64,000 nt of DNA from contig NZ_RJKV01000004.1 in the NCBI RefSeq assembly GCF_003751305.1, positions 62,001 to 126,000 of the forward strand. Reading direction: 5' to 3'. Below the pieces are notes generated by a model. It made no database searches, was not told where the DNA came from, and worked only from the letters and a program-made list of their open reading frames with translations. The position numbers and the translations under genes are program-made. Source of the stretch: Stenotrophomonas rhizophila. GTDB lineage: Bacteria; Pseudomonadota; Gammaproteobacteria; Xanthomonadales; Xanthomonadaceae. This document shows positions 1 through 64,000 of the stretch, in pieces; the stretch's first letter is position 1; each line of letters starts with the position of its first letter.

Positions 1-1
1 C

Positions 2-811
2 GAAGAGCTCAACCTGCCGCAGGTGCTCAAGGACGTCATCATGACCCCGCGCGGGCTGGTGCTGGTGGTCGGCTCGACCGGCTCGGGCAAGTCGACCTCG
101 CTGGCCTCGATGATCGACCACCGCAACAGCACCACGACCGGGCACATCCTCACCATCGAGGACCCGATCGAGTACCTGCACAAGCACAAGATGTCGATCG
201 TGAACCAGCGCGAGGTCGGGCTGGACACCCACACCTTCCACCACGCGTTGAAGAACGCGATGCGTGAAGCGCCCGATGTGATCCTGATCGGCGAAATCCT
301 GGATGCGGAAACCATGGAGGCGGCGATCGCCTTCGCCGAAACCGGGCACCTGTGCCTGGCCACCCTGCATTCCAACAACGCCGACCAGACCATCGAGCGC
401 ATCCTCAACTTCTTCCCCGAGAGCGCGCACCGCAACGTGCTGATGAACCTCTCGCTGAACCTGCGCGCGGTCGTGTCCCAGCGCCTGGTCAAGGGCAAGG
501 ACGGGCGTCGCCTGCCGGCCACCGAAGTGCTGATCAACACGCCGATGATCCGCGACCTGCTGCGCCGCGGCCAGGTACACGAGATCAAGGCGGCGATGGA
601 AGCCTCGCTGGAAGAAGGCATGGAGAGCTTTGACCAGTGCCTGTTCCGGATGGCCAAGAACGGCATCATCGAGCAGGAAGAAGCGCTGCGCGCAGCCGAT
701 TCGCGCGATGGCCTGGCGCTGAAGTTCCGCCTGTCCGAGGGCGGCAACGAGCACGATCCTTACGCGGATTACTCGGCCGCCTCGGCTCCGGCGATCACGC
801 ACGGGTTCTAG
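2..811 (+). CDS. pilU: PilU-type twitching motility ATPase (5' end missing)
   Basis: The C-terminal 269 residues of a PilT/PilU-family hexameric ATPase, which powers retraction of type IV pili at the inner membrane. The reading frame is already open at base 2, so the gene starts before the window. Visible motifs are Walker A (GSTGSGKST), the Asp box (TIEDPIEY), Walker B (VILIGEILDAETM) and the His box (AETGHLCLATLHSNNA). The wording LATLHSNNADQ and the long tail after the ATPase core fit PilU better than PilT. The usual Arg of the RDxET segment in this family is Leu here (EILDAET). pilT normally lies directly upstream, which cannot be checked. Confidence 0.9.
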   Translation, partial: EELNLPQVLKDVIMTPRGLVLVVGSTGSGKSTSLASMIDHRNSTTTGHILTIEDPIEYLHKHKMSIVNQREVGLDTHTFHHALKNAMREAPDVILIGEILDAETMEAAIAFAETGHLCLATLHSNNADQTIERILNFFPESAHRNVLMNLSLNLRAVVSQRLVKGKDGRRLPATEVLINTPMIRDLLRRGQVHEIKAAMEASLEEGMESFDQCLFRMAKNGIIEQEEALRAADSRDGLALKFRLSEGGNEHDPYADYSAASAPAITHGF

Positions 812-816
812 CAGTT

Positions 817-872
817 CCCCACCGTTGGTGGGGGCAATTGACACGGCGCATCGACCAACGGTCGATGCCTAC
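817..872 (-). repeat. REP-type palindromes (GTAG family) after pilU
   Basis: Two adjacent hairpins lie between the convergent pilU and maiA. The first has 7-bp arms at 817-823 and 827-833 around a GTT loop. The second has 9-bp arms at 848-856 and 860-868 with loop AAC, followed by CTAC at 869-872, so on the minus strand it is headed by GTAG. This is the layout of the Stenotrophomonas REP family and may serve as a transcription barrier between the two genes. Confidence 0.75.
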
Positions 873-906
873 CCGTCTCGCTGCGTCGATCTGTCGATGC
901 CCACCG

Positions 907-1560
907 TCATCCTGCGTCGATCTGATGCTCGGGCCGCGCCGCGTCGAAGGCCGGCAGCGCCAGGCAGGCGGCTTCGATCCGCTGCAGGGTCGGGTACGGC
1001 GCCAGCACCAGGCCGAACCGGTGCGCGTTGTACAACTGCGGCACCAGGCAGGCATCGGCCAGCCCGGGCTGCTCGCCATGGCAGAACGTACCCGTCGCCG
1101 CATGGCCGGCCAGCAGCGTTTCCATCGCCGCCAACCCCTCCGCCATCCAGTGCAGCGTCCATTGCGTGCGCGCCTCGGCGCTGGCCTGTAGGGTGCGCTC
1201 CAGATACTGCATGACCCGCAGGTTGTTCAGCGGGTGGATGTCGCAGGCCACCAGCTGGGCAAGGGCACGCACGCGCGCCCTGCCTTCCGCATCGCCGGGC
1301 AGCAACGGCGTGGCCGGGAAGACCTCGTCGAGGTACTCCAGGATCGCCATCGACTGCTGCAACACGCGATCACCATGGCGCAGGGTAGGCACCAGTTCCT
1401 GCGGGTTGAGCGCGGCATAGGCAGCGCTGTGCTGCTCGCCGCCCTCGCGGACCAGGTGCACCGGGGTGATCCGGTGCGGCAGGCCCTTGAGGTTCAGCCC
1501 GATGCGCACGCGGTAGGCGGCGCTGGACCGCCAGTAACTGAAGAGCTCGATCGGTTCCAT
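907..1560 (-). CDS. maiA: Maleylacetoacetate isomerase (GST zeta class)
   Basis: 217 residues, the normal length for this cytosolic enzyme, which uses glutathione to isomerise maleylacetoacetate to fumarylacetoacetate in tyrosine/homogentisate breakdown. The N-terminal thioredoxin-like half has the zeta-class active-site motif YWRSSAAYRVRIGLNLKG at about residues 9-26. The C-terminal all-helical GST half follows, with the typical CDIHPLNNLRVMQYL stretch. It starts 20 bases after the stop of the fumarylacetoacetate hydrolase gene, so the two consecutive pathway enzymes form one transcription unit. Confidence 0.93.
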   Translation of the reverse strand: MEPIELFSYWRSSAAYRVRIGLNLKGLPHRITPVHLVREGGEQHSAAYAALNPQELVPTLRHGDRVLQQSMAILEYLDEVFPATPLLPGDAEGRARVRALAQLVACDIHPLNNLRVMQYLERTLQASAEARTQWTLHWMAEGLAAMETLLAGHAATGTFCHGEQPGLADACLVPQLYNAHRFGLVLAPYPTLQRIEAACLALPAFDAARPEHQIDAG

Positions 1561-1580
1561 GACGGTCTCCGCCGCGGCGA

Positions 1581-2570
1581 TCAGGGCTTGGCTGCCTGCT
1601 CGATGCGCTGCTCGATCGCCCCGAAGATGCTCTCGCCGGCCGCATCGAACATCTCGATCCGCACCACATCACCGAAGGACATGAAGGGCGTGCTCGGCTT
1701 GCCGTCGCGCAGGGTTTCCACCGTGCGCTGTTCGGCGAAGCAGGAGGCGCCCTTGCTGGTGTCTTCGTTGGCGATGGTGCCCGAGCCGACGATCGCGCCC
1801 GCGCCCAGCGGGCGGGTCTTGGCCGCATGCGCGACCAGCTGGGCGAAGTTGAACTGCATGTCCACGCCCGCTTCCGGCGCACCGAACCAGGTGCCATTGA
1901 TGTGGGTGACCAGCGGCAGGTGGACCTTGCTGTCCTGCCAGGCCTCGCCCAGCTCATCCGGGGTGACGAACACCGGCGACAGCGCCGAGCGCGGTTTGGA
2001 CTGCAGGAAGCCGAAGCCCTTGGCCAGTTCGCCCGGGATCAGGTTGCGCAGCGAGACGTCGTTGACCAGGCCGATCAGCTGGATGTGGCCGGCGGCCTGC
2101 TCCGGGGTCACGGCCATCGGCACGTCGTCGGTGATCACCACCAGCTCGGCTTCCAGATCGATGCCGTACTCCTCGCTGACCACCTTGACCGCATCGCGCG
2201 GGCCGTAAAAGCCGGCGCTGGTGGCCTGGTACATCAGCGGATCGGTGTAGAAGCTCTCCGGCACCTCGGCGCCACGGGCGCGGCGTACGCGGGCCACGTG
2301 CGGCAGGTAGGCGCTGCCGTCGAGGAACTCATACGAACGCGGCAACGGCGCGGCCAATGCCTGCAGGTCGATATCGAACACGCCGTCGGCGTCGCCGTCG
2401 TTCAGCGATTCGTACAGGGCGTTCAGGCGCGGCGCCAGGTGGCTCCAGTCTTCCAGTGCCTGCTGCAGGGTCACGGCGATGCCGGTGGCGCGCACGCCCT
2501 GGCGCAGATCGCGCGAGACCACGATCAGGGTGCCGTCGCGGCCGCCTTCCTTCAAAGAACCAAGCTTCAT
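1581..2570 (-). CDS. fahA: Fumarylacetoacetate hydrolase
   Basis: 329 residues. Last enzyme of tyrosine breakdown, splitting fumarylacetoacetate to fumarate and acetoacetate. The C-terminal FAH fold shows the acidic metal-site stretch GIDLEAELVVITDDVP and the later GSGTIAN loop. I start at the ATG at 2570 (MKLGSLKEGG); the reading frame stays open further upstream but that part looks non-coding. maiA follows after 20 bases. Gene order fah-maiA and the product lengths agree with the homogentisate pathway in Xanthomonads. Confidence 0.9.
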   Translation of the reverse strand: MKLGSLKEGGRDGTLIVVSRDLRQGVRATGIAVTLQQALEDWSHLAPRLNALYESLNDGDADGVFDIDLQALAAPLPRSYEFLDGSAYLPHVARVRRARGAEVPESFYTDPLMYQATSAGFYGPRDAVKVVSEEYGIDLEAELVVITDDVPMAVTPEQAAGHIQLIGLVNDVSLRNLIPGELAKGFGFLQSKPRSALSPVFVTPDELGEAWQDSKVHLPLVTHINGTWFGAPEAGVDMQFNFAQLVAHAAKTRPLGAGAIVGSGTIANEDTSKGASCFAEQRTVETLRDGKPSTPFMSFGDVVRIEMFDAAGESIFGAIEQRIEQAAKP

Positions 2571-3013
2571 GGGTGGGTATCCGGGATCGCGAAAATAGGT
2601 TTCAAGTGTAATCAAATGGTTGGCGGACCTACCAGCTGCACCGCCGCATCGCCTTACCGTAATGCATTGCCTACGCGCAGGAGCAGCCACACATGGCGTG
2701 GCGCTACCGTTCCGCCCCCTCCTCCCAAGCTGAACAGGGGCATTTGGTATGGATCTCAAACATCCGTTAGACTATCCGGGTCTGCAGCGGCCGTCCGTTT
2801 CCCTTCGGGATCGCCGGCGATATGGATCATCGATCCGTCGCCCGCCCCCACTCCGACGCCATTCGTCATGCATTCCAGTCTGCGCACCGCGTCGACTGCA
2901 CCCAATTCTCGCAGCGCGGTTTACGGGAACGCTCCGAGTCAGCCGATCACATTGATCTGCCTCGCGTCCGGCCATTCGGCCTGGCGTTACTTTGTCTTTG
3001 GAGCTTCCACCCG
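2571..3013 (+). promoter_or_regulatory. 443-base gap with helicase promoter and long 5' leader
   Basis: No gene is visible here. A -10-like TAGACT lies at 2768-2773, which would put the transcript start near 2780 and give the helicase mRNA a leader of about 234 bases. Long structured leaders are common for DEAD-box helicase and cold-shock genes. The minus-strand side must also hold the fah promoter, for which I see no clear boxes. Confidence 0.4.
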
Positions 3014-4414
3014 ATGTCTTTTGAATCCTTGGGCCTTGCCCCGTTCCTGCTGCGCGCGTTGGCCGAGCAGGGCTACGAAACCCCCACCCCGATCCAGGAG
3101 CAGGCCATCCCGCTCGCCCTGGAAGGCCGCGACCTGCTGGCCGGCGCACAGACCGGTACCGGCAAGACCGCCGCGTTCGGCCTGCCGCTGCTGCAGCACC
3201 TGGGCACCAACCCGCAGGCCGTCGATGGCCCGCGCCGTCCGCGTGCACTGGTGCTGACCCCCACCCGCGAGCTGGCCACCCAGGTGCATGACAGCCTGCG
3301 CGGCTACAGCAAGTACCTGCGCATCCCGAGCGCCTGCATCTACGGCGGCGTCGGCATGGGCAACCAGTTCGATGTGCTGCGCCGTGGCGTGGACCTGCTG
3401 GTCGCCTGCCCGGGCCGCTTGATCGATCACATCGAGCGCCGCAGCGTCGACCTCTCCGGCATCGAAATCCTGGTGCTGGACGAAGCCGACCGCATGCTCG
3501 ACATGGGCTTCCTGCCGTCGATCAAGAAGATCCTCGCCAAGCTGCCGCGCCAGAACCGCCAGACCCTGCTGTTCTCGGCGACCTTCGAAGAGAGCATCAA
3601 GCAGCTGGCGCTGGAGTTCATGCGCAACCCGGAGCAGATCCAGGTCACGCCGAAGAACACCGTTGCCGAGAACATCAGCCACCGCGTGCACCCGGTCGAT
3701 GGCCCGCGCAAGCGCGAGCTGCTGCTGCATCTTCTGGCCCAGGACAGCCGTGAGCAGACCCTGGTGTTCGGTCGTACCAAGCACGGCTGCGACAAGCTGG
3801 CCATGTTCCTGGACAAGTCCGGCATCAAGACCGCGGCGATCCACGGCAACAAGAGCCAGGGCCAGCGCCTGCGTGCGCTGGGCGACTTCAAGGCCGGCCG
3901 CGTGACCGTGCTGGTCGCCACCGACATCGCCGCGCGTGGCATCGACATCAACGAGCTGCCGAAGGTCATCAACTATGACCTGCCGATGGTGGCCGAGGAT
4001 TACGTGCACCGCATCGGCCGTACCGGCCGTAACGGCTCGACCGGCCAGGCGATCTCGCTGGTGGCGCAGGACGAAGCCAAGCTGCTGCGCCAGATCGTGC
4101 GCCTGCTCGACAAGGACATGGACATCCGCGACGTGCCGGGCTTCGAGCCGCAGACCCCGATCCGCTGGGGCAACAGCGCGCCGGGCAAGGCCGAACTGCC
4201 GGGTGGCGATCGTTCGCCGCGCAAGCATGCACGTCGCCCGCACGCCGAGGCCCCGCGCCACGCCCATGCCGGCCCGAAGAAGGCCGGTGGCGGTCAGCGT
4301 GATGGCGCCGGCCGCGGTGCACCGCGCGGTGGCCAGCCGCAGGGCCAGCGCCGTGGCGGTGGCAATGCCGGCGGCGGTCGCAGCCAGGGCGGCGGTGGCG
4401 GTCGCGCCAGCTGA
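3014..4414 (+). CDS. rhlE: DEAD-box ATP-dependent RNA helicase (RhlE group)
   Basis: 466 residues. ATP-dependent RNA unwinding in mRNA decay, ribosome assembly or cold adaptation. All helicase motifs are present in order: Q motif (GYETPTPIQEQAIPLAL), motif I (AQTGTGKTAAF), motif II (LVLDEADRMLDMGF), motif III (FSAT) and motif VI (HRIGRTGRNG). The last 100 or so residues are a disordered, basic Gly/Arg/Gln tail rich in RGG-like pieces, typical of RhlE proteins. The ATG at 3014 is chosen because family proteins begin with this MSFESLGL; the frame is open upstream. An intrinsic terminator follows within 30 bases. Confidence 0.93.
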   Translation: MSFESLGLAPFLLRALAEQGYETPTPIQEQAIPLALEGRDLLAGAQTGTGKTAAFGLPLLQHLGTNPQAVDGPRRPRALVLTPTRELATQVHDSLRGYSKYLRIPSACIYGGVGMGNQFDVLRRGVDLLVACPGRLIDHIERRSVDLSGIEILVLDEADRMLDMGFLPSIKKILAKLPRQNRQTLLFSATFEESIKQLALEFMRNPEQIQVTPKNTVAENISHRVHPVDGPRKRELLLHLLAQDSREQTLVFGRTKHGCDKLAMFLDKSGIKTAAIHGNKSQGQRLRALGDFKAGRVTVLVATDIAARGIDINELPKVINYDLPMVAEDYVHRIGRTGRNGSTGQAISLVAQDEAKLLRQIVRLLDKDMDIRDVPGFEPQTPIRWGNSAPGKAELPGGDRSPRKHARRPHAEAPRHAHAGPKKAGGGQRDGAGRGAPRGGQPQGQRRGGGNAGGGRSQGGGGGRAS

Positions 4415-4438
4415 TTCCTTCGGGCATCGCTGAAACGC

Positions 4439-4472
4439 AAAAAGGGCGACGCATCTGCGTCGCCCTTTTTTT
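4439..4472. terminator. Bidirectional intrinsic terminator
   Basis: 12-bp stem AAAGGGCGACGC (4441-4452) with its complement at 4457-4468, loop ATCT, a run of T on the right and A on the left. It sits between the convergent helicase and TonB receptor genes and can serve both. Confidence 0.9.
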
Positions 4473-4483
4473 GTGTCTCTGCC

Positions 4484-6790
4484 TCAGAAGCTGTAGGCCA
4501 CCGTGATGCGTGCATTGCGGCCCGGCTCGCTGTAGCGGCCGATGCCTTCATCGTTGACGTAGCCGTACAGCGTGTTGGTCCCCTTGTTGATGTTGCGTAC
4601 GCGCTGCCAGAGGTAGTACTCCTCGTTGGTCAGGTTGTAGAGGCCGGCACTGAGCTTCCACTGCGGGGTGACATTCCAGGTGCCGTACAGATCCAGCACG
4701 GTGTAGCCGTCGGCCTTGTCGACGAAGGACGGCGTGGTGACCCTGCCGGTGGTGGCATCGGTGGTGTAGGCATCCTTGGCCTTCTTGGCCACGGCATGGG
4801 TCACGCTGGCGGTAAGGTTCCACACCGGCGACGGTGCATAGCGCACGCCCAGCACGGCACTGGCCGGCACGATGCTCTCCAGCGGATCGCCGTTGCGCTT
4901 CTCGCCTTCGCTGTACGAGGCGGCCAGGCGCGAGGACCATGCATCGCTGATCTGCCAGCGTCCTTCCAGTTCCACACCCTTGACCGTTACTTCGCCCGCG
5001 TTGGTCGGCATCGTGTAGTTGCGCGAGTACAGCACCGGACCGGTCGCCGTCGTACGGAAGCCACCCGGCACCGACTGCGCCAGGTTGGTGTACTCGATGA
5101 AGTTCTCGTAGCGGTCGCGGAACAGCGACAGGCCCAGCTGCGCCCGATCCGTGCTCCAGCGGTAGCCGAACTCGAGATTCAGGCTTTTCTCTGCGTCCAG
5201 GTCCGGATTGGACACGGTGTCGTTGAGCAGCAGCGGCTGGCCATTCTGCGCATTGATCACCTGGGTGGCGCTGGTCGGCGAATACATGTCCGCCACGGTC
5301 GGCGCACGGAAGCCGCGACCCACCTGCGCCCACAGCGCGTGGTCGGGCAGGAAGCGATATTCGACACCGGCCTGCCAGCTCGGCGAGGCGAAGCTGACAT
5401 CACGCACGGTACCGGTACGGTCCACGAAGGTGGCATCCACCTGCGGCGAATAGTCGTAGCGGTCATAGCGCGCGCCGGCACTGAGGGTCAGGCGCTCGTC
5501 CAGCAGCTGCACGCTGTCGCGCAGGTACAGGTTCCAGGCGGTCACGTCGGTCTTGGGGACCTGGCGCGGATCGATCTCGACCGAGGCCACGGCGCCCGCC
5601 GCATTCCAGCGCGTATCAACCGCGGTGAAGTCGATGTCGCGCTGCTGCCAGGCCAGGCCGTAGACCACGTCATGGCGCGCGCCGGCGGTGGCGAACACCT
5701 TGCTGAAATCGGCCGCGGCACGATCCAGGGTCTGCTTGGTCGAACGGTTCTCACTGCGCAGACAGGGCGTGGTACGGCCAGGGCAACCACTGCCGGCCAG
5801 AATGGTAGTGATGCCACGGCTGTCGGTGACCTGGCGGTCCACCTGCGCATCCAGGGTATCGAACAGCGCGTTGTCGGCCCGCCACTGGTAGTTCACGCCG
5901 TAGCGATCACGGTCGTTGGTGTCATGGCCTTTGCGAGAGAGATAACCCGGTGCATAGACGCGCGACAGGTTGTCCACGTCGTTGGTGGCGCGGCCACGCT
6001 CGTACAGGAAGCCCAGCGTGTTGGCCTCGTCGAGCTGCAGGTCGAGCTTGCCGAGCAGGTTGTCGCGGGTGCTGTCGACCGGATCGGGCGTGCGGCGACC
6101 GACCCCGATGCGATCGTTCGTGGTGTCGTACCACGACTCGGATTCATGGCCTTCGCGACGGGTGTAGACCAGCATCGATTCAACGATGCCGGTGCGGTTG
6201 GCGAAGGTCAGCGTGCCCATGGTTTCGTCGTTGGCACCGGAGTACCCCGCCTTGAACCCGAGGTGGGTATCGTTGCCGCTCGCCTTGAGATAATCGGCCG
6301 GGTCCTTGGTGGTGAACACCACCGCGCCGCCCAGTGCGCCGCTGCCGGCGCTAATCGAATCGGCGCCCTTGATCACCGCCAGGCTCTTGAGCGTATCGAT
6401 GTCCACATCGCCGCGGCCGCTGCGGAAGAACTCGTAGGAGCGCGCGCTCTCCACCGATTCGCCCAGGCTCAGGCCATCGACGGTGATCGCCACGCGGTCG
6501 CTTTCCAGGCCGCGGATGTTGAACCCGTTGTCGCCGAAACGGCCCATGTCCACGATGCTGACACCGGGGATGTAGCGGATCGCTTCTTCCATCGTGTTGG
6601 CCATCTCGCTGTCGAGATCGGCTGCAGTGAGCACGGTGACGTTCTGGTTGGCCGAACGCGTTTTCTTGGCGCGCTCGGCCTGGACACGCACGGTGTCGAG
6701 CGTGCTGGCATCGTTGACGGTTTCAGCGTGCACGGTGACGGACAGGCTGGCGGCAACCGCCAAGGCCAGCAGGGTGAGGGACGACTTCAT
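4484..6790 (-). CDS. TonB-dependent receptor, hemoglobin/transferrin/lactoferrin family
   Basis: 768 residues, an outer-membrane gated beta-barrel. Signal peptide at residues 1-22 (SLTLLALAVAASLSVTVHA). The plug follows (DTVRVQAERAKK..., then IRYIPGVSIVDMGRFGDNGFNIRGLESDRV) and the barrel ends in the canonical aromatic terminus ITVAYSF. The plug wording, including AVIKGADSISAGSGALGGAVVFTTKD, is that of heme/hemoglobin-type receptors. The ATG at 6790 is chosen over the longer open frame because a signal peptide begins there. It is third in a minus-strand set with the EF-hand and DUF4198 genes under a Fur box, so heme or iron uptake is the likely role; the substrate itself is inferred. Confidence 0.85.
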   Translation of the reverse strand: MKSSLTLLALAVAASLSVTVHAETVNDASTLDTVRVQAERAKKTRSANQNVTVLTAADLDSEMANTMEEAIRYIPGVSIVDMGRFGDNGFNIRGLESDRVAITVDGLSLGESVESARSYEFFRSGRGDVDIDTLKSLAVIKGADSISAGSGALGGAVVFTTKDPADYLKASGNDTHLGFKAGYSGANDETMGTLTFANRTGIVESMLVYTRREGHESESWYDTTNDRIGVGRRTPDPVDSTRDNLLGKLDLQLDEANTLGFLYERGRATNDVDNLSRVYAPGYLSRKGHDTNDRDRYGVNYQWRADNALFDTLDAQVDRQVTDSRGITTILAGSGCPGRTTPCLRSENRSTKQTLDRAAADFSKVFATAGARHDVVYGLAWQQRDIDFTAVDTRWNAAGAVASVEIDPRQVPKTDVTAWNLYLRDSVQLLDERLTLSAGARYDRYDYSPQVDATFVDRTGTVRDVSFASPSWQAGVEYRFLPDHALWAQVGRGFRAPTVADMYSPTSATQVINAQNGQPLLLNDTVSNPDLDAEKSLNLEFGYRWSTDRAQLGLSLFRDRYENFIEYTNLAQSVPGGFRTTATGPVLYSRNYTMPTNAGEVTVKGVELEGRWQISDAWSSRLAASYSEGEKRNGDPLESIVPASAVLGVRYAPSPVWNLTASVTHAVAKKAKDAYTTDATTGRVTTPSFVDKADGYTVLDLYGTWNVTPQWKLSAGLYNLTNEEYYLWQRVRNINKGTNTLYGYVNDEGIGRYSEPGRNARITVAYSF

Positions 6791-6940
6791 GATCAAGCTC
6801 CGCAGGAGGGGTAGGGAATGGCGTGAGCGCCGCGGTGGCGGCGGGCCGTTCCTGGCTGCGGCGATCGGTGGATCGAGCGGGGCTGGGAGGCACAAGGACG
6901 CGCGGGAAATCGCGCGCCGGATTCATCGTTGGCTGATACG

Positions 6941-6963
6941 TGGGACGTGCGCGGCACGTCCCA
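6941..6963 (-). other. Hairpin between EF-hand gene and TonB receptor
   Basis: A 10-bp perfect stem (TGGGACGTGC at 6941-6950, complement at 6954-6963) with a 3-base loop lies 5 bases after the EF-hand stop. There is no T-run after it on the minus strand, so it may be an attenuator or an mRNA-stabilising hairpin within the 177-base spacer rather than a full terminator. Confidence 0.5.
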
Positions 6964-6967
6964 GTCG

Positions 6968-7819
6968 CTAGCGGTTGCCGTTGGCCGAATGCGCGCCGGC
7001 AACCGGCTCCGGATCGCGCGTATCGACCACGCCATCACCGTTGCTGTCGGCACGATCAAACATGCGCTTGCCGGAGAGCTGGTACTCGGCGAAGGTCATC
7101 CGGCCATCCTTGTCCTTGTCCAGCGAGGCGAAGCGCACGCGGGCCTGCCGCTCGGCATCGGCGCGGACACGCTGGCGCTGCTCGTCCAGGCGGCCCTCGA
7201 ACTCGGCGGTGTACTCGGCCAGCGACAGGGCGCCGTTGTCATCGGCATCGGTGGCGGCGAAGCTCGCTGCACGCACTGCGTCGAATTCCGCGCGATCAAC
7301 CGCGCCGTCTTTGTTGCGGTCGTAGAGGTCCAGCATGCCGTTGGCGGTATGCGAGGTCGGCATCTTCAGCGGATCGCGCGAAGACGCCGCGGCCGTCTCC
7401 TGTGTAGCGTTCTGCGACGTCTCGTAGCCGGCCCAGGTACGTTCGCCGGCGGCATCGTACTCGGCACGGCTGATCGCGCCGTTCTTGTCGCGGTCCAACG
7501 CCTTGAAGCGGGTGTCGGTCTGGCGCAGGTGGCCAGCGCGTGCATCGGCAAGACGCACATCGAAACGCTGCAGGTACTCGTCCACGTATTCCTGCTCGTC
7601 GACTTGACCGTCGTGGTTGCGGTCGGTCTCGGCGTAACGCTGTTTGCGGAAGGCCTCGAACTGGGCCCAGCTGACGCTGTCGGTGCCATCGGTGGCGAAC
7701 TGCGCGAGGAAGGCGGCGGCGGTCGGCGAGGCGGTGGCGGTCCGGGTGGACGGCTGCGCATGGGCGGCCGGGGCCAGCACCAGTGCCAGCAGGGCAGCGG
7801 TGAGCGGGACAATGTTCAT
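6968..7819 (-). CDS. Exported EF-hand calcium-binding protein
   Basis: 283 residues. Signal peptide at residues 1-21 (LTAALLALVLAPAAHA). The mature protein carries about six EF-hand loops: DRNHDGQVDEQEY, DRDKNGAISRAEY, DRNKDGAVDRAEF, DADDNGALSLAEY, DKDKDGRMTFAEY and a final degenerate DSNGDGVVDTRD. The first five keep the acidic ligands at positions 1, 3, 5 and 12. It is probably periplasmic and binds Ca2+. It lies 25 bases after the DUF4198 gene and upstream of the TonB receptor, so it is probably part of the Fur-controlled metal uptake set; what it does there is unknown. Confidence 0.85.
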   Translation of the reverse strand: MNIVPLTAALLALVLAPAAHAQPSTRTATASPTAAAFLAQFATDGTDSVSWAQFEAFRKQRYAETDRNHDGQVDEQEYVDEYLQRFDVRLADARAGHLRQTDTRFKALDRDKNGAISRAEYDAAGERTWAGYETSQNATQETAAASSRDPLKMPTSHTANGMLDLYDRNKDGAVDRAEFDAVRAASFAATDADDNGALSLAEYTAEFEGRLDEQRQRVRADAERQARVRFASLDKDKDGRMTFAEYQLSGKRMFDRADSNGDGVVDTRDPEPVAGAHSANGNR

Positions 7820-7844
7820 GGTGGTTCCCCTGGAAAAAAAACGG

Positions 7845-8639
7845 TTACGGTTCGAGGACGCGGAAGCTCAGCGTGTAGTTGTTGCCATACATCGGGGCGG
7901 CAGCGCCGGCCGGTGCCGGGCCGCGATAGCGGATCAGCGCGAGATAGGTCCCGGCCTGATCGAGCGCGAACGAGGCATTGCCTGCGGCATCCGTCGTGAG
8001 CGTCACCGGCGCGGGCTGGCGAGCACCGTCGCCGAGCGCGCGGTGGATCTCAACGGTCTGCGCAGGCAGCGGCTGACCGTCGTACTGCACGGTGAAGTCG
8101 AAGCGCTCGCCGCGGTACAGGTCGCTGGGGTGCGTGACCGGGACCAGCTCCAGGCCGGTGCCATAGGGTTTCAGCGCGGCGGTGGTCGGGGCGCCGGCGG
8201 TCAGGTAGACCTCCGCGCGGGACAGGCTCTGGTAGTGGGTGAGCAGCGTGGCGCCAGCGGGCAACGGCATGGCCGGATCGCGCGAGGCGCCGGTCTTGCC
8301 GTCGAGCGACCAGGTCCGGAACACCGCACCCAGCCGGTTGCCGGTACTGAAGCGGTACGTGCCCTTCTGGCCCGGCAACGTGTGTTCGACCACCGTGCGG
8401 CTCTTCAGGCGTACAACCGTGTCCGGTGACTTCCGGCTGCCATCCGGTGCGGTAACGGCGAACTCACTGTTGTCGAACACCACCTCCGGAACGAAGAAGG
8501 TTTCGGCGAAGCTGGCGTCCAGCGTGACCCGGCTGTCGGGGCGGACCTCGAAGCTGGCCGGCGCCAGATACGGGGTATGCGCGGCCGCGGGCAGGGCCAG
8601 GGCGGCCAACAGCAGCGCAGCGATCGGGCGGAACGACAT
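7845..8639 (-). CDS. Periplasmic DUF4198 protein
   Basis: 264 residues. Signal peptide at residues 1-20 (PIAALLLAALALPAAAHTPY). The opening HTPYLAP and the beta-rich body with NNYTLSF near the end are typical of DUF4198, a family often encoded beside metal-uptake genes (nickel, cobalt, iron). The His exposed right after the cleavage site could be a metal ligand, as in related families. Start ATG at 8639 is the one that gives a signal peptide. It is the first gene after the Fur-like palindrome at 8691-8715 and is followed by the EF-hand and TonB receptor genes. The molecular role is not established. Confidence 0.8.
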   Translation of the reverse strand: MSFRPIAALLLAALALPAAAHTPYLAPASFEVRPDSRVTLDASFAETFFVPEVVFDNSEFAVTAPDGSRKSPDTVVRLKSRTVVEHTLPGQKGTYRFSTGNRLGAVFRTWSLDGKTGASRDPAMPLPAGATLLTHYQSLSRAEVYLTAGAPTTAALKPYGTGLELVPVTHPSDLYRGERFDFTVQYDGQPLPAQTVEIHRALGDGARQPAPVTLTTDAAGNASFALDQAGTYLALIRYRGPAPAGAAAPMYGNNYTLSFRVLEP

Positions 8640-8690
8640 GTGGAATCTCGCGGACGGGCACCGGGCAATCCCGGCGGGCGCCATCGTATG

Positions 8691-8715
8691 CGTATTGCGA
8701 ATGATTCGCAATACG
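8691..8715 (-). promoter_or_regulatory. Fur box (12-1-12 perfect palindrome)
   Basis: The core ATTGCGAAT-G-ATTCGCAAT (8694-8712) extends to a 25-base perfect inverted repeat. The middle, TGCGAAT-G-ATTCGCA, matches the 7-1-7 Fur model TGATAAT-N-ATTATCA at the TG, AAT, ATT and CA positions. It ends 52 bases before the DUF4198 start codon, a normal operator distance, so the three-gene set should be repressed by iron. Confidence 0.75.
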
Positions 8716-8750
8716 GAAATTTCACATGAGGTGTGATGGGTGTCTGACAA

Positions 8751-8784
8751 CCGGAAACAGCCGACGTGGGTCGGCTGTTTCCGG
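8751..8784 (-). terminator. Strong hairpin downstream of the M14 peptidase gene
   Basis: A 14-bp perfect stem (8751-8764 with 8771-8784) and 6-base loop lie about 80 bases past the M14 stop codon, before the Fur-controlled promoter. There is no T-run on the minus strand, so factor-independent termination is uncertain. Confidence 0.4.
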
Positions 8785-8827
8785 GCACCGGGTTCTGGGG
8801 CCTGCGCGTCCCAGTGGGAAGGGTCGG

Positions 8828-8850
8828 GAGCCGGCCGGCGGCCGGCACGA
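8828..8850 (-). repeat. Degenerate GTAG-type REP
   Basis: 7-bp GC-only arms (GCCGGCC at 8830-8836, GGCCGGC at 8840-8846) with a 3-base loop. The flank is CGAC where the intact copies in this window have CTAC. Confidence 0.6.
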
Positions 8851-8864
8851 CCGGGGCGGATGGA

Positions 8865-11447
8865 TCAGCCGCGCGGCTTGGTCGGGTTGAGCTGGTTGCC
8901 GAAGAAGATCGCGTTCAACAGCAGGCGCTCGGTGCCATGCCAGTACTTGCGGTGCGCCGGATCATCGGCGAACAGCACCACATTGCCCTGCCCCTGCGGG
9001 GACACCACCAGCCATGCGGCACCGGCGACGCGGCTGCGGTTGCGCTCGGAAAGGTAGCCGTTGACCTTGGGCGCCTCGTCGATGCGCACCACGGTGGAGA
9101 ACGGATTGCGGCTGGGCTGGAAGCTCAGGCCGTTTTCCTTGTTCACCGCCAGCTGCCGACGCGGTACGCCGAAGCCCAGCGGATGCGTGTTGTCCACGTC
9201 CGCGCTGAGGATGTTGCCGCTCACCCGCTCGATGGCTGCGATGTCGCGCTGGTCGCCGAACGCACGTCGGGCGCCTTCCGGCTCCTTCTCCTCCGGCCCC
9301 AGCACTTCGTCGCTGAGCTTCTGCTCGATCGCCCAGCGCGCGGCCGTGCCGTAGGTGATCAGTGAGCCACCGGCGTTGATCCAGCGCTTGAGCGCCGCCA
9401 CTGCGGTGGCGTCCACGCCGGCATAGGTACCGCCGGCCAGGACAATGGTGGTGTAGCGGTCCAGCGTGATCTTGCCCAGCTGGGCCGGATCGATCTTGCT
9501 GGCCGGCAACTGCAGGTGCTGATCAAGCAGGAACCACGCCGAGCCGATCTCGGTGGCGCTGACGCCCTCGCCCATCACCAGCGCCACCGCCGGCTTGCGC
9601 AGCGCCTTGACGCTGTCACTGCCCAGATCGATGCCGCCACGGCTCTGCCCGCTGGACAGCGCCTGGATGTGCACGCCACTGCTGCGTGCGACCGCATCGA
9701 CCGCGGCAAGCAGCTCGGCACCGGCCAGCGGCTGGCCCGCGACCGGCACCACCACGCTGCCATAGCCGAACGACTGCTCGCCCTGCGCGGTGGCCGCGGT
9801 GAACGGCTGGAAGGCCGCGCGGGTCACCACGCCCTTGGCCTGCAGCGCATACAGCGCGCGGCTGGCGTTGTAATCGCGCCAATCGAACACGTAGGCGTAG
9901 CCCGCCTGACCGCCGACCACGCCACCGTTGGCGGCCGGTACGCTGGCCACGCGCTCGCCACCGGCAATCCGGCTGCGGCTCGCGGCGAAGGCGATGCCGT
10001 AGGCCGGCGCGATCGCATAGGAAGTGCTGCCGTAGAACACATCGCCCTTGATCGGCGGGGTGTCGGCGAAGATCGAATGCACGAGGCGGAACTGCGGTTG
10101 CGCGGCCTGGACGACGTACGCGCTGCCTGGCTCGAAGCGCTGCCCATCCACGGTGACCGGGGCGCTCAACGCCTGCACCGTGATCTGGTGCTGCAGCAGC
10201 AGATCCAGCAGCCGCTGGGTCAGGCCCGGATCGGCCGCGTCGCCGAACACGAACGACTTCACCGGCTGCTGGTTGGCCTGCTTCAGTGCGGACTGGAAGA
10301 AGTCCTTCTGCAGCTTCAGCAGCCCATCGCGTTCGGTCACTGCGCCGCGCACCGTGCCCAGACCGGTGGCCACCTGGTTGCGGATGGTGAAGCCGAAGGT
10401 CAGCAGGCCGTTGACCGATTCCTGCACGCGGCCGCGCGAGCTGGCCTGCTCCACGGTCACGCCGACCGCGCCGTGGAAGTCGGGGTAGGTCGAGCCGTAC
10501 ACCGGCGAGAAGTTGTCGAAGTTCTCCCCGGTGTAATACAGCGAGCCCAATGCATCCAGCGACTGGGCGTGGTACTTGGCCAGGGTCTTGTTGAAGTCAT
10601 ACGACGACGCCGGAATCAGCGGGCTGTGCATGCTCGCCGGCGACGGCTCGAAGTAGTAGGTGCTGTCCTTGCCCATCTCGTGGAAATCGATCTGGACGTT
10701 GGGATACCACTGGTGGAAATAGGCGATCTTCGGCCGCGTGTCCTGCTGGGTCAGCGCCAGCCAGTCGCGGTTGAGATCGGTGAAGTAGTGATTGGTGCGG
10801 CCTTGCGGGAACGGTTCGACATGTTCCTTGTCGGCCGGATCAGCCGAGGCAGGCGAGGATGCATAGGCGTTGTGCCAGCTCGCCGCGCGGTCGCGCCCAT
10901 CCGGGTTCTGCGCCGGATCGAACAGCACCACCGCCTGCTGCAGCCACTGCGCGGTCTCCGCGCTGCGGTTGGCGACCAGGTAGTAAGCGGTGAGCATCGC
11001 CGCTTCGCCGCTGGAGGTTTCATTCCCGTGCACGCTGTAGCCCAGCCACACCACCACCGGGCTGCTGCCGGCGGCCGAGAGTGGCTGCGCCGGATCGGCC
11101 AGAGTGACGTGCTGGCGACGCAGCGCGTCCAGGTTCTGCAGATTCTGCGCCGAGGTCACCGTGGCGATCAGCAGCGGGCGGCCCTCGTAGCTGCGGCCGA
11201 TCTCTTCAACCTTGATCTTGTCCGAGTGCTTGGCCAGCTCGTTGAAGTAGGCCACCAGCTGATCGTGCCGCGTGTAACGGCTGCCGATCTCATAGCCGAG
11301 AAACTGCTGGGGCGTGGGCACGGCCGGATCAAAATCACCACTGCCCGGAAAGAAGTACGCGCTCTGCGCGGAGGCAGGCGCAGCGAACACAGACAGCACC
11401 AGCGCCAACCAGGCGATGGGAGACAGCAGACGACGTTGCAAAGACAC
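8865..11447 (-). CDS. Secreted M14-family zinc carboxypeptidase-like protein
   Basis: 860 residues from a GTG at 11447, which has GGGG seven bases upstream; an in-frame ATG at 11498 is the alternative. A signal peptide (SPIAWLALVLSVFAAPASAQ) is followed by the M14 peptidase domain, roughly residues 40-380. Zinc motif HGNETSSGE, DPAQNPDGRDR and FHEMG are visible, and VTVEQASSRG may hold the catalytic Glu. The last 220 or so residues form a second, class-I glutamine-amidotransferase-like domain, as in other large bacterial M14 proteins. It likely degrades peptides outside the cytoplasm. A TonB-dependent receptor is encoded just upstream, which suggests peptide or nutrient scavenging. Confidence 0.85.
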   Translation of the reverse strand: MSLQRRLLSPIAWLALVLSVFAAPASAQSAYFFPGSGDFDPAVPTPQQFLGYEIGSRYTRHDQLVAYFNELAKHSDKIKVEEIGRSYEGRPLLIATVTSAQNLQNLDALRRQHVTLADPAQPLSAAGSSPVVVWLGYSVHGNETSSGEAAMLTAYYLVANRSAETAQWLQQAVVLFDPAQNPDGRDRAASWHNAYASSPASADPADKEHVEPFPQGRTNHYFTDLNRDWLALTQQDTRPKIAYFHQWYPNVQIDFHEMGKDSTYYFEPSPASMHSPLIPASSYDFNKTLAKYHAQSLDALGSLYYTGENFDNFSPVYGSTYPDFHGAVGVTVEQASSRGRVQESVNGLLTFGFTIRNQVATGLGTVRGAVTERDGLLKLQKDFFQSALKQANQQPVKSFVFGDAADPGLTQRLLDLLLQHQITVQALSAPVTVDGQRFEPGSAYVVQAAQPQFRLVHSIFADTPPIKGDVFYGSTSYAIAPAYGIAFAASRSRIAGGERVASVPAANGGVVGGQAGYAYVFDWRDYNASRALYALQAKGVVTRAAFQPFTAATAQGEQSFGYGSVVVPVAGQPLAGAELLAAVDAVARSSGVHIQALSSGQSRGGIDLGSDSVKALRKPAVALVMGEGVSATEIGSAWFLLDQHLQLPASKIDPAQLGKITLDRYTTIVLAGGTYAGVDATAVAALKRWINAGGSLITYGTAARWAIEQKLSDEVLGPEEKEPEGARRAFGDQRDIAAIERVSGNILSADVDNTHPLGFGVPRRQLAVNKENGLSFQPSRNPFSTVVRIDEAPKVNGYLSERNRSRVAGAAWLVVSPQGQGNVVLFADDPAHRKYWHGTERLLLNAIFFGNQLNPTKPRG

Positions 11448-11519
11448 AGCGATTCCCCGAAAGACGGGCCGGTTCCTTCCGGCCCTGTGGATACGCACGC
11501 TCCGATGCGCTGGATGAGG

Positions 11520-14165
11520 TCAGAAGCGGTAGTCGAAGCCGACCGTGAAGTAGCGACCACGCAGGTCGTACTGACTGAAGTCATACGGCGCGCGGATGCC
11601 CGGGAAAGAGGCGTCGTACGGCGGTTCCTCATCGGCCAGGTTCTGGATCTTCGCGTACACGGTCAGCTTGTCGATACCGGTGTAGCCCAGGTACAGATCG
11701 AACTGGTTGTACGCATCCACCCGATCCTGCACGGCAGTGGCCGCGGCGCTGGCCTTCTGGTCGTACCCGCTGGTGTAGTACCAGGTGAGCGCGGTGCGGA
11801 AGTCGCCGTAGCTCCAGTCGAAGGTGGTGGTGGCCTTGTTCTTGGGCAGGGTGGCGCCGAGGTTGCTGCCGGCGTAATCCACCAGCGGGCCACCGACCAC
11901 GGTGGGGCGGCTGTAGTTGCGCACGTGCGTGAAAGCGGTGCTCAGGCCGAAGTCGCCCGCCTGCGTGGTCGGGAAGCGCTGGCGCAGTTCGACATCGAAC
12001 CCGGAAGTCTTCAGCTCGCTGAGGTTCTGGTAGCGGTTGAACACCGCCAGCAGCTTGCCGCGCTCATCGCGGCTGACCGCACCCGGCACGTTGTCGGTGA
12101 CCAGGGTCTGGGTGTTGTTGGTGCCCACCAGGTTTTCCAGCTCGATGCGGTAGTAATCCACGCTCAGGCTGGTGTTGGACCACGGGGAGAGCACGATGCC
12201 GGCATTGAAGCTCTTGGTGCGCTCGGGCTTGAGATCGTTGTTGCCGACAGTGAAGAAGGTCGGGTTCTGCCGCGAGCCCGGCACGTCCGGGTCGCGCGGA
12301 TCGATCACGCTGCCGTAGGCGATGCTGGTGCTGTTGGAGTTCTCCGACAGCGACGGCGCGCGGAAGCCCTTGGAGGCGGCGGCGCGCACCAGCAGGATGT
12401 CCCACGGCTGCCAGCGCAGGCTCAGCTTGGGCGAGAACGCATCGCCGAAATCGCTGTAGTGATCCGCGCGCGCAGCCGCCTGCAGTTCCAGACGCTCGGC
12501 CAGCGGCACGTTCACTTCGGCATAGGCCGCGGTGACCTTGCGCTCACCATGTACCTCGGCGATCGCCGGGCGGATCTGCAGACCCGCATCGATCTGCCAC
12601 GGGTTGTTGGAATCGAGTTTCTCGCGGCGCCACTCGGCACCCGCGGCGAACCCGATTTCGCCGGCCCAGGTGTGGCCGATCGCACCGGAGATCTTGGCAT
12701 CCACGCCCTGCAGCACCGACTCGGCCGGGCGCAGCGTGCTGATGTTGATCGCGTTGAGCACATCCTGCGAGGTTGCCGACGGATCGAGCAGGTTGTAGCT
12801 GCCGGTGGCGAGCGCATCGGCCAGTGCATAGCGGTTGGCGAAACCGCCGGAGACGGTCTCGCGCTCGCTGCTGCGCGCGCCGAACGCCCCCACTTCCCAA
12901 TCCCAGTTCTGCAGGCTGCCGCGCAGCCCGACCAGGCCGCGGTAGGCCTGCGAGCGGTTGGTCTTGATGGTCGCGCCGAGGTTGAAGAAGGTGTACTCGA
13001 TCGGCACCGCGCGGCCATACGGGTTGTACGGGCTGCTGGCGGGCAGGTTGGAGGACACCGGTTCGGCCAGGCCGGTATCGGCGTTGAGCGCGAAGCGGCC
13101 GCTTTCCAGGGTGAAGAAGGGGCTGCTGCCGAACCAGGAAACGCCCTTGATGTCGCTGTAGAGCACTTCGCCGAAGGCTTCGACGTTGTCGTTCACCCGG
13201 AAGGTGCCGTTGACGTAGGCCTGGTAGCGCTTGGTCGAGGGAATCAGCGTGGTGTACGGCGCCTGGTTGAAGCCGCAGGTGTTGCCGGCCAGGCCGTCGA
13301 TCGGCGCACTGGCGACCAGCGTGGTGCCGTCCGGGCAGTTGCCACTGGCATCGAGCATCGGCACCGAGGTGCCGTTGACCAGATAGCGTGCGCCCTTTGC
13401 CGACCAGCCGTTCCAGCGGCCGCCGGGCTTGTCGGTGTAGATGCCGGACTTGGTCAGGTCACGCTCGTCCTGGTCCAGGCGCTCGCGGTTGTAGCCTTCC
13501 AGGCTGACCAGGATGTTGTAGCCGTCCGTGTCCAGATCACCGATGCCGCCGATGAACTTCAGGTTCTGCTCGTCCAGCCCGCCCTGATCGGCGGTGCCCA
13601 GGCTGCCACCGAGTTCGGCACCTTCGAAATTCTGCCGGGTGATGATGTTGACCACACCGGCCACCGCATCCGAACCGTACACGGCCGAGGCGCCGTCCTT
13701 GAGCACTTCGATGCGCTCCACGGCAACCAGCGGCAGCGCGTTGAGGTTGACGAAGGTGTCCGACAGGCCGCCAGCCGGGAAGCCGTAGTTGGCCAGGCGA
13801 CGGCCGTTGAGCAGCACCAGCGTGTTCTTCTGCGACAGGCCGCGCAGGCCGATGCCGGCCGAACCGGAGGCCCAGCCGTTGTTGGTGGTTTCGTTGGCGG
13901 CGTTGCCGGTGTTGGCCGAGATCGATCGCAGCAGGTCGGCGACGGTGGCCTTGCCGGTCTCCTCCAGCTGCTGGCGCTCGATCACCTGCACCGGGTTGGC
14001 CGACTCGGTATCCGTGCGCTTGATGTTGGACCCGGTGACCCGCACGGCGGCGAGGGTCTTGCTGTCGCCGGTGGCGGCAGCATCGGGGGCGGCGTCGGCG
14101 AACGCGGTCAAAGGCGTTGCCAGAGCGACGGACAACGCCGCTACAAGAAGAGTGTGCTTGGGCAT
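11520..14165 (-). CDS. TonB-dependent receptor (large, nutrient-type)
   Basis: About 881 residues. Signal peptide HTLLVAALSVALATPLTAFA, then the TonB-box/plug region (LAAVRVTGSNIKRTDTESAN, QVIERQQLEETGKATVADLL, GLRGLSQKNTLVLLNGRRLA, ERIEVLKDGASAVYGSDAVA) and a barrel ending in the aromatic terminus FTVGFDYRF. This plug type (NPVQVI..., VLLNGRR) is the one expanded in Xanthomonads for plant- and nutrient-derived substrates; the substrate is not evident. I prefer the ATG at 14165, with a TTG at 14190-14192 as the alternative. Direct repeats upstream at 14231-14280 may be an operator. The M14 peptidase follows 72 bases downstream. Confidence 0.85.
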   Translation of the reverse strand: MPKHTLLVAALSVALATPLTAFADAAPDAAATGDSKTLAAVRVTGSNIKRTDTESANPVQVIERQQLEETGKATVADLLRSISANTGNAANETTNNGWASGSAGIGLRGLSQKNTLVLLNGRRLANYGFPAGGLSDTFVNLNALPLVAVERIEVLKDGASAVYGSDAVAGVVNIITRQNFEGAELGGSLGTADQGGLDEQNLKFIGGIGDLDTDGYNILVSLEGYNRERLDQDERDLTKSGIYTDKPGGRWNGWSAKGARYLVNGTSVPMLDASGNCPDGTTLVASAPIDGLAGNTCGFNQAPYTTLIPSTKRYQAYVNGTFRVNDNVEAFGEVLYSDIKGVSWFGSSPFFTLESGRFALNADTGLAEPVSSNLPASSPYNPYGRAVPIEYTFFNLGATIKTNRSQAYRGLVGLRGSLQNWDWEVGAFGARSSERETVSGGFANRYALADALATGSYNLLDPSATSQDVLNAINISTLRPAESVLQGVDAKISGAIGHTWAGEIGFAAGAEWRREKLDSNNPWQIDAGLQIRPAIAEVHGERKVTAAYAEVNVPLAERLELQAAARADHYSDFGDAFSPKLSLRWQPWDILLVRAAASKGFRAPSLSENSNSTSIAYGSVIDPRDPDVPGSRQNPTFFTVGNNDLKPERTKSFNAGIVLSPWSNTSLSVDYYRIELENLVGTNNTQTLVTDNVPGAVSRDERGKLLAVFNRYQNLSELKTSGFDVELRQRFPTTQAGDFGLSTAFTHVRNYSRPTVVGGPLVDYAGSNLGATLPKNKATTTFDWSYGDFRTALTWYYTSGYDQKASAAATAVQDRVDAYNQFDLYLGYTGIDKLTVYAKIQNLADEEPPYDASFPGIRAPYDFSQYDLRGRYFTVGFDYRF

Positions 14166-14230
14166 GAACTTCAGTGGGGTGGTGGACGACAAGTTCCGCA
14201 GTAGTCCATGCCTGGCTGAACCACGGCCAA

Positions 14231-14280
14231 TAACATCTCTTCATACGGATATAAGAGAAACTAACATCTCTTCATCCGGA
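14231..14280 (-). promoter_or_regulatory. Direct repeats upstream of the second TonB receptor
   Basis: TAACATCTCTTCATACGGA (14231-14249) and TAACATCTCTTCATCCGGA (14262-14280) differ at one base of 19 and are spaced 31 bases start to start, three helical turns. Their position 66-115 bases before the receptor start fits an activator or repressor binding in tandem on one face of the helix. The regulator is not recognised. Confidence 0.45.
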
Positions 14281-14341
14281 TGGAAATGTTTTCGTTAGCA
14301 ACAATTAACCGCCGCCCCCTGCCGGAGCCCCGACCCACCGC

Positions 14342-14354
14342 TACAATGCGGCCA
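14342..14354 (+). promoter_or_regulatory. Promoter of queD, apparently leaderless
   Basis: TACAAT at 14342-14347 is a good -10 box. With the usual 6-base spacing the transcript would start at the A of the ATG at 14354. No ribosome binding site precedes the ATG. Confidence 0.5.
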
Positions 14355-14707
14355 TGGAAATCTTCAAAGTCTTTACCCTCGAGGCCGCTCACCACCTCCC
14401 CAACGTGCCGCCGGGTCACAAGTGCGCGCGCCTGCACGGCCACTCCTTCCGGGTGGAACTCAAAGTGGAAGGCGAGCCCGGCGAGCAGACCGGCTGGATC
14501 ATGGATTTCGGCGACGTCAAAGCCGCTTTCCAGCCGATCTACGACCGTCTGGACCACCACTACCTCAACGACATCCCCGGCCTGGAGAACCCGACCAGCG
14601 AGCGCCTGGCGATGTGGATCTGGGACGAGCTCAAGCCGGCCCTGCCCGAGCTGAGCGAGGTCACCGTGCACGAAACCTGCACCTCCGGCTGCCGCTACCG
14701 GGGCTGA
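14354..14707 (+). CDS. queD: 6-carboxytetrahydropterin synthase
   Basis: 117 residues, the usual length. Converts dihydroneopterin triphosphate to 6-carboxytetrahydropterin, the second step towards queuosine for tRNA. The zinc ligands are in AAHH (residues 11-14) and LHGH (27-30), the catalytic Cys in [10 protein letters not shown] (Cys24), and the C-terminal [11 protein letters not shown] carries the conserved Glu. It stands alone, with a promoter that seems to produce a leaderless mRNA. Confidence 0.95.
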
Positions 14708-14736
14708 CCGGCGGCGCGCGAGCACCGCACGGCGCG

Positions 14737-14760
14737 GTAGTGCCGGCCGCTGGCCGGCTC
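14737..14760 (+). repeat. GTAG-headed REP palindrome
   Basis: GTAG at 14737-14740, then 7-bp arms GCCGGCC (14742-14748) and GGCCGGC (14752-14758) with loop GCT. It lies 30 bases after queD. Confidence 0.85.
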
Positions 14761-14850
14761 CGCGCCAGCCACCACCGCCCGAAAGCCTGTGCAACCCCCT
14801 GATCTGTAAACAATTCATGTAAAACCGGACCCCACCCGGCAACGGAATGT

Positions 14851-14885
14851 TGCAATGCAATATTTTCGGCGTATGCTGCATTGCA
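14851..14885 (+). promoter_or_regulatory. Two PhaR-like operators before the phasin gene
   Basis: TGCAATGCA (14851-14859) and TGCATTGCA (14877-14885) both match the TGC-N3-GCA core bound by PhaR repressors of PHB-producing proteobacteria, and are 26 bases apart start to start. They lie 26-60 bases before the phasin ATG, over the expected promoter. Confidence 0.5.
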
Positions 14886-14910
14886 TCAACGTTCTCGAGC
14901 CGTCCTGACC

Positions 14911-15276
14911 ATGGCGTCCGCGTTCACCGATTCCTTCAGCCACTACACCCGCCAGCTGGCCGCCACGGCCACGCGTGCCAACCGGCTCGCGCTGGAAAAT
15001 GCCGAAAGCATGTTCGGGGTGCAGGTGAAGACGCTGGAGAAGAACATCACCGCTACCAGCGGGTTCTTCGGTGAAATCGTGCAGTCACAGGATGCTGGCA
15101 CGCTGCAGTCGCTGCTGCCCAAAGGCGCGCAACTGGCACGTGACAACCTCGCCCGTTGGACCAGCGCCAGCCAGGAAGTGGCCGGCCTGGGGCTGAAGGC
15201 CTCCGAAGCCTTCGGCGAACTCGCCCGGCAGCCGTTCGCGGCCGCCACGCCCAGCGCAGGCAAGACGCGCGGCTGA
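14911..15276 (+). CDS. Phasin family protein
   Basis: 121 residues, helical and without Cys. It shows the phasin_2 pattern: FTDSFSHYTRQ at the start, RANRLALENAESMFGVQ, then GGF-like ATSGFFGEI and ARWTSASQEVAGLGLKASEAF. Phasins coat polyhydroxyalkanoate granules; some relatives act as general stress or storage proteins, and no PHA synthase is in the window. Start at the ATG at 14911 (MASAFTDSF). Two PhaR-like sites precede it and a terminator follows at 15324. Confidence 0.85.
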   Translation: MASAFTDSFSHYTRQLAATATRANRLALENAESMFGVQVKTLEKNITATSGFFGEIVQSQDAGTLQSLLPKGAQLARDNLARWTSASQEVAGLGLKASEAFGELARQPFAAATPSAGKTRG

Positions 15277-15323
15277 GCCGGACAACATCGAATTTGCGTG
15301 GGTCCCTCCCCCCACGCAATCCC

Positions 15324-15362
15324 AGACCCGACAGAACCCTCCCTCTGTCGGGTCTTTTTTTG
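15324..15362 (+). terminator. Intrinsic terminator of the phasin gene
   Basis: 11-bp stem AGACCCGACAG (15324-15334) with its complement (15345-15355), 10-base loop and a run of T from 15355. It lies between the convergent phasin and histidine kinase genes. Confidence 0.85.
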
Positions 15363-15369
15363 CGCGGTG

Positions 15370-16836
15370 TTACCGCGTGGCGGGCAGCGAGAACACGAAC
15401 AAGGCGCCTTCCCGGCTCTCCAGCAGCCGGATGTCACGCGCGTGCAACTGCAGGATGCGATGCACGATCAACAGCCCCAGCCCGCCGCTGTCCGGTCGCT
15501 GGCTGCTCAGTGCCGGCATGGCGGTGAACAATGTGTCGCGACGCTCCGGGGCGATGCCCGGGCCACTGTCGGCGATGCTGATCTGCACCTCGCCACTGAC
15601 CGCGCGCAGCGTCACCGCGATACGGCCGCCCTCGGGCGTGTGGCGGATCGCGTTGTCGAGCAGGTTGGTCAGCACCCGCTCGATCAACGCCAGATCCGCG
15701 ATCACCGGCGGCAAGCCCGGCGGAATATCGGCGCTCAACGTCTGCCGGCGCGATTCGGCTGCCAGCTCGAATTTCTGGAACACGTCCTGGATCAGATCCG
15801 GCAGCGAGAACGCCTGACGGTCCAGCACGACACCGCCGTGCTCCAGCCGGGCCAGCTCGAACAGCGCCTGGGCCAGCCGGCCGACCTTGTGGCTCTGCGA
15901 CAAGGCAATGGACAGGTAGCGCTGGCGTTCGTCGGCGCTGAGCGTGGCGTCCTTGAGCGCCAGCGTTTCCAGATACCCGTGCAGCGACGACAACGGCGTG
16001 CGCAGGTCGTGGGAGATGTTGGCGACCAGTTCGCGCCGCTGCAGATCCTGCTGGCGCAGCTGTTGCCACTGCTCGCCCAGGCGCTGGGCCATGTGCCCGA
16101 AGCTGTGCTGCAGGATGGCCAGCTCGTCGCGCTCGCCGGGGCGCAGCGCCGCCGGGGGCGGTGCGGCATCCGGGGTGGCGCTATCCACATCGAAGGACTG
16201 GATGCGCCGGGTCAGCTGGCGCAGCGGGCGGGTCACCCAGCGGAACGCGACCAGGCCGGCCAGCAGGCCCACCACGGCGACGATCGCCAGCGACCACAAC
16301 GTGGTGCGCAGCGTACTGTTGGCCGCGATATTGGCGGCGAGCGCTTCGCGCTGCTCGCCGACCAGCACCACGTAGATGTAACCCGCCTGATGCCCCTGCA
16401 CCCACAGCGGCGCCGCGTTGAACACCTTGCGGCCGGTCGCACTGCGTGGGTCATCGCCGAGAATCGGCAACGGCTCGTCGCGCAGCAGCGCCTGCACAGG
16501 CACCAGATCGACACGGCTGCGCTTGAGGTGACCGTCGGGCGCATCATGGCCAAGGATGCGGCCCTGGTCATCAAGCAGATACACCTCCACGCTCGGGTTG
16601 ACCGCCATCAGCTTGCCGAACAGCGCGCGCACTTCGCCATTGCGCATGCCGCGGCCATCCATCAGCTCGCCGCTGCGCGCGATGTGCTCGGCCAGCCCGC
16701 GTGAGAGGCGCTGCACGGTTTCCTGCTCATGCACGGTGGTGCTGCGCATCTGGATCCAGACCAGTGCGCCACAGCACAGCAGCAACAGCGCGAAAAACAC
16801 CGCGGACAGGCGCTGGGACAAGGTGAGGCGGATCAT
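15370..16836 (-). CDS. Membrane sensor histidine kinase
   Basis: 488 residues. An N-terminal membrane helix (LSAVFFALLLLCCGALVWI) is followed by a periplasmic sensor region of about 130 residues. A second helix (LWSLAIVAVVGLLAGLVAF), HAMP, the HisKA dimerisation helix with the phosphoacceptor in NISHDLRTPL, and an HATPase domain with NLLDNAIRHTPEGG, DSGPGIAP and GGLGLLIV complete it. Its ATG at 16836 overlaps the stop of the response regulator by 4 bases. The pair is divergent from the periplasmic MsrB-DipZ-MsrA operon 146 bases away, so a role in sensing oxidative damage to envelope methionines is plausible, as for HprSR/MsrPQ in E. coli. That link is inferred. Confidence 0.9.
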   Translation of the reverse strand: MIRLTLSQRLSAVFFALLLLCCGALVWIQMRSTTVHEQETVQRLSRGLAEHIARSGELMDGRGMRNGEVRALFGKLMAVNPSVEVYLLDDQGRILGHDAPDGHLKRSRVDLVPVQALLRDEPLPILGDDPRSATGRKVFNAAPLWVQGHQAGYIYVVLVGEQREALAANIAANSTLRTTLWSLAIVAVVGLLAGLVAFRWVTRPLRQLTRRIQSFDVDSATPDAAPPPAALRPGERDELAILQHSFGHMAQRLGEQWQQLRQQDLQRRELVANISHDLRTPLSSLHGYLETLALKDATLSADERQRYLSIALSQSHKVGRLAQALFELARLEHGGVVLDRQAFSLPDLIQDVFQKFELAAESRRQTLSADIPPGLPPVIADLALIERVLTNLLDNAIRHTPEGGRIAVTLRAVSGEVQISIADSGPGIAPERRDTLFTAMPALSSQRPDSGGLGLLIVHRILQLHARDIRLLESREGALFVFSLPATR

Positions 16837-17555
16837 GTGTCTGTCCCCTCGTGGCCATCGACCAGTTTGTAGCCGCGCCCCCACACCGTCTGGATGCGTT
16901 GCGGGTTGGCCGCATCGCGCTCGATCTTGTTGCGCAGCCGGTTGATGTGGGTGTTGACGGTGTGCTCGTAGCCGTCGTGCTGGTAACCCCAGACCTGGTT
17001 GAGCAGGTCCATCCGCGAATACACCTGGTCCGGATGACGGGCGAAGAAATACAGCAGATCGAACTCGCGCGGGGTCAGTTCCAAGGGGCGGCCGTCGACC
17101 AGTGCCGTGCGTGCGACCGGGTCGATGCGCAGCCCGGCCACCCCGATCTCGCCAGCGTCGATGCGTGCGTTCTGCGCCATCGCCTCGACACGGCGCAGCA
17201 GCGCTTTCACCCGTGCCACCAGCTCCAGCATCGAGAAGGGCTTGGCCAGGTAATCGTCCGCCCCCAGCTCCAGGCCGAGAATGCGGTGCACTTCACTGGC
17301 GCGCGCACTGGTGATGATGATCGGGGTGTAGCGCGTCATCGCGCGGGCACGCTTGCAGATCTCCAGGCCGTCCACGCCGGGCAGCATCAGATCCAGCACC
17401 AGCGCGCTCCACGGCTGCGCCTCCAGCAGGGCCAGGCCCTCGTCGCCGGTGGCGGCATGGGTGACCTCATAGCCTTCATCGCGCAGGTGCATGCGCAGCA
17501 GGTTGGCGATGTGGACATCGTCTTCGACGATCAGGACGCGCTTGGCACTGCTCAT
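16833..17555 (-). CDS. OmpR/PhoB-family response regulator
   Basis: 240 residues. Receiver domain 1-120 with the acidic pair EDD at 11-13, phosphoacceptor Asp55 (VLDLMLPG) and the Lys of LAKPF. A winged-helix DNA-binding domain follows (LTPREFDLLYFFARHPDQVY, then VNTHINRLRNKIE and VWGRGYKL). It is translated first and overlaps the kinase gene by 4 bases. The promoter region is shared with the divergent Msr operon, which it may control. Confidence 0.93.
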   Translation of the reverse strand: MSSAKRVLIVEDDVHIANLLRMHLRDEGYEVTHAATGDEGLALLEAQPWSALVLDLMLPGVDGLEICKRARAMTRYTPIIITSARASEVHRILGLELGADDYLAKPFSMLELVARVKALLRRVEAMAQNARIDAGEIGVAGLRIDPVARTALVDGRPLELTPREFDLLYFFARHPDQVYSRMDLLNQVWGYQHDGYEHTVNTHINRLRNKIERDAANPQRIQTVWGRGYKLVDGHEGTDT

Positions 17556-17701
17556 CGGCTCAGGGGGCGGCAGGAGGGCATGGCGGCATTGTCGACGGAT
17601 CGCGACCTGAATGTGTCACGGAAAATTTAACCCTGCGTGAGGATTCGTTGACCGGGCCGGGTGCAGCATGGCCGCATCGTCCCCGTGCCCGGAGATCGGT
17701 C

Positions 17702-18208
17702 ATGCGCTTCACACGTCGCAAAGTGCTTGGAATGGGTGGCATGACAGCCGCCGCCGGCCTGTTTGGCCTGACCGCCTGCAGCAACCCTGCCCCGGCGGCG
17801 CCCGCCGCGCCCGCACGCCAGTTCGAGGTCATGCGCAGCGATGCGCAGTGGCGCGAACAGCTCACGCCTGCCCAGTACAGCGTGCTGCGGCGGCAGAGCA
17901 CGGAGCGGCCGTTCAGCAGCCCCCTCAACAAAGAGCATCGGCGTGGCACCTTCACCTGTGCCGGCTGCGCGTTGCCATTGTTCTCCTCTTCCACCAAGTT
18001 CGACAGCGGCACCGGCTGGCCCAGCTTCTGGGCGCCGCTGCACGATGCCGTCGGCGAAGACCGCGACACAACCCTGGGCATGGTCCGTGTCGAAGCGCAT
18101 TGCCGGCGCTGCGGTGGCCATCTCGGCCACGTGTTCGATGACGGCCCGCGCCCCACCGGCCTGCGCTACTGCATGAACGGCGTGGCCATGAATTTCGTCG
18201 CGGCCTGA
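17702..18208 (+). CDS. msrB: Tat-exported lipoprotein MsrB (methionine-R-sulfoxide reductase)
   Basis: 168 residues. Reduces protein-bound methionine-R-sulfoxide. The N-terminus has a twin-arginine signal (TRRKVLGMGG) and a lipobox ending at Cys26 (GLTAC), so the enzyme should be membrane-anchored in the periplasm. Zinc-binding CAGC and CRRC pairs, TGWPSF and the catalytic Cys157 in RYCMN are present. No resolving Cys is seen: the GCGWPSF form found in some relatives is GTGWPSF here. It must therefore be recycled directly by a thioredoxin-like partner, and the next gene encodes one. Start at the ATG at 17702. Confidence 0.92.
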   Translation: MRFTRRKVLGMGGMTAAAGLFGLTACSNPAPAAPAAPARQFEVMRSDAQWREQLTPAQYSVLRRQSTERPFSSPLNKEHRRGTFTCAGCALPLFSSSTKFDSGTGWPSFWAPLHDAVGEDRDTTLGMVRVEAHCRRCGGHLGHVFDDGPRPTGLRYCMNGVAMNFVAA

Positions 18209-18244
18209 GCGCCGCACTCCCCTGCGTCATAGAAGGACCTCTCC

Positions 18245-20002
18245 ATGCTTCTGCTCGTGCTGGCCTACCTCGGTGGCGTGCTCACCATCCTCAGCCCTTG
18301 CATCCTGCCGGTGCTGCCGTTCGTGTTCGCCCGCTCGGACCGCCCGTTCCTGCGCAGTGGCCTGCCGCTGCTGATCGGCATGGCCTTGATGTTCGCCGTG
18401 GTCGCCAGCCTGGCGGCGGTGAGCAGCCAATGGGTGGCGCAGGCCAACCAGATCGGGCGCTGGATCGCGCTGGTGGTGATGGCGGTGTTCGCGCTGGCGC
18501 TGCTGTGGCCGGCGCTGGCCGACCGTCTGCTGTCGCCGTTCCAGCGGCTGGGCGCGCGGCTGAGCGCCTCGGCCGATGCGGCCAGTGACGCAGGGCGTGG
18601 GGGCGTTGGCACCTCGCTGCTGATCGGCATCGCCACCGGCCTGCTGTGGGCGCCGTGTGCGGGGCCGATCCTCGGACTGATCCTCACCGGCGCGGCGTTG
18701 CAGGGCGCCAGTGTCGGCACCAGCGGGCTGCTGCTGGCCTATGCACTGGGCGCGGCCACCTCACTGGCCCTGGCGATCTGGATCGGCGGGCGGGTGTTCG
18801 CCGCGCTCAAGCGCCGCCTTGGCGTGGGGGAGTGGGTGCGTCGCGGGCTCGGCATCGCCGCGTTGCTGGCGGTGGTCGCCATCGCGATGGGCTGGGATAC
18901 CGGTGTGCTGACCCGACTGTCCACGGTCAGCACCGCCAAGCTGGAACAGGGCCTGCTCGACGTGCTGCCAGGGCAGCAGCCGGTTGCCGGCGCGGCGATG
19001 ATGAGCACCGCCGGTGCCCCCGGGCAACCGCTGCCGGTGGAGGGCACCCTGCCCTCGCTGGCCGGTGCGACCGACTGGCTCAACAGCCCGCCATTGGATG
19101 CACCGGCGCTGCGCGGCAAGGTGGTGCTGGTCGATTTCTGGACCTACTCCTGCATCAACTGCCTGCGCGCGATGCCCTACGTGCGTGAGTGGGCCGAGCG
19201 TTATCGCGACCACGGGCTGGTGGTGATCGGCGTGCATGCGCCGGAGTTCGCCTTCGAGCGCAATCTGGCCAACGTGCAGCGGGCGGTGAAGGACCTGAAG
19301 GTCACCTACCCGGTCGCAATCGACAACGACTTCGCCATCTGGCGCGGCTTCAACAACAAGTATTGGCCGGCGCATTACTTCATCGATGCGCAGGGCCGGA
19401 TCCGCGCGCATCACTTCGGCGAGGGCAACTATGCGCAGTCCGAGCAGATCATCCGCCAGCTGCTGCGCGAGGCCGGCAACACCCTGCCCGGTGACGATGC
19501 ACCGGTAGCGATGACGCTGGACGGCGTGGCGCGCCAGGCCGACATGAGCAACCTCAAATCACCGGAGACCTACCTCGGCCACGCGCGTGCCGAGAACTTC
19601 GCCTCGCCCGGTGGCCAGCGCCAGGACCAGCCTGCCGACTACACCGTGCCGGCCACGCTTCAACACAACCAGTGGGCCTTGGCCGGACGCTGGACCGTGG
19701 GCAACGAAGACGCCCGGCTGCAGACACGCGGCGGCCGTATCGCCTTCCGCTTCCATGCACGTGACCTGCACCTGGTGCTGGCACCGGGCGAGGACGGCAA
19801 GCCGGTCCGGTTCCGCGTGCGCATCGACGGGCAGGCACCCGGCGCTGCGGCCGGTGGAGACATCTCCGCCGACGGCGACGGCCGCGTGGATGAAAACCGT
19901 CTGTATCAGCTGATCCGCCAGTCCGGCGCCGTGCAGGAGCGCACCTTCGAGATCGAGTTCCTCGATCCCGGCGTGCGCGCCTACGCCTTTACGTTTGGGT
20001 GA
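18245..20002 (+). CDS. DipZ-type CcdA/thioredoxin fusion (periplasmic electron donor)
   Basis: 585 residues. Residues 1-240 or so are a CcdA/DsbD-like membrane domain with its two redox Cys, Cys19 (ILSPCILPVLPF) and Cys138 (LWAPCAGP). A TlpA-like thioredoxin domain follows with the active site Cys303-x-x-Cys306 (WTYSCINCLRAMPYV). The last 150 residues are the beta-sandwich found at the C-terminus of DipZ proteins. It should carry electrons from cytosolic thioredoxin to the periplasm. Lying between msrB and msrA (36 and 11 bases), its likely clients are these two reductases, both of which lack a resolving Cys. Confidence 0.9.
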   Translation: MLLLVLAYLGGVLTILSPCILPVLPFVFARSDRPFLRSGLPLLIGMALMFAVVASLAAVSSQWVAQANQIGRWIALVVMAVFALALLWPALADRLLSPFQRLGARLSASADAASDAGRGGVGTSLLIGIATGLLWAPCAGPILGLILTGAALQGASVGTSGLLLAYALGAATSLALAIWIGGRVFAALKRRLGVGEWVRRGLGIAALLAVVAIAMGWDTGVLTRLSTVSTAKLEQGLLDVLPGQQPVAGAAMMSTAGAPGQPLPVEGTLPSLAGATDWLNSPPLDAPALRGKVVLVDFWTYSCINCLRAMPYVREWAERYRDHGLVVIGVHAPEFAFERNLANVQRAVKDLKVTYPVAIDNDFAIWRGFNNKYWPAHYFIDAQGRIRAHHFGEGNYAQSEQIIRQLLREAGNTLPGDDAPVAMTLDGVARQADMSNLKSPETYLGHARAENFASPGGQRQDQPADYTVPATLQHNQWALAGRWTVGNEDARLQTRGGRIAFRFHARDLHLVLAPGEDGKPVRFRVRIDGQAPGAAAGGDISADGDGRVDENRLYQLIRQSGAVQERTFEIEFLDPGVRAYAFTFG

Positions 20003-20013
20003 GGAGCCATCGC

Positions 20014-20757
20014 ATGAAGATCGCAGTCGACAAACTCGTTGCAGGCGGCATCGCTGTCGCCATCGCCGCACTCACCGCCAGCGTGGTGGTGGTCGGCCTT
20101 GATAGGCCGGCACACGCTGCCGCCGCCACGACCATGGCCGTGCCTGCGCCTACCGGCAAGGCGGACCTGCGCCAACCAGGCCTGAAACGCGCCCAGGTGG
20201 TGTTCGCCGGTGGCTGCTTCTGGGGTGTGCAGGGCGTGTTCCAGCACATCAAGGGCGTGGACAACGCGCTCTCCGGCTACATCGGCGGCAGTGCGGCGAA
20301 TGCCACCTACCCGCGCGTCGGCGGCGGCGGTACCGGCCATGCCGAGGCGGTGCAGGTCACCTACGATCCGGCCCAGGTCAGCTATGGCCAGCTGATGCAG
20401 GTGTTCTTCTCGGTGGCGCATGATCCGACCCAGCTCAACCGGCAGGGCCCGGACCGGGGCACGCAGTACCGCTCGGCGGTCTATGCCGACGACGCGGCGC
20501 AGCGCGATGCGACCCGCGCGTACATCGCCCAGCTGCAGCAGGCCAGGACCTACGCCGCGCCGGTGGTGACCCAGGTCGATGGTGGCAAGCCGTTCTTCGC
20601 CGCCGAGGGGTATCACCAGAACTACCTCACGCTGCATCCCGAATCGATGTACATCCGGATCAACGACCTGCCCAAGGTGGCTGCGCTGAAACAGCAGTAT
20701 CCGGCCCTGTACCGCGAGCAGCCGCGCCTGGTGAGTACCACCATTTCGGCGCGCTGA
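20014..20757 (+). CDS. msrA: Exported MsrA (methionine-S-sulfoxide reductase)
   Basis: 247 residues. The N-terminal hydrophobic stretch (LVAGGIAVAIAALTASVVVV) followed by AHA is a signal or anchor, placing the enzyme in the periplasm. The catalytic Cys68 is in GGCFWG; GTGHAEAV and EGYHQNYL are also present. Cys68 is the only Cys in the protein: both the Cys common in VCSGxTGHAE and the C-terminal resolving Cys are missing. ATG at 20014 is chosen because GAGGAG lies 8 bases upstream; a GTG at 19999 overlaps the previous gene. Third gene of the msrB-dipZ-msrA operon. Confidence 0.92.
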   Translation: MKIAVDKLVAGGIAVAIAALTASVVVVGLDRPAHAAAATTMAVPAPTGKADLRQPGLKRAQVVFAGGCFWGVQGVFQHIKGVDNALSGYIGGSAANATYPRVGGGGTGHAEAVQVTYDPAQVSYGQLMQVFFSVAHDPTQLNRQGPDRGTQYRSAVYADDAAQRDATRAYIAQLQQARTYAAPVVTQVDGGKPFFAAEGYHQNYLTLHPESMYIRINDLPKVAALKQQYPALYREQPRLVSTTISAR

Positions 20758-20852
20758 TCACGCGGCGAACCTGAAGAAAAGACGCACGGCACACATCGCT
20801 CTGCCGTGCGCGAGGGAAGTCATCACGGCCATGGTAGGCTGCGTCCTGAGGC

Positions 20853-20893
20853 GGGTACAGATGCAGATGACTGGCATCCGCACGGTTACAGAT
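20853..20893 (+). promoter_or_regulatory. Direct repeats before the MocR gene
   Basis: GGGTACAGAT (20853-20862) and GGTTACAGAT (20884-20893) match at 9 of 10 bases and are 31 bases apart. MocR regulators often bind direct repeats at their own promoters, so this may be an autoregulatory site. Confidence 0.4.
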
Positions 20894-20913
20894 ACCCGTG
20901 GACGCACAGACCG

Positions 20914-22344
20914 ATGGCGAGCAACCTCTATCAATCCCTGGCCGATGAAATGGCCGACGCGATCCGCAGTGGACGCTTGCCGGTCGGCACCCGGCTGCCG
21001 TCGCTGCGCGGCCTGGCGACGCAGCGCAGCCTCAGCCTCAACACGGTGATCGCCGCCTATCGGCAGCTGGAGGATGCCGGGCTGGTGCTGCCGCGGCCGA
21101 AGGCCGGCTTCGTGGTCAGCCCACGTCTTCCCGAACCGACGCAGTCACTGCGGCAGGCACCCTCACCACCGACCGCACCCGCGCAGCACGCGATGATGGC
21201 GCGCGTGCTGGCCGCACAGCAGCAACCGGACATCATCGATCTGGCGTTCGCCGGCCCGCGCGGCAAGCGTTTCTATCCCGGCGCGCAGCTGGCACGCATC
21301 ACCGCGCAGGTACTGCGCCGTGCCACCACCACGGTGGAGACCTATGCACGTCCCAACGGTGCGGCACGGCTGCTGACCCAGATCGTGCAGCGTGGGCCAC
21401 GGCTGGGGCTGCACACCACCACGGACCGGCTGGTGCTCACGCATGGTGCGATGGAAGCCCTGCAGCTGGCGTTGCGCGTGGTGACCCAACCCGGCGATGC
21501 GGTGGCGATCGAAGCGCCCTCGTATTTCAACATCTACCCGCTGCTGCGCAGTCTGGGCCTGCGCGCGATCGAGCTGCCTACCCATCCGCGCGACGGCCTC
21601 GATCTGGACGCACTGGAAGCGCTGCTCGCCGCCGGTGGCATCGCCGCGATCATGGCCATGCCGACCGTGCACAATCCGCTCGGCGGCAGCATGCCCGTGC
21701 CGAACAAACAGCGCCTTGCCGCGCTGGTGAACCATTACCAGGTGCCGTTGATCGAAGACGCGGTCTACGCCGAACTCCAGTTCAAGGAACCGCTGGAGCC
21801 GTTGGCCAAGAGCTTTGACCGCGATGGCTGGATCATGGTCTGCAGCGGCTTCTCCAAGACGCTCGCACCGGACTACCGCATCGGCTGGCTCGACGGTGGC
21901 CGCTTCGCCGCCGATATCCAGCTGCTGAAGTTCCACTCCTCTGGTGCCGAATCACGCCTGCTCGGGGACGCGGTTGCCGCGTTCCTGGAAGCGGGCAACT
22001 ACGAGCATCATCTGCGGGGGTTGCGTCGGCTCTACAGCGATCAGGTCAGCCACGTGCGTGGCCTGATCGCGCAGCACTTCCCGCCCGGCACGTCGGCCAC
22101 CCAGCCGACCGGCGGGTTCCTGCTGTGGGTGGAACTGCCCGCCGCGATCGATGCCGGGGAGCTGTTCGAGCAGGCCTTGGCCGAGGGCGTGGTGTTCATG
22201 CCCGGCCAGGTCTACTCGCGCGGTGCACGCTACCGGCATTGCCTGCGCCTGTCGTGCTGCCAGGAGCTGGACGAGCGCTTCGCCGGCGCGATTGCCACGC
22301 TCGGCCGGCTGGCCAGCGCGCTGCAGACGCGCGCAGGCAGCTGA
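20914..22344 (+). CDS. MocR-family regulator (GntR helix-turn-helix plus aminotransferase)
   Basis: 476 residues. Residues 1-75 are a GntR winged helix (YQSLADEMADAIRSGRLPVG, PSLRGLA, SLNTVIAAYRQLEDAGLV). The rest is a fold-type-I aminotransferase domain with the PLP-binding Lys315 in SGFSKTLAPDYRIGW and the GGFLLWVELP segment. Such proteins use PLP or an amino-acid adduct as signal; some are bona fide aminotransferases. Start at the ATG at 20914. It lies 157 bases after msrA and is probably its own unit. The target is unknown; bioD follows on the other strand with only 3 bases between. Confidence 0.85.
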   Translation: MASNLYQSLADEMADAIRSGRLPVGTRLPSLRGLATQRSLSLNTVIAAYRQLEDAGLVLPRPKAGFVVSPRLPEPTQSLRQAPSPPTAPAQHAMMARVLAAQQQPDIIDLAFAGPRGKRFYPGAQLARITAQVLRRATTTVETYARPNGAARLLTQIVQRGPRLGLHTTTDRLVLTHGAMEALQLALRVVTQPGDAVAIEAPSYFNIYPLLRSLGLRAIELPTHPRDGLDLDALEALLAAGGIAAIMAMPTVHNPLGGSMPVPNKQRLAALVNHYQVPLIEDAVYAELQFKEPLEPLAKSFDRDGWIMVCSGFSKTLAPDYRIGWLDGGRFAADIQLLKFHSSGAESRLLGDAVAAFLEAGNYEHHLRGLRRLYSDQVSHVRGLIAQHFPPGTSATQPTGGFLLWVELPAAIDAGELFEQALAEGVVFMPGQVYSRGARYRHCLRLSCCQELDERFAGAIATLGRLASALQTRAGS

Positions 22345-22347
22345 CGC

Positions 22348-23031
22348 TCAGAACACCAGCCGGTCCGCCAGGCGGGCCGGGTCCGCACCCGGCGCATACG
22401 GCAGGCGCCCCCAGCACGGCATCGGCAGCCGCGCGGTGAGCAGTGCGACGTTCTCGTCGCGGCGTGCCATGGCGGGGTCCACCTCATTGGCGATCCAGCC
22501 GATGCAGCGCGCGCCACGGGCCGCAATCGCCTCGGCAGTCAGCCGCGCATGGTTGAGGCAGCCCAGCCGCAGCCCGACCACCATCACCACCGGCAGCGCC
22601 AGCGCGTCCACGAGATCACTCTGGTCCAGCGTGGCCGACAGCGGCGCCAGCCAGCCGCCGACGCCCTCGACCACCACCGTGTCCGCGCTGGCGCGCAGGC
22701 GCTCGAAGGCGGCCTCGATCGGCGCCAGCGACAGTTGCACGCCAGCCTCTGCCGCGGCGATCTCCGGGGCCAGTGGCTGCTCGAGCGCGAACGGGTTGAG
22801 GTCGTCATACGCGGGCATCGGCATGCTGGCGGCCAGCAGGGCCGTGGCATCCTCGTTGCGCAGGCCTTCGGGCGTGCGCTCGCAGCCACTGGCGACCGGC
22901 TTCATGCCCACTGCGGTGCCGCCGTGGCGGCGCAGGGCATGCAGCAGCACACAGCTGCTGAAGGTCTTGCCGATGCCGGTATCGGTGCCGGTGACGAACA
23001 GGGCGGCAGGGCGCGGCGCAGGCAGGGACAT
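22348..23031 (-). CDS. bioD: Dethiobiotin synthetase
   Basis: 227 residues. ATP-dependent closure of the ureido ring of biotin (7,8-diaminononanoate plus CO2 to dethiobiotin). P-loop VTGTDTGIGKT near the start, MKPVASGCE, and the VVEGVGGWLAPL segment that binds Mg and phosphate. It stands apart from the other bio genes, which is common in this family of bacteria. Start at the ATG at 23031. Confidence 0.93.
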   Translation of the reverse strand: MSLPAPRPAALFVTGTDTGIGKTFSSCVLLHALRRHGGTAVGMKPVASGCERTPEGLRNEDATALLAASMPMPAYDDLNPFALEQPLAPEIAAAEAGVQLSLAPIEAAFERLRASADTVVVEGVGGWLAPLSATLDQSDLVDALALPVVMVVGLRLGCLNHARLTAEAIAARGARCIGWIANEVDPAMARRDENVALLTARLPMPCWGRLPYAPGADPARLADRLVF

Positions 23032-23138
23032 GGGAACGACCGGGAGCGGAATCGCGTCATTATCCGCCCTCCCGGCAGCGCTGCGGTGCGGTCCGCTGCG
23101 TTCCGCCAGCCCCGGGGGCAACCAACCGCCGCGCTTGG

Positions 23139-23151
23139 TAGACTGCGGCCA
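23139..23151 (+). promoter_or_regulatory. Promoter of the free-Met-sulfoxide reductase gene, apparently leaderless
   Basis: TAGACT at 23139-23144 followed by GCGGCC and the ATG. The 6-base distance puts the transcript start on the ATG. The same GCGGCC-ATG arrangement is found at queD. Confidence 0.5.
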
Positions 23152-23633
23152 TGTTCGATACCTCCACGCTCACCGGCAGCAAGCCGGAACAGTACGGCCA
23201 GCTGCTGGCCCAGGCCCGCGCTCTGGTGCACGGCGAGCGCGACCGCATCGCCAATGCGGCCAACCTGTCGGCGCTGGTCTACCACGCCCTGCCGCACCTG
23301 AACTGGGTCGGCTTCTACTTCTTCGATGGCAAGGAGCTCGTCGTTGGCCCGTTCCAGGGTCTGCCCGCCTGCGTGCGCATCCCGCTCGACAAGGGCGTGT
23401 GTGGCGCCGCGGCGTCGCAGCGGCTGACCCAGCGCATCGAAGACGTCGATGCGTTCCCGGGTCACATCGCCTGCGACTCAGCCTCGCGCTCGGAACTGGT
23501 CGTGCCGCTGGTCCACAACGGCGACCTGGTCGGCGTGTTCGATCTGGACAGCCCTTCGCTGTCGCGCTTCGATGCCGAGGACCAGGCCGGGCTGGAAGCG
23601 ATCGCCGCCGTGTTCGTCGAGGCATTGGGATGA
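23151..23633 (+). CDS. msrC: Free methionine-(R)-sulfoxide reductase (GAF domain)
   Basis: 160 residues, a single GAF domain. Reduces free (not protein-bound) L-methionine-R-sulfoxide in the cytosol. Cys74, Cys84 and Cys108 have exactly the spacing of E. coli MsrC Cys84, Cys94 and Cys118, in LPACVRIPLDKGVCGAA and FPGHIACDSASRSELVVP. NWVGFYF is also typical. Its stop overlaps the ATG of the TfoX_C gene, so the two are co-translated. Confidence 0.93.
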   Translation: MFDTSTLTGSKPEQYGQLLAQARALVHGERDRIANAANLSALVYHALPHLNWVGFYFFDGKELVVGPFQGLPACVRIPLDKGVCGAAASQRLTQRIEDVDAFPGHIACDSASRSELVVPLVHNGDLVGVFDLDSPSLSRFDAEDQAGLEAIAAVFVEALG

Positions 23634-24001
23634 GTGGCGTCAAGCTGCGCAACATCGGCCCGAAGAGCGCAGCATGGCTGCGCCAGGTCGGTCTGCGTAC
23701 GCCGGAAGATCTGGTGGCGGTCGGCGCGGTCGGTGCCTTCGTCAAAGTGCGCCGCGCCGGCTTCAAGCCCAGCTTGAACCTGCTCTACTCGCTGGAAGGT
23801 GCACTGCAGGATTGCCACTGGCAGGAACTGCCGGAAGCGCGCCGCACCGTGCTGGTGGCGGAGTACGAAGCGATCATCGCCGACCAGCCGCTGAAGAAGG
23901 CGCCGCCTGCCTCCGGTCCGGTCTACGACCGCACCGTGGAGCATCGCGATGATGACGGCGAGGAAGCGCCGCCGTTCGAGATGGACGACGACAACCGCTG
24001 A
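23630..24001 (+). CDS. TfoX C-terminal-domain protein
   Basis: 123 residues. It begins MSGVKLRNIGPKSAAWLRQVGLRTPEDL, a TfoX_C helix-hairpin-helix-like fold (residues 1-80), and ends in an acidic tail (DDDGEEAPPFEMDDDNR). The TfoX N-terminal domain is absent. TfoX (Sxy) proteins promote competence-gene expression; stand-alone C-domains have no settled role. The ATG at 23630 overlaps the stop of msrC (ATGA). Confidence 0.8.
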   Translation: MSGVKLRNIGPKSAAWLRQVGLRTPEDLVAVGAVGAFVKVRRAGFKPSLNLLYSLEGALQDCHWQELPEARRTVLVAEYEAIIADQPLKKAPPASGPVYDRTVEHRDDDGEEAPPFEMDDDNR

Positions 24002-24003
24002 TC

Positions 24004-24034
24004 CACGGGTACCGACACACCGTCGCTACCCGTG
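24004..24034. terminator. Hairpin between convergent genes
   Basis: 8-bp arms CACGGGTA (24004-24011) and TACCCGTG (24027-24034) with a 15-base loop lie between the TfoX_C gene and the CobC-like gene. No T-run, so the terminator role is only suggested. Confidence 0.4.
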
Positions 24035-24038
24035 CGCT

Positions 24039-24617
24039 TCATACCTGCTGCAGCTCCAGCAGTTCGCCCCACAGCCGGTCGTCCTCGCGCTCCACGCGCA
24101 GGCGCAGCCGCGTGCCGTGATCGATGCGCAGCGCCCAGCACATCGCCATCGGCAGGCCGCACACCTGCGACAGCACCATCCGCAGCGGTCCGCCGTGGCT
24201 GACGATCAAGGTCGGGACCGGCTCGGGTTCATCCAGCAACCGATGCAGACCGCGCGCGATGCGGCGTTCGAAGTGGCCCCAGCTTTCGCCATGCGGCGGT
24301 GGATTGGCATGCGGGTCCAGATGGAAGGCGGACAGCGCATCCATCGGCAGCGCCTCCAGCGCGAGCCCGTCCCAGTCGCCGAAATCGAGTTCTTCCCATT
24401 CCTCATCGGCCTCCACGTCCACCGCGTGGGGCAAGGCCAATGCCTCGGCGGTCAACAGTGCTCGCTGCCGTGGCGAGGACAGCACACGCTGCCAGGGCAG
24501 CCCGGCATAACGCGCGCACAGGGCGTCGGTCGCGCCCTCGTGCAGCGCTGGATCGGTGCGGCCATCAAGATGATCGTCGCGGCCGGTGCTGGCGTGGCGG
24601 ATCAGATCGAGGATCAT
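24039..24617 (-). CDS. cobC: Histidine phosphatase, CobC-like (alpha-ribazole phosphatase)
   Basis: 192 residues. Branch-1 histidine phosphatase with the catalytic LIRHAST (His8), LSSPRQRALLTAEAL, WEELDFGDWDG and the second His in LIVSHGGPLRMVL. CobC removes phosphate from alpha-ribazole phosphate in cobalamin lower-loop assembly. The assignment to CobC rather than another phosphatase rests on size and on the cobalamin riboswitch and btuB that start 160 bases away on the other strand. Confidence 0.75.
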   Translation of the reverse strand: MILDLIRHASTGRDDHLDGRTDPALHEGATDALCARYAGLPWQRVLSSPRQRALLTAEALALPHAVDVEADEEWEELDFGDWDGLALEALPMDALSAFHLDPHANPPPHGESWGHFERRIARGLHRLLDEPEPVPTLIVSHGGPLRMVLSQVCGLPMAMCWALRIDHGTRLRLRVEREDDRLWGELLELQQV

Positions 24618-24768
24618 GCCGCGCCCCGTCTGCTGCCCGCTGCGGCCGGCCGGTGCGGGTCACGGGCGTCGGTGCCGGGGTGCTGCAACCACGTTGGGGT
24701 CATGGAGATCACATCGAAAAAGCGAGGCGCATTCTAACCGGTGCGCTCCATGGGCCCGGCCGATGGCT

Positions 24769-24781
24769 TAGACTGCGCCCA
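24769..24781 (+). promoter_or_regulatory. Promoter of the btuB transcript
   Basis: TAGACT at 24769-24774 plus 6 bases puts +1 at 24781, just before the riboswitch begins. This is the same -10 form as at 2768, 23139 and 55276. No convincing -35 box. Confidence 0.45.
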
Positions 24782-24785
24782 CTTT

Positions 24786-24984
24786 CAGGTGACCTGGGGC
24801 TGCAATGCCGCCAGGTTGAAACGGGAAGCCGGTGACGCGTCAGGCCCTGTGCCACGCCACTCCGGCGCTGCCCCCGCAACGGTAAGCGTGGAAACACCAG
24901 GCAACACGCCACTGTGCTCCGGCATGGGAAGGCGCCTGGCACGATGGCACCGCCATCGACGCGCGAGCCCGGAGACCGGCCTGG
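24786..24984 (+). promoter_or_regulatory. Cobalamin (B12) riboswitch
   Basis: An adenosylcobalamin aptamer in the btuB leader. The expected blocks appear in order: AAACGGGAAGCCGGTG (from 24829), GCTGCCCCCGCAACGGTAAG (24867-24886), CACTGTG (24910), CATGGGAAGGCG (24923), and the B12 box AGCCCGGAGACCGGCCT (24966-24982). About 140 bases separate the B12 box from the btuB start. Binding of B12 is expected to shut off receptor expression. Confidence 0.93.
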
Positions 24985-25122
24985 AGGACGACTGGTTGCG
25001 ATGCGGCGGGCATGGCGGCGGCAAGCAGGCGCCTGCGTGCGTCCGCCCACCGTCGAACACCCCTGCAGCGTGATCATCCCCACCCCTTGCCGCGCGGGCG
25101 TGCGCGGTGCATGGAGTCATCG

Positions 25123-26964
25123 ATGAAGCTGCAAACCCGCGTTCTTTCCCTGGCCGTGCTGTCGGCCCTACCCCTGCTGGCCTCCGCACAGGACGACGCC
25201 ACCGCGCTGGACCAGGTGCTGGTCACCGCCACGCGCACCCCGATCGCCCTGCAGGACAGCATCTCACCGGCGCAGGTGATCGACCGCGCCGAGATCGAGC
25301 GCAGCCAGGCACCGTCGCTGCAGGATCTGCTGCGCGGCCGTGCCGGCATCAACCTCAACAACAGCGGCGGCCTGGGCAAGCAGAGCTCGCTGTTCCTGCG
25401 TGGCACCAACTCGGCCCACACCCTGGTGCTGGTCGATGGCGTGCGCATCAACACCGGCGACCTCGGCCTGGCCATGATCCAGGACCTGCCGCTGGCGCAG
25501 ATCGAACGCATCGAGATCGTGCGTGGCCCGCAGTCCAGCCTGTACGGCGCCGATGCGATCGGTGGCGTGATCCAGATCTTCACCCGCCGCAACGCCGGCC
25601 AGTTCGCGCCGCACCTGCAGCTTGGTGGCGGCAGCAATGGTCTGCGCGAGGCCAGCGGTGGCTTCGGCGGCAGCGGGGAGCGTGGCTGGTTCGGCACCGA
25701 CATCGCCTACCAGCACACCGATGGCATCAACGCCTGCCGCGGCGACGCCGCTACCTTCGCTGGCTGCGGTGCCGATGAGCCCGACCGCGACGGCTACCGC
25801 AACCTGTCGATGAGCCTGCGCGGCGGCTATGCGCTGACCGACACGCTGAGCCTGGAAGGCACCGCGCTGCGTGCCGAAGGCGAGAACCACTACGACGGCT
25901 ACTACAACTACTCCGAGACCCTGCAGCAGGTGCTCGGCAGCAAGTTGCGCTACACGCCGAGTGAGCGCTTCAACCTGACCGTGAACGTCGGCCGCGCTGA
26001 CAACGAATCGGACAACTACAACGGTGATACCTGGCTGGGCAACGCGCAGACCCACCGCGACAGCGCTTCGGTACAGGCCGACATCGGCATCGCTGACGGC
26101 CAGCTGCTGAGCGCCGGCGTGGACTGGAGCCAGGACAACCTGGACGGCAGCAGCGCCGGCTACCTGGTCGACAGCCGCGACAACACCGGTGTGTTCGTGC
26201 AGTACCAGGGCCGCTTCGGCGCGCACCACCTGCAGGCCAGCGTGCGCAACGACGACAACGAGCAGTTCGGCAACCACACCACCGGCAGCCTCGGCTGGGG
26301 TCTGGAGCTGGGCAGCGGCTTCCGCCTCAACGCCAGCTACGGCACCGCGTTCAAGGCCCCGACCTTCAGCGACCTTTACGACCCGTGGAGCGGCGTGCCG
26401 ACCCTGGATCCGGAGACATCCAAGAGCGCGAACATCGGCATCGCCCAGCAGGGTGATGGCTGGCGCTGGGGCCTGGACGTATACGAAACGCGCATCGATG
26501 ACCTGATCACCTACGACGCGACCACCTTCATGATGTCGCAGGTCGAGAAGGCCCGCATCCGCGGTGCCGAACTGACCGGTGCGATCACCGTCGCCGGATT
26601 CGACCTCAACGCACAACTCAGCCACACCGACCCGCGCAACCGCACCGACGGCAGCGCGCAGTTCGACAACTGGCTGGCCCGCCGCGCACAGAACACCGCG
26701 CGTCTGGACGTCGATCGCCGTTTCGGTGACTTCCGCGCCGGCCTCACCGCCAACGGCGCCGGCAAGCGGTACGACAATGCGGCCAACACCGTGCGCCTGG
26801 GCGGCTACGGCACCGTGGATCTGCGCCTGGAATACGCGCTGACCCGTGATTGGTCCGTACTGGGCCGGGTCAGCAACGTGTTCGACCGCGACTACGAAAC
26901 CGTCGCCTGGTACAACCAGCCCGGCCGCGAGTACCGCCTGAGCGTGCGTTACCAGCCGAAGTAA
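25123..26964 (+). CDS. btuB: TonB-dependent vitamin B12 receptor
   Basis: 613 residues, the BtuB length. Signal peptide 1-20 (VLSLAVLSALPLLASAQ), TonB-box region DQVLVTATRTP, plug with LFLRGTNSAHTLVLVDGVRI and IEIVRGPQSSLYGADAIGGV, and a 22-strand barrel ending LSVRYQPK. Identity is supported by the cobalamin riboswitch upstream. ATG at 25123 is chosen since GGAG lies 6 bases before it. A GC-rich hairpin follows the stop. Confidence 0.95.
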   Translation: MKLQTRVLSLAVLSALPLLASAQDDATALDQVLVTATRTPIALQDSISPAQVIDRAEIERSQAPSLQDLLRGRAGINLNNSGGLGKQSSLFLRGTNSAHTLVLVDGVRINTGDLGLAMIQDLPLAQIERIEIVRGPQSSLYGADAIGGVIQIFTRRNAGQFAPHLQLGGGSNGLREASGGFGGSGERGWFGTDIAYQHTDGINACRGDAATFAGCGADEPDRDGYRNLSMSLRGGYALTDTLSLEGTALRAEGENHYDGYYNYSETLQQVLGSKLRYTPSERFNLTVNVGRADNESDNYNGDTWLGNAQTHRDSASVQADIGIADGQLLSAGVDWSQDNLDGSSAGYLVDSRDNTGVFVQYQGRFGAHHLQASVRNDDNEQFGNHTTGSLGWGLELGSGFRLNASYGTAFKAPTFSDLYDPWSGVPTLDPETSKSANIGIAQQGDGWRWGLDVYETRIDDLITYDATTFMMSQVEKARIRGAELTGAITVAGFDLNAQLSHTDPRNRTDGSAQFDNWLARRAQNTARLDVDRRFGDFRAGLTANGAGKRYDNAANTVRLGGYGTVDLRLEYALTRDWSVLGRVSNVFDRDYETVAWYNQPGREYRLSVRYQPK

Positions 26965-26971
26965 GGGATCT

Positions 26972-26994
26972 GGACGGCGGCACTGCCGCCGTCC
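26972..26994 (+). terminator. Hairpin after btuB
   Basis: 10-bp perfect stem GGACGGCGGC (26972-26981) and complement (26985-26994) with a 3-base loop, 8 bases after the stop; no T-run. Confidence 0.5.
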
Positions 26995-27002
26995 AACCTC
27001 CG

Positions 27003-27027
27003 GTAGGTGCCGACCGTTGGTCGGCAC
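27003..27027 (+). repeat. GTAG-headed REP palindrome
   Basis: GTAG (27003-27006), then arms TGCCGACC (27008-27015) and GGTCGGCA (27019-27026) with loop GTT, between btuB and gph. The same arms recur at 47313-47331. Confidence 0.8.
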
Positions 27028-27040
27028 ACGCTCGAACGCC

Positions 27041-27703
27041 TCACAACACCAGTAATTCCCGCAGATCATCCACCACGGCAACCGCCTGGACGTTGTCCAG
27101 ATCCAGACCACGCGGATACCCATAGCGCACCAGCGCCACCGGCATGCCTGCATCCACCGCAGCGCGGTAATCGGTGATCGAATCACCCACCATCAACGCT
27201 GCCTCGACAGCCACGTCGAAGTGCGCCGCGATATGCCGCAACGGCGCACCATTCGGCTTGCGCTCCGGCAGGGAATCCCCGCCCAGCACCAGTGCGAACA
27301 CATCCTGCAGACCGAAATGCTGCAGCAACGGCGCCACCAGCGCGGACGGCTTATTGGTGCAGATCGCCAGCGTCACCGAACGTTCGCGCAAGGCGGCCAA
27401 CGTCTCGGTCACGCCATCAAACAGGCGCGGGCTGCGCAACAGGCACGCCTCGTAGTGCCGCATGAAACCGGGCATCACCTCGTCCAGATCGATATCGCTG
27501 CCGGCCGCGGTAAACGCCTGCTCGACCAGCCGCCGCACGCCATCACCGATCCACGTCAACACCGTCGCCTCCGGCACGCGCGGCAACTGCCAGTCCTGCA
27601 GCGTGCGGTTGAGCGCTTCGGCGATATCAGCCGCGCTGTCCACCAGCGTGCCATCCAGATCGAACACCACCAACGGATACGGATACGACAAGACGACACT
27701 CAC
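27041..27703 (-). CDS. gph: Phosphoglycolate phosphatase (HAD superfamily)
   Basis: 220 residues from a GTG at 27703; a TTG at 27691 is possible too. It hydrolyses 2-phosphoglycolate, produced for example in repair of oxidised DNA ends. HAD motif I (VVFDLDGTLVDSAADI), motif II (AICTNKPSALV), motif III Lys (ERKPNGAPL) and motif IV (MVGDSITDYRAA) are all present; the GDSxxDxxAA and TNKP forms are typical of Gph. Stand-alone gene. Confidence 0.88.
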   Translation of the reverse strand: MSVVLSYPYPLVVFDLDGTLVDSAADIAEALNRTLQDWQLPRVPEATVLTWIGDGVRRLVEQAFTAAGSDIDLDEVMPGFMRHYEACLLRSPRLFDGVTETLAALRERSVTLAICTNKPSALVAPLLQHFGLQDVFALVLGGDSLPERKPNGAPLRHIAAHFDVAVEAALMVGDSITDYRAAVDAGMPVALVRYGYPRGLDLDNVQAVAVVDDLRELLVL

Positions 27704-27776
27704 TTCAACGACGTGGGAGCCCCATTGTACGGCGGCACCGCCACGGCTCTGCTCATGCGCCGTTGACCCCAGGCAC

Positions 27777-28679
27777 TCAGAGCAACGCCAGAAACTGCGG
27801 GCTGCTGAAACGCTCGACCAGGAAATCCAGGAAGCTGCGCATGATCGTCGGCAGCTGCCGGCGCGAGGCGTACACGGCGTGCAGCCCCAGCGTCTCCACC
27901 GTGTAGTCGGGCAGCACGGCCACCAGCTCGCCCGAACGCAGCAGCGGCGCGATCTGGTACATCGGCAACATGGCGATACCCGCTCCGGCGCGTACGGCTT
28001 CCAGCAGCAACGATGCTTCATTGGCGCTGATGTTGCCGCCCACCGCCACCGCGATCTGTCGCCCGTCGCGCTGCAGGTGCCACACGCTCTTGCCCACGTA
28101 GTGGTGGGTCAGGCAGTTATGCGCGGCCAATGCATCGGCCGAGCCCGGTGCACCGCGCTCGGCCACGTACGACGGCGCCGCACACAACACCGACCGGCAC
28201 GGCCCAAGATGGCGCGCGATCAGACTCGGGTCGATTGCGCGCGAGATGCGTACGGCGATGTCCACCCGCTCTTCCACCAGATTCACCACCCGGTCGACGA
28301 GTAGCAGTTCCACCCGCGTCAGCGGATGGCGTTTGACGAACTCGGCCACCGCCGCGGCCAGGTGGAGCTGCCCGAAAGAAACACTCGCGGTCACCCGGAT
28401 CAGCCCGTGTGGCTCGGGGTTGTCAGTGGCCAGCTCAGCGTGCAGTTCATCGCCGATCGCCAGCATCTGCCGGAAGCGAAGCAGCGCCGCTTCTCCCGGC
28501 CCCGTCAGGCTGATCCGGCGCGTGGTCCGGTGCAGCAGACGCGCGCCCAGCCAGCGCTCCACCTCGGCCAGATAGCGCGTCACCATCGCCCGCGACATCT
28601 CCAGCGCCTCGGCCGCAGCGGTCAGGCTGCCACGCTCGGCTACCTCGACGAACACGTTCATGGCAGTCATCCGGTCCAT
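27777..28679 (-). CDS. LysR-family transcriptional regulator
   Basis: 300 residues. N-terminal winged helix (FVEVAERGSLTAAAEALEMS, ERWLGARLLHRTTRRISLT), then the effector-binding domain. Belongs to the AaeR/CrgA-like group that usually controls a divergent oxidoreductase gene. It is divergent from the NmrA-type gene at 28776 with 96 bases between, so that gene and the following MBL gene are the likely targets. Confidence 0.9.
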   Translation of the reverse strand: MDRMTAMNVFVEVAERGSLTAAAEALEMSRAMVTRYLAEVERWLGARLLHRTTRRISLTGPGEAALLRFRQMLAIGDELHAELATDNPEPHGLIRVTASVSFGQLHLAAAVAEFVKRHPLTRVELLLVDRVVNLVEERVDIAVRISRAIDPSLIARHLGPCRSVLCAAPSYVAERGAPGSADALAAHNCLTHHYVGKSVWHLQRDGRQIAVAVGGNISANEASLLLEAVRAGAGIAMLPMYQIAPLLRSGELVAVLPDYTVETLGLHAVYASRRQLPTIMRSFLDFLVERFSSPQFLALL

Positions 28680-28775
28680 TTGATCGATCCGTGCAACAAA
28701 TTAGGCCGTTATACGCGGTTTTTCGTTCGATTCCAGAGGCATACGCTGGCCTTCCTTCCTCAACGGACCTCCCCC

Positions 28776-29414
28776 ATGAAAATCGCTCTCGTTGGTGCCA
28801 CCGGCAACATCGGCCGTGAAATCACCCGCCAGGCCCTCGCCCGCGGCCATCAGGTCACCGCCATCGTCCGCCGTGAGACCGACCTCCCGGCGGAACTGGA
28901 CGGCGCCCAGCTGGCCGTGGCCGCGCTGGATGACACCGACGCGCTGGCCGCCGTGATCGCCGGCCATGACGTCCTGGCCAGCGCCTTCGGCCCGCGCCCG
29001 GGCGATGAACCCGCCACGGTGACCACCACCAGTGCCGCCCTGGTCGCCGCGGCGCGCCAGGCCGGCGTGCCCCGCTTCATCATGGTCGGTGGCGCCGGCA
29101 GCCTGGAAGTCGCCCCCGGTGTGCAGCTGGTGGACACCGAGGGCTTCCCGGATGCCTACAAGCCGGTCGCCCTGGCCGCCCGCGAGACGCTGAAGCAGCT
29201 GCGCGCCGTAGACGACCTCGACTGGACGTTCTACTCCCCGGCCGCCGAAATCGGCCCCGGCCCGCAGCGCGGCGGCTTCCGCACCCAAGCGAAGAACTTC
29301 CTGGTCGGCGATGACGGCCACAGCCGGATCAGCTACCCCGACTACGCCGACGCCTTCGTCAGCGAAATCGAAACCCCGCAATACCTGCGCCAGATCGCCA
29401 CCGTCGCGTACTGA
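28776..29414 (+). CDS. NAD(P)-binding protein, NmrA/SDR-like
   Basis: 212 residues. Rossmann fold starting at residue 1 with the dinucleotide motif IALVGATGNIGREI, then FIMVGGAGSLEVAPG and YKPVALAARETLKQL. It lacks the usual SDR YxxxK pair, as do many atypical members (NmrA-like, flavin reductase-like). The likely role is a small oxidoreductase or redox sensor induced under the divergent LysR. Start at the ATG at 28776. Confidence 0.85.
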   Translation: MKIALVGATGNIGREITRQALARGHQVTAIVRRETDLPAELDGAQLAVAALDDTDALAAVIAGHDVLASAFGPRPGDEPATVTTTSAALVAAARQAGVPRFIMVGGAGSLEVAPGVQLVDTEGFPDAYKPVALAARETLKQLRAVDDLDWTFYSPAAEIGPGPQRGGFRTQAKNFLVGDDGHSRISYPDYADAFVSEIETPQYLRQIATVAY

Positions 29415-29465
29415 GCCCTGCCCGCCCCGGCGATCCCCGCCGGGGCACTGGATGGAACCGCCCCC

Positions 29466-30389
29466 ATGCCCACGCTCTCCCGCACCACCCTGGCCCTCAG
29501 CCTCGCCCTGATCACCGGCCTCACCGCCCTCACCCCAGCCACCAGCCATGCCCGCCCCGCCGCGAACGCGCCCGCGCAGGCCGCTCCCCTCGCGGTGCAG
29601 CCGTACCACCCCGGCGACGACGCCCTGTTCGCGGTCTCCTCGACCCTGATCACCGGCCGTCACGACGCCATCCTCGTGGATGCCCAGTTCGCCGCCACCG
29701 ATGCCGCGCAGCTGGTCCAACGCATCCGTGACTCAGGCAAACGCCTGACCACGATCTACATCAGCCACGGCGACCCCGACTACTACTTCGGCCTGGCCAC
29801 CCTGCAGGACGCCTTCCCCGACGCCCGCATCCTCGCCACGCCCGCTACCGTCGCCCACATCAACGCCACCCAGGCCGCCAAACTCGCGTTCTGGGGCCCC
29901 CAGATGGGCGCAGGCAAGCCGAGCCGCATCGTCATCCCCGCCCCACTGGACGGCGACACCCTTACCCTCGAAGGCCAACCGATCAAGATCATCGGCCTCA
30001 CCGGCCCCACCCCGGACCGCACCGTCCTGTGGATCCCCTCCCAGCGCACCCTCCTCGGCGGCATCCCCATCGTCGCCGGCGAACACGTATGGATGGCCGA
30101 CACCCAAAGCGCGCAATCACACGCGCACTGGCTGCAGACCCTCGCCACCATCAAGGCCCTGAACCCCACCCGCGTCATCCCCGGCCACTACGCAGCCGAT
30201 GCCGCCCTGGACATCAGCGCCGTGGATTTCACCGCCAACTACATCCGCGCGTTCGACGAAGAAACCGCACACAGCAACGATGCCAACGCACTGATCGCCG
30301 CAATGAAAAAGCGCTATCCAAACCTGGCTGGCGAGAGCTCACTGGAACTGAGCGCGAAAATAGCCAAGGGTGAAATGCAGTGGCCGTAA
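29466..30389 (+). CDS. Exported metallo-beta-lactamase-fold protein with atypical metal motif
   Basis: 307 residues. Signal peptide (LALSLALITGLTALTPATSHA). The MBL fold is recognisable (DAILVDAQF, TIYISHGDPDYYFG, VIPGHYAADA) but the usual HxHxDH metal motif reads HGDPDY, with Asp and Tyr where His is expected. A subgroup of secreted MBL proteins shares this HGDPDYYFG form. Substrate unknown. It follows the NmrA-type gene by 51 bases and is probably co-transcribed. Third codon positions are strongly biased to C and A, unlike most of the window. Confidence 0.85.
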   Translation: MPTLSRTTLALSLALITGLTALTPATSHARPAANAPAQAAPLAVQPYHPGDDALFAVSSTLITGRHDAILVDAQFAATDAAQLVQRIRDSGKRLTTIYISHGDPDYYFGLATLQDAFPDARILATPATVAHINATQAAKLAFWGPQMGAGKPSRIVIPAPLDGDTLTLEGQPIKIIGLTGPTPDRTVLWIPSQRTLLGGIPIVAGEHVWMADTQSAQSHAHWLQTLATIKALNPTRVIPGHYAADAALDISAVDFTANYIRAFDEETAHSNDANALIAAMKKRYPNLAGESSLELSAKIAKGEMQWP

Positions 30390-30829
30390 TCGCGCGAAAG
30401 TAACAGGCTGGGCGGCGCGAAGGTGGCACGATCACCACGCGTAAGTGAGACCTGAGCGGTCGATCCAGATGCAAGTCCAACCAGCACGAAACGACCGCAA
30501 CTGTCGGCCGCAACGTCGCCAAGAACAGTCGAGTGACTGCAGCAATACAGTCCTAGCGGACAACGTCTTCAGTGGACCCAGAAAAGTGCAACGCACCTAT
30601 CCATGCGCACCGGCCAAGTGTCGGAGGGACGGCGCGGGTGGGGTATCGGGACCGTGTGTTGCCATGGATGGCAACACACGAGCTTACAGGGACGTACTTG
30701 CAGCGGGTCCCGATACCTCACCCGCGTCGTCCCAAACCCTCATCACCCGAACACCAGCGCATCCGTCGTTGACGTTGGCGTTGGGGTCAACGCTGATATC
30801 GATCTTGAAAAAAGCCAAAAAACGACCAA
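30390..30829. other. 440-base gap between convergent MBL and dinB genes
   Basis: Contains the structured element copy 1 (30626-30733). I see no gene, promoter or ordinary terminator in the rest (30390-30625 and 30734-30829). Short open frames across the element are by-products of its palindromes. Confidence 0.7.
30626..30733 (+). repeat. Structured element, copy 1
   Basis: 108 bases. Outer stem: 30626-30653 pairs with 30706-30733 over 28 positions without a gap, 26 Watson-Crick and two G-U on the plus strand (30632/30727, 30641/30718). Inner hairpin: 30654-30665 with 30668-30679, 12 bp, loop GG. The 26-base linker at 30680-30705 (GAGCTTACAGGGACG, then TACTTGCAGCG) is left single-stranded between the two. 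Copies 2 and 3 share the same plan and nearly the same linker. Function unknown; not an insertion sequence and no coding potential. Confidence 0.85.
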
Positions 30830-31924
30830 CTACACATCACCAAGATGATCAAACAACCCCGGCTGGCGTACCACCTCCCGCTCGCGGAATCCCCCCAACC
30901 CCACCCCCACCAACCGATACCGCGTCTCCAACGGCAACTCCACCCGCGCCCGCAACCCCAACGCAATATCGCGCAGCTCCTCCACCGAATCCGGCGGCGA
31001 CTCCGGCGTAAAACTGCGCGTAATGATCCGGAACTGCGACGTCTTCAACTTCAACACCACCGTATGCCCCACCCGGTCCGTCTTGCGCGTCGCCAGCCAC
31101 GTCTTCTCCGCCAACTGCACGATCGCCGGCGCCAGATCCTCCAACAACAGATCCTCCGCGAACGTATCCTCCGACGAAATCGACTGCACCGGCTGATCCG
31201 GCTCCACCGGCCGCTCATCCACACCGCGCGCACGATTGAACAACCGCCCCCCGAACGTCCCGAACCGCGCCTCCAGTTCCTCCAGCGGCAGCGCACGCAG
31301 ATCACCCACCGTCGCCACGCCCAGCTCGGCCAGCTTCGCTGCCATCACCTTGCCCACGCCCGGCACACGGTTCACCGGCAACGGCGTCAGGAACTGCTCG
31401 ATGCGATGCGGCGGCACCACGAACTGCCCATCGGGCTTGCGCCAATCCGAGGCGATCTTGGCCAGGAACTTGTTCGGCGCGATCCCCGCCGAGGCGGTCA
31501 ACTGCGTCTCTTCGCGGATCTGCGCGCGGATGATCTGCGCGATCTCCGTCGCCACCGTCATCCCGCCCTTGTGCTCGGTCACATCCAGATACGCCTCGTC
31601 CAACGACAACGGTTCCACCAGATCCGTATGCCGCAGGAATATCTCGCGCACCTGGCGTGACACCGCCTTGTAGCGGGCGAAATCCGGCGGCACGAATACC
31701 GCATCCGGACACAACCGCTCCGCGCGCAGCGCCGGCATCGCCGAACGCACCCCGAACACCCGCGCCTCGTACGAGGCCGCGCAGACCACCGAGCGCATCC
31801 CACGCCACGCCACCACCACCGGTTTGCCCCGCAAAGAAGGGTCGTCACGCTGCTCCACGGACGCGTAAAACGCATCCATGTCGACGTGAATGATCTTGCG
31901 GGGGCGGGACACGGGCGTTGGCAC
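30830..31924 (-). CDS. dinB: DNA polymerase IV (Y-family)
   Basis: 364 residues from a GTG at 31924. Error-prone lesion-bypass polymerase. Palm catalytic motifs HVDMDAFYASVEQ (residues 13-25) and SLDEAYLDV, then helix-hairpin-helix NRVPGVGKVMAAKLAELGV and the little-finger domain. It ends GLFDHLGDV; a QxxLF-like clamp-binding motif may be QPGLF. I see no LexA-type box upstream. Base use in the 3' third (30850-31200) is extremely C/A-rich on the plus strand, changing to balanced around 31450. Confidence 0.93.
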   Translation of the reverse strand: MPTPVSRPRKIIHVDMDAFYASVEQRDDPSLRGKPVVVAWRGMRSVVCAASYEARVFGVRSAMPALRAERLCPDAVFVPPDFARYKAVSRQVREIFLRHTDLVEPLSLDEAYLDVTEHKGGMTVATEIAQIIRAQIREETQLTASAGIAPNKFLAKIASDWRKPDGQFVVPPHRIEQFLTPLPVNRVPGVGKVMAAKLAELGVATVGDLRALPLEELEARFGTFGGRLFNRARGVDERPVEPDQPVQSISSEDTFAEDLLLEDLAPAIVQLAEKTWLATRKTDRVGHTVVLKLKTSQFRIITRSFTPESPPDSVEELRDIALGLRARVELPLETRYRLVGVGLGGFREREVVRQPGLFDHLGDV

Positions 31925-32143
31925 TCGAATTCAGATGAACAAGATTACAGCCACACGCCGCAGTATGGTTGTTGGATAACAACAACATGCGTTTTTGAAC
32001 CTGAAAACACTACGGCGGCGTACGGTTAAAACGTTTGATTGAATCACTTTTTCTCATGCACTCTTGAGCACTTGCTTCATGCAAGAGCAGTCGACCTGTG
32101 GTCGGCTCACCCCGATGACAACTTCCTCAGGATTGCGTTTTCC

Positions 32144-32659
32144 ATGACTCGTCTCAACGCGTTCTCGCGCGACCAGCTGCTGGCCAGCGCCCGCGGTGAA
32201 CTGTTCGGCCCGGGCAGCGGCCGCCTGCCCAATGATCCGATGCTGATGTTCGATCGCATCACCGATATCCGCGAGGACGGCGGCCCACACGGCAAAGGCA
32301 TGGTACGCGCGGAACTGGATATCCGCCCTGACCTGTGGTTCTTCGACTGCCACTTCCTCGGCGACCCGGTCATGCCCGGGTGCCTCGGCCTGGATGCCAT
32401 GTGGCAGCTGACCGGCTTCTTCCTGACCTGGATCGGTGCGCCCGGCCGTGGCCGCGCCCTGGGCTGCGGTGAAGTGAAGTTCACCGGCCAGGTGCTGCCG
32501 AGCGCCAAGCGCGTCACCTACGAAATCGACATCTCGCGCGTCATCAACCGCAAGCTGGTGATGGCACAGTCCGACGCCCGCATGCTGGTGGACGGTCGCG
32601 AAATCTACTCTGCCAAAGACCTGCGTGTAGGTCTGTTCACTTCCACTGAGAACTTCTGA
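32144..32659 (+). CDS. fabA: 3-hydroxydecanoyl-ACP dehydratase/isomerase
   Basis: 171 residues, exactly the E. coli FabA length, with the catalytic His70 (FFDCHF) and Asp84 ([12 protein letters not shown]) at the same numbers. It introduces the cis double bond into C10 acyl-ACP for unsaturated fatty acid synthesis. The ATG at 32144 is chosen on this alignment, although the frame is open to 32039. fabB overlaps its stop codon by one base, forming the classic fabAB unit. Confidence 0.96.
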
Positions 32660-33867
32660 TGCGTCGCGTCGTCATTACCGGAATGGGCATCACCTCGTGC
32701 CTGGGCAACGATCTGGACACCGTGTCCACTGCATTGCGTGAAGGCAAGGCCGGCATCCGCCACCTGCCCGATCATGCCGAAGCCGGCCTGCGCAGCCATG
32801 TCGGCGGCAACATCGAGCTGGACCTGGATGCGCAGATCGACCGCAAGGTGAAGCGCTTCATGAGCGATGCGTCGGCGTATGCGTACATCGCCATGCGCGA
32901 TGCGATCGCCGATGCCGGCCTGGACGAGGCGCAGGTCGCCAACCCGCGGACCGGCCTGATCGCCGGCTCCGGCGGCGGCTCCAGCCAGTGGCAGGTGGAA
33001 TCGGCCGACATCCTGCGCGCCCGCGGCGTGCGCAAGGTGGGCCCGTACATGGTGCCGCGCACGATGTGCTCCACCGTGTCGGCCTGCCTGGCCACGGCGT
33101 TCCAGATCAAGGGCCTGAGCTACTCGCTGTCGGCCGCCTGCGCCACCTCCGCGCATTGCATCGGCGCCGCCGCGGATCTGATCCGCCATGGCGCGCAGGA
33201 CGTGATGTTCGCCGGTGGCGGTGAAGACCTGCACTGGTCGATGAGCGTGATGTTCGATGCGATGGGCGCCCTGTCGACCCGCTTCAACGACACGCCCGCC
33301 TCGGCCTCGCGCCCGTACGACAAGGACCGCGACGGCTTCGTCATCGCCGGTGGCGGCGGCATGCTGGTGCTGGAAGACTACGACCACGCCGTGGCCCGTG
33401 GCGCGCGCATCTATGCCGAGCTGGTCGGATACGGCGTCACCTCCGATGGCGCCGACATGGTCGCCCCGTCCGGTGAAGGCGCGGTGCGCTGCATGAACAT
33501 GGCGATGGAGCACATCACCGCCCCGATCGACTACCTCAACACGCACGGCACCTCGACTCCGCTGGGCGACGTCACCGAGCTGAAGGCGGTGCGTGAGGTG
33601 TTCGGCGAGAGCATTCCGCCGCTGTCCTCGACCAAGGCGCTGTCCGGCCATTCGCTGGGCGCGGCAAGCGTGCACGAAGCGATCTACTGCCTGCTGATGA
33701 TGCGCGATGGCTTCATCGCCGGCTCGGCCAACATCGGCGAGCTGGACCCGCTGGTGGAAGGCTTCCCGATCGTGCAGCAGACCCAGCCGGCACAGCTGAA
33801 CACCGTGATGTCCAACAGCTTCGGCTTTGGCGGCACGAATGCGGCGCTGGTGTTCAGCCGCCTCTGA
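32659..33867 (+). CDS. fabB: 3-oxoacyl-ACP synthase I
   Basis: 402 residues. Elongates the unsaturated acyl chain made by FabA. Catalytic triad Cys161 (SLSAACATS), His in [11 protein letters not shown] and His in [13 protein letters not shown]-terminal [10 protein letters not shown]. Start at the ATG sharing a base with the fabA stop (TGATG). An intrinsic terminator follows 20 bases downstream. Confidence 0.96.
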
Positions 33868-33887
33868 GTACCGTCTGGATCCGCATG

Positions 33888-33918
33888 AAAAAGCCCGGCC
33901 ATGTGCCGGGCTTTTTCG
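33888..33918 (+). terminator. Intrinsic terminator of fabAB
   Basis: 12-bp stem AAAAAGCCCGGC (33888-33899) and complement (33905-33916), 5-base loop, ending in T5. Confidence 0.9.
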
Positions 33919-33965
33919 TGGTGCACGCGATCAATGCCCGGTGTATCGGCAAGCCGGGCGGGACA

Positions 33966-34658
33966 TCACCGCGCGCCGGTCACCGGCAACAGCGGCATCA
34001 ACAACGCCCGGGCATCCAGCAGCGAATCCACGATGCGATGCCCCAGCGCGCGCAGCTCTTCATCCGGATGCACCAGGTCCGGCACCTGGATCGCGGTCAT
34101 CCCCGCACCCACGGCCGCGCGGATACCGGCCGGGGAATCTTCCAGCGCCATGCAGCGCGCCGGGTCCTTGCCCAGCTTCTGCGCCGCCAGCAGGTAGATG
34201 TCCGGGGCGGGCTTGGGATGCGCGACATCGCTGCTGGTCACCACCACCTCGAAGAACGGCAGCAGCCCGGCCGCCGCCAGCTTGCGCGAGGCACGCGGCT
34301 GGCGGGTGGAGGTCGCCACTGCACGTGGAACGCCATGTTCGTGCAGCAGCTGCAGGATCTCCAGGATGCCGGGGCGCAGCGGCAGACCCTGCTGCGTGCG
34401 CGCTTCGTACAGTTCGTGGCAACGCGCGAACAGCGCGGTGACCTGCTCGGCAGTGACCGTCTGCAGCAGCAGGCGTTCGCAGTCGCGGTCGCCCAGACCC
34501 ACCATGCGCAGCCAGAAGCCCTCCGGGAACGGCAGCGCCAGCTCCTGCGCCGCCTGCGACCAGCACGCGATCGAGACGCGCTCGCTGTCGATCATCAACC
34601 CGTCCATGTCGAAGATGACGGCGTCGGGCAGGAACGGCAGCGCGGCGAAGGCGGTCAT
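33966..34658 (-). CDS. HAD-family hydrolase (beta-phosphoglucomutase-like)
   Basis: 230 residues. Motif I AVIFDMDGLMIDSE, motif II (AVATSTRQPRAS), Lys in HPKPAPDIYL, and motif IV LEDSPAGIRAA. The helical cap after motif I is of the beta-PGM/GS1 type, so the enzyme probably dephosphorylates a small phosphosugar or nucleotide. Its ATG at 34658 overlaps the stop of rsuA (ATGA), last gene of the rsmC-rsuA-HAD operon. Confidence 0.88.
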   Translation of the reverse strand: MTAFAALPFLPDAVIFDMDGLMIDSERVSIACWSQAAQELALPFPEGFWLRMVGLGDRDCERLLLQTVTAEQVTALFARCHELYEARTQQGLPLRPGILEILQLLHEHGVPRAVATSTRQPRASRKLAAAGLLPFFEVVVTSSDVAHPKPAPDIYLLAAQKLGKDPARCMALEDSPAGIRAAVGAGMTAIQVPDLVHPDEELRALGHRIVDSLLDARALLMPLLPVTGAR

Positions 34659-35359
34659 GGGACGTTGAACAGCGTCTCGAGATCGGCCGCATCGAGCATG
34701 CGCCACTCACCTTCAGGCAGCTCCCCCAGCGACAGCCCGCCGATGCGGCTGCGGTGCAGCGCCTCGACGTGGTTGCCGACGGCCGCGAACATCCGGCGGG
34801 CCTGGTGGTAGCGGCCTTCGTGCAGGACCAGCTGCGCCTGGCGCGGACCGTTCACGTGCAGCTCGGCCGGCAGCAGGGGCTTGTCGTCCGATTCCAGCAG
34901 CAGGCCGCCGCTGGCGAAACGCGCGGTTTCATCGCCGCGCAGGTCTTCGGCCAGGGTGACCTCGTAGGCCTTGTCCAGGCGCGACTTCGGCGACACGATC
35001 CGGTGCAGCAGCGCGCCATCGTCGGTCATCAGCAGCATGCCACTGGTGTCGCGGTCCAGGCGGCCCACCGAGGACAACACCGGCGCACGGTCGCGGTAGC
35101 GCGGCGGCAGCAGGTCGTAGATCAGCCGGCCCTTGTCCTTGGTCGAACAGGTGTAGCCGCGCGGCTTGTGCAGCAGCAGGGTCAGCCCCTGCGGCGGGTC
35201 CAGCGGCTCGCCCTCGACCCGGATCGCCTCATGCGCGACCGCGTCATCGGCGTACAGCACCTCGCCCTCGGCATCGGTGATCAGGCCGGCACGGAACATC
35301 CCCTGCACCTGCTTGCGGCTGCCATAGCCGAGGTTGGCCAACAGCTTGACCAGCTTCAT
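34655..35359 (-). CDS. rsuA: 16S rRNA pseudouridine-516 synthase (RsuA family)
   Basis: 234 residues. S4-like RNA-binding domain at the N-terminus (MKLVKLLANLGYGSRKQVQG), then the RsuA/RluB catalytic domain with LLLHKPRGYTCS and the catalytic Asp in SVGRLDRDTSGMLLMTDDG, and GRYHQARRMFAAVGN. Start at the ATG at 35359, overlapping the rsmC stop by 4 bases. Neighbouring rsmC modifies the same rRNA. Confidence 0.9.
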   Translation of the reverse strand: MKLVKLLANLGYGSRKQVQGMFRAGLITDAEGEVLYADDAVAHEAIRVEGEPLDPPQGLTLLLHKPRGYTCSTKDKGRLIYDLLPPRYRDRAPVLSSVGRLDRDTSGMLLMTDDGALLHRIVSPKSRLDKAYEVTLAEDLRGDETARFASGGLLLESDDKPLLPAELHVNGPRQAQLVLHEGRYHQARRMFAAVGNHVEALHRSRIGGLSLGELPEGEWRMLDAADLETLFNVP

Positions 35360-36477
35360 GCGCGGCCTCCGCGGCCCCACTTCGGCTCGGTGCTGCGCGG
35401 CGTGCGGACCGGCGTGGCACTCTTGCTGGCCTTGGTCGCTTCGATCAGCTTGAAGCCATCGCGCTCGGCAGCCACCCGGACCTGGCCGAAGCTCTCGTTG
35501 AGAATGTGCTCGTACGGCAGGTGACGGTTGGCCACCAGCCACATGCGACCGCCCGGGCGCAGCGCCTGCGCGGCCACGGCGATGAAGCGCTGGCCGATAT
35601 CCGGGCGATCCGCGCGCGACGGGGTGTGGAACGGCGGGTTGGTCACGATGAAGTCGTACTCGCCCTCGATCCCGGCGGTGACGTCCTGCCAGTGATAGGC
35701 CAGCGCCGCCGGCTTGCCGAGTGCGGTCAGGTTCTCGCGGGCCAGCGCCAGCGCGCGGCCTTCAGCCTCGTACAGGTCCAGCGCGGTCACGTTCGGGCAG
35801 CGCGCCAGCACTTCGGCGGACAGATAGCCGAAGCCGGCGCCCAGATCGGCGCCACGACCGGCCAGATCGGCCGGCAGCTGCTCCACCAGCAGCGCCGAGG
35901 CGGGATCGATGCGGTCCCAGGCGAAGATGCCCGGGCGGCTCTGGAAGCGGCCGCCAAGGATCGCGCGCGGCGCGTCCAGGGTTGCCCAGCGCTGCGCGAG
36001 CGCGGCGTCGTGCTGGCCGTTGAGCGGCGCAGTCCAGTAGGCACGGCAATGGTTCTTGGTCAGCTTGCCGCCGAGGCCGGCCAGCTGCTGCAGGTCGCCT
36101 TCGCCGGAGCGGGCGCCTTCGTTGTTGTGCTGGCAGGCCACCACGATCCCGCCCGGGGCGGTCAGGGCCAGCGCACGGGCGAACAGCGCCTTGGCTTCCT
36201 CGCGCTGGCGCGGTGGCAGCACCAGCACCACGGCGTAGCGGGTGGCATCACCGGCCAGCTGCTGCTCCTCACGTACGGTCCAGCCGCTGGCTTCCAGGGC
36301 GTCGGCAAACGGGCGGAAGCTCTGCTCGCAGAGCAGCTGCGCCGGCTGGGCGTGCTCGCGCAGCGGCGCGCCATCGCGGGCGCGCAGGAACAGCACGGGG
36401 CCGGCCGGCCAGGACAGCACGCCACTGGCGAACGGCAGGAACAGGGTTTCCAGGGGAGCGTCGTGCTGGGCAGCCAT
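35356..36477 (-). CDS. rsmC: 16S rRNA (guanine-1207-N2) methyltransferase-like
   Basis: 373 residues. Two-domain layout of RsmC/RlmG: a degenerate N-terminal methyltransferase-like half and a C-terminal catalytic half with GRGADLGAGFGYLSAEVL (SAM site) and YDFIVTNPPFHTP, the NPPF motif of base-N2/N6 methylation. The basic tail SKSATPVRTPRSTEPKWGRG may bind RNA. First gene of a compact operon with rsuA and a HAD gene, joined by two ATGA overlaps. Confidence 0.88.
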   Translation of the reverse strand: MAAQHDAPLETLFLPFASGVLSWPAGPVLFLRARDGAPLREHAQPAQLLCEQSFRPFADALEASGWTVREEQQLAGDATRYAVVLVLPPRQREEAKALFARALALTAPGGIVVACQHNNEGARSGEGDLQQLAGLGGKLTKNHCRAYWTAPLNGQHDAALAQRWATLDAPRAILGGRFQSRPGIFAWDRIDPASALLVEQLPADLAGRGADLGAGFGYLSAEVLARCPNVTALDLYEAEGRALALARENLTALGKPAALAYHWQDVTAGIEGEYDFIVTNPPFHTPSRADRPDIGQRFIAVAAQALRPGGRMWLVANRHLPYEHILNESFGQVRVAAERDGFKLIEATKASKSATPVRTPRSTEPKWGRGGRA

Positions 36478-36620
36478 GCGGAGGGCACATCTTGAAAAGA
36501 GGCCGCCATTCTACCGGTTCGCCCCGCCAGCCCCGGATTTGCGTTTATTCAACGTCCTGTTGATGCCCTGACAACATCCAAACCGGCAGGGTGGAGCCTC
36601 ACTTCCCGTGGAGATGGCTC

Positions 36621-36884
36621 ATGCGTGCATTGTTTGTCGGTGGCGTAGTCGACAACAGCGAGATGGACATGGAGGGCAGCCAGCCACCGGTGCACTACCC
36701 CGAAGATACCGGCGGCGGCCATTCGCGCTACCGCCTCCACCAGGTCGGCAAGACCGCCGACGGCAGCGTGGCCTATGCGGTCTACGGCGCGCCGGACCTG
36801 GCCGACGAAGAGGTGGCCCGCATCGCCGATGAGCGGGCGTATGCGCGCCGTTTCGAGGCTGAACCCAGCGAGTTCATCCACTGA
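36621..36884 (+). CDS. Small hypothetical protein
   Basis: 87 residues, not recognised. Soluble, no membrane segment or signal. N-terminus MRALFVGGVVDNSEMDMEG, then GSVAYAVYGAPDLADEEVA, ending in a charged helix. The VVDNSEMDME stretch looks like a conserved short motif. ATG at 36621 is preceded by GGAG at an 8-base spacing, which supports expression. Divergent from rsmC; convergent with the DUF3247 gene. Confidence 0.7.
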   Translation: MRALFVGGVVDNSEMDMEGSQPPVHYPEDTGGGHSRYRLHQVGKTADGSVAYAVYGAPDLADEEVARIADERAYARRFEAEPSEFIH

Positions 36885-36915
36885 CGCCGCCCTCCGCCGG
36901 GCCTGCCCGCCGCGG

Positions 36916-37206
36916 TCACTCGCGGTAGGGCAGCTGCCGGATGGCCTTGATCTGGTCCAGCCACACCACGTGCTGCTGGACCGGCGTATCCAGATCGTCC
37001 AACCGCAGCTGGCCATTGCTGCCTTCGTTTTCCTCGGCGTCGCGGTACTGCTGCAGCGTCGGCTGCGCGGCCACCGTGCCGAGCAGGCGGCTGCCATCGT
37101 CCATGGTGAGTTCGACCTGGGTCTGGCCGTGCAGCTGCGGCAACAGCGCCTCCAGGGCCGCGATATCGGCCGGCTGGGTGTGGATGCGGGGGGCGTAACG
37201 GGACAT
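36916..37206 (-). CDS. DUF3247 protein (Sm-like fold)
   Basis: 96 residues. Matches the Xanthomonas-type DUF3247 family; as I recall, a member from X. campestris has a solved structure with a variant Sm-like fold, which suggests RNA or ligand binding. The Sm-like core is VELTMDDGSRLLGTVAAQPTLQQY followed by LDDLDTPVQQHVVWLDQI. Start at the ATG at 37206. Stand-alone gene. Confidence 0.75.
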   Translation of the reverse strand: MSRYAPRIHTQPADIAALEALLPQLHGQTQVELTMDDGSRLLGTVAAQPTLQQYRDAEENEGSNGQLRLDDLDTPVQQHVVWLDQIKAIRQLPYRE

Positions 37207-37271
37207 GGCAACTCCTGTGGCGTATGGCCTAAGTGTGCCGCCGGCGACGTCAACACGCCGCCAACGCTTAC

Positions 37272-39293
37272 TCAGCGGTTGCCGCCCAGCACACTGCGTA
37301 CGGCAGCCACCAGCTGGGCAACCGAATACGGCTTGGCCACATGCTCCTGGAAGCCGGAGGCCAAGGCCCGCTTGCGGTCATCCGCCCGTGCCAGCGCGGT
37401 CACGGCCACGGCCGGCAGGGCATCTGCCTCGACCCCCATGTTGTCGCGCAGTGTGCGTACCAGACCATAGCCGTCCATCCCGGGCATGCCGATATCGGTC
37501 AGCAGCGCGTCGATGCCGTCATGGCCTTTCTCGTTGAGCAGTGCCAGCGCTTCGCCGGCCGAAGACGCCGTGGTGACCGAGGCGCCCTGCTCTTCCAGCA
37601 GCCGCCGGAGGTACTCCAGCACTTCGGGCTGATCTTCCACAGCCAACAGGTGCAGGCCTTTGAGTGGATACGGCTCGATGATCTGCTCGGTGATCGGGCC
37701 GCTGAACACTTCGCGCAGCGGACGACCGTCGGCCTGCGGCTGGTAGCGCGGCAGGCGCACGTTGAAGGTGGCACCGTGGCCATGGCCGTCGCTGCTGGCG
37801 GCCACCGCACCGCCATGCAGCTCCACCAGCTGCTGCACGATCGCCAGGCCCAGGCCCAGGCCGCCATGTCGGCGCGTGGTGGTCCCGTCCGCCTGGCGGA
37901 ACCGGCTGAACAGGTGACGCAGGAACTCCGGCGCGATGCCGTCGCCGGAATCGGTGACGCTGATCGACCAGTGCCCGCCGTCCGCTGCCAGAGTGAGTAC
38001 CACCCGGCCCTCGGCCGGGGTGAACTTGATCGCGTTGGACAGCAGGTTCCACAGCACCTGCTGCAGGCGCGTGGCATCGCCGAGGACCAGGCACGGTTCC
38101 TCCGGCATCACCAGCTCCATGGTCAGGGCCTTGCCTTCGGCCACCAGCTCCTGCGCGCGCATCGCCTCTTCCAGCTGGGTGCGCAGATCGAGCATTTCCA
38201 CTTCCAGCTGCACCTTGCCCAGCAGCATGCTGCTCAGGTCCAGCATGTCCGAGATGAGCCGTTTCTGCGCCATCGCACTGTTGGCGATCACGCCCAGTCC
38301 CTTGTACATCGGGCTGGTGTTGTCGATGCGCTGGAGCAGCAGCTCGCTCCAGCCCAGGATGGTGGTCAGCGGCGTGCGCAGCTCATGCGAGAGCGTGGCC
38401 AGGAATTCATCTTTCAACCGCGCCATGTTTTCGGCGGCACTGCGCGCAGCGCGCTCGGACTGCAGCAGTTCCTCGCGCGCCATTTCGATCTCGCGGCGCT
38501 CGGTCACGTCCGGGCTGCTGCCGGCGAGACCGATGAAACGGCCCATGCGCGAGAACCGCGGCCGGGCGTTCATTTCCAGCCAGCGCCACTGGCCATCGGC
38601 GCGCCGACCGCGGACCAGGGCGTGCATGGACCGCTGAGATTTCAGCGATTCCTGGAGCTCATAGTCGAAGACCGAGGCATCGTCAGGATGGACCAAGCCA
38701 CGCCAGACATCGTCGGGCACGCGCTGCTCATCGCCGCCGAAAAACTCACTGAAGGCGCTGTTGACGAAGCGCGAATGGCCGCGCTCGTCCAGCACCCAGA
38801 CCGGCATCGGCAGGCCATCGGCCAGCGCACTGAAACGCGCTTCGCTTTCAGCCAGCTCCACTTCGATGTGCTTGCGGTGGGTGATGTCGAAGAACACCAC
38901 CGCCACCAGGTGCTCGTCCGGCTCGCCCACGCTGACCGCTTCCACCGAGTACCAGCGGCCCAGCGCCCGCGCTTCCATCTCGAACTGGCGTGCCTGACCG
39001 CTGCGCGCCACCTCGCCATAGGTGCGGTACCAGTCCGGCTCGTGCCCTGGCTGCAGGCTGCTCATCCGCTGGCCGCAGACATTGCTCAGCCCGGTATTGC
39101 GCGAAAACGCCTCGTTGACCTCCACGAACCGGTAATCCACACCCACGCCTGCGTCGTCGAAGATCACTTCGATGATGCAGAACCCCGCATTCAGGCGTTC
39201 AAGTACCGTGCGATACAGGGCCGGATCCGGCGATGAAGCCAGGAAGGAGGCGCGTTCCAACGTTGAGGTAGGCAGGCTGGGCAAGGGCGTCAA
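37272..39293 (-). CDS. PAS-PAS hybrid histidine kinase
   Basis: About 673 residues, cytosolic. PAS domains at roughly 25-135 and 150-265 (the second ends [17 protein letters not shown]), HisKA with [13 protein letters not shown], HATPase with [22 protein letters not shown] and GLGLGLAIV, and a C-terminal receiver ([15 protein letters not shown], phosphoacceptor Asp in [13 protein letters not shown], Lys in VAKPYS). The start is uncertain: the longest frame begins with a TTG at 39293. No partner regulator is adjacent. Probably senses a small ligand or redox state. Confidence 0.88.
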
Positions 39294-39496
39294 TGGGGCA
39301 GCTGGCGAAACAGAGGGACACAGGATCAGCCAATGCGCGTATTCGCAGTGTCAAGCGCAGTGGGGACTCGGGGTGCCGGCGGGATGAATTGGCGCCAACG
39401 GCAACCGCCGAGCATACACGCGTGGATTGTGGGCCACCCGGTTCGGGATCACACTGAGGACCTGATCCCACCCGTGATCGCGACGCAGGAGTTGTC

Positions 39497-40063
39497 ATGA
39501 ACCGCACATCCCTGATCGCCGGGGCATTGGCCGGCCTGCTGCTCATCGGCAGCGCCACCGCGGCCCCGCGCACCGTGACCGACCCGCAGGCACCGCGCGC
39601 GCTCGAGACCGCAGGCCCGGTCCAGGTGAGCTGGAGCGACCCTGCCCAGTTCACCGAGATCCGCCAGAGCAACAACCGCTTCGAGGCCGAACGCGGCGAC
39701 TGGGTGCAGCAGCTGGCCAAGTATGTGCAGACCACGGCCAGCAAACAGCTGCAGCCCGGGCAGACGCTGGAGGTGACCTTCACCGACATCAAGCGCGCCG
39801 GCGACTACGAGCCGTGGCATGGCCCACGAGCCGACGACATCCGGGTCATGCGCGATATCTACCCGCCGCGCGTGACACTGACCTATACGCTCAAGGATGC
39901 GCAGGGCCAGGTGATCGGTGAAGGCGAGCGCAAGCTGCAGGACACCGGCTACCTGCACAACATCGGGCGGCAGAGCGACACCGATCCGCTGCGCTACGAA
40001 AAGCGCCTGCTGGAGGATTGGATCCGGCGCGATCTGCGCAACGAGGCCACGGCCAGCAACTGA
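39497..40063 (+). CDS. Exported DUF3016 protein
   Basis: 188 residues. Signal peptide (LIAGALAGLLLIGSATAA). The mature part with VQVSWSDPAQFTEIRQSNNRFEAERGDWVQQLAKYVQTTA and VTFTDIKRAGDYEPW is typical of DUF3016, a periplasmic family of unknown function. GGAG stands 9 bases before the ATG. Convergent with alr, 8 bases apart. Confidence 0.82.
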   Translation: MNRTSLIAGALAGLLLIGSATAAPRTVTDPQAPRALETAGPVQVSWSDPAQFTEIRQSNNRFEAERGDWVQQLAKYVQTTASKQLQPGQTLEVTFTDIKRAGDYEPWHGPRADDIRVMRDIYPPRVTLTYTLKDAQGQVIGEGERKLQDTGYLHNIGRQSDTDPLRYEKRLLEDWIRRDLRNEATASN

Positions 40064-40071
40064 GGGATGCC

Positions 40072-41145
40072 TCAGCCGCCGGCGTACTCGCGCACGACCC
40101 GCTTCACGCCGCACGGCAGCTGATATGCGCTGACCCCGCACAGCGGCGCCAGGGCTTCGATGCGCGGGGCATCGCCCCATAGCGTCACCGTGCTGCCGAT
40201 GCCCGCCTGTGGCAGGTGGGTCAGGTCCACGGTGAGCATGTCCATCGAGACCCGGCCGATCACGATGCCCGGCTGGCCATCGATGCGGACCGGGGCGCCA
40301 TTCGGCGCGAACTGCGGGTAGCCATCGGCGTAACCGAGCGCGACCACCCCGACGCGGGTCGGCCGCTGCGCGACGAAGCGCGCGCCATAGCCGACCGGCT
40401 CGCCCACGGCGATATCGCGGACGGCGAAGATCTTCGAGCGCATCGTCATGACCGGGCGCAGACGCTCGGTCAGCGCCGTGTGCGCCGGCATCGGGTTGAT
40501 CCCGTACAGCATCAGGCCCGGGCGCACCCAGTCGCTGCGCACGTCCGGCCAGCCCAGCAGCGCCGGTGAGTTGCACAGGCTGGTCTGCCCGGCCAGGCCC
40601 TCAATGGCCGCGGCGAACACATCGGCCTGCTCGCGGGTACGCGGGCTGTCCAGCTCGTCGGCACGCGCCATGTGGGTCATCAGCACCATCGGCCCGACAT
40701 GCGCCAACGCACTGAGCGTGGCATGCGCGGCGCGGAATTCGTCCGGCCACAGGCCCAGCCGGTGCATGCCGCTGTCCAGCTTCAACCACACGGTGAGCGT
40801 GGCGGTGGTCTGGAACGCGGCCACCGCCTCGACCTGCCACGGTGCACCAACGGCAAACCACAGGTCGTGCTCGACGATCAGCGGCAGTTCGTCGGCATCA
40901 AAGAAACCCTCCAGCAGCAGGATCGGTCCGGTGATGCCGGCCTGGCGCAGTTCCAGCGCTTCCTCGATGCAGGCTACGCCAAATGCATCGGCCTCGGCCT
41001 GCAGCGCGCGGGCGCAGCGCACCGCACCGTGCCCGTACGCATCGGCCTTGATCACCGCAACGGCTTTGCCGCCCCCCAGTTCGCGTGCCAGCCGGTAATT
41101 GCTGCGCAGCGCGTCCAGATCAATCAACGCACGGGCTGGGCGCAT
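40072..41145 (-). CDS. alr: Alanine racemase, catabolic (DadX type)
   Basis: 357 residues. PLP enzyme interconverting L- and D-alanine. PLP Lys33 in [11 protein letters not shown]; the second catalytic Tyr is in [10 protein letters not shown], and the [11 protein letters not shown] segment is conserved. It overlaps the 3' end of dadA by 22 bases. The order dadA-dadX with a divergent Lrp regulator is the alanine catabolism arrangement, so this is likely the catabolic enzyme. It may also be the only alanine racemase of the cell. Confidence 0.93.
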
Positions 41146-42434
41146 GAACTCGGCTCACGGTGACGGACGGATGCGGCGTGGTGGTTGTAGCGGAAGATAT
41201 CCAGGCCTTCGGTGCTGATCTGCGGCTGGCGGGCATCCATCAGGTCGGCGAGGTAGCGGCCGGAGCCGCAGGCCATGGTCCAGCCCAGGGTGCCGTGGCC
41301 GGTATTGAGGAACAGGTTGCGGTACGGCGTGGCGCCGACCACTGGGGTGCCGTCCGGCGTGGCCGGGCGCAGGCCGGTCCAGAACTCGGCGCGCGACAGG
41401 TCGCCGCCCTCCGGGTACAGATCGCGCACCACCTTCTCCAGCGTGGCGCGGCGGCGCGGCGAAAGGGACAGGTCGAACCCGCCCACTTCGGCCATGCCAC
41501 CCACGCGGATGCGGTCGTCAAAGCGGGTCACGGCCACCTTGTAGCTTTCATCCAGGATGGTCGAGGTCGGGGCCATCGCCGGGTCGGTGATCGGCAGCGT
41601 CAGCGAGTAGCCCTTGAGCGGGTACACCGGCAGCTGCATGCCCAGCGGGGCGACCAGCGACGGCGAGTAGCTGCCCAGCGCGACCACGTAGTGATCGGCG
41701 GTTTCCAGCTTGCCGTCGATGCGCACGCCGGTGATGCGGTCGCCCTCGCTCTGCAGGCCGGCGATGTCCTGATCGAAACGGAATTCGACCCCGGCATCGA
41801 CGCACATCTGCGCCAGGCGACGGGTGAACAGCTGGCAATCGCCGGTCTGGTCGCGCGGCAGGCGCAGCGCGCCGACCAGCGTGTCGGCCACGCCGGCCAG
41901 CGCCGGTTCGTAAGCGATGATGCCGTCGCGGTCGAGCACCTCGTAGGGCACGCCGTACTGGGCCAGCACCTCGATGTCCTGGGCGGAGGCATCCAGCTGC
42001 TGCTGGGTACGGAACAGCTGGGTGGTGCCCAGGTCGCGGCCTTCGAACTCGATGCCGGTTTCGCGGCGCAGTTCGTTGAGGCAGTCGCGGCTGTACTCGG
42101 ACATGCGCACCATGCGCGCCTTGTTGATCGCATAGCGCTCATGGGTGCAGTTGCGCAGCATCTGCGCCAGCCAGCGGTACTGGTGCCAATCCAGGCCTGG
42201 GCGGATCGCCAGCGGCGCATGTTCGGAGAACAGCCACTTGACCGCTTTGAGCGGCACGCCCGGGGCGGCCCACGGGGAGGTGTAGCCGAACGACAGCTGG
42301 CCCGCGTTGGCGAAACTGGTTTCCAGCGCCGGACCGGGCTGGCGGTCGACGACCGTGACTTCAAACCCGGCCTGCCGCAGGTACCAGGCACTGGTCGTGC
42401 CGATCACACCGCTGCCAAGGACTAGAACGCGCAT
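41124..42434 (-). CDS. dadA: D-amino acid dehydrogenase, small subunit
   Basis: 436 residues. FAD enzyme that oxidises D-alanine and other D-amino acids to 2-oxo acids, passing electrons to the respiratory chain. FAD motif [17 protein letters not shown] at the N-terminus, [22 protein letters not shown] and the C-terminal [20 protein letters not shown] are DadA hallmarks. Divergent from an Lrp/AsnC regulator 149 bases away. Confidence 0.94.
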
Positions 42435-42583
42435 GACACCTCTCCAACCCGATCATTCCCTGCGCAGGAGCACGCCGGGACCATAATTGAGGAAGTATAG
42501 TCAGCCCAAACCAATCAATTCGCCTGTTTTTGAGCCTACAGGCAGGGTATTGTCCTGCAAACCCCCTTGAGAGGCTGACGCCG

Positions 42584-43063
42584 ATGGCCGTGCGTGCCCG
42601 CGAACTGGACAAGATCGACCGGAAAATCCTGCGCATCCTGCAGGTGGAGGGGCGCATTTCCTTCACCGAACTGGGCGAGCGGGTCGGGCTGTCGACCACC
42701 CCCTGCACGGAGCGCGTACGCCGGCTGGAGCGCGACGGAGCCATCACCGGCTACTACGCCAAGCTCGATCCGCACTACCTCAAGGCCAGCCTGCTGGTGT
42801 TCGTGGAGATCAGCCTGGCCTACAAATCCGGCGACATCTTCGAGGAGTTCCGGCGCGCAGCGTTGAAGCTGCCCAATGTGCTGGAGTGCCATCTGGTCTC
42901 GGGCGATTTCGATTACCTGCTCAAGGCCCGCATCAGCGAGATGGCCTCGTACCGCAAGCTGCTCGGCAGCACCCTGCTGACCTTGCCACACGTGCGCGAA
43001 TCCAAGAGTTACATCGTGATGGAAGAGGTCAAGGAGACCCTGACCCTGCCAATTCCGGATTGA
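42584..43063 (+). CDS. Lrp/AsnC-family regulator of the dad genes
   Basis: 159 residues. N-terminal helix-turn-helix (LDKIDRKILRILQVEGRISF, TELGERVGLSTTPCTERVRR) and C-terminal RAM ligand-binding domain (GDFDYLLKARISEMASYRKL). Close in form to Lrp/DadR; an activator of dadA-dadX responding to alanine or leucine is the likely role, from its divergent position. Start at the ATG at 42584. A short inverted repeat GCAGG-N7-CCTGC lies at 42542-42558 in the shared promoter region. Confidence 0.88.
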   Translation: MAVRARELDKIDRKILRILQVEGRISFTELGERVGLSTTPCTERVRRLERDGAITGYYAKLDPHYLKASLLVFVEISLAYKSGDIFEEFRRAALKLPNVLECHLVSGDFDYLLKARISEMASYRKLLGSTLLTLPHVRESKSYIVMEEVKETLTLPIPD

Positions 43064-43100
43064 TCCCGTCGCTTGGCTGGGCTGGGGGCTGAGACGCAAA

Positions 43101-43130
43101 AAAGGCGGCGCGCCTGTGCGCACCGCCTTC
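43101..43130. terminator. Imperfect hairpin terminator after the lrp gene
   Basis: AAGGCGG...CCGCCTT arms (43102-43108, 43123-43129) with a further GCGC/GCGC pair inside, preceded by an A-run on the plus strand, that is a T-run after the minus-strand small gene. It can serve both convergent genes. Confidence 0.65.
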
Positions 43131-43149
43131 GTTCATTGCGTCAAGCGCA

Positions 43150-43320
43150 TCAGCGCTGCTGTTTCTGGTCCTGATGCTTCTGGTCCTGCTGCTTGCCGCC
43201 CTTTTGATTCTGCTGGTCCCACTGCTGCTGGTTCTGCTGGCCGGGCTTCTGGTTCTGTTGCTGACTGCCCTGCTGCTCCTGCGGCATCTTGCCGGGACTG
43301 CGGTTCTGCTGGTTAGCCAT
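43150..43320 (-). CDS. Small glutamine-rich protein
   Basis: 56 residues. Begins MANQQNRSPGKMPQEQQGSQ and continues as Gln/Asn/Lys/Asp low-complexity sequence with QNQ and DQK units, ending KQQR; more than a third of residues are Gln. No Cys, no hydrophobic segment; intrinsically disordered. The ATG at 43320 has AAGAAGAG 9 bases upstream and a terminator follows the stop, so the gene looks real. Function unknown; disordered stress-type proteins have this look. Confidence 0.7.
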   Translation of the reverse strand: MANQQNRSPGKMPQEQQGSQQQNQKPGQQNQQQWDQQNQKGGKQQDQKHQDQKQQR

Positions 43321-43492
43321 GATTGCACTCTTCTTGAAAACCTCGGGGATGCGCTGTGTTCCGGCGCACGCACAGGGTCCCGCCGATCCGGTTAATCACA
43401 GGCGAAAAAACGGTGAGGCGATGCGTTGACGGGGATGACTGCGGGTCCTCGATGTAAACCGTTCAGATGACACCCGCAGCCGTTGCAGGGGA

Positions 43493-43912
43493 TCACGGCT
43501 TGATCTGCTGCCCATCCGCGCTGGGAAGCGAGTCGTAGTAACGGCCCGTGCGCGTATCGAGCACCCGGTTCGGCCCGACCTGCCGGGCCCCCGGAATGAT
43601 CCGGCCATGGCGGTCGTAGACCTTGCCCTGCACTGCGGGCCCCTGCATCGGCGCAGGCTGCGACGGCCCCTTGCTCTGGATGGGGTGCGTACGCAGCTGT
43701 TGCTGGGTCTGCGCGGACGACTTCACCGGCGCCAGCTGGCCAGAGAGACTGTCGGCCGGTGCCGGCTGCACCGGCGTGGGCAGCGGGACGGGAGTTGGCT
43801 GGGGAGTGACGACCGGACGCGTCGCGGTGGGCTTGGGCGGCGGACCGATCTGCGCACCTGCCGCCAAGGGCAGCACCACCAGCAGGGCGGCGAGGCAGCG
43901 TGAGCGGTACAT
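43493..43912 (-). CDS. Exported Pro/Gln-rich hypothetical protein
   Basis: 139 residues. Signal peptide (LAALLVVLPLAAGAQ). A proline-rich spacer follows (PPPKPTATRPVVTPQPTPVP), and a conserved-looking C-terminal part GKVYDRHGRIIPGARQVGPN, VLDTRTGRYYDSLPSADGQ. Family not recognised. Probably periplasmic or outer-membrane associated. The ATG at 43912 gives a proper signal peptide. Confidence 0.75.
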   Translation of the reverse strand: MYRSRCLAALLVVLPLAAGAQIGPPPKPTATRPVVTPQPTPVPLPTPVQPAPADSLSGQLAPVKSSAQTQQQLRTHPIQSKGPSQPAPMQGPAVQGKVYDRHGRIIPGARQVGPNRVLDTRTGRYYDSLPSADGQQIKP

Positions 43913-44040
43913 GGCAATCTCCCGGGCAGCGGTTCAGACCTTCACCATGCACCGGCACGGGTATCAGCGCGATGAACGACGCCGGCTTGGAACGTGCCAC
44001 GCCCGGCCCTATGTAGAGAGTCTCCCCGTGAGGACTGCCC

Positions 44041-44508
44041 ATGACTGCTTTCGACCTCTCCCCGCCCAGTGACGCCCAGCGCCAGACCCTGATCGCCGGC
44101 CTCAGCGCCGATGAGCAGCGCGTGCTGCTGCATCACGGCACCGAAGCACCGTTCTGCGGGGTCTTCCTGGACAACAAGCAGGACGGGGTCTATGGCTGCC
44201 GTCTGTGCGGGCTGCCGCTGTTCCGCTCCAGCACCAAGTTCGACTCCGGTACCGGCTGGCCGAGCTTCTTCGCCCCCTTCGATCCGGCCCATGTGCGCGA
44301 GATCCGTGACGCCAGCCACGGCATGATCCGCACCGAGATCGTCTGCGCCCGCTGTGACAGCCATCTCGGCCATGTGTTCCCGGACGGCCCGCCGCCGACC
44401 CACGAACGCCATTGCCTCAACTCGGCGTCGCTCGCGTTCACGCCGAACGGCCAGCCCTACCCGGACCCGCTGCAGCGCGCGGGCGCCGAGGCTGAGCCCG
44501 CTGCCTGA
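44041..44508 (+). CDS. msrB: Cytosolic MsrB (methionine-R-sulfoxide reductase)
   Basis: 155 residues without a signal, unlike the MsrB at 17702. Zinc-binding CRLC and CARC pairs, [18 protein letters not shown] and the catalytic Cys in [11 protein letters not shown]. The resolving Cys position is Thr (GTGWPSF), so it relies on thioredoxin directly. Second of two MsrB proteins in the window, for cytosolic proteins. It precedes motA by about 90 bases but is functionally unrelated. Confidence 0.94.
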
Positions 44509-44599
44509 ATTCGCAAAAGTGTGACATTGAGCGAACGCCCCCCTTCAGAAAAGGGGTGAACGGGCCGACATGGAGGTATCCCCTCCCCGCGTCGGCCCC

Positions 44600-45454
44600 A
44601 TGCTCATCATCGTTGGATTCCTCGTCGTCATCCTCAGCGTGCTCGGTGGTTACGTGGGCGCGCACGGCAAACTCGGCGCGCTGTGGCAGCCGTATGAACT
44701 GGTCATCATCGGCGGCGCGGCGCTGGGCGCCTTCCTGGTGGGCACCCCGATCAAAACCGTGAAGCAGACCCTGCAGGCCACGGTGGGTGTATTCAAGGGC
44801 CCGGCCTACAAGCAGCAGGACTACATCGACGTCCTGAGCCTGTTGTACGAACTGCTCAACAAGGCCCGCCGCGAAGGCTTCATGGCGCTGGAAGACCACG
44901 TCGAGCGCCCGGCCGAAAGCAGCATCTTCGCCAATTACCCCAAGGTGCAGGCCGACCACCATCTGGTCGACTTCATCACCGACTGCCTGCGCCTGATGAT
45001 CGGCAGCAACATCGAGCCGCACGAACTGGAACCGCTGCTGGAGATGGAGCTGGAGAAGCACCACGCCGAAGCCATGCAGCCCTCGGCGGTGCTCAACAAG
45101 GTCTCCGACGGCCTGCCCGGTTTCGGCATCGTGGCCGCGGTGCTGGGCATCGTGATCACCATGGGTTCCATCGGCGGCGCCATTGAAGAAGTCGGCGCGC
45201 ACGTTGCCGGCGCACTGGTCGGCACCTTCCTCGGCATCCTGCTGGCCTATGGCTTCGTCAGCCCGCTGGCGGCCGCGGTGGAAGCCCGCGCCGAGCAGGA
45301 CAGCCGCATCTACGAGTCGGTCAAGACCGCCTTGCTGGCCTGCCTGCGGGGCTACAACCCGAAGATCGCGCTGGAATTCGCCCGCAAGACCCTGCCGTCG
45401 AACGTGCGCCCGGGCTTCAGCGAATTCGAAGCGCACCTCAAGACGGTCAAGTAA
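44600..45454 (+). CDS. motA: Flagellar motor stator protein MotA
   Basis: 284 residues from the ATG at 44600 (MLIIVGFLVV, matching the usual MotA start); an ATG at 44570 would add 10 residues. With MotB it forms the ion channel that drives flagellar rotation. Four membrane segments: LIIVGFLVVILSVLGGYVG, YELVIIGGAALGAFLVG, FGIVAAVLGIVITMGSIGG and ALVGTFLGILLAYGFVSPL. The cytosolic loop holds the charged residues that touch FliG, and the conserved Pro residues are in GLPGFG and SPLAAAVE. motB follows after 9 bases. Confidence 0.93.
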   Translation: MLIIVGFLVVILSVLGGYVGAHGKLGALWQPYELVIIGGAALGAFLVGTPIKTVKQTLQATVGVFKGPAYKQQDYIDVLSLLYELLNKARREGFMALEDHVERPAESSIFANYPKVQADHHLVDFITDCLRLMIGSNIEPHELEPLLEMELEKHHAEAMQPSAVLNKVSDGLPGFGIVAAVLGIVITMGSIGGAIEEVGAHVAGALVGTFLGILLAYGFVSPLAAAVEARAEQDSRIYESVKTALLACLRGYNPKIALEFARKTLPSNVRPGFSEFEAHLKTVK

Positions 45455-45463
45455 GGCACCGCC

Positions 45464-46408
45464 ATGGCCGAGAACAAACCCACCGTCATCGTCCGCCGGG
45501 TCAAGAAAGGCGGCCATGCCGCCCACCATGGCGGTGCCTGGAAGGTCGCCTACGCCGACTTCGTCACCGCGATGATGGCCTTCTTCCTGGTGCTGTGGCT
45601 GATGGCCGCCACCACCAAGCCCGAGCGGGCGGCCATTTCCGAGTACTTCCGCAACCCCAGCCCGCTGGTCGGACAGAGCTCGACCCCGGCCCCGGGCATG
45701 GCCGGCCCGGGCGGTGCCAGCACCTCGATGATCAAACTGGGCGGCGCCACCGATATCTCGCGCGGCAACAGCAACGACCCGTTCCAGAACCAGCAGGCCG
45801 CCAAGCCGGTGCCGCAGACCGATCGCGAGCGCGAAAAGCAGCAGCTCGAAGCGCTCAAGCAGGAGCTGGAAGAAGCCATCAGCAAGAGCCAGGCACTGGA
45901 GCCGTTCAAGGACCAGCTGCTGCTCGACCTGACCCCGGAAGGCCTGCGCATCCAGATCGTGGACAAGCAGAACCGCCCGATGTTCGACATGGGCAGCGCC
46001 ACGCTCAAGCCCTATACGCGCGAGATCCTGCGCGAGCTGTCGCAGTTCATCAACCACGTGCCGAACCGGATCAGCATCACCGGCCACACCGATACCACTG
46101 CGTACAACGCCGTGCATGGCTACAGCAACTGGGAGCTCAGCGCCGACCGCGCCAACGCCGCCCGCCGCGCCCTGCTCGACGGGGGGATGACCGAAGACAA
46201 GGTGACCCGCGTGGTCGGCCTGTCGTCCTCGGTGCTGTTCGACAAGGCGCAGCCGGACAACCCGATCAACCGGCGGATCAGCATCGTGGTGATGACCAAG
46301 GCCGCCGAGATCGCCGCGCTGGCGGGGGCAGGCCAGGAAGTGGCGCTGTCGCCCACCGCCGCCGACGCCGATATCCAGGCGGCGCTGGCGCCGGCTGTCG
46401 CGCCTTAA
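45464..46408 (+). CDS. motB: Flagellar motor stator protein MotB
   Basis: 314 residues. One membrane helix with the ion-carrying Asp32 (WKVAYADFVTAMMAFFLVLW); a plug/linker region follows; the C-terminal OmpA-like domain (ISITGHTDTTAYNAVHGYSN, WELSADRANAARRAL) anchors the stator to peptidoglycan. The Ala31-Asp32 context fits a proton-driven motor. Confidence 0.94.
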   Translation: MAENKPTVIVRRVKKGGHAAHHGGAWKVAYADFVTAMMAFFLVLWLMAATTKPERAAISEYFRNPSPLVGQSSTPAPGMAGPGGASTSMIKLGGATDISRGNSNDPFQNQQAAKPVPQTDREREKQQLEALKQELEEAISKSQALEPFKDQLLLDLTPEGLRIQIVDKQNRPMFDMGSATLKPYTREILRELSQFINHVPNRISITGHTDTTAYNAVHGYSNWELSADRANAARRALLDGGMTEDKVTRVVGLSSSVLFDKAQPDNPINRRISIVVMTKAAEIAALAGAGQEVALSPTAADADIQAALAPAVAP

Positions 46409-46452
46409 GGGGCGCGGCGGCGGGGGCTGCAGGCGGAATTCAGGGAATCCGT

Positions 46453-46480
46453 GGAGCCGGCCGGCGGCCGGCACTACAAT
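46453..46480 (-). repeat. REP palindrome joined to a -10-like box
   Basis: Arms GCCGGCC (46456-46462) and GGCCGGC (46466-46472), then CTAC (46474-46477), so GTAG-headed on the minus strand. Its TAC runs into TACAAT (46475-46480), a good -10 box for the gene at 46512. Confidence 0.7.
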
Positions 46481-46511
46481 GGGTCTTCCCTTTTGTAGAT
46501 AGACGGCACTC

Positions 46512-47015
46512 ATGTCCAAGCAGTCCAAGGCCAAGCGCGACAAGCGCAAGAAGCAGCAGCCCAAGCGTCCGATCAACCGCCTCAACGCCCAGCAGCCGGT
46601 GCAGAACCATGCCGTGCTGACCAACGAAGAAGGCCAGGTCGTCGCTGCGATCGGCCTGCAGGGCACCGAGTGGCTGCTGGCCATCGGCGGCCAGACCATG
46701 GGCAACGCCGACAACCCGGTCCCGATGCTGGCCATGCTCAAGCACCTGTCCAACGTCCAGGAAAAGGAAGGCCGCAAGGTCAACCTGGAGTACTCGACCC
46801 AGCTGCAGCAGCTGATCGACGACCTGGCCGCTGACGAAGGCAAGACTGCCGACGAGTACCTGTCGCAGCTGGTCTCCGAGTTCGAAGGCGTGGAAGGCGA
46901 AGGCGAAGGTGACGACGAGGCCGAAGACGCCGAGATCGTGACCGATGCTGCCGTCGAAGCCGATGCCGACGCCGAGCCGGCCCCGGCCGCCAGCGACGAC
47001 AAGCCGCAGGCCTGA
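46512..47015 (+). CDS. Hypothetical protein with basic head and acidic tail
   Basis: 167 residues, family not recognised. N-terminus very basic (SKQSKAKRDKRKKQQPKRP), a folded-looking middle (VLTNEEGQVVAAIGLQGTEW, LLAIGGQTMGNADNPVPMLA), and a C-terminal tail of Glu/Asp/Ala. The charge layout suggests nucleic-acid or ribosome contact, but this is only inferred. It is followed after 14 bases by the DUF4031 gene, probably in one unit. Confidence 0.75.
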   Translation: MSKQSKAKRDKRKKQQPKRPINRLNAQQPVQNHAVLTNEEGQVVAAIGLQGTEWLLAIGGQTMGNADNPVPMLAMLKHLSNVQEKEGRKVNLEYSTQLQQLIDDLAADEGKTADEYLSQLVSEFEGVEGEGEGDDEAEDAEIVTDAAVEADADAEPAPAASDDKPQA

Positions 47016-47029
47016 GCCACGGCCACCCG

Positions 47030-47305
47030 GTGACGGTCTATATCGACGATGCGGTACATCCCTGGCGTGGTGAACGCTGGGCGCATCTGATGGCCGACAC
47101 CCTGCCCGAGCTGCACGCCATGGCGGCGCAGCTCGGGATTCCGCGGCGGGCGTTCCAGAACCGCCGCAGCGGCGCGCATTACGACGTGCCCGCCCCGCTG
47201 CGCCTGCAGGCGATCGCCCTGGGCGCACAGGCCATCTCACGGCATACGGACCGCGCGCTGGTCAAAGCGGTCATCTCCAACGCGCGTGGGCAGTACCTGC
47301 CCTAG
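47030..47305 (+). CDS. DUF4031 protein
   Basis: 91 residues from a GTG at 47030. The start MTVYIDDAVHPWRGERWAHL and the HYDVP motif (SGAHYDVPAPLRLQAI) are those of DUF4031, a short family of unknown function with conserved Asp, His and Tyr that may form a catalytic or metal site. It lies 14 bases after the preceding gene. Confidence 0.8.
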   Translation: MTVYIDDAVHPWRGERWAHLMADTLPELHAMAAQLGIPRRAFQNRRSGAHYDVPAPLRLQAIALGAQAISRHTDRALVKAVISNARGQYLP

Positions 47306-47308
47306 GCG

Positions 47309-47333
47309 CAGGTGCCGACCGTTGGTCGGCACA
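47309..47333 (+). repeat. REP-like palindrome without GTAG head
   Basis: Arms TGCCGACC (47313-47320) and GGTCGGCA (47324-47331), loop GTT, identical in its arms to the REP at 27003-27027. It lies 4 bases after the DUF4031 stop. Confidence 0.7.
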
Positions 47334-47353
47334 CGCAGACCGCAATCGCGCCC

Positions 47354-47896
47354 TCAGAACGGATCGCTGCCCGGCCGCACTTCCACGCCCAGCAGCGAGC
47401 ACAGCGCCAGCATGGCATCGTCATCGCGGTTGAGCGCCATCCACCCGGCCAGGGTGCCATTGCCCGTATCCACGCTCCACAACGCGTAGTTGTGCTCGCG
47501 CAGGCGGTCATGGGCGGTGGCCATCAGCATCGGGGCATCCACCTCGGCGGCGAAATCCTCATCGTCCAGGTCGCCGCCCCAGTCGATCTGCAGGTTCCAG
47601 CGCGCGGACAGCTCGTTGACCGCCGACATCAGCGCATCGGCATCGCTGCGTTCCACCTCGAACCCGGACTGCCAAGCGATCGCCGCCATCGTCGGCGGCA
47701 GCCAGTCGGCGTCCTCATCAATGCCTTCGCCGCTCTCCAGCAGGGCCTCGCGCCAGCGATTGAACTGCTGCAGGGCCAGTTCCTCATCGCCCGGGTTGAT
47801 CAGCACGAACAGATTCCAGATCCGTGCCTCGAAATCGTCTTCGTCGAAATCGCGTTCCTCTTCTTCGAAGTCGAAATAATCGCTGTTGTCGGGCAT
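47354..47896 (-). CDS. Acidic hypothetical protein (DUF6630-like)
   Basis: 180 residues, strongly acidic, no signal or membrane segment. N-terminus of almost pure Asp/Glu/Phe (DYFDFEEEERDFDEDDFEAR), then a helical body with WLPPTMAAIAWQSGFEVERSDA and DAMLALCSLLGVEVRPG. It resembles DUF6630 proteins from Xanthomonads, but I am not certain. Function unknown. Confidence 0.65.
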   Translation of the reverse strand: MPDNSDYFDFEEEERDFDEDDFEARIWNLFVLINPGDEELALQQFNRWREALLESGEGIDEDADWLPPTMAAIAWQSGFEVERSDADALMSAVNELSARWNLQIDWGGDLDDEDFAAEVDAPMLMATAHDRLREHNYALWSVDTGNGTLAGWMALNRDDDAMLALCSLLGVEVRPGSDPF

Positions 47897-48032
47897 GGCC
47901 GGTATTCCTGGAGACAGGGGCGCATTCTGCCGTGCAAGGGCGTTGGCAGGAAGCGAAATTCGGCGCGGGGCCCGCTGCGGTTTATCCTGTACGGCAGAAG
48001 GCGGCCTTGGTGGTCGTCAGCATCCTGTGACC

Positions 48033-48284
48033 ATGAGCGATACCCCTCCCGATCACCTGGCGATCAATCCGGCCAGCCCCTTCCACGATGCCGCTGCGCT
48101 GGAGCGCGGCGTGGGCATCCGTTTCAACGATGTCGAGCGCGACAATGTTGAAGAGTATTCGGTCAGCGAAGGCTGGATCCGCGTGCAGGCCGGCAAGGCC
48201 CGCGACCGCCGCGGCAACCCGATGACGATCAAGATCAAGGGCACCGTGGTGGCCTATTTCCTGGATCAGAAGCCGGAAGCCTGA
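48033..48284 (+). CDS. DUF3297 protein
   Basis: 83 residues. The start MSDTPPDHLAINPASPFHDA and the core GIRFNDVERDNVEEYSVSEG, TIKIKGTVVAYF match DUF3297, a short cytosolic family found in many proteobacteria; function not known. ATG at 48033 is the family start, though the frame is open upstream. Confidence 0.85.
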   Translation: MSDTPPDHLAINPASPFHDAAALERGVGIRFNDVERDNVEEYSVSEGWIRVQAGKARDRRGNPMTIKIKGTVVAYFLDQKPEA

Positions 48285-48325
48285 TCCCACGTCTGCCGGC
48301 GACGCCTGATCCACGTCTGCCGGCG

Positions 48326-48411
48326 GTAGAGCCACCCCATGGGTGGCTGCGCGGACCCACTGGAACCCAGGCGTCCGGGACGAAGGGCAGCCACCCATGG
48401 GGTGGCTCTAC
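48326..48411. repeat. Inverted pair of GTAG REPs
   Basis: A plus-strand REP (GTAG 48326-48329, arms AGCCACCC/GGGTGGCT at 48330-48337 and 48341-48348) faces a minus-strand copy (arms 48389-48396 and 48400-48407, CTAC 48408-48411). The two are exact inverted copies over about 25 bases, with 36 bases between them. They lie between the convergent DUF3297 and antiporter genes. Confidence 0.88.
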
Positions 48412-48429
48412 CCGTGACACGGTGCGGCC

Positions 48430-50073
48430 TCAATCGCGTTGCCGCGTCTCCAGCAGGTCCAGATTGCGGATCAACCTGCGTGAGATCTCATCGGAAATCT
48501 TGCCGCGCCGGGTCAGGCGGAACAGCTCTTCTCGCTCGGCGGTGAGCCCGGCGGTGCGCAGTTGGCGGTAGCCCTGCTCCATCCGCTTGACCTTGTCCGG
48601 ATCGGCATCCGGCCCCGCTTCCTTCTCCAGATTGCGCTGGTACAGCAGGCTCACCCGGGAGGCGGCGTCGTTGTAGAGCTGCACGTTCTCGGTGGTCTGG
48701 TTCTGCACCAGCTGCTGGCGCGTGCGCTCCACGCCGGCCAGCGCGGCCTTGGCGGCCAGCTTGCGGGCCAGGTCCTCCTCTTTGCGCTCGCCCGAATCGG
48801 CCGGCAGTTCCAGGCCCTTGAGCAGGCGCGGCAACGCGATGCTGGCGCCGACCAGCGAGAACAGGATCACCGCCGCGGCCAGGAAGATCACCAGATCACG
48901 CGCCGGGAAGGCGCTGCCGTCGGGCAGGAACAGCGGCAGGGTCAACACGCCGGCGAGGGTGATCGCCCCGCGCACCCCCGCCACCGAAGTGGCCACCACG
49001 ATCCGCCAGGACGTGCCCTGCCGGGCCTCGCCACGATGACGCGCGCGCAGCAGGCTCCAGCGCAGCGACAGCCATACCCAGGCCAGGCGCAGCAGCACCA
49101 GCGCCAGATTGATCACCACCACGTAGACCAGCAGCCACCACGCGCTGTGGTGCCCGCTCTCGCTGACCGTCTTGATCGCGCGCTCCACGATGCCCGGCAG
49201 CTGCTCGCCGAGCAGCACGAACATGATGCCGTTGAAGCTGAACTGCAGCATGTTCCACACGGCGGTGCGCTGCACGCGCATGCTGCCGGACACGCGGCCG
49301 CTCAGTTCCACATAGCTCATCGTGATGCCCGCAGCGACCGCCGAGAGGATGCCCGAGGCGTTGAATTCTTCGGCCAGCAGGTAGGCCGCGAACGGAATCA
49401 ACAGATTGACCAGCAGCGCCGCGCCCGGCTCCTCGCCGAAGCGCCGCCACAGCCAGCGCTGGAACGTGGAGACGCCCAGCGTCACCGCGACACCGATCGC
49501 CAGTCCGGCCACCGCCACCCACAGGAACGTCAGCGAGGCAGTCGCCAGCGAGAACGAGCCGGTCATCACTGCCGCCACCGCAAAGCGGAAGCAGACCAGC
49601 CCGGAGGCATCGTTGAGCAGCGACTCGCCTTCCAGGATGTGCATCAGCCGCTTGGGAATCGGTGCACGCGAGGCGATCGAACTGACTGCCACCGGGTCCG
49701 TCGGCGAAATGATCGCGGCCAGGGCGAACGCCACCGCCAGCGGCATCACCGGGATCATCCAGTGGATCAGGAACCCGGCCCCGATCACGGTGAACACCAC
49801 CAGCCCGAAGGCCAGCTCCAGGATCACGCCTTTATCGCGGAACAGACCCTGCTTGGGGATGCGCCACCCATCCAGGAACAGCAGCGGCGGCAGGAACAGC
49901 AGGAAGAACATCTCCGGCTCGAGCGCGTGGCCGCGGTTGAATACCCCGGCAATGACCGCGCCCAGCCCGATCTGCACCAACGGCAGCGGCAGCGACAACG
50001 GCAGTACGCGGACCAGGTAGCCGCTGGCGACCACCGCCACCAGCATCGCCAGGACGACTTCAATGGTATGCAT
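48430..50073 (-). CDS. Na+/H+ antiporter, CPA1 family
   Basis: 547 residues. About 12 membrane segments from residue 3 on, with the CPA1 motifs SPTDPVAVSSI (Asp in helix 5) and ILEGESLLNDASGLV (helix 6). A cytosolic tail of about 130 residues follows (ERKEEDLARKLAAKAALAGVERTRQQL), helical. It exchanges Na+ (or K+) for H+ in pH and salt homeostasis. ATG at 50073 (MHTIEVVLAML) is chosen over an upstream open frame because the first helix starts there. Confidence 0.9.
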   Translation of the reverse strand: MHTIEVVLAMLVAVVASGYLVRVLPLSLPLPLVQIGLGAVIAGVFNRGHALEPEMFFLLFLPPLLFLDGWRIPKQGLFRDKGVILELAFGLVVFTVIGAGFLIHWMIPVMPLAVAFALAAIISPTDPVAVSSIASRAPIPKRLMHILEGESLLNDASGLVCFRFAVAAVMTGSFSLATASLTFLWVAVAGLAIGVAVTLGVSTFQRWLWRRFGEEPGAALLVNLLIPFAAYLLAEEFNASGILSAVAAGITMSYVELSGRVSGSMRVQRTAVWNMLQFSFNGIMFVLLGEQLPGIVERAIKTVSESGHHSAWWLLVYVVVINLALVLLRLAWVWLSLRWSLLRARHRGEARQGTSWRIVVATSVAGVRGAITLAGVLTLPLFLPDGSAFPARDLVIFLAAAVILFSLVGASIALPRLLKGLELPADSGERKEEDLARKLAAKAALAGVERTRQQLVQNQTTENVQLYNDAASRVSLLYQRNLEKEAGPDADPDKVKRMEQGYRQLRTAGLTAEREELFRLTRRGKISDEISRRLIRNLDLLETRQRD

Positions 50074-50234
50074 GCATTTTCCAGTAAGCAGCGCGGGGGA
50101 GGCTGCAGGCAGCCGGCGCCGGAAACAGGAAAAAACGTACCACACGTGCGCCGCCACGCGAACGCGCGGGGCGCGCCAGGCTCAGTTTGCGGACAGCAGC
50201 TGCAGGCATGCGCACCCGCTCGCCTGCAGGGCAC

Positions 50235-51044
50235 TCACGCGGCGCGCTGCTGCGCGTCGGCGCCGTCGAAGCGATAGATGTCCATCGCCAGGAAGCCAGC
50301 ATCGATCCCGGCATCGATACGCTGCGCGCCGAGCGCATCGCCACCGGCTGCGCCCATCGCGACGTGCAGCGGCTGCAGGTGCTCGTCGCTGGGGTGTGCC
50401 TGCGCGGCATGCGGGGCCTGACGGCGGTAGTCCAGCAGGGCGGCGCTGTCATCGGCCTGCAGGCGCTGCTCCACCCACTCGATGAAGGGCCGCACATACG
50501 GCGCTTCCTTGCCGTCCTGGTAGCTGCGCCAGTCGTGCAGGTTATGGGTGATGCTGCCCGAGCCGATCAAGAGCACGCCCTGCTCGCGCAGCGGGGCCAA
50601 CGCGCGCCCCAGCGCGAACTGATGGGCCGGCCCAAGCAGCGGCTGGATCGCCAGCGGCACGACCGGGATATCCGCCTGCGGGTACAGAAAGCGCAGCGGC
50701 ACCCAGGCACCGTGGTCGAGACCGCGCTGCGGATCGATCGCGGTCGACAGGCCGGCCGCGGTCAGCCGCTGCGCAATCTCCTGCGCCAGCGCGGGGTCAC
50801 CCGGTGCCGGGTACTGCAGGTCGAACAGCGCCTGCGGAAAACCGCCGAAATCGTGGATGGTCGGCGGCTCGGCATGCCCGCCGACCACAGGTTGATGGGT
50901 CAGCCAGTGCGCCGAGGCCATGACGATCGCGCGCGGACGCGGCAGGCGCGCCGCCAGGGCCGCCAGGCGCTCGCCGACCAGACCGGGGTTGAGTGCGGTC
51001 ATCGGCGAGCCGTGGGAGATGTACAGCGAGGGCAAGCGGGACAT
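50235..51044 (-). CDS. 4,5-DOPA dioxygenase extradiol family (YgiD/LigB-like)
   Basis: 269 residues. Class III extradiol dioxygenase fold. Metal and acid/base His residues appear in YISHGSPM, ASAHWLT, GLDHGAWVPL and SGSITHNLHDW. Bacterial members open catechol-type rings such as L-DOPA; the true substrate is unknown. Start at the ATG at 51044 with CTGGAG 8 bases upstream. Divergent from a LysR gene that probably controls it. Confidence 0.9.
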   Translation of the reverse strand: MSRLPSLYISHGSPMTALNPGLVGERLAALAARLPRPRAIVMASAHWLTHQPVVGGHAEPPTIHDFGGFPQALFDLQYPAPGDPALAQEIAQRLTAAGLSTAIDPQRGLDHGAWVPLRFLYPQADIPVVPLAIQPLLGPAHQFALGRALAPLREQGVLLIGSGSITHNLHDWRSYQDGKEAPYVRPFIEWVEQRLQADDSAALLDYRRQAPHAAQAHPSDEHLQPLHVAMGAAGGDALGAQRIDAGIDAGFLAMDIYRFDGADAQQRAA

Positions 51045-51098
51045 CACGAACTCCAGTAGCGCTACGACGGCCCTGAGCTTATTGCGTGCAGCCCTGCC

Positions 51099-51128
51099 AA
51101 TAAATACGATGCATCGACGCTGTTTATT
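51099..51128. promoter_or_regulatory. Probable LysR operator between DODA and LysR genes
   Basis: AATAAA (51099-51104) and TTTATT (51123-51128) are inverted arms around the 10-base perfect palindrome CGATGCATCG (51107-51116). It lies 16 bases before the LysR ATG and 55 bases before the DODA start. Confidence 0.5.
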
Positions 51129-51143
51129 TCGGAAAGAGAAACA

Positions 51144-52028
51144 ATGGATACTCTGGACGCCATGCGTGTGTTTGTCGCCGTGGTCGAGCGCAACGGCTTC
51201 AGTGCCGCCGCGCAGGCCCTGGACCTGTCCACCGCGGGGGTAACCCGGCAGATCGCGGCACTGGAAAAGCGCCTCTCGACCCGGCTGCTCAACCGTACGA
51301 CCCGCCGCGTGAGCCCGACCAGCACGGGCGCGGCCTATTACGCCGAGTGCGTGCGGTTGCTGGCCGAGTTCGATGCGCTGGAGGCCGGCATCAACGCGCA
51401 GGCCCTGGAGCCTTCGGGGCGGCTGCGCATCAACGCGCCGGTCAGCTATGGCATCGCCCGGCTGGGCCCACTGCTGGCCGGCTATCGCGCGCGGTATCCG
51501 CAGGTGGAACTGGACCTGTCGCTGTCCGACCGCCTGGTGGACATGGTCGAAGAAGGCTACGACGTGGCGATCCGCATCACCCGCCAGCCCGGCCCGACAC
51601 TGATCGCGCGCAAGCTGGCCGACGCCCAGATCAGCCTGTGCGCCGCGCCGGCGTATCTGGATGCGCATGGGCGCCCGCAGCAGCCCGAAGATCTCTCCGC
51701 GCACGAATGCCTGCAGTACAGCTACTGGGGCGGCGGGGACGCGTGGCAGCTGCACGGGCCACGCGGGGAAGTATCGGTGCCGATCAGCGGCGGCGTACGC
51801 GCCAACAATGGCGACGTGCTGCGCGAGGCCGCGATTGCCGGCATGGGCATCATCGTGCAGCCGGACTTCCTGGTGGCCGAGGCCATCGCCGATGGCCGAT
51901 TGGAGCGGGTACTGCCCGAGTGGGCGGTGCCGGGCATCGGCATCCATGCGGTGTACACCAGCCGCAGCCATCTGGCGCCGAAGGTGCGCAGCTTCATCGA
52001 CTACCTGGTGGTGGCGCTGGGCGGATGA
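51144..52028 (+). CDS. LysR-family transcriptional regulator
   Basis: 294 residues. Winged helix at 1-60 (FVAVVERNGFSAAAQALDLS, LEKRLSTRLLNRTTRRVSPT), then the substrate-binding domain of the AaeR/CrgA group. Divergent from the DODA-type dioxygenase gene with 99 bases between. GGAAAGAG stands 6 bases before the ATG. Confidence 0.9.
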   Translation: MDTLDAMRVFVAVVERNGFSAAAQALDLSTAGVTRQIAALEKRLSTRLLNRTTRRVSPTSTGAAYYAECVRLLAEFDALEAGINAQALEPSGRLRINAPVSYGIARLGPLLAGYRARYPQVELDLSLSDRLVDMVEEGYDVAIRITRQPGPTLIARKLADAQISLCAAPAYLDAHGRPQQPEDLSAHECLQYSYWGGGDAWQLHGPRGEVSVPISGGVRANNGDVLREAAIAGMGIIVQPDFLVAEAIADGRLERVLPEWAVPGIGIHAVYTSRSHLAPKVRSFIDYLVVALGG

Positions 52029-52040
52029 CGCGTGGCGACG

Positions 52041-52062
52041 GCCGGGCAGCGCCCGGCACTAC
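52041..52062 (-). repeat. REP palindrome providing a stop codon
   Basis: Arms GCCGGGC (52041-52047) and GCCCGGC (52051-52057), loop AGC, CTAC at 52059-52062. On the minus strand the GTAG head contains the TAG stop (52059-52061) of the GGDEF-EAL gene. Confidence 0.8.
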
Positions 52063-54983
52063 GCCTCCACCGACTCCAACTGCGCGATCACCTTGGCCAA
52101 CGGCATCGGCCGGCCAAGCAGATAACCCTGCACCTGGTCACAGCCGTGCGCGGCCAGCCACTGATGCTGGCCGGGGGTCTCCACACCTTCGGCGATGATG
52201 GTCAGCCCCATGCTGTGACCCAGCGACAGCAGCGCGCGGCAGATCGAGGCATTGCGCGGATTGGTTTCCACATCCGCCACGAAGCTGCGGTCGATCTTCA
52301 GGATGTCCAGCGGCAGATGCTGCAGGTAGGACATGTTCGAATAGCCGGTACCGAAATCGTCCAGCGAGATGCAGATGCCCTGCTCATGCAGGCGCTGCAT
52401 GGTCTGCTTGGCCTGACCCGGTTTACGCATCAGGCTGCTCTCGGTCAGCTCGACCTGCAGCGCACCGCGGGCCAATCCGAACTCCTGGCTGGCGCGGGTG
52501 AACTCGGCCACCAGGTCGCTGTTGAAGAACTGCACCGCCGAGACATTCACCGCGATCGGCAGGTCCCAGCCCGCATCGACCAGCTGGCGCTGTGCCTGCG
52601 CCGCGGAGCGGATCACCCACCGGCCCAGCGCGAGGATCAGACCGGTGTCTTCGCACAGCTGGATGAACTCGCCCGGCGGAATGAAGCTGCCATCGGCCTG
52701 CGGCCAGCGCAGCAAGGCCTCCAGCGCCGCCGGGCTGCTGTCGGCCGCATGGCAGATCGGCTGGTAGTAGAGCTCGAATTCGGTGTCGATGGCACTGTGG
52801 ATGCGCCCGGCCAGACGCAGCCGTTCGGCAAGACGCGAACTCACCGTGTTGTCGTACCACGCGATCACGTTGCCCTCGTCGCGCGCGGCGTGGGCGGCCT
52901 GCGCGGCCATGCCGATCACCTGCTCGGCCGTGTTGGCATCGCCGTCGAACTTCACGGCCACGCCGATACGGGGCTCGAACTGATGCAGCCAATCCTGCCC
53001 GCGGACCGGCTCGGACACGGTCTGCACCAGCGTATCCAGCGCGGTCTGGCGCTGATGGTCATCGCGGATGGCGAAGATGAAATCCTCGGCCGGCTGGAAC
53101 GCCAGCAGCCCATAGCGCACACCGAGTCCGCCCAAACGCTTGGCCATGGCCTGCAGCACCACATCGCCCACCTCGCGACCGAGCGTATCGGAGACCAGCT
53201 GCAGGCCACGGAACTGCACGTAGGCAATGGTGTACGCGCCGCCCTCTTCGTCCAGCTGCTCGGCCAGTGCACGCGTGTTGAGCAGGCCGGTGGCCGGGTT
53301 GTGGGTGGCGTGATACGCCAGATCGCGTTCGTAGGCCAGCCGCTCACTGACGTCCTCGGCCAGCACCAGGCACGCCTGGCGGCCGTCGAAATCCAGCCGC
53401 GCCAGATGCGCGCGGACCTCGAAGATCGTGCCGTCCTTACGCTGGTGCAGGCGGACCTGCGCATCCACATCGCCGATCCGCGCCAGTGCGATGGCGCCCC
53501 GGATTTCCTCCCAGCCTTCGCGCGGGCGGATGTCCAGGATGCTCATCGACAGGAACTCATCGCGGCTGTAGCCGTACTGACGCACCGCCGCTTCGTTGAC
53601 CTCCAGGAAGCGCAGCGTGTCCGGATCAAACACCCAGAACGGTGCCGGGTTGCGGTCGAACAGCAGGCGGAACTGTCGCTCGGCCTGCTGCGCACGGGCC
53701 AGCGCGTCCACCCGTTCGCTGACGTCGGTCAGTGCCCCCATCATGCGCCGCTCGCGATCAATCACGGCCACGCGCTGGCCACGCGCGGAGACCCAGCGGA
53801 TCGCACCGCCCGCCAGCACCAGACGGAACATTTCATCCAGCACGCCGTTGCCGGCAAACGCAGCATCGAAGGCCACCTGCATGCGGGCGGTGTCTTCATG
53901 GTGGATGCGGGCGAAGAAGTCGGCGACCGGCAGGCTGTCGATCTCCACGTCGAAGATCTCCCGCGCCAGCGGCGACCAGCGCAGCAGGCAGGCATCCTCG
54001 TCGACGTACCAGGTGCAGACCTTGCCCACCTGGTGCGCCATGCGCAGCTCGGCGTGGCCGGTGCGCAGTTCCTCGGTCAGGCTGTCCTGATCGCGGGTGG
54101 CCCGGCGCAGGCTGACATAGACCGCCCCGAACAGCATCCAGTACAGCAGGTACACCCCGATCGAGGCCTGTACATAGGGCCACCAGGCCGCCAGCACATC
54201 GCGGCGCCCCAATCCCGTATAGACCGCGAGCGGGTACTGCGCCAGCGTACTCAGGCTGGAAATCCGCTCGATGCCATCGACCCCGCTGATCTCGGTGCCC
54301 AGCGGCGTCAGCGCGTCACGGCGCAGCAGCTCGCGCTTGCTCAGGCCGAAGCGATGCCCCACCACACCAGTTGGATCGGGACTGCGCGCAAGGACATACC
54401 CGTAGCGGTCAGTGATCGAGACCACCCCGCTCTCGCCGGTGTCCATGCCGCTGATGATCGAATGCAGCTCATCGGTGCGCAGGCGCGCCAGCAGCCAGCG
54501 GTCCTCGCCCATGCGCAGCGCCAGCGGGAGCACCCAGCGTGAGGCGTCCTGTGCCTGTGGCGGGCCGATGTACAGCTGGCTGCTGCTGCCACGATTGTCC
54601 TCCACCGCCCACAACGGCAGCTGCAGATCGCCGCTGCCACTGGTCAGCGCGCGCCCGTGCTGGTCGGCCACCACGATGCTGTGCAGCTCGGCATGCCGCT
54701 GCAGCACGCCACTGATGGCGTCGTCGAGCAGATCCGGCGCCTGGGACGGTACCCGCCGGAACAGCAGCGCGCCGTCCTCGGCAATGCCCTGCATGGCCCG
54801 CTCCAGATTGCGCAGCTCCAGCCGCAGCAGGCGCTGGGCACCGGTCGCCAGCGCCGAGCTCTGCCGTTGCGCAGCCTCCTGCCGACGCTGATAGTCGTTG
54901 GTCAACATCGCCACCAGCCCGATCGCCAGCAGCACGCCCAGGGAAACCCCCAGCCACACGATCGTCCGCAATGGCCGTGCCAT
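52059..54983 (-). CDS. Membrane c-di-GMP phosphodiesterase (sensor-PAS-degenerate GGDEF-EAL)
   Basis: About 974 residues. Membrane helix (IVWLGVSLGVLLAIGLVAML), a large periplasmic sensor region, a second helix (YVQASIGVYLLYWMLFGAVY), two PAS domains (about 330-570), a GGDEF-like domain with QPAEDF in place of GGDEF, and an EAL domain at the end. EAL residues are intact: EALLRW, NVSAVQFFN, ELTESSLM, DDFGTGYSN, LKIDRSFV, EGVET and QGYLLG. Hydrolysis of c-di-GMP is therefore expected, while synthesis is not. The start is uncertain: ATG at 54983, or GTG at 55004 or 55022. The stop codon lies within a REP. Confidence 0.88.
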   Translation of the reverse strand: MARPLRTIVWLGVSLGVLLAIGLVAMLTNDYQRRQEAAQRQSSALATGAQRLLRLELRNLERAMQGIAEDGALLFRRVPSQAPDLLDDAISGVLQRHAELHSIVVADQHGRALTSGSGDLQLPLWAVEDNRGSSSQLYIGPPQAQDASRWVLPLALRMGEDRWLLARLRTDELHSIISGMDTGESGVVSITDRYGYVLARSPDPTGVVGHRFGLSKRELLRRDALTPLGTEISGVDGIERISSLSTLAQYPLAVYTGLGRRDVLAAWWPYVQASIGVYLLYWMLFGAVYVSLRRATRDQDSLTEELRTGHAELRMAHQVGKVCTWYVDEDACLLRWSPLAREIFDVEIDSLPVADFFARIHHEDTARMQVAFDAAFAGNGVLDEMFRLVLAGGAIRWVSARGQRVAVIDRERRMMGALTDVSERVDALARAQQAERQFRLLFDRNPAPFWVFDPDTLRFLEVNEAAVRQYGYSRDEFLSMSILDIRPREGWEEIRGAIALARIGDVDAQVRLHQRKDGTIFEVRAHLARLDFDGRQACLVLAEDVSERLAYERDLAYHATHNPATGLLNTRALAEQLDEEGGAYTIAYVQFRGLQLVSDTLGREVGDVVLQAMAKRLGGLGVRYGLLAFQPAEDFIFAIRDDHQRQTALDTLVQTVSEPVRGQDWLHQFEPRIGVAVKFDGDANTAEQVIGMAAQAAHAARDEGNVIAWYDNTVSSRLAERLRLAGRIHSAIDTEFELYYQPICHAADSSPAALEALLRWPQADGSFIPPGEFIQLCEDTGLILALGRWVIRSAAQAQRQLVDAGWDLPIAVNVSAVQFFNSDLVAEFTRASQEFGLARGALQVELTESSLMRKPGQAKQTMQRLHEQGICISLDDFGTGYSNMSYLQHLPLDILKIDRSFVADVETNPRNASICRALLSLGHSMGLTIIAEGVETPGQHQWLAAHGCDQVQGYLLGRPMPLAKVIAQLESVEA

Positions 54984-55308
54984 GGCACGGCTCAACGCGG
55001 GCACCGCAACGCTCTCGTACACCGACGGGCTGATTTCATCTGTAGCGCTTCCTGGCTTCCCCAAACCTGAGCGGCCGACACCCGGGATTCTTGACGCTTG
55101 GATCTTCACACGGTCGCCAGTGGCCCCTGTGCGAACCCCGGCCGGCCCAGCATGCACCAGCGCGCACGGCACGGGAAGAGCGCGCGGCTCCCGGCCGCGT
55201 TGACAAACCCGAGGGCCGCCACAACCGGCCCCCGATACCGCCGGAGCCGGCATAACCAAGCGCCCGGGACGGGATTAGACTTGGACGTTTCCGTTGCCGA
55301 GAAGGTTC
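54984..55308. other. 325-base divergent gap between EAL and M13 genes
   Basis: Holds the promoters of both genes. For the M13 gene, TAGACT (55276-55281) gives a start near 55288, with GAAGG before the ATG. A TTGACA at 55200-55205 has no partner -10 at the right distance. Nothing else is visible. Confidence 0.5.
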
Positions 55309-57429
55309 ATGTCCAAGCTGCGTCGCCCCACCCTGATGCTCGCCATTGCCGCCAGCCTGTCGCTGGGCCTGGCCGCCTGCGACCGCGAGGCCACCGCGCC
55401 GGCCGCAGCCGCGCCCGAGACCGCCCCGGCCGAACCGGCTGCACCCAAGCCGCAGCTGGGCAGTTTCGGTTTCGACGCCGCCGGCATGGACCGCAGCGTT
55501 GCCGCCGGCGATGACTTCTTCGGCTTCGCCAACGGTACCTGGGTCAAGAACACCGAGATTCCGGCCGACCGCTCCAGCTACGGCAGCTTCAACGTCATTT
55601 CCGAAAAGACCCTGGCCGACACCCGCGCGATCCTCGAAGGCGCCGCAGCCGATACCAAGGCCGAGGGCGAGACCAAGCTGATCGGCGACTACTACGCCGC
55701 GTTCATGGATGAGACCGGCATCGAATCGCGCGGCGCCGCTCCGGTCAAGCCAGAACTGGACGCCATCGCGGGCATCGGCGACAAGGCCGCGCTGGCCACC
55801 GCCCTGGGTGGCACCCTGCGCGCCGATGTGGACCTGCTCAACGCCACCAACTTCTACACCGACCGCCTGTTCGGCGTCTGGGTCTCGGTGGATCTGCTGC
55901 AGCCGGACCGCACCGCGCCGTACCTGGTGCAGGGCGGCCTGGGCCTGCCGGACCGCGACTTCTACCTGCAGGGCGGCCGCATGGCCGAGATCCGCAAGCA
56001 GTACCAGGCCTACATTGCCCAGGTACTGCAGCTGGCCGGGGTCGCCGATCCGGCGGCCAAGGCCCAGCGCATCCTCGCGCTGGAGACCAAGATCGCCCAG
56101 GCCCACGCCACCCAGGAAGACACCAACGACGTCGCCAAGGGCGCCAACGCCTGGAAGCAGGCCGACCTGAGCGCCAAGGCCCCGGGCATGGACTGGAGCG
56201 CCTTCCTGGCCTCGGCCGGCCTGGACGCCCAGCAGGACTTCATCGTGTGGCAGCCCAAGGCCGTGGCCGGCATTTCGCGCCTGGTCGCGACCGAGCCGCT
56301 GGAGGTCTGGAAGGACTACCTCGCCTTCCATGCGCTGGACCGCGCCGCCCCGTACCTGCCCAAGTCGTTCGCCGATGCGCGCTTCGCTTTCCACGGCACC
56401 ACGCTCAACGGCACGCCGCAGCAGAGCGAGCGCTGGAAGCGTGCGGTGGATGACAGCAACCATGCCGTCGGCGAAGCCATCGGCAAGCTGTACGTCGAGC
56501 GTCATTTCGACCCGGCCACCAAGGCCCGTGCCGACGAGATGGCCAAGAACATCATCGCGGCCTTCGCCAAGCGCATCGATGCACTGGCGTGGATGTCACC
56601 GCAGACCAAGGCGCGTGCCAAGGCCAAGGTCGATGGCCTGACCGTGGGCATGGGCTACCCGGACAAGTGGCGCGACTACACCGGCCTTGAGATCAAGCGC
56701 GATGACGCGCTGGGCAATGCCGAGCGTGCGGAGCTGTTCGAGTACCGCCGCAACATCGCCAAGCTGGGCAAGCCGGTGGACCACAGCGAGTGGGCGATGC
56801 TGCCGCAGACCATCAATGCGATGAACGTGCCGCTGGAAAACCGTCTGGTGTTCCCGGCTGCGATCCTGCAGCCGCCGTTCTTCGACGGTGCGGCCGATGA
56901 TGCGGTGAACTACGGTGCGATCGGTGCGGTGATCGGCCATGAGATCAGCCACGGGTTCGACAACGCCGGTGCGCTGTTCGATGAGACGGGCAAGCTGCAG
57001 AACTGGTGGACGGCGGAAGATCTGAAGAAGTTCGATGCGGCCGGTGATGCGCTGGCGGCGCAGTTCAGCAGCTACAGTCCGTTCCCGGGGGTGTCGGTGA
57101 ATGGTCGTTTGACGCTGGGCGAGAACATTGCGGACGTGGCGGGTCTGTCGACGGCTTACGATGCGTATCAGTTGTCGTTGCAGGGCAAGCCGGGGCAGAC
57201 GCTGGAGGGCTTTACGCCGGATCAGCGGTTCTTCCTGGGCTTTGCGCAGGCGTGGCGGAGCAAGGCGCGTGAGCAGGCGTTGCGTAATTCGCTGTTGACG
57301 AATGTGCATGCGCCGGGGCAGTTCCGTGCGTTGACGGTGCGCAATCTGGATGCGTGGTATCCGGCCTTCGAGGTGAAGGAAGGCCAGAAGCTGTATCTGG
57401 CGCCGGAGAAGCGGGTCAAGGTGTGGTGA
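55309..57429 (+). CDS. M13-family metallopeptidase lipoprotein (neprilysin/PepO-like)
   Basis: 706 residues. Lipoprotein signal with lipobox ending LAAC (Cys about 22), then an Ala/Pro linker, the M13 N-domain (GDDFFGFANGTWVKNTEIP) and the catalytic domain with zinc motif VIGHEISHGFDNAG and GENIADVAG (third ligand Glu). C-terminal VKVW as usual. Periplasmic oligopeptide degradation is expected. From about 57000 the codon choice changes sharply from C-ending to G/T-ending (Ala GCC to GCG, Leu CTG to TTG), approaching structured element copy 2. Start at the ATG at 55309. Confidence 0.93.
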   Translation: MSKLRRPTLMLAIAASLSLGLAACDREATAPAAAAPETAPAEPAAPKPQLGSFGFDAAGMDRSVAAGDDFFGFANGTWVKNTEIPADRSSYGSFNVISEKTLADTRAILEGAAADTKAEGETKLIGDYYAAFMDETGIESRGAAPVKPELDAIAGIGDKAALATALGGTLRADVDLLNATNFYTDRLFGVWVSVDLLQPDRTAPYLVQGGLGLPDRDFYLQGGRMAEIRKQYQAYIAQVLQLAGVADPAAKAQRILALETKIAQAHATQEDTNDVAKGANAWKQADLSAKAPGMDWSAFLASAGLDAQQDFIVWQPKAVAGISRLVATEPLEVWKDYLAFHALDRAAPYLPKSFADARFAFHGTTLNGTPQQSERWKRAVDDSNHAVGEAIGKLYVERHFDPATKARADEMAKNIIAAFAKRIDALAWMSPQTKARAKAKVDGLTVGMGYPDKWRDYTGLEIKRDDALGNAERAELFEYRRNIAKLGKPVDHSEWAMLPQTINAMNVPLENRLVFPAAILQPPFFDGAADDAVNYGAIGAVIGHEISHGFDNAGALFDETGKLQNWWTAEDLKKFDAAGDALAAQFSSYSPFPGVSVNGRLTLGENIADVAGLSTAYDAYQLSLQGKPGQTLEGFTPDQRFFLGFAQAWRSKAREQALRNSLLTNVHAPGQFRALTVRNLDAWYPAFEVKEGQKLYLAPEKRVKVW

Positions 57430-57460
57430 GGCTGTTCATCGCGCTTTGCTGAGATGAAAG

Positions 57461-57485
57461 AACGGGCGCTTCGGCGCCCGTTTTT
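57461..57485 (+). terminator. Intrinsic terminator with TTCG loop
   Basis: 9-bp stem AACGGGCGC (57461-57469) and complement (57474-57482) closed by the very stable C(TTCG)G tetraloop, ending in T5. Terminates the M13 peptidase gene. Confidence 0.92.
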
Positions 57486-57495
57486 CTTTGCTGTA

Positions 57496-57551
57496 GAGCT
57501 GGAGAGCTGTAGAGCTGGAGAGCTGGAGAGCTGGAGAGCTGGAGAGCTGGA
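57496..57551. repeat. 8-base tandem repeat, seven units
   Basis: GAGCTGGA repeated seven times in a row (second unit GAGCTGTA), with a partial unit before. It sits just after the terminator and before element copy 2. Confidence 0.92.
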
Positions 57552-57588
57552 GCAGAGCAACGGCTGGGGTTTGCCGCTTCTCTGAACT

Positions 57589-57696
57589 GGGCGGGCATGG
57601 GTGGGGTGTCGGGACCCGCTGCAAGTACGTCCATGTAAGCTCGTATGCCGCCATCCATGGCGGCATACGGTCCCGCCACCCCACCCATGCCCACCC
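57589..57696 (-). repeat. Structured element, copy 2
   Basis: Same plan as copy 1, on the minus strand. Outer stem 57589-57616 with 57669-57696 (28 positions; one mismatch and one G-U when read on the minus strand). Inner 12-bp hairpin 57643-57654 with 57657-57668. The 26-base linker at 57617-57642 is identical to that of copy 3. Compared with copy 1, four outer and three inner base pairs changed on both sides. Confidence 0.85.
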
Positions 57697-57986
57697 TCTG
57701 ACAGTGGGCTGGTGCGCAAGGGGAAAGCAGGTGCTGCCCCTGCGGCTCCGGCAGTGACGATGTGTTCTTTGCTCTGTTGCTTTGCTCTGAAGTTTTGCCA
57801 CTCGACTACGCGGCACGGCATTGCCTTACTGCTCTGCACTTCCTCTGAGCAGCTGCGTACTTCGCCGCTCAGCATTCGCGCAGCGATCTGGTACTTGAAC
57901 GTGCAGCCTGGCGCTGCCACTCAGCGTTGCCGCTTAGTGCTGTTCGCTGGCTTTTGACCTCAGCATGGCCACCAGCCAATTGTCGG

Positions 57987-58096
57987 GGGGCGGGCACGTG
58001 CAGGCTGGGGGGACCGTATGCCGCCATGGATGGCGGCATACGAGCTTACATGGACGTACTTGCAGCGGGTCCCGGAAGCCTGCACGTGCCCGACCC
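57987..58096 (+). repeat. Structured element, copy 3
   Basis: Outer stem 57987-58015 with 58068-58096 (29 positions, 25 paired). Its sequence is largely different from the arms of copies 1 and 2, for example GGGCACGTGCAGGCT against its complement. Inner hairpin 58016-58027 with 58030-58041 and linker 58042-58067 are identical to copy 2. It lies 35 bases after the stop codon of the minus-strand MpaB-type gene. Confidence 0.85.
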
Positions 58097-58130
58097 AACC
58101 ATCGGACACAGGCACTCGCGATTCACCGCT

Positions 58131-59048
58131 TCAAGGCCAATCAGCAAGCACGCCAGCGGGCACACCCATCCGGGTGCACGCCCGCGTCGCCAGGCCATCC
58201 TGCAGTGCACGCCGGAACAAGGGCGCCATACCCCTCAGTACCACGGCAGACGCCCGCGACTGCGCACGCTGCATCGGCGTGCGCGCCAGCATCGTCGTCG
58301 CCCAGTCCGGCAACAGCGCCGCGCCCGCACCGAGGAACAGCTCGCGTGACAATCCCGCCATCGGTACCGGCAAGCGGATGCCGGACAACACCGCCAGTAC
58401 CTCTTGCGAACGGGCATCGAACACCAGCCCGGATTGCTGGCGCGCGAAGTACGCGTCGACCTCTGCTTCCGAGGCGGGTACATCGGTGGCGCCGAGTGCT
58501 TCGGCAACGCGCTTGTACTCGCGGTAATACTGATCGGCGACCGCCGTGGGCACATCGCGGCAATACCGCCGGCAGCCTTGCAGGAAGCCGTAGGCCTCGG
58601 TGACATGCACCCAGGTCAGCAGCGCGGGATCGTCGGCGGAATAGGCACGACCGTCCGCCGTGTGCCCGCGTACCTGTGCGTGGATGCCGGTCACCTTGGC
58701 GATCAGTGCCTCGACTTCCGCCGTCGGTGCATAGGTAGTGCCGGCGACAAACGCGGTGGTGCGGCGCAGGCGGCCAACCAGGTCATCGCGGAAGTTGGAG
58801 TGGTCGTACACGCCGGCCAGGGCCAGCGGATGCAGGGTCTGCAGCATCAGCGCGCACAGGCCACCGGCAAGCATCCCGGGAAATTCAGCGTGCACGCGCC
58901 AGGTGACGCTGTCCGGGCCGAACCAGCCGGGGTCACCCAGCGGGTGGTCGTAGTCGATCCCGCTCTGGCCGCGGGGGAAAGCACCCAGTACCCAGCGGCG
59001 GATCGGCGCGGTGGCGGGGCGGGCAAGCGAACGGAACAGGGAGGGCAT
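58131..59048 (-). CDS. Oxygenase MpaB family protein (DUF2236)
   Basis: 305 residues. DUF2236/MpaB-type fold, alpha-helical, with motifs GDPGWFGPDSVTWRVHAEF, LQTLHPLALAGVYDHSNF and the conserved TWVHVTEAYGFL. Relatives (MpaB, latex-clearing protein) are heme-b oxygenases that cleave prenyl chains; whether this one binds heme is not shown by sequence alone. ATG at 59048; a TTG at 59060 is the longer option. Confidence 0.8.
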   Translation of the reverse strand: MPSLFRSLARPATAPIRRWVLGAFPRGQSGIDYDHPLGDPGWFGPDSVTWRVHAEFPGMLAGGLCALMLQTLHPLALAGVYDHSNFRDDLVGRLRRTTAFVAGTTYAPTAEVEALIAKVTGIHAQVRGHTADGRAYSADDPALLTWVHVTEAYGFLQGCRRYCRDVPTAVADQYYREYKRVAEALGATDVPASEAEVDAYFARQQSGLVFDARSQEVLAVLSGIRLPVPMAGLSRELFLGAGAALLPDWATTMLARTPMQRAQSRASAVVLRGMAPLFRRALQDGLATRACTRMGVPAGVLADWP

Positions 59049-59366
59049 CAGCAGTACCAAAGGCGGTGCGGACCGGCATTTCGCGCGGATGCGTCAATTC
59101 TGCGTGATACCGCCGGGGCTGGCGAGGACGCGGAGGCTGGGCGGGTGCACATTGTGCAGATGCAGCATGGGAACACCTGTCCCATGCCTATTTACCCGGC
59201 GATTTACGTGCCGCAGTGCGCAAATCCGCTGCGGGTATGCCCATTCAGGCAGGAATGACGCCGGATCTTTGCGCTTTGCCCATTGCCAAGCGCGGTGAAA
59301 GTGCTAGAACTGGACGTGCCACAACGTCGTCCAATGCGCTGCCGCACGTTCCAGAAGGAGCTCGTC
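59049..59366. other. 318-base divergent gap
   Basis: Promoter region of the MpaB-type gene and of the membrane protein at 59367. Contains a short palindrome GCATGGGA...TCCCATGC (59165-59172, 59180-59187) that could be an operator. No gene seen. Confidence 0.4.
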
Positions 59367-59981
59367 ATGATCGCTTTGTTCAAAGGTTTGGGTCTGCTGT
59401 TGCAGGACAACGAGCTGTACAGCAGCCCGTTTGAAAAACAGGTCGCGCATTGGCGTAACAAGAGTGAACAGCAGATCCGCGAGGAAGTCGCGGTGCTCGC
59501 CAAGGCCAAGGGCCAGTGGTTGATGGCCTCGATCGTCGGCTGGCAGGCGTCCTCGCTGCTCATCCTCGGCCTGATCAGCAATTACCTGTGGAAGGATGAC
59601 TTCCATATCACCTTCACCCGCGTGGTGATCGTGTTCGGCTCATGGGTGTCGATCCTGTTCGTGATCTGGTTCATGGCCAACATGTTCGATCACACCGCCG
59701 GCTTCGAGCGCTGGATGAAGGCCTTCAACAGCCGCGCCCGGATCACCTCCGATGCAGACACGGTGGAGTGCGTGGCCGAAGCGCTGGACATGGCCCAGCA
59801 CTACCCGGAAGTGCTGGACTACAAGCAGGCCGTGAGCGCCAAGCGCGAGCTGCGCCACGAGGACATCCGCATCATGCGCGAGATCGGCCGGATGAAGCAG
59901 CACACCGAGCTGGTCGGCCAGCTCAACCATGTCGGCGAGCAGCCCAACGGTACCAACCTGCATCTGCAACCCGCGTTCTGA
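59367..59981 (+). CDS. Two-helix inner-membrane protein of unknown function
   Basis: 204 residues, not recognised. A soluble head (FKGLGLLLQDNELYSSPFEK), two membrane segments (SIVGWQASSLLILGLISNYL and FTRVVIVFGSWVSILFVIWF) and a C-terminal cytosolic part with EALDMAQHYPEVLDYKQAVS and EIGRMKQHTELVGQLNHVGE, likely helical. Start at the ATG at 59367, with AGAAGGAG 6 bases upstream. A hairpin terminator follows. Confidence 0.75.
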   Translation: MIALFKGLGLLLQDNELYSSPFEKQVAHWRNKSEQQIREEVAVLAKAKGQWLMASIVGWQASSLLILGLISNYLWKDDFHITFTRVVIVFGSWVSILFVIWFMANMFDHTAGFERWMKAFNSRARITSDADTVECVAEALDMAQHYPEVLDYKQAVSAKRELRHEDIRIMREIGRMKQHTELVGQLNHVGEQPNGTNLHLQPAF

Positions 59982-60008
59982 CCCTATCGAAATGAGGGGG
60001 GAGCCACG

Positions 60009-60044
60009 ATGCCACCGTGATCACTCACGGTGGCATTGTTCTTT
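60009..60044. terminator. Hairpin terminator overlapping a stop codon
   Basis: 11-bp stem ATGCCACCGTG (60009-60019) and complement (60026-60036), 6-base loop, T-rich afterwards on the plus strand. The TGA stop (60021-60023) of the minus-strand lipoprotein gene lies in the loop, so the hairpin serves both convergent genes. Confidence 0.75.
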
Positions 60045-60365
60045 CTGGACTGCGCTGACGCAGTGCTGGAACCCAGCCGGCAGCCCGGCCATCTGCTCGG
60101 TCTTGCCCACCGCCACTGCCAACCGGTGCAGCGGCGGATAGGAGCAGTCGGTGTCCTTTGTGCAGCGCGCATCCAGCACCAGGTAATGGCAGTGGCCGCT
60201 GCTGCTGGCGATGCAGTCGAAATTGGCCACGCCGTTGTCGACCGTGGTTTTGCTGTACAGCGTATCCACGCCGTTGGCGCGGATGCGGGTGACGGAGGTG
60301 TTGCTCGATTGCTGGCAGGCAGCCAGCATCAACACGCAGAGACTGGCGACAACGGCGATACGCAT
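60021..60365 (-). CDS. Small Cys-containing lipoprotein
   Basis: 114 residues, not recognised. Lipoprotein signal MRIAVVASLCVLMLAAC with the lipobox LAAC. The mature part has Cys residues in FDCIASSSGHCHYL, ARCTKDTDCSYPP and QHCVSAVQKEQCH, probably forming disulfides in the periplasm. Ends inside a terminator hairpin. It is 29 bases downstream of the LytTR regulator and may be co-transcribed with the two-component system. Confidence 0.75.
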   Translation of the reverse strand: MRIAVVASLCVLMLAACQQSSNTSVTRIRANGVDTLYSKTTVDNGVANFDCIASSSGHCHYLVLDARCTKDTDCSYPPLHRLAVAVGKTEQMAGLPAGFQHCVSAVQKEQCHRE

Positions 60366-60394
60366 GGCAGGCTCCAGACGAAAGAGAAGGCGCG

Positions 60395-61168
60395 TTACAT
60401 CCCGCGGAACAGACTCATGAAGGGCTGACTGACGTTGAGCACTTCGGCGCGATGCTTCAGTCGCAGCTGGCCGCGGCCGGTGTCATCGCGGGTGACCGCG
60501 GCGACCGCCTTCATGTTCACGATGGTGGAGCGGTGGATCTGGCGGAACCGTTGTGGATCGAGTGCGTCGAGCAGCTCGCGCAGCGAGGTGCGCAGCAGGC
60601 TTTCACCCTGCTCAGTGACCACCGTGGTGTATTTGCTGTCGGCACGGAAGTAGATCACGTCTTCGAGCATGATCAGCTGCGTGTCGCGTCCGTTGCTGGC
60701 CGTGATCCAGGCCAGGGGCGGCGCGCTCGATGCGGCGGCGGGCTGATTGCCGAGGCGCTGCAGCAACTGCTCGAGCATCCCGCTGTCCGGTCGGCCCAGC
60801 TGCATGCGGGCCAGGATCCGCTCGCGCGTGGCCAGCAGGCGATCATCGCTGACCGGCTTGAGCAGGTAGTCGATCGCGCCCTGTTCGAAGGCATCGATGG
60901 CGTACTGGTCGTAGGCGGTGACGAACACCACCTGGGTGCGCGGGCTGATCTCGGGCAGCGCGCGGGCCACCTCGATGCCGGTGATGCCCGGCATGCGGAT
61001 GTCGAGCAGGGCCAGGTCCGGCTTCAGCTCGGCCAGGCGCTCCAGCGCACTGGCGCCATCCTCGCATTCGGCCACCAGCCGCAGCTCCGGCCACAACCGC
61101 TGCAGCTGGGTCACCAGCGACTGGCGGAGCAGGTCTTCGTCTTCGGCAATGAGGGCATCAAGCTGCAT
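60395..61168 (-). CDS. LytTR-family response regulator
   Basis: 257 residues. Receiver domain with phosphoacceptor Asp56 (ALLDIRMPG) and Lys in YLLKPVSDD, then a LytTR DNA-binding domain (VIYFRADSKYTTVVTEQGES, RFRQIHRSTIVNMKAV). Start at the ATG at 61168, overlapping the kinase gene by 11 bases. In Xanthomonads such pairs (AlgR-like) control pili, exopolysaccharide or virulence factors; the targets here are unknown. Confidence 0.92.
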   Translation of the reverse strand: MQLDALIAEDEDLLRQSLVTQLQRLWPELRLVAECEDGASALERLAELKPDLALLDIRMPGITGIEVARALPEISPRTQVVFVTAYDQYAIDAFEQGAIDYLLKPVSDDRLLATRERILARMQLGRPDSGMLEQLLQRLGNQPAAASSAPPLAWITASNGRDTQLIMLEDVIYFRADSKYTTVVTEQGESLLRTSLRELLDALDPQRFRQIHRSTIVNMKAVAAVTRDDTGRGQLRLKHRAEVLNVSQPFMSLFRGM

Positions 61169-62417
61169 GGATCGCCTCGCGGGCGTCGCGCGGCAGGGTG
61201 ATGGTCGCTGCCACGCCGCTGGGGAAATTGGACACGATGGCCACGCCGGCGCGCTCACCGCAGGTCAGGCGCAGCCGCTCGCGCAGGTTCTTCAAGCCGA
61301 TGCCGGTGCCACTGGTACCCTGCCCGAAGCCGAGGCCATCATCGGCCACGGTGAGGGTGACATGATCGTCGAAGGCGCGCGCGATGATCCATACCGTGCC
61401 ACCGCCCGGCTTGGGTTCCAGCCCGTGCTTGATCGCATTCTCGACCAGGGTCTGCAGGGCCATCGAGGGCAGCGGCACGCTGGTCAGTGCCGGCGGCACA
61501 TCCACCTGCAGGGCCAGGCGCGCGCCCATGCGGATCTTGAGAATTTCCAGGTACGCCTGGGTGCGTTCCAGCTCCACCCCCAAGGTGGACATCGATTCGT
61601 CCACGCTGGGCAGCGAGCTGCGCAGGTACTGGATCAGGTGCCCCAGCATCTGGTCCGCGCGCGGCGGATCGGTGCGGGTCAGCACCTGCGCGTTGGCCAG
61701 CGTGTTGTAGAGGAAGTGCGGCTCGACCTGGGCATGCAGCAGGTTGAGCTTGGCCACCGACAGTTCCTTCTCGGTCGCGGTCTGCTCGGCGGCGGCCTGC
61801 TCATCGCGGCGCTGCTCGGCCACGCGGCGGGTGATCGCGCGGCCGACCGCTTCGGCGTTCTCATGGTTGCTGCCTTCGTCGACGGCCAGCAGATCGGCCC
61901 ATACGCCGGCATCGGGCTCGAACAGCAGGGTCACACTGCAGGTGCCCTGCCCCGGCGTGACCGTGGCGAGCACGCTGTTGCGCTTGATCGCCAGCCGCGC
62001 AGGCAGGTTCCAGCGGGACGCTGGGCGGCCGTTGTAGGGATCCACGCGGCGCACGTAGGCCCGCACCTGCAGGCTGCCGGGTGCGCTTTCGATGTCCTCC
62101 ACCCGCGGCAGCTCGGCGATGGCGGCTTCGACCAAGGCGAAGGCGGGGCCGGCATCCATCGGCACCTCGATCTGCCGACGCTGGCGGCTGGACAGGGTGG
62201 CCGCGTCCAGCCGCCCGGCGGCGTGTTGGACCCGGCGGATATGGGCAATGCAGCTGCCCAGGGCGGTCACCATCACGAACAGGGCCAGCAAGCCGAACAC
62301 CCAGCCCGGACCTTCGTCCATGCCGTGGAAGAAGCCACTCCAGACGAACCCCGCCACCACGATGGCGGCGGCCCAGGCCAACAGAATGCGGAAGATCAGG
62401 GAGAGGCTGGCGAACAC
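61158..62417 (-). CDS. LytS-type sensor kinase (His_kinase family)
   Basis: 419 residues from a GTG at 62417. Two membrane segments (LIFRILLAWAAAIVVAGFVW and WVFGLLALFVMVTALGSCIA), a cytosolic region, a coiled coil (EQAAAEQTATEKELSVAKLN) and the His_kinase domain with the phosphoacceptor in VEPHFLYNTLANAQ, followed by HATPase motifs LVENAIKHGLEPK and ADDGLGFG. Partner of the LytTR regulator. Confidence 0.9.
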   Translation of the reverse strand: MFASLSLIFRILLAWAAAIVVAGFVWSGFFHGMDEGPGWVFGLLALFVMVTALGSCIAHIRRVQHAAGRLDAATLSSRQRRQIEVPMDAGPAFALVEAAIAELPRVEDIESAPGSLQVRAYVRRVDPYNGRPASRWNLPARLAIKRNSVLATVTPGQGTCSVTLLFEPDAGVWADLLAVDEGSNHENAEAVGRAITRRVAEQRRDEQAAAEQTATEKELSVAKLNLLHAQVEPHFLYNTLANAQVLTRTDPPRADQMLGHLIQYLRSSLPSVDESMSTLGVELERTQAYLEILKIRMGARLALQVDVPPALTSVPLPSMALQTLVENAIKHGLEPKPGGGTVWIIARAFDDHVTLTVADDGLGFGQGTSGTGIGLKNLRERLRLTCGERAGVAIVSNFPSGVAATITLPRDAREAIHAA

Positions 62418-62510
62418 GGCGGCGTCATCACATAGGGAGTGAGGCGAGCATAGCCCTGCCGCCACGGGGAACAAGCGGCATGCGACGAAGGCGGCATTTG
62501 GGGGATTGAA

Positions 62511-62532
62511 GCCGGCCGGTGGCCGGCACTAC
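62511..62532 (-). repeat. REP palindrome providing a stop codon
   Basis: Arms GCCGGCC (62511-62517) and GGCCGGC (62521-62527), loop GGT, CTAC 62529-62532. The GTAG head on the minus strand contains the TAG stop (62529-62531) of the M28 peptidase. Confidence 0.85.
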
Positions 62533-64000
62533 TTCCGCTCGGCGGCGCTGGCGTCACGCGGGGCGCGGAACTGGGCGTCTTCACTCCAGTTCGGCCAGGC
62601 CCGCGAATTGGCCAGCTGGTTGCCCAGCGTGTACAGCACTTCCAGATCGCGCGAGGCACCGGCGAAGGTCCAGTCCGGCTGCCACTCGTCGCCCTGCTGG
62701 TGATAGCGCTTGGCGGTGTAGTCATCCGACGCCGCCTTGCCAGCGGCGACGCCGCCGTCCACCCAATCCTGGCCCGCCGAGTACGACACCGCCGGCACGC
62801 CGCGCTTGGCGAACGGGAAGTGATCGGAGCGGAAGAACAGGCCGGCTTCCGGCTTCGGGTCCGGCGTGTAGCGGATGTCCCAGCCCTTGGCGACGTCCTT
62901 GAGCTGGTCCAGCAGTTCCAGCTTGGCCGAACCATAGATGCCGAAATCACGCGACGGGCTGAAGGGCGCCATGCCGTCCATGTTGATCACCGCCACGGTC
63001 TTGCCCAGCGGATACAGCGGGTGGCTGGCGTAATACTCCGAGCCGAGCAGGCCCTTTTCCTCGGCGGTGACGGCCAGGAACAGCACCGAACGCTCCGGGC
63101 GCTTGGCCTTGGCGAAGCCGCGGGCCAGCTCGACCAGCGAGGCGGTGCCGCTGGCGTTGTCCAGCGCACCGTTGAAGATGGTGTCACCGTTCGCGTCCGG
63201 CTTGCCCACCCCGATGTGATCCCAGTGCGCGCTGTAGATCACGGTCTCGTCCGGATGCTTGCTGCCTTCCAGGCGCGCAGCCACGTTGTGCGAGGTGATC
63301 ACCTCGGTCTTGACCGCGTACTTGGCCGAGAAGGTCTCGCCCTTCAGCTCGACCGGCGTGAAGTCACGGGTCTGCGCCTGATTCTTGAGCGCCTCGAAAT
63401 CCAGGCCCGAGCGCTTGAACAGTTCCACCGCCAGTTCGCGCTGGATCCAGCCTTCCAGCAGCGGATGCGCTTCGGCCGGATTGTCGCGGACCACGTCGAA
63501 CATGGTGTTGGTGTTGGAACCGGCCACGGTGGCCCAGCCATACGAGGCCGGTGCGGTCTCGTGCACGATCAGCACACCGAGGGCGCCCTGGCGCGCGCCT
63601 TCTTCGTACTTGTAGGTCCAACGGCCGTAGTAGGTCATGCCCTTGCCGTCGAAATCGCCCTGGCCGGTCTCGAAGTCCGGATCGTTGATCAGCACGACCG
63701 CGATCTTGCCCTTCAGGTCCACGCCCTTGAAGTCGTCCCAGTTGCGCTCGCCGGCCTTGACGCCGTAGCCGAGGAAGACCAGCGGCGCGTTCTTGATATC
63801 TACTTCGCTGGCACCGTTCATGGCGGCGCGCACGGCGATTTCCTTGCCCTGGCTCAGCGTCTGCGGCGTGCCCTTGCTGCTCAGCGACAGGCTCGGGCTG
63901 CCGACGATATCGCCTTTGAGCAGCGGGACGGCCTGGGTCCACAGGCGCTTGCCGTCCTTGAGGTCGCCGCCCGGCTGCAGGCCGGCCGCTGCGAACTGCT
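62529..64000 (-). CDS. M28-family zinc aminopeptidase (5' end beyond the window)
   Basis: The C-terminal 490 residues; the frame is open to the right edge and continues outside. A PA-type inserted domain comes first (VFLGYGVKAGERNWDDFKGV), then the M28 catalytic domain: YSAHWDHIGV (His and Asp zinc ligands), NGALDNASGTASLVE (bridging Asp), TAEEKGLLGSEYYA (catalytic Glu), INMDGM and RSDHFPFAKRGVPAV (last His). Likely a secreted or periplasmic aminopeptidase, as with relatives of this size. The TAG stop is contributed by a REP element. Confidence 0.92.
   Translation of the reverse strand, partial: QFAAAGLQPGGDLKDGKRLWTQAVPLLKGDIVGSPSLSLSSKGTPQTLSQGKEIAVRAAMNGASEVDIKNAPLVFLGYGVKAGERNWDDFKGVDLKGKIAVVLINDPDFETGQGDFDGKGMTYYGRWTYKYEEGARQGALGVLIVHETAPASYGWATVAGSNTNTMFDVVRDNPAEAHPLLEGWIQRELAVELFKRSGLDFEALKNQAQTRDFTPVELKGETFSAKYAVKTEVITSHNVAARLEGSKHPDETVIYSAHWDHIGVGKPDANGDTIFNGALDNASGTASLVELARGFAKAKRPERSVLFLAVTAEEKGLLGSEYYASHPLYPLGKTVAVINMDGMAPFSPSRDFGIYGSAKLELLDQLKDVAKGWDIRYTPDPKPEAGLFFRSDHFPFAKRGVPAVSYSAGQDWVDGGVAAGKAASDDYTAKRYHQQGDEWQPDWTFAGASRDLEVLYTLGNQLANSRAWPNWSEDAQFRAPRDASAAERK

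Follow-up and report, generated by a model that had tools for sequence, protein, structure and literature searches.

The TIR repeats of the TIRYT gene ORF 1152 in Stenotrophomonas maltophilia K279a are described, in the available text of the report, as self-complementary sequences that occur mostly as close doublets and flank a Y1 transposase gene (PMC3733652). In the same genus, REP/SMAG (GTAG) palindromes and REPIN doublets are, according to the available part of their description, dispersed, intergenic and often arranged as inverted doublets (PMC3686654). Strand-asymmetric mutation together with a raised mutation rate is reported for human germline meiotic break hotspots in the available part of a third study (PMC7615360). 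A flanking skew is not mentioned in the available text on the TIR repeats, and no report that bacterial repeats are accompanied by a skew over a kilobase of flanking DNA was found in the open-licence literature, which was covered mostly as titles and the starts of abstracts.

Here, we analysed a dispersed repeat of Stenotrophomonas (hereafter, the element) in a window of 64,000 nt, the whole stretch of Stenotrophomonas rhizophila DNA under study, and in its source genome (G000). The element is approximately 146 nt long and has the fold of a three-way-junction hairpin, with a 27-pair outer stem and two hairpins. As in the available description of the ORF 1152 TIR, it is self-complementary and found in close doublets: 26 of the 48 strong copies detected in G000 by the R1 covariance model are accounted for by divergent pairs, and the 13 close pairs are always in the order minus then plus. 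Unlike that TIR as described, the element has no adjoining Y1 gene in G000, where each of the four Y1 matches lies at least 17 kb from every one of the 48 strong copies; genome G178 carries elements and no Y1 match. The element probably represents the published TIR-like family, to which it is likened by description rather than by sequence. It also shares with REP/SMAG and REPINs, within the available description, the character of a dispersed intergenic palindrome often in inverted doublets, but differs from REP/SMAG in its length, its two inner hairpins and the absence of a GTAG/GTGG foot from the 42-copy consensus.

Structure and copies of the element

The R1 alignment, a random draw of 42 copies from four genomes, contained 40 consensus pairs, with two-sided changes at 33 of them. 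CsrA/RsmA sites follow the ANGGA rule, and an ANGGA-type motif, invariant in the 42 copies except for the N, was present in both hairpin loops of the element. To judge from these loop sequences, and from the extra GGA hairpins borne by expanded copies, the element may resemble CsrA/RsmA-binding small RNAs. G.T mispairs exceeded A.C mispairs by 41:1 in G000; an excess of G.T was also observed in G005 and in genus g26, and the ratio was approximately 1:1 in G069, G046 and genus g28. Hexamer arrays were detected at the downstream edge of 41 of 145 copies, compared with none of 594 control windows. The element was carried by 39 genomes; G002 and G003 looked single-copy in a search covering one core class only.

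In the window, element copy 1 (30610–30756, plus strand; R1 match G000:C4:92610-92756:+, 132.1 bits) is a single copy. Copy 2 (57566–57712, minus strand; G000:C4:119566-119712:-, 137.8 bits) and copy 3 (57972–58118, plus strand; G000:C4:119972-120118:+, 119.8 bits) are the left and right members of a divergent pair. A tandem array of 7.9 copies of an 8-bp unit (57490–57552, minus strand) lies directly downstream of copy 2, and its TRF score of 112 was the highest among the 13 TRF rows of the window. A search of positions 30300–31000 against Rfam families gave seven matches up to E = 1, none of which reached the gathering score; the best of these, to microRNA models, were taken as chance matches on a long hairpin.

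Base composition beside the copies in the window

The initial annotation had described the coding DNA on both sides of copy 1 as rich in C and A on the element strand, regardless of gene direction, and its four hand counts of 60-base lines proved exact (30001–30060, C33 G14 A6 T7; 30901–30960, C34 G8 A14 T4; 31441–31500, C20 G20 A10 T10; 31741–31800, C29 G15). The gene for an MBL-fold hydrolase that lies upstream of copy 1 (29466–30389, plus strand; PF00753) had a third-position C:G of 200:66, and dinB, a Y-family polymerase gene that lies downstream of copy 1 in antisense orientation (30830–31912, minus strand; PF00817), had 234:72. Both genes are outside the control range, because their third-position skews in plus-strand letters were +0.50 and +0.53, compared with a coding-strand range of −0.31 to 0.33 (mean 0.063, s.d. 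0.108) among 222 control genes that were 600 bp or longer. The bias had been placed at third positions, which these counts bear out in part; position 2 of the MBL-fold gene (+0.41) and position 1 of dinB (+0.20) were skewed as well. Since position 2 was also positive in the NmrA-like, M13 and fabB-like genes (+0.12 to +0.24), only part of the position-2 skew of the MBL-fold gene can be attributed to the tilt.

The extreme 1-kb skew of the window (−0.249) was located at 29501–30500, and the C-rich zone reached one gene further left, to the NAD(P)H-binding (NmrA-like) gene (28776–29414, plus strand; PF13460), which was still tilted at third positions (C132:G55). Along dinB the skew weakened, as had been proposed: the coding-strand fourfold G:C ratios in successive 250-bp bins from the element were 38:4, 43:3, 31:13 and 44:15. 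At the divergent pair, the outward flank of copy 2, which holds the 3′ end of the peptidase M13 gene (55309–57429, plus strand; PF05649, PF01431), was tilted, with C94:G32 on the copy-2 strand within 0–1000 bp; plus-strand GC skew at 56501–58000 was +0.156 and +0.157, that is, G-rich. The outward flank of copy 3, with the MPAB/Lcp-domain gene (58131–59060, minus strand; PF09995), showed no clear tilt (C86:G82 within 1 kb).

Flank tilt across copies and controls

Gene calls came from a simple script based on codon usage, and those overlapping an element were discarded. On the element strand, the C:G count at fourfold sites within 1 kb downstream was 3084:1787 for 33 G000 copies, a subset of the 48 strong ones taken from stretches centred on copy-1 BLAST matches, by which copy-1-like copies were favoured. 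The corresponding counts in two other species were 3266:1687 and 3956:1939, and a downstream C-over-G gradient was found in two species besides G000. The first 500 bp were C-rich in all 24 measurable G000 copies, a count that used BLAST edges, so that the first bin may include part of the element arm. The downstream tilt exceeded 0.2 in 61% of copies and was 0.2 or less in 13 of 33, and its correlation with element quality was borderline (Spearman 0.34, p 0.051, 33 copies). The trend with distance that a check over many copies had been expected to reveal was thus present, with a C-over-G tilt anchored to the element, mostly in the first 0.5–1.5 kb downstream. Fourfold sites changed chiefly by C/G exchange, and twofold sites shifted too (G/(A+G) in sense genes of G046, 0.59 near the element vs 0.74 far from it). 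Frequencies of k-mers (1, 2, 3, 4, 6 and 8) showed C in general excess over G without any single word standing out, which argues against a Chi-like or uptake-like driving motif.

At 0–500 bp downstream in G000, the element strand was C-rich in antisense genes (C729:G197) and in sense genes (C357:G188), so that the sign was independent of gene direction, and the reading of the bias as a property of the DNA strand rather than of transcription or codons was upheld. At divergent pairs, the outward flanks followed the nearest element and tilted in opposite directions; the sign therefore does not follow the replichore. The element tilt shares with replication-linked GC skew a strand imbalance of C and G at silent sites, but is of kilobase scale, anchored to the repeat and set in sign by its orientation. 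The single copies of G000 were tilted upstream in 11 of 12 cases, including in antisense genes, and downstream in 9 of 12. The upstream flank was positive in 5 of 11 single copies of G069 and G046, a set defined after many degenerate partners had been identified, which amounts to no upstream effect; the two-sided tilt first proposed therefore holds for single copies of G000 and fails in these two other species. Neither SMAG-like palindromes, in this respect unlike the element, nor convergent gene ends without an element had a tilt. Two control loci (L030 and L042) contain an element; they still count among the 800 control bins, and the gene caller was trained with them included.

Substitutions and divergence

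In counts polarised with a single outgroup, G025, the G000 lineage showed at 0–500 bp 57 G>C changes among 471 bases (0.121) and 33 C>G changes among 902 (0.037 per base), whereas G028, a relative without most copies, showed 21 of 471 (0.045) and 44 of 902 (0.049). Beyond 500 bp the contrast was weak (54:64 vs 38:66). Upstream of the single copies of G000, G>C to C>G was 47:16. These results show that the bias is ongoing in the element-carrying lineage and absent in the relative without most copies. The absence of the element from G028 represents a loss where a scar or hybrid was seen (L010, L019 and L020); at other loci it could reflect a later gain in G000.

Near the element, G>C and G>A were raised, and C>T (16 of 902) and C>G were below their far values. 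Direct changes between G and C were thus altered in both directions, by which deamination alone was ruled out. Total substitutions in the G000 lineage were 0.083 near the element and 0.086–0.088 far from it, and fourfold divergence between two element-rich species was 0.083 at 0–400 bp vs 0.110–0.145 farther away, so that fourfold divergence gave no sign of a hypermutation tract by the element. The element resembles the meiotic break hotspots, within the available description, in that substitutions are patterned around a place where DNA is, or in this case may be, processed, but differs in its bacterial host and in a rate that is not raised.

Orthologues and other genera

Orthologues lacking the element had been named as a test, which the proposal withstood for the most part. 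The tilt of orthologous dinB mostly tracked the presence and orientation of the element, yet several orthologues were tilted without it: dinB of G002 had no element seen alongside, and the last 250 bp of dinB reached +0.44 to +0.54 in G024, G025, G026, G045 and G087, and +0.64 in G066, with no element detected. The dinB skew in G082 was +0.23 to +0.66, and G028 retained much tilt at loci without a detected element. We infer that such tilts are a memory of lost copies. Of the other genera, one was strongly tilted (8 of 8 loci), one weakly and two hardly or not at all, based on 76 of 97 matches after 21 that overlapped a stronger opposite-strand match were dropped. Genus g26 carried elements without tilt, genus g52 had tilt without hexamer arrays, and G005 had arrays with weak tilt.

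Discussion

This analysis confirmed that the flank tilt is real and general, and suggests an evolutionary process that is linked to the repeat and acts by strand. A tentative but quite possible explanation, based on sequence comparison, is that the repeat strand is recurrently opened at the fold and then refilled. The strand bearing the repeat would fold into a hairpin there, to be cut or opened time and again by a putative nuclease (an HUH tyrosine transposase, for example, or one that acts on hairpins). Approximately 1 kb of the element strand would then be removed and resynthesised, with its complement unpaired in the meantime, and a preference for C and A in the new DNA would arise during refilling or during its resolution by mismatch repair or strand exchange. 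The two openings of a divergent pair would lie on opposite strands, each outward flank obeying its own element, and at a single copy the gap could extend in both directions.

The anchoring, the orientation and the flat controls were counted for opening and refilling, as were the polarised contrast between G000 and G028, which suggests that the tilt depends on the element, the 41:1 mispair ratio, which suggests a fold on the element strand, and the hexamer arrays, which suggest DNA synthesis at the downstream edge. The minus-then-plus pairs, the two-sided single copies of G000 and the 8 of 8 loci in a second genus also argue for it. Against it stand the distance of Y1 genes in G000 and their absence from G178, the unraised divergence, the weak contrast beyond 500 bp, the 13 copies of low tilt, the missing upstream effect in G069 and G046, the even mispair ratio in these genomes and g28, the uncoupling of arrays and tilt across taxa and the tilt-less g26. 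A double-strand break at the element, being symmetric, would suit the pairs but was rejected since single copies of G000 tilt both flanks alike, and replication-fork stalling was set aside as pairs tilt on both outward flanks.

Selection on RNA is a somewhat unlikely alternative, in which transcription of the element strand would extend across the repeat and the DNA on either side, and silent sites would be under weak pressure to keep the RNA low in G and unstructured; such RNA could serve Rho-dependent termination or folding controlled by CsrA/RsmA. It would accommodate the disfavour of G relative to both C and A, twofold sites included, the suppressed loss of C at an unraised total rate, as a fixation bias predicts, the CsrA-like loop motifs and the excess of G.T mispairs in G000, G005 and g26, but a tilt of at least 1 kb in both gene directions, and upstream in antisense genes too, needs long antisense transcripts. 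G.G mismatches are corrected, and C.C mismatches escape MutS. A strand-biased gene conversion, with recombination starting at the repeat, heteroduplex always on the same strand and G converted to C, may be put forward from the sequence patterns and is quite unlikely; the leading C/G exchange at fourfold sites, the doubling of G>C with a fall in C>G and the unraised divergence fit it, and the shift at twofold sites, at which exchanging C and G changes the amino acid, weakens a conversion confined to C/G.

The initial annotation had favoured a directional mutational or copying process spreading from the element, of which the strand direction and the anchoring survive. As additive hypermutation or error-prone copying it is improbable: the raised G>C and G>A and the tandem arrays that begin directly downstream of the element speak for it, but plain hypermutation is unsupported because divergence is not raised and the loss of C is below normal, and added mutation alone cannot explain C>T and C>G below the far level. 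Bacterial chromosomes carry replication- and transcription-linked skews, and some dinB orthologues are tilted without a detected element, as would be expected if codon preference, neighbouring transcription, replication direction or insertion of the repeat into already tilted DNA were responsible. Such an ordinary asymmetry is highly improbable, given a sign shared by sense and antisense genes, the opposite tilts of pair flanks, the flat controls and the directional substitutions seen in G000 and absent at the same sites in G028.

Returning to opening and refilling, we propose, with more reserve, that the repeat may act in cis as a 'strand pump', determining the strand that undergoes opening and refilling, or that pairs during recombination; genes nearby, whatever their function, would then drift one way, from G towards C and A on the strand of the repeat, at an unraised mutation rate while the repeat stays. 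If this is true, the base composition and codon usage of neighbouring genes, dinB included, are moulded by non-coding repeats, with the orientation of the repeat deciding the direction, and what is read near such repeats as codon bias or as a signal of selection, or fitted by a substitution model, can be a by-product. The effect of palindromic repeats on chromosomal DNA would then become a testable question, and the family would offer a natural assay of strand-specific DNA processing in bacteria, with its copies as replicates, missing copies as controls and the decay length of the tilt giving the length of the processed tract.

Strand bias around the element

The covariance model R1 of the hairpin element matched three copies in the window (positions 62001–126000 of contig C4 in the 4.09 Mb G000 genome): copy 1 at 30610–30756 on the plus strand, neighboured by an MBL-fold gene and dinB, and the pair of copy 2 (57566–57712, minus) and copy 3 (57972–58118, plus), neighboured by genes for an M13 peptidase and an MPAB/Lcp-domain protein. 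The hand base counts of the initial annotation were exact on recounting, and the third-position skews of the MBL-fold gene and dinB both lay beyond the range of 222 control genes. The extreme value of the GC skew profile of the window sits around copy 1.

Genome-wide, C exceeded G on the element strand (the tilt) at all 24 measurable copies (25 listed), with a mean of +0.20 over all bases in the first 500 bp past the element edge; control bins of 500 bp had an s.d. of 0.064 for this skew, and 2 of 800 exceeded 0.2 in size. At fourfold sites 0–500 bp downstream, C:G on the element strand was 729:197 in antisense and 357:188 in sense genes, supporting the initial claim that the bias is a property of the DNA strand and not of gene direction. 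Pooled fourfold C:G within 1 kb downstream was 3084:1787 in G000 (33 copies), and 3266:1687 (38 copies) and 3956:1939 (42 copies) in two other species, G069 and G046, with median skews per locus of +0.28, +0.34 and +0.36 and skews above +0.2 at 61, 69 and 73% of loci, respectively. No comparable tilt was detected in these genomes at SMAG-like palindromes (n=46, 28, 22) or element-free convergent gene pairs (n=55, 15, 16), where pooled skews were −0.015 to +0.052; 6–16% of control loci exceeded +0.2, and element and control loci differed in six of six rank tests (p < 1e-4). Tilt-free downstream flanks occur, e.g. at L015, L017 and window copy 3.

The expected trend with distance was found around many copies: at pairs, the tilt had faded by ~0.8–1.2 kb in G000, and in sense genes of G046 it decayed across ~2.5 kb. 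G005 had a weak tilt, at +0.27 for antisense and +0.16 for sense genes within 400 bp of pairs. Single copies, defined by no second model match within 3 kb, were tilted on both sides in G000 (upstream mean +0.32, positive 11/12; downstream +0.30, 9/12) and downstream in G069/G046 (+0.30, 9/12), where the upstream flank was without tilt (0.00, 5/11). Among other genera, the tilt was positive at 8/8 loci in g52 (G141; median +0.32), 10/13 in g28 (+0.12) and 7/12 in g11 (+0.02); g26 flanks showed none (1/7, −0.06). Three g26 loci (L222, L223, L225) contain minus-plus pairs tandemly repeated with a period of ~293 bp, and their flanks are without tilt.

Element structure and downstream arrays

A 27-pair outer stem surrounds two hairpins with the loop motifs ATGGAT and ANGGAY. 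RNAalifold of 42 copies gave 40 pairs, 33 with two-sided changes preserving pairing; this covariation shows a conserved fold, which could act as RNA or as single-stranded DNA. Stem mispairs (G.T:A.C on the element strand) numbered 41:1 in G000, 30:12 in G005, 27:26 in G069 and 27:23 in G046, and 39:4, 11:4, 19:10 and 17:20 in g26, g52, g11 and g28. Expanded copies at L057:9619–9790 (minus) and the G046 dinB locus (L112) carry additional hairpins nested inside the first one, some of them with a GGA-bearing loop, reminiscent of CsrA-binding RNAs.

Of the 73 R1 matches in G000, 48 scored above 90 bits, and 26 of these strong copies form 13 pairs with 210–545 bp spacing, all minus then plus, and adjacent copies in four other genera were minus-plus in 27/32 cases and plus-minus in 5/32. 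The family-wide search (E <= 1e-6, strict filters) matched 39/149 genomes and 16/54 genera; all 11 named stretches carrying the extended core were Stenotrophomonas. G000 contigs terminate in or beside element copies (C1:9–575, C2:1501125–1501732, C4:57–97), so element pairs probably interrupted the assembly.

Arrays with an exact 6-bp period and at least three units lay downstream of 41/145 copies in four Stenotrophomonas genomes, starting a median of 22 bp past the element, and upstream of 15/145; none was found in 594 control intergenic windows or at 76 copies from four other genera. Other downstream periods were rare (period 5, 0; period 7, 5; period 8, 2), and the lag-6 match fraction was 0.39–0.45 downstream vs 0.28–0.29 in controls. 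Downstream units are mostly YKGMNN on the element strand, and the hexamer arrays are telomere-like, as at L012:9976 (minus) and L076:13155 (plus); an 8-bp version lies beside window copy 2 (57490–57552), and units at the dinB locus vary among species. These arrays suggest recurrent DNA synthesis at the downstream edge of the element, separable from the tilt.

Direction of substitution

We polarised 1912 fourfold sites 0–500 bp downstream with outgroup G025, comparing G000 with its close relative G028, which lacks most copies. On the G000 lineage, near vs far, G>C (57/471 vs 322/5369, p 2e-6) and G>A (28/471 vs 188/5369, p 0.011) were raised, and C>G (33/902 vs 321/5502, p 0.007) and C>T (16/902 vs 229/5502, p 2e-4) lowered. 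On the G028 lineage (near counts: G>C 21/471, C>G 44/902, G>A 12/471, C>T 21/902), no substitution type differed significantly (p < 0.05) between near and far sites (C>T, p 0.059). Net G>C over 29 element loci was positive at 16 and negative at 6 in G000, vs 6 and 14 in G028 (paired Wilcoxon p 0.021). Removing the dinB locus changed the polarised result little. Upstream of the nearest element, G>C:C>G was 47:16 in G000 and 29:27 in G028; at 500–1000 bp the contrast was weak (54:64 vs 38:66).

Across 255 reciprocal best hits of G069 and G046, divergence at fourfold sites was 0.083 at 0–400 bp, 0.124, 0.122, 0.110, 0.121 and 0.123 in successive bins, and 0.145 past 5 kb. Twofold sites shifted too: G/(A+G) in G046 was 0.59 near vs 0.74 far in sense and 0.87 vs 0.79 in antisense genes, while C/(C+T) changed little (sense 0.85 vs 0.81; antisense 0.80 vs 0.81); the antisense C/(C+T) of G000 shifted more (0.61 vs 0.74).

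Orthologous loci with and without the element

dinB was present in 91/91 genus genomes searched, and 30 loci were measured. Comparison of orthologues bore out the association for the most part. Strong coding-strand G over C accompanies an adjoining opposite-strand element, detected by script in G000, G061, G028, G027, G042 and G071 and by eye in G084, G046, G043, G069, G070 and G081, reaching G188:C12 at fourfold sites in G069 (L088). G063, without an element, gave +0.12 to +0.42, and genomes whose element runs in the dinB direction (G035, G073, G062, G011) gave −0.10 to +0.21 over the 3'-terminal 750 bp; orientation in G062, G011 and G001 was judged by eye. The exceptions were G002, tilted with no element seen beside dinB, G024, G025, G026, G045 and G087 (+0.44 to +0.54 in the last 250 bp) and G066 (+0.64, last 250 bp), all without a detected element, and G082 (+0.23 to +0.66). 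L082 and L083 stop at a contig edge, where element presence is not scoreable. At L120 (G070) and L119 (G002), a C-rich zone peaks ~1.8–2.1 kb left of the dinB stop and declines toward the present element or dinB end, as if a former second element had stood at the peak.

In G028, 6 elements were detected at 19 matched loci, and 24 of the 29 G000 elements with sufficient sites had no G028 element detected within 3 kb of them. Both flanks aligned at 9/10 inspected loci, with the G028 stretch shorter (15–200 vs 206–763 bp), and some loci show scars or a hybrid of two pair members. At L179, the G028 counterpart of the G000 L010 locus, a single hybrid element with an insert stands for the divergent pair, its junction inside the hairpins. 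Many of the G028 loci with no detected element are still tilted (e.g. +0.52, +0.42); thus, the tilt can outlast the element, provided that absence reflects loss, later gain in G000 being possible at other loci.

Interpretation

The tilt is anchored to the element, oriented by it and dependent on it. The initial annotation proposed a directional mutational or copying process spreading from the element. That several substitution types shift and C is protected argues against added mutation and for fixation bias (selection or conversion) or redistributed strand exposure. A Y1 transposase as local actor found no support: G000 has 4 matches, none at elements, and the element-rich g11 genome G178 has zero Y1_Tnp (PF01797) matches. 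Among published repeats, the self-complementary TIR family reported from S. maltophilia (PMC3733652) comes closest by description. Mechanistically, the element strand would be opened strand-specifically, and the opened strand would then be removed and refilled. This inferred opening-and-refilling model best unites the geometry of the pairs, the two-sidedness of G000 single copies and the downstream arrays.
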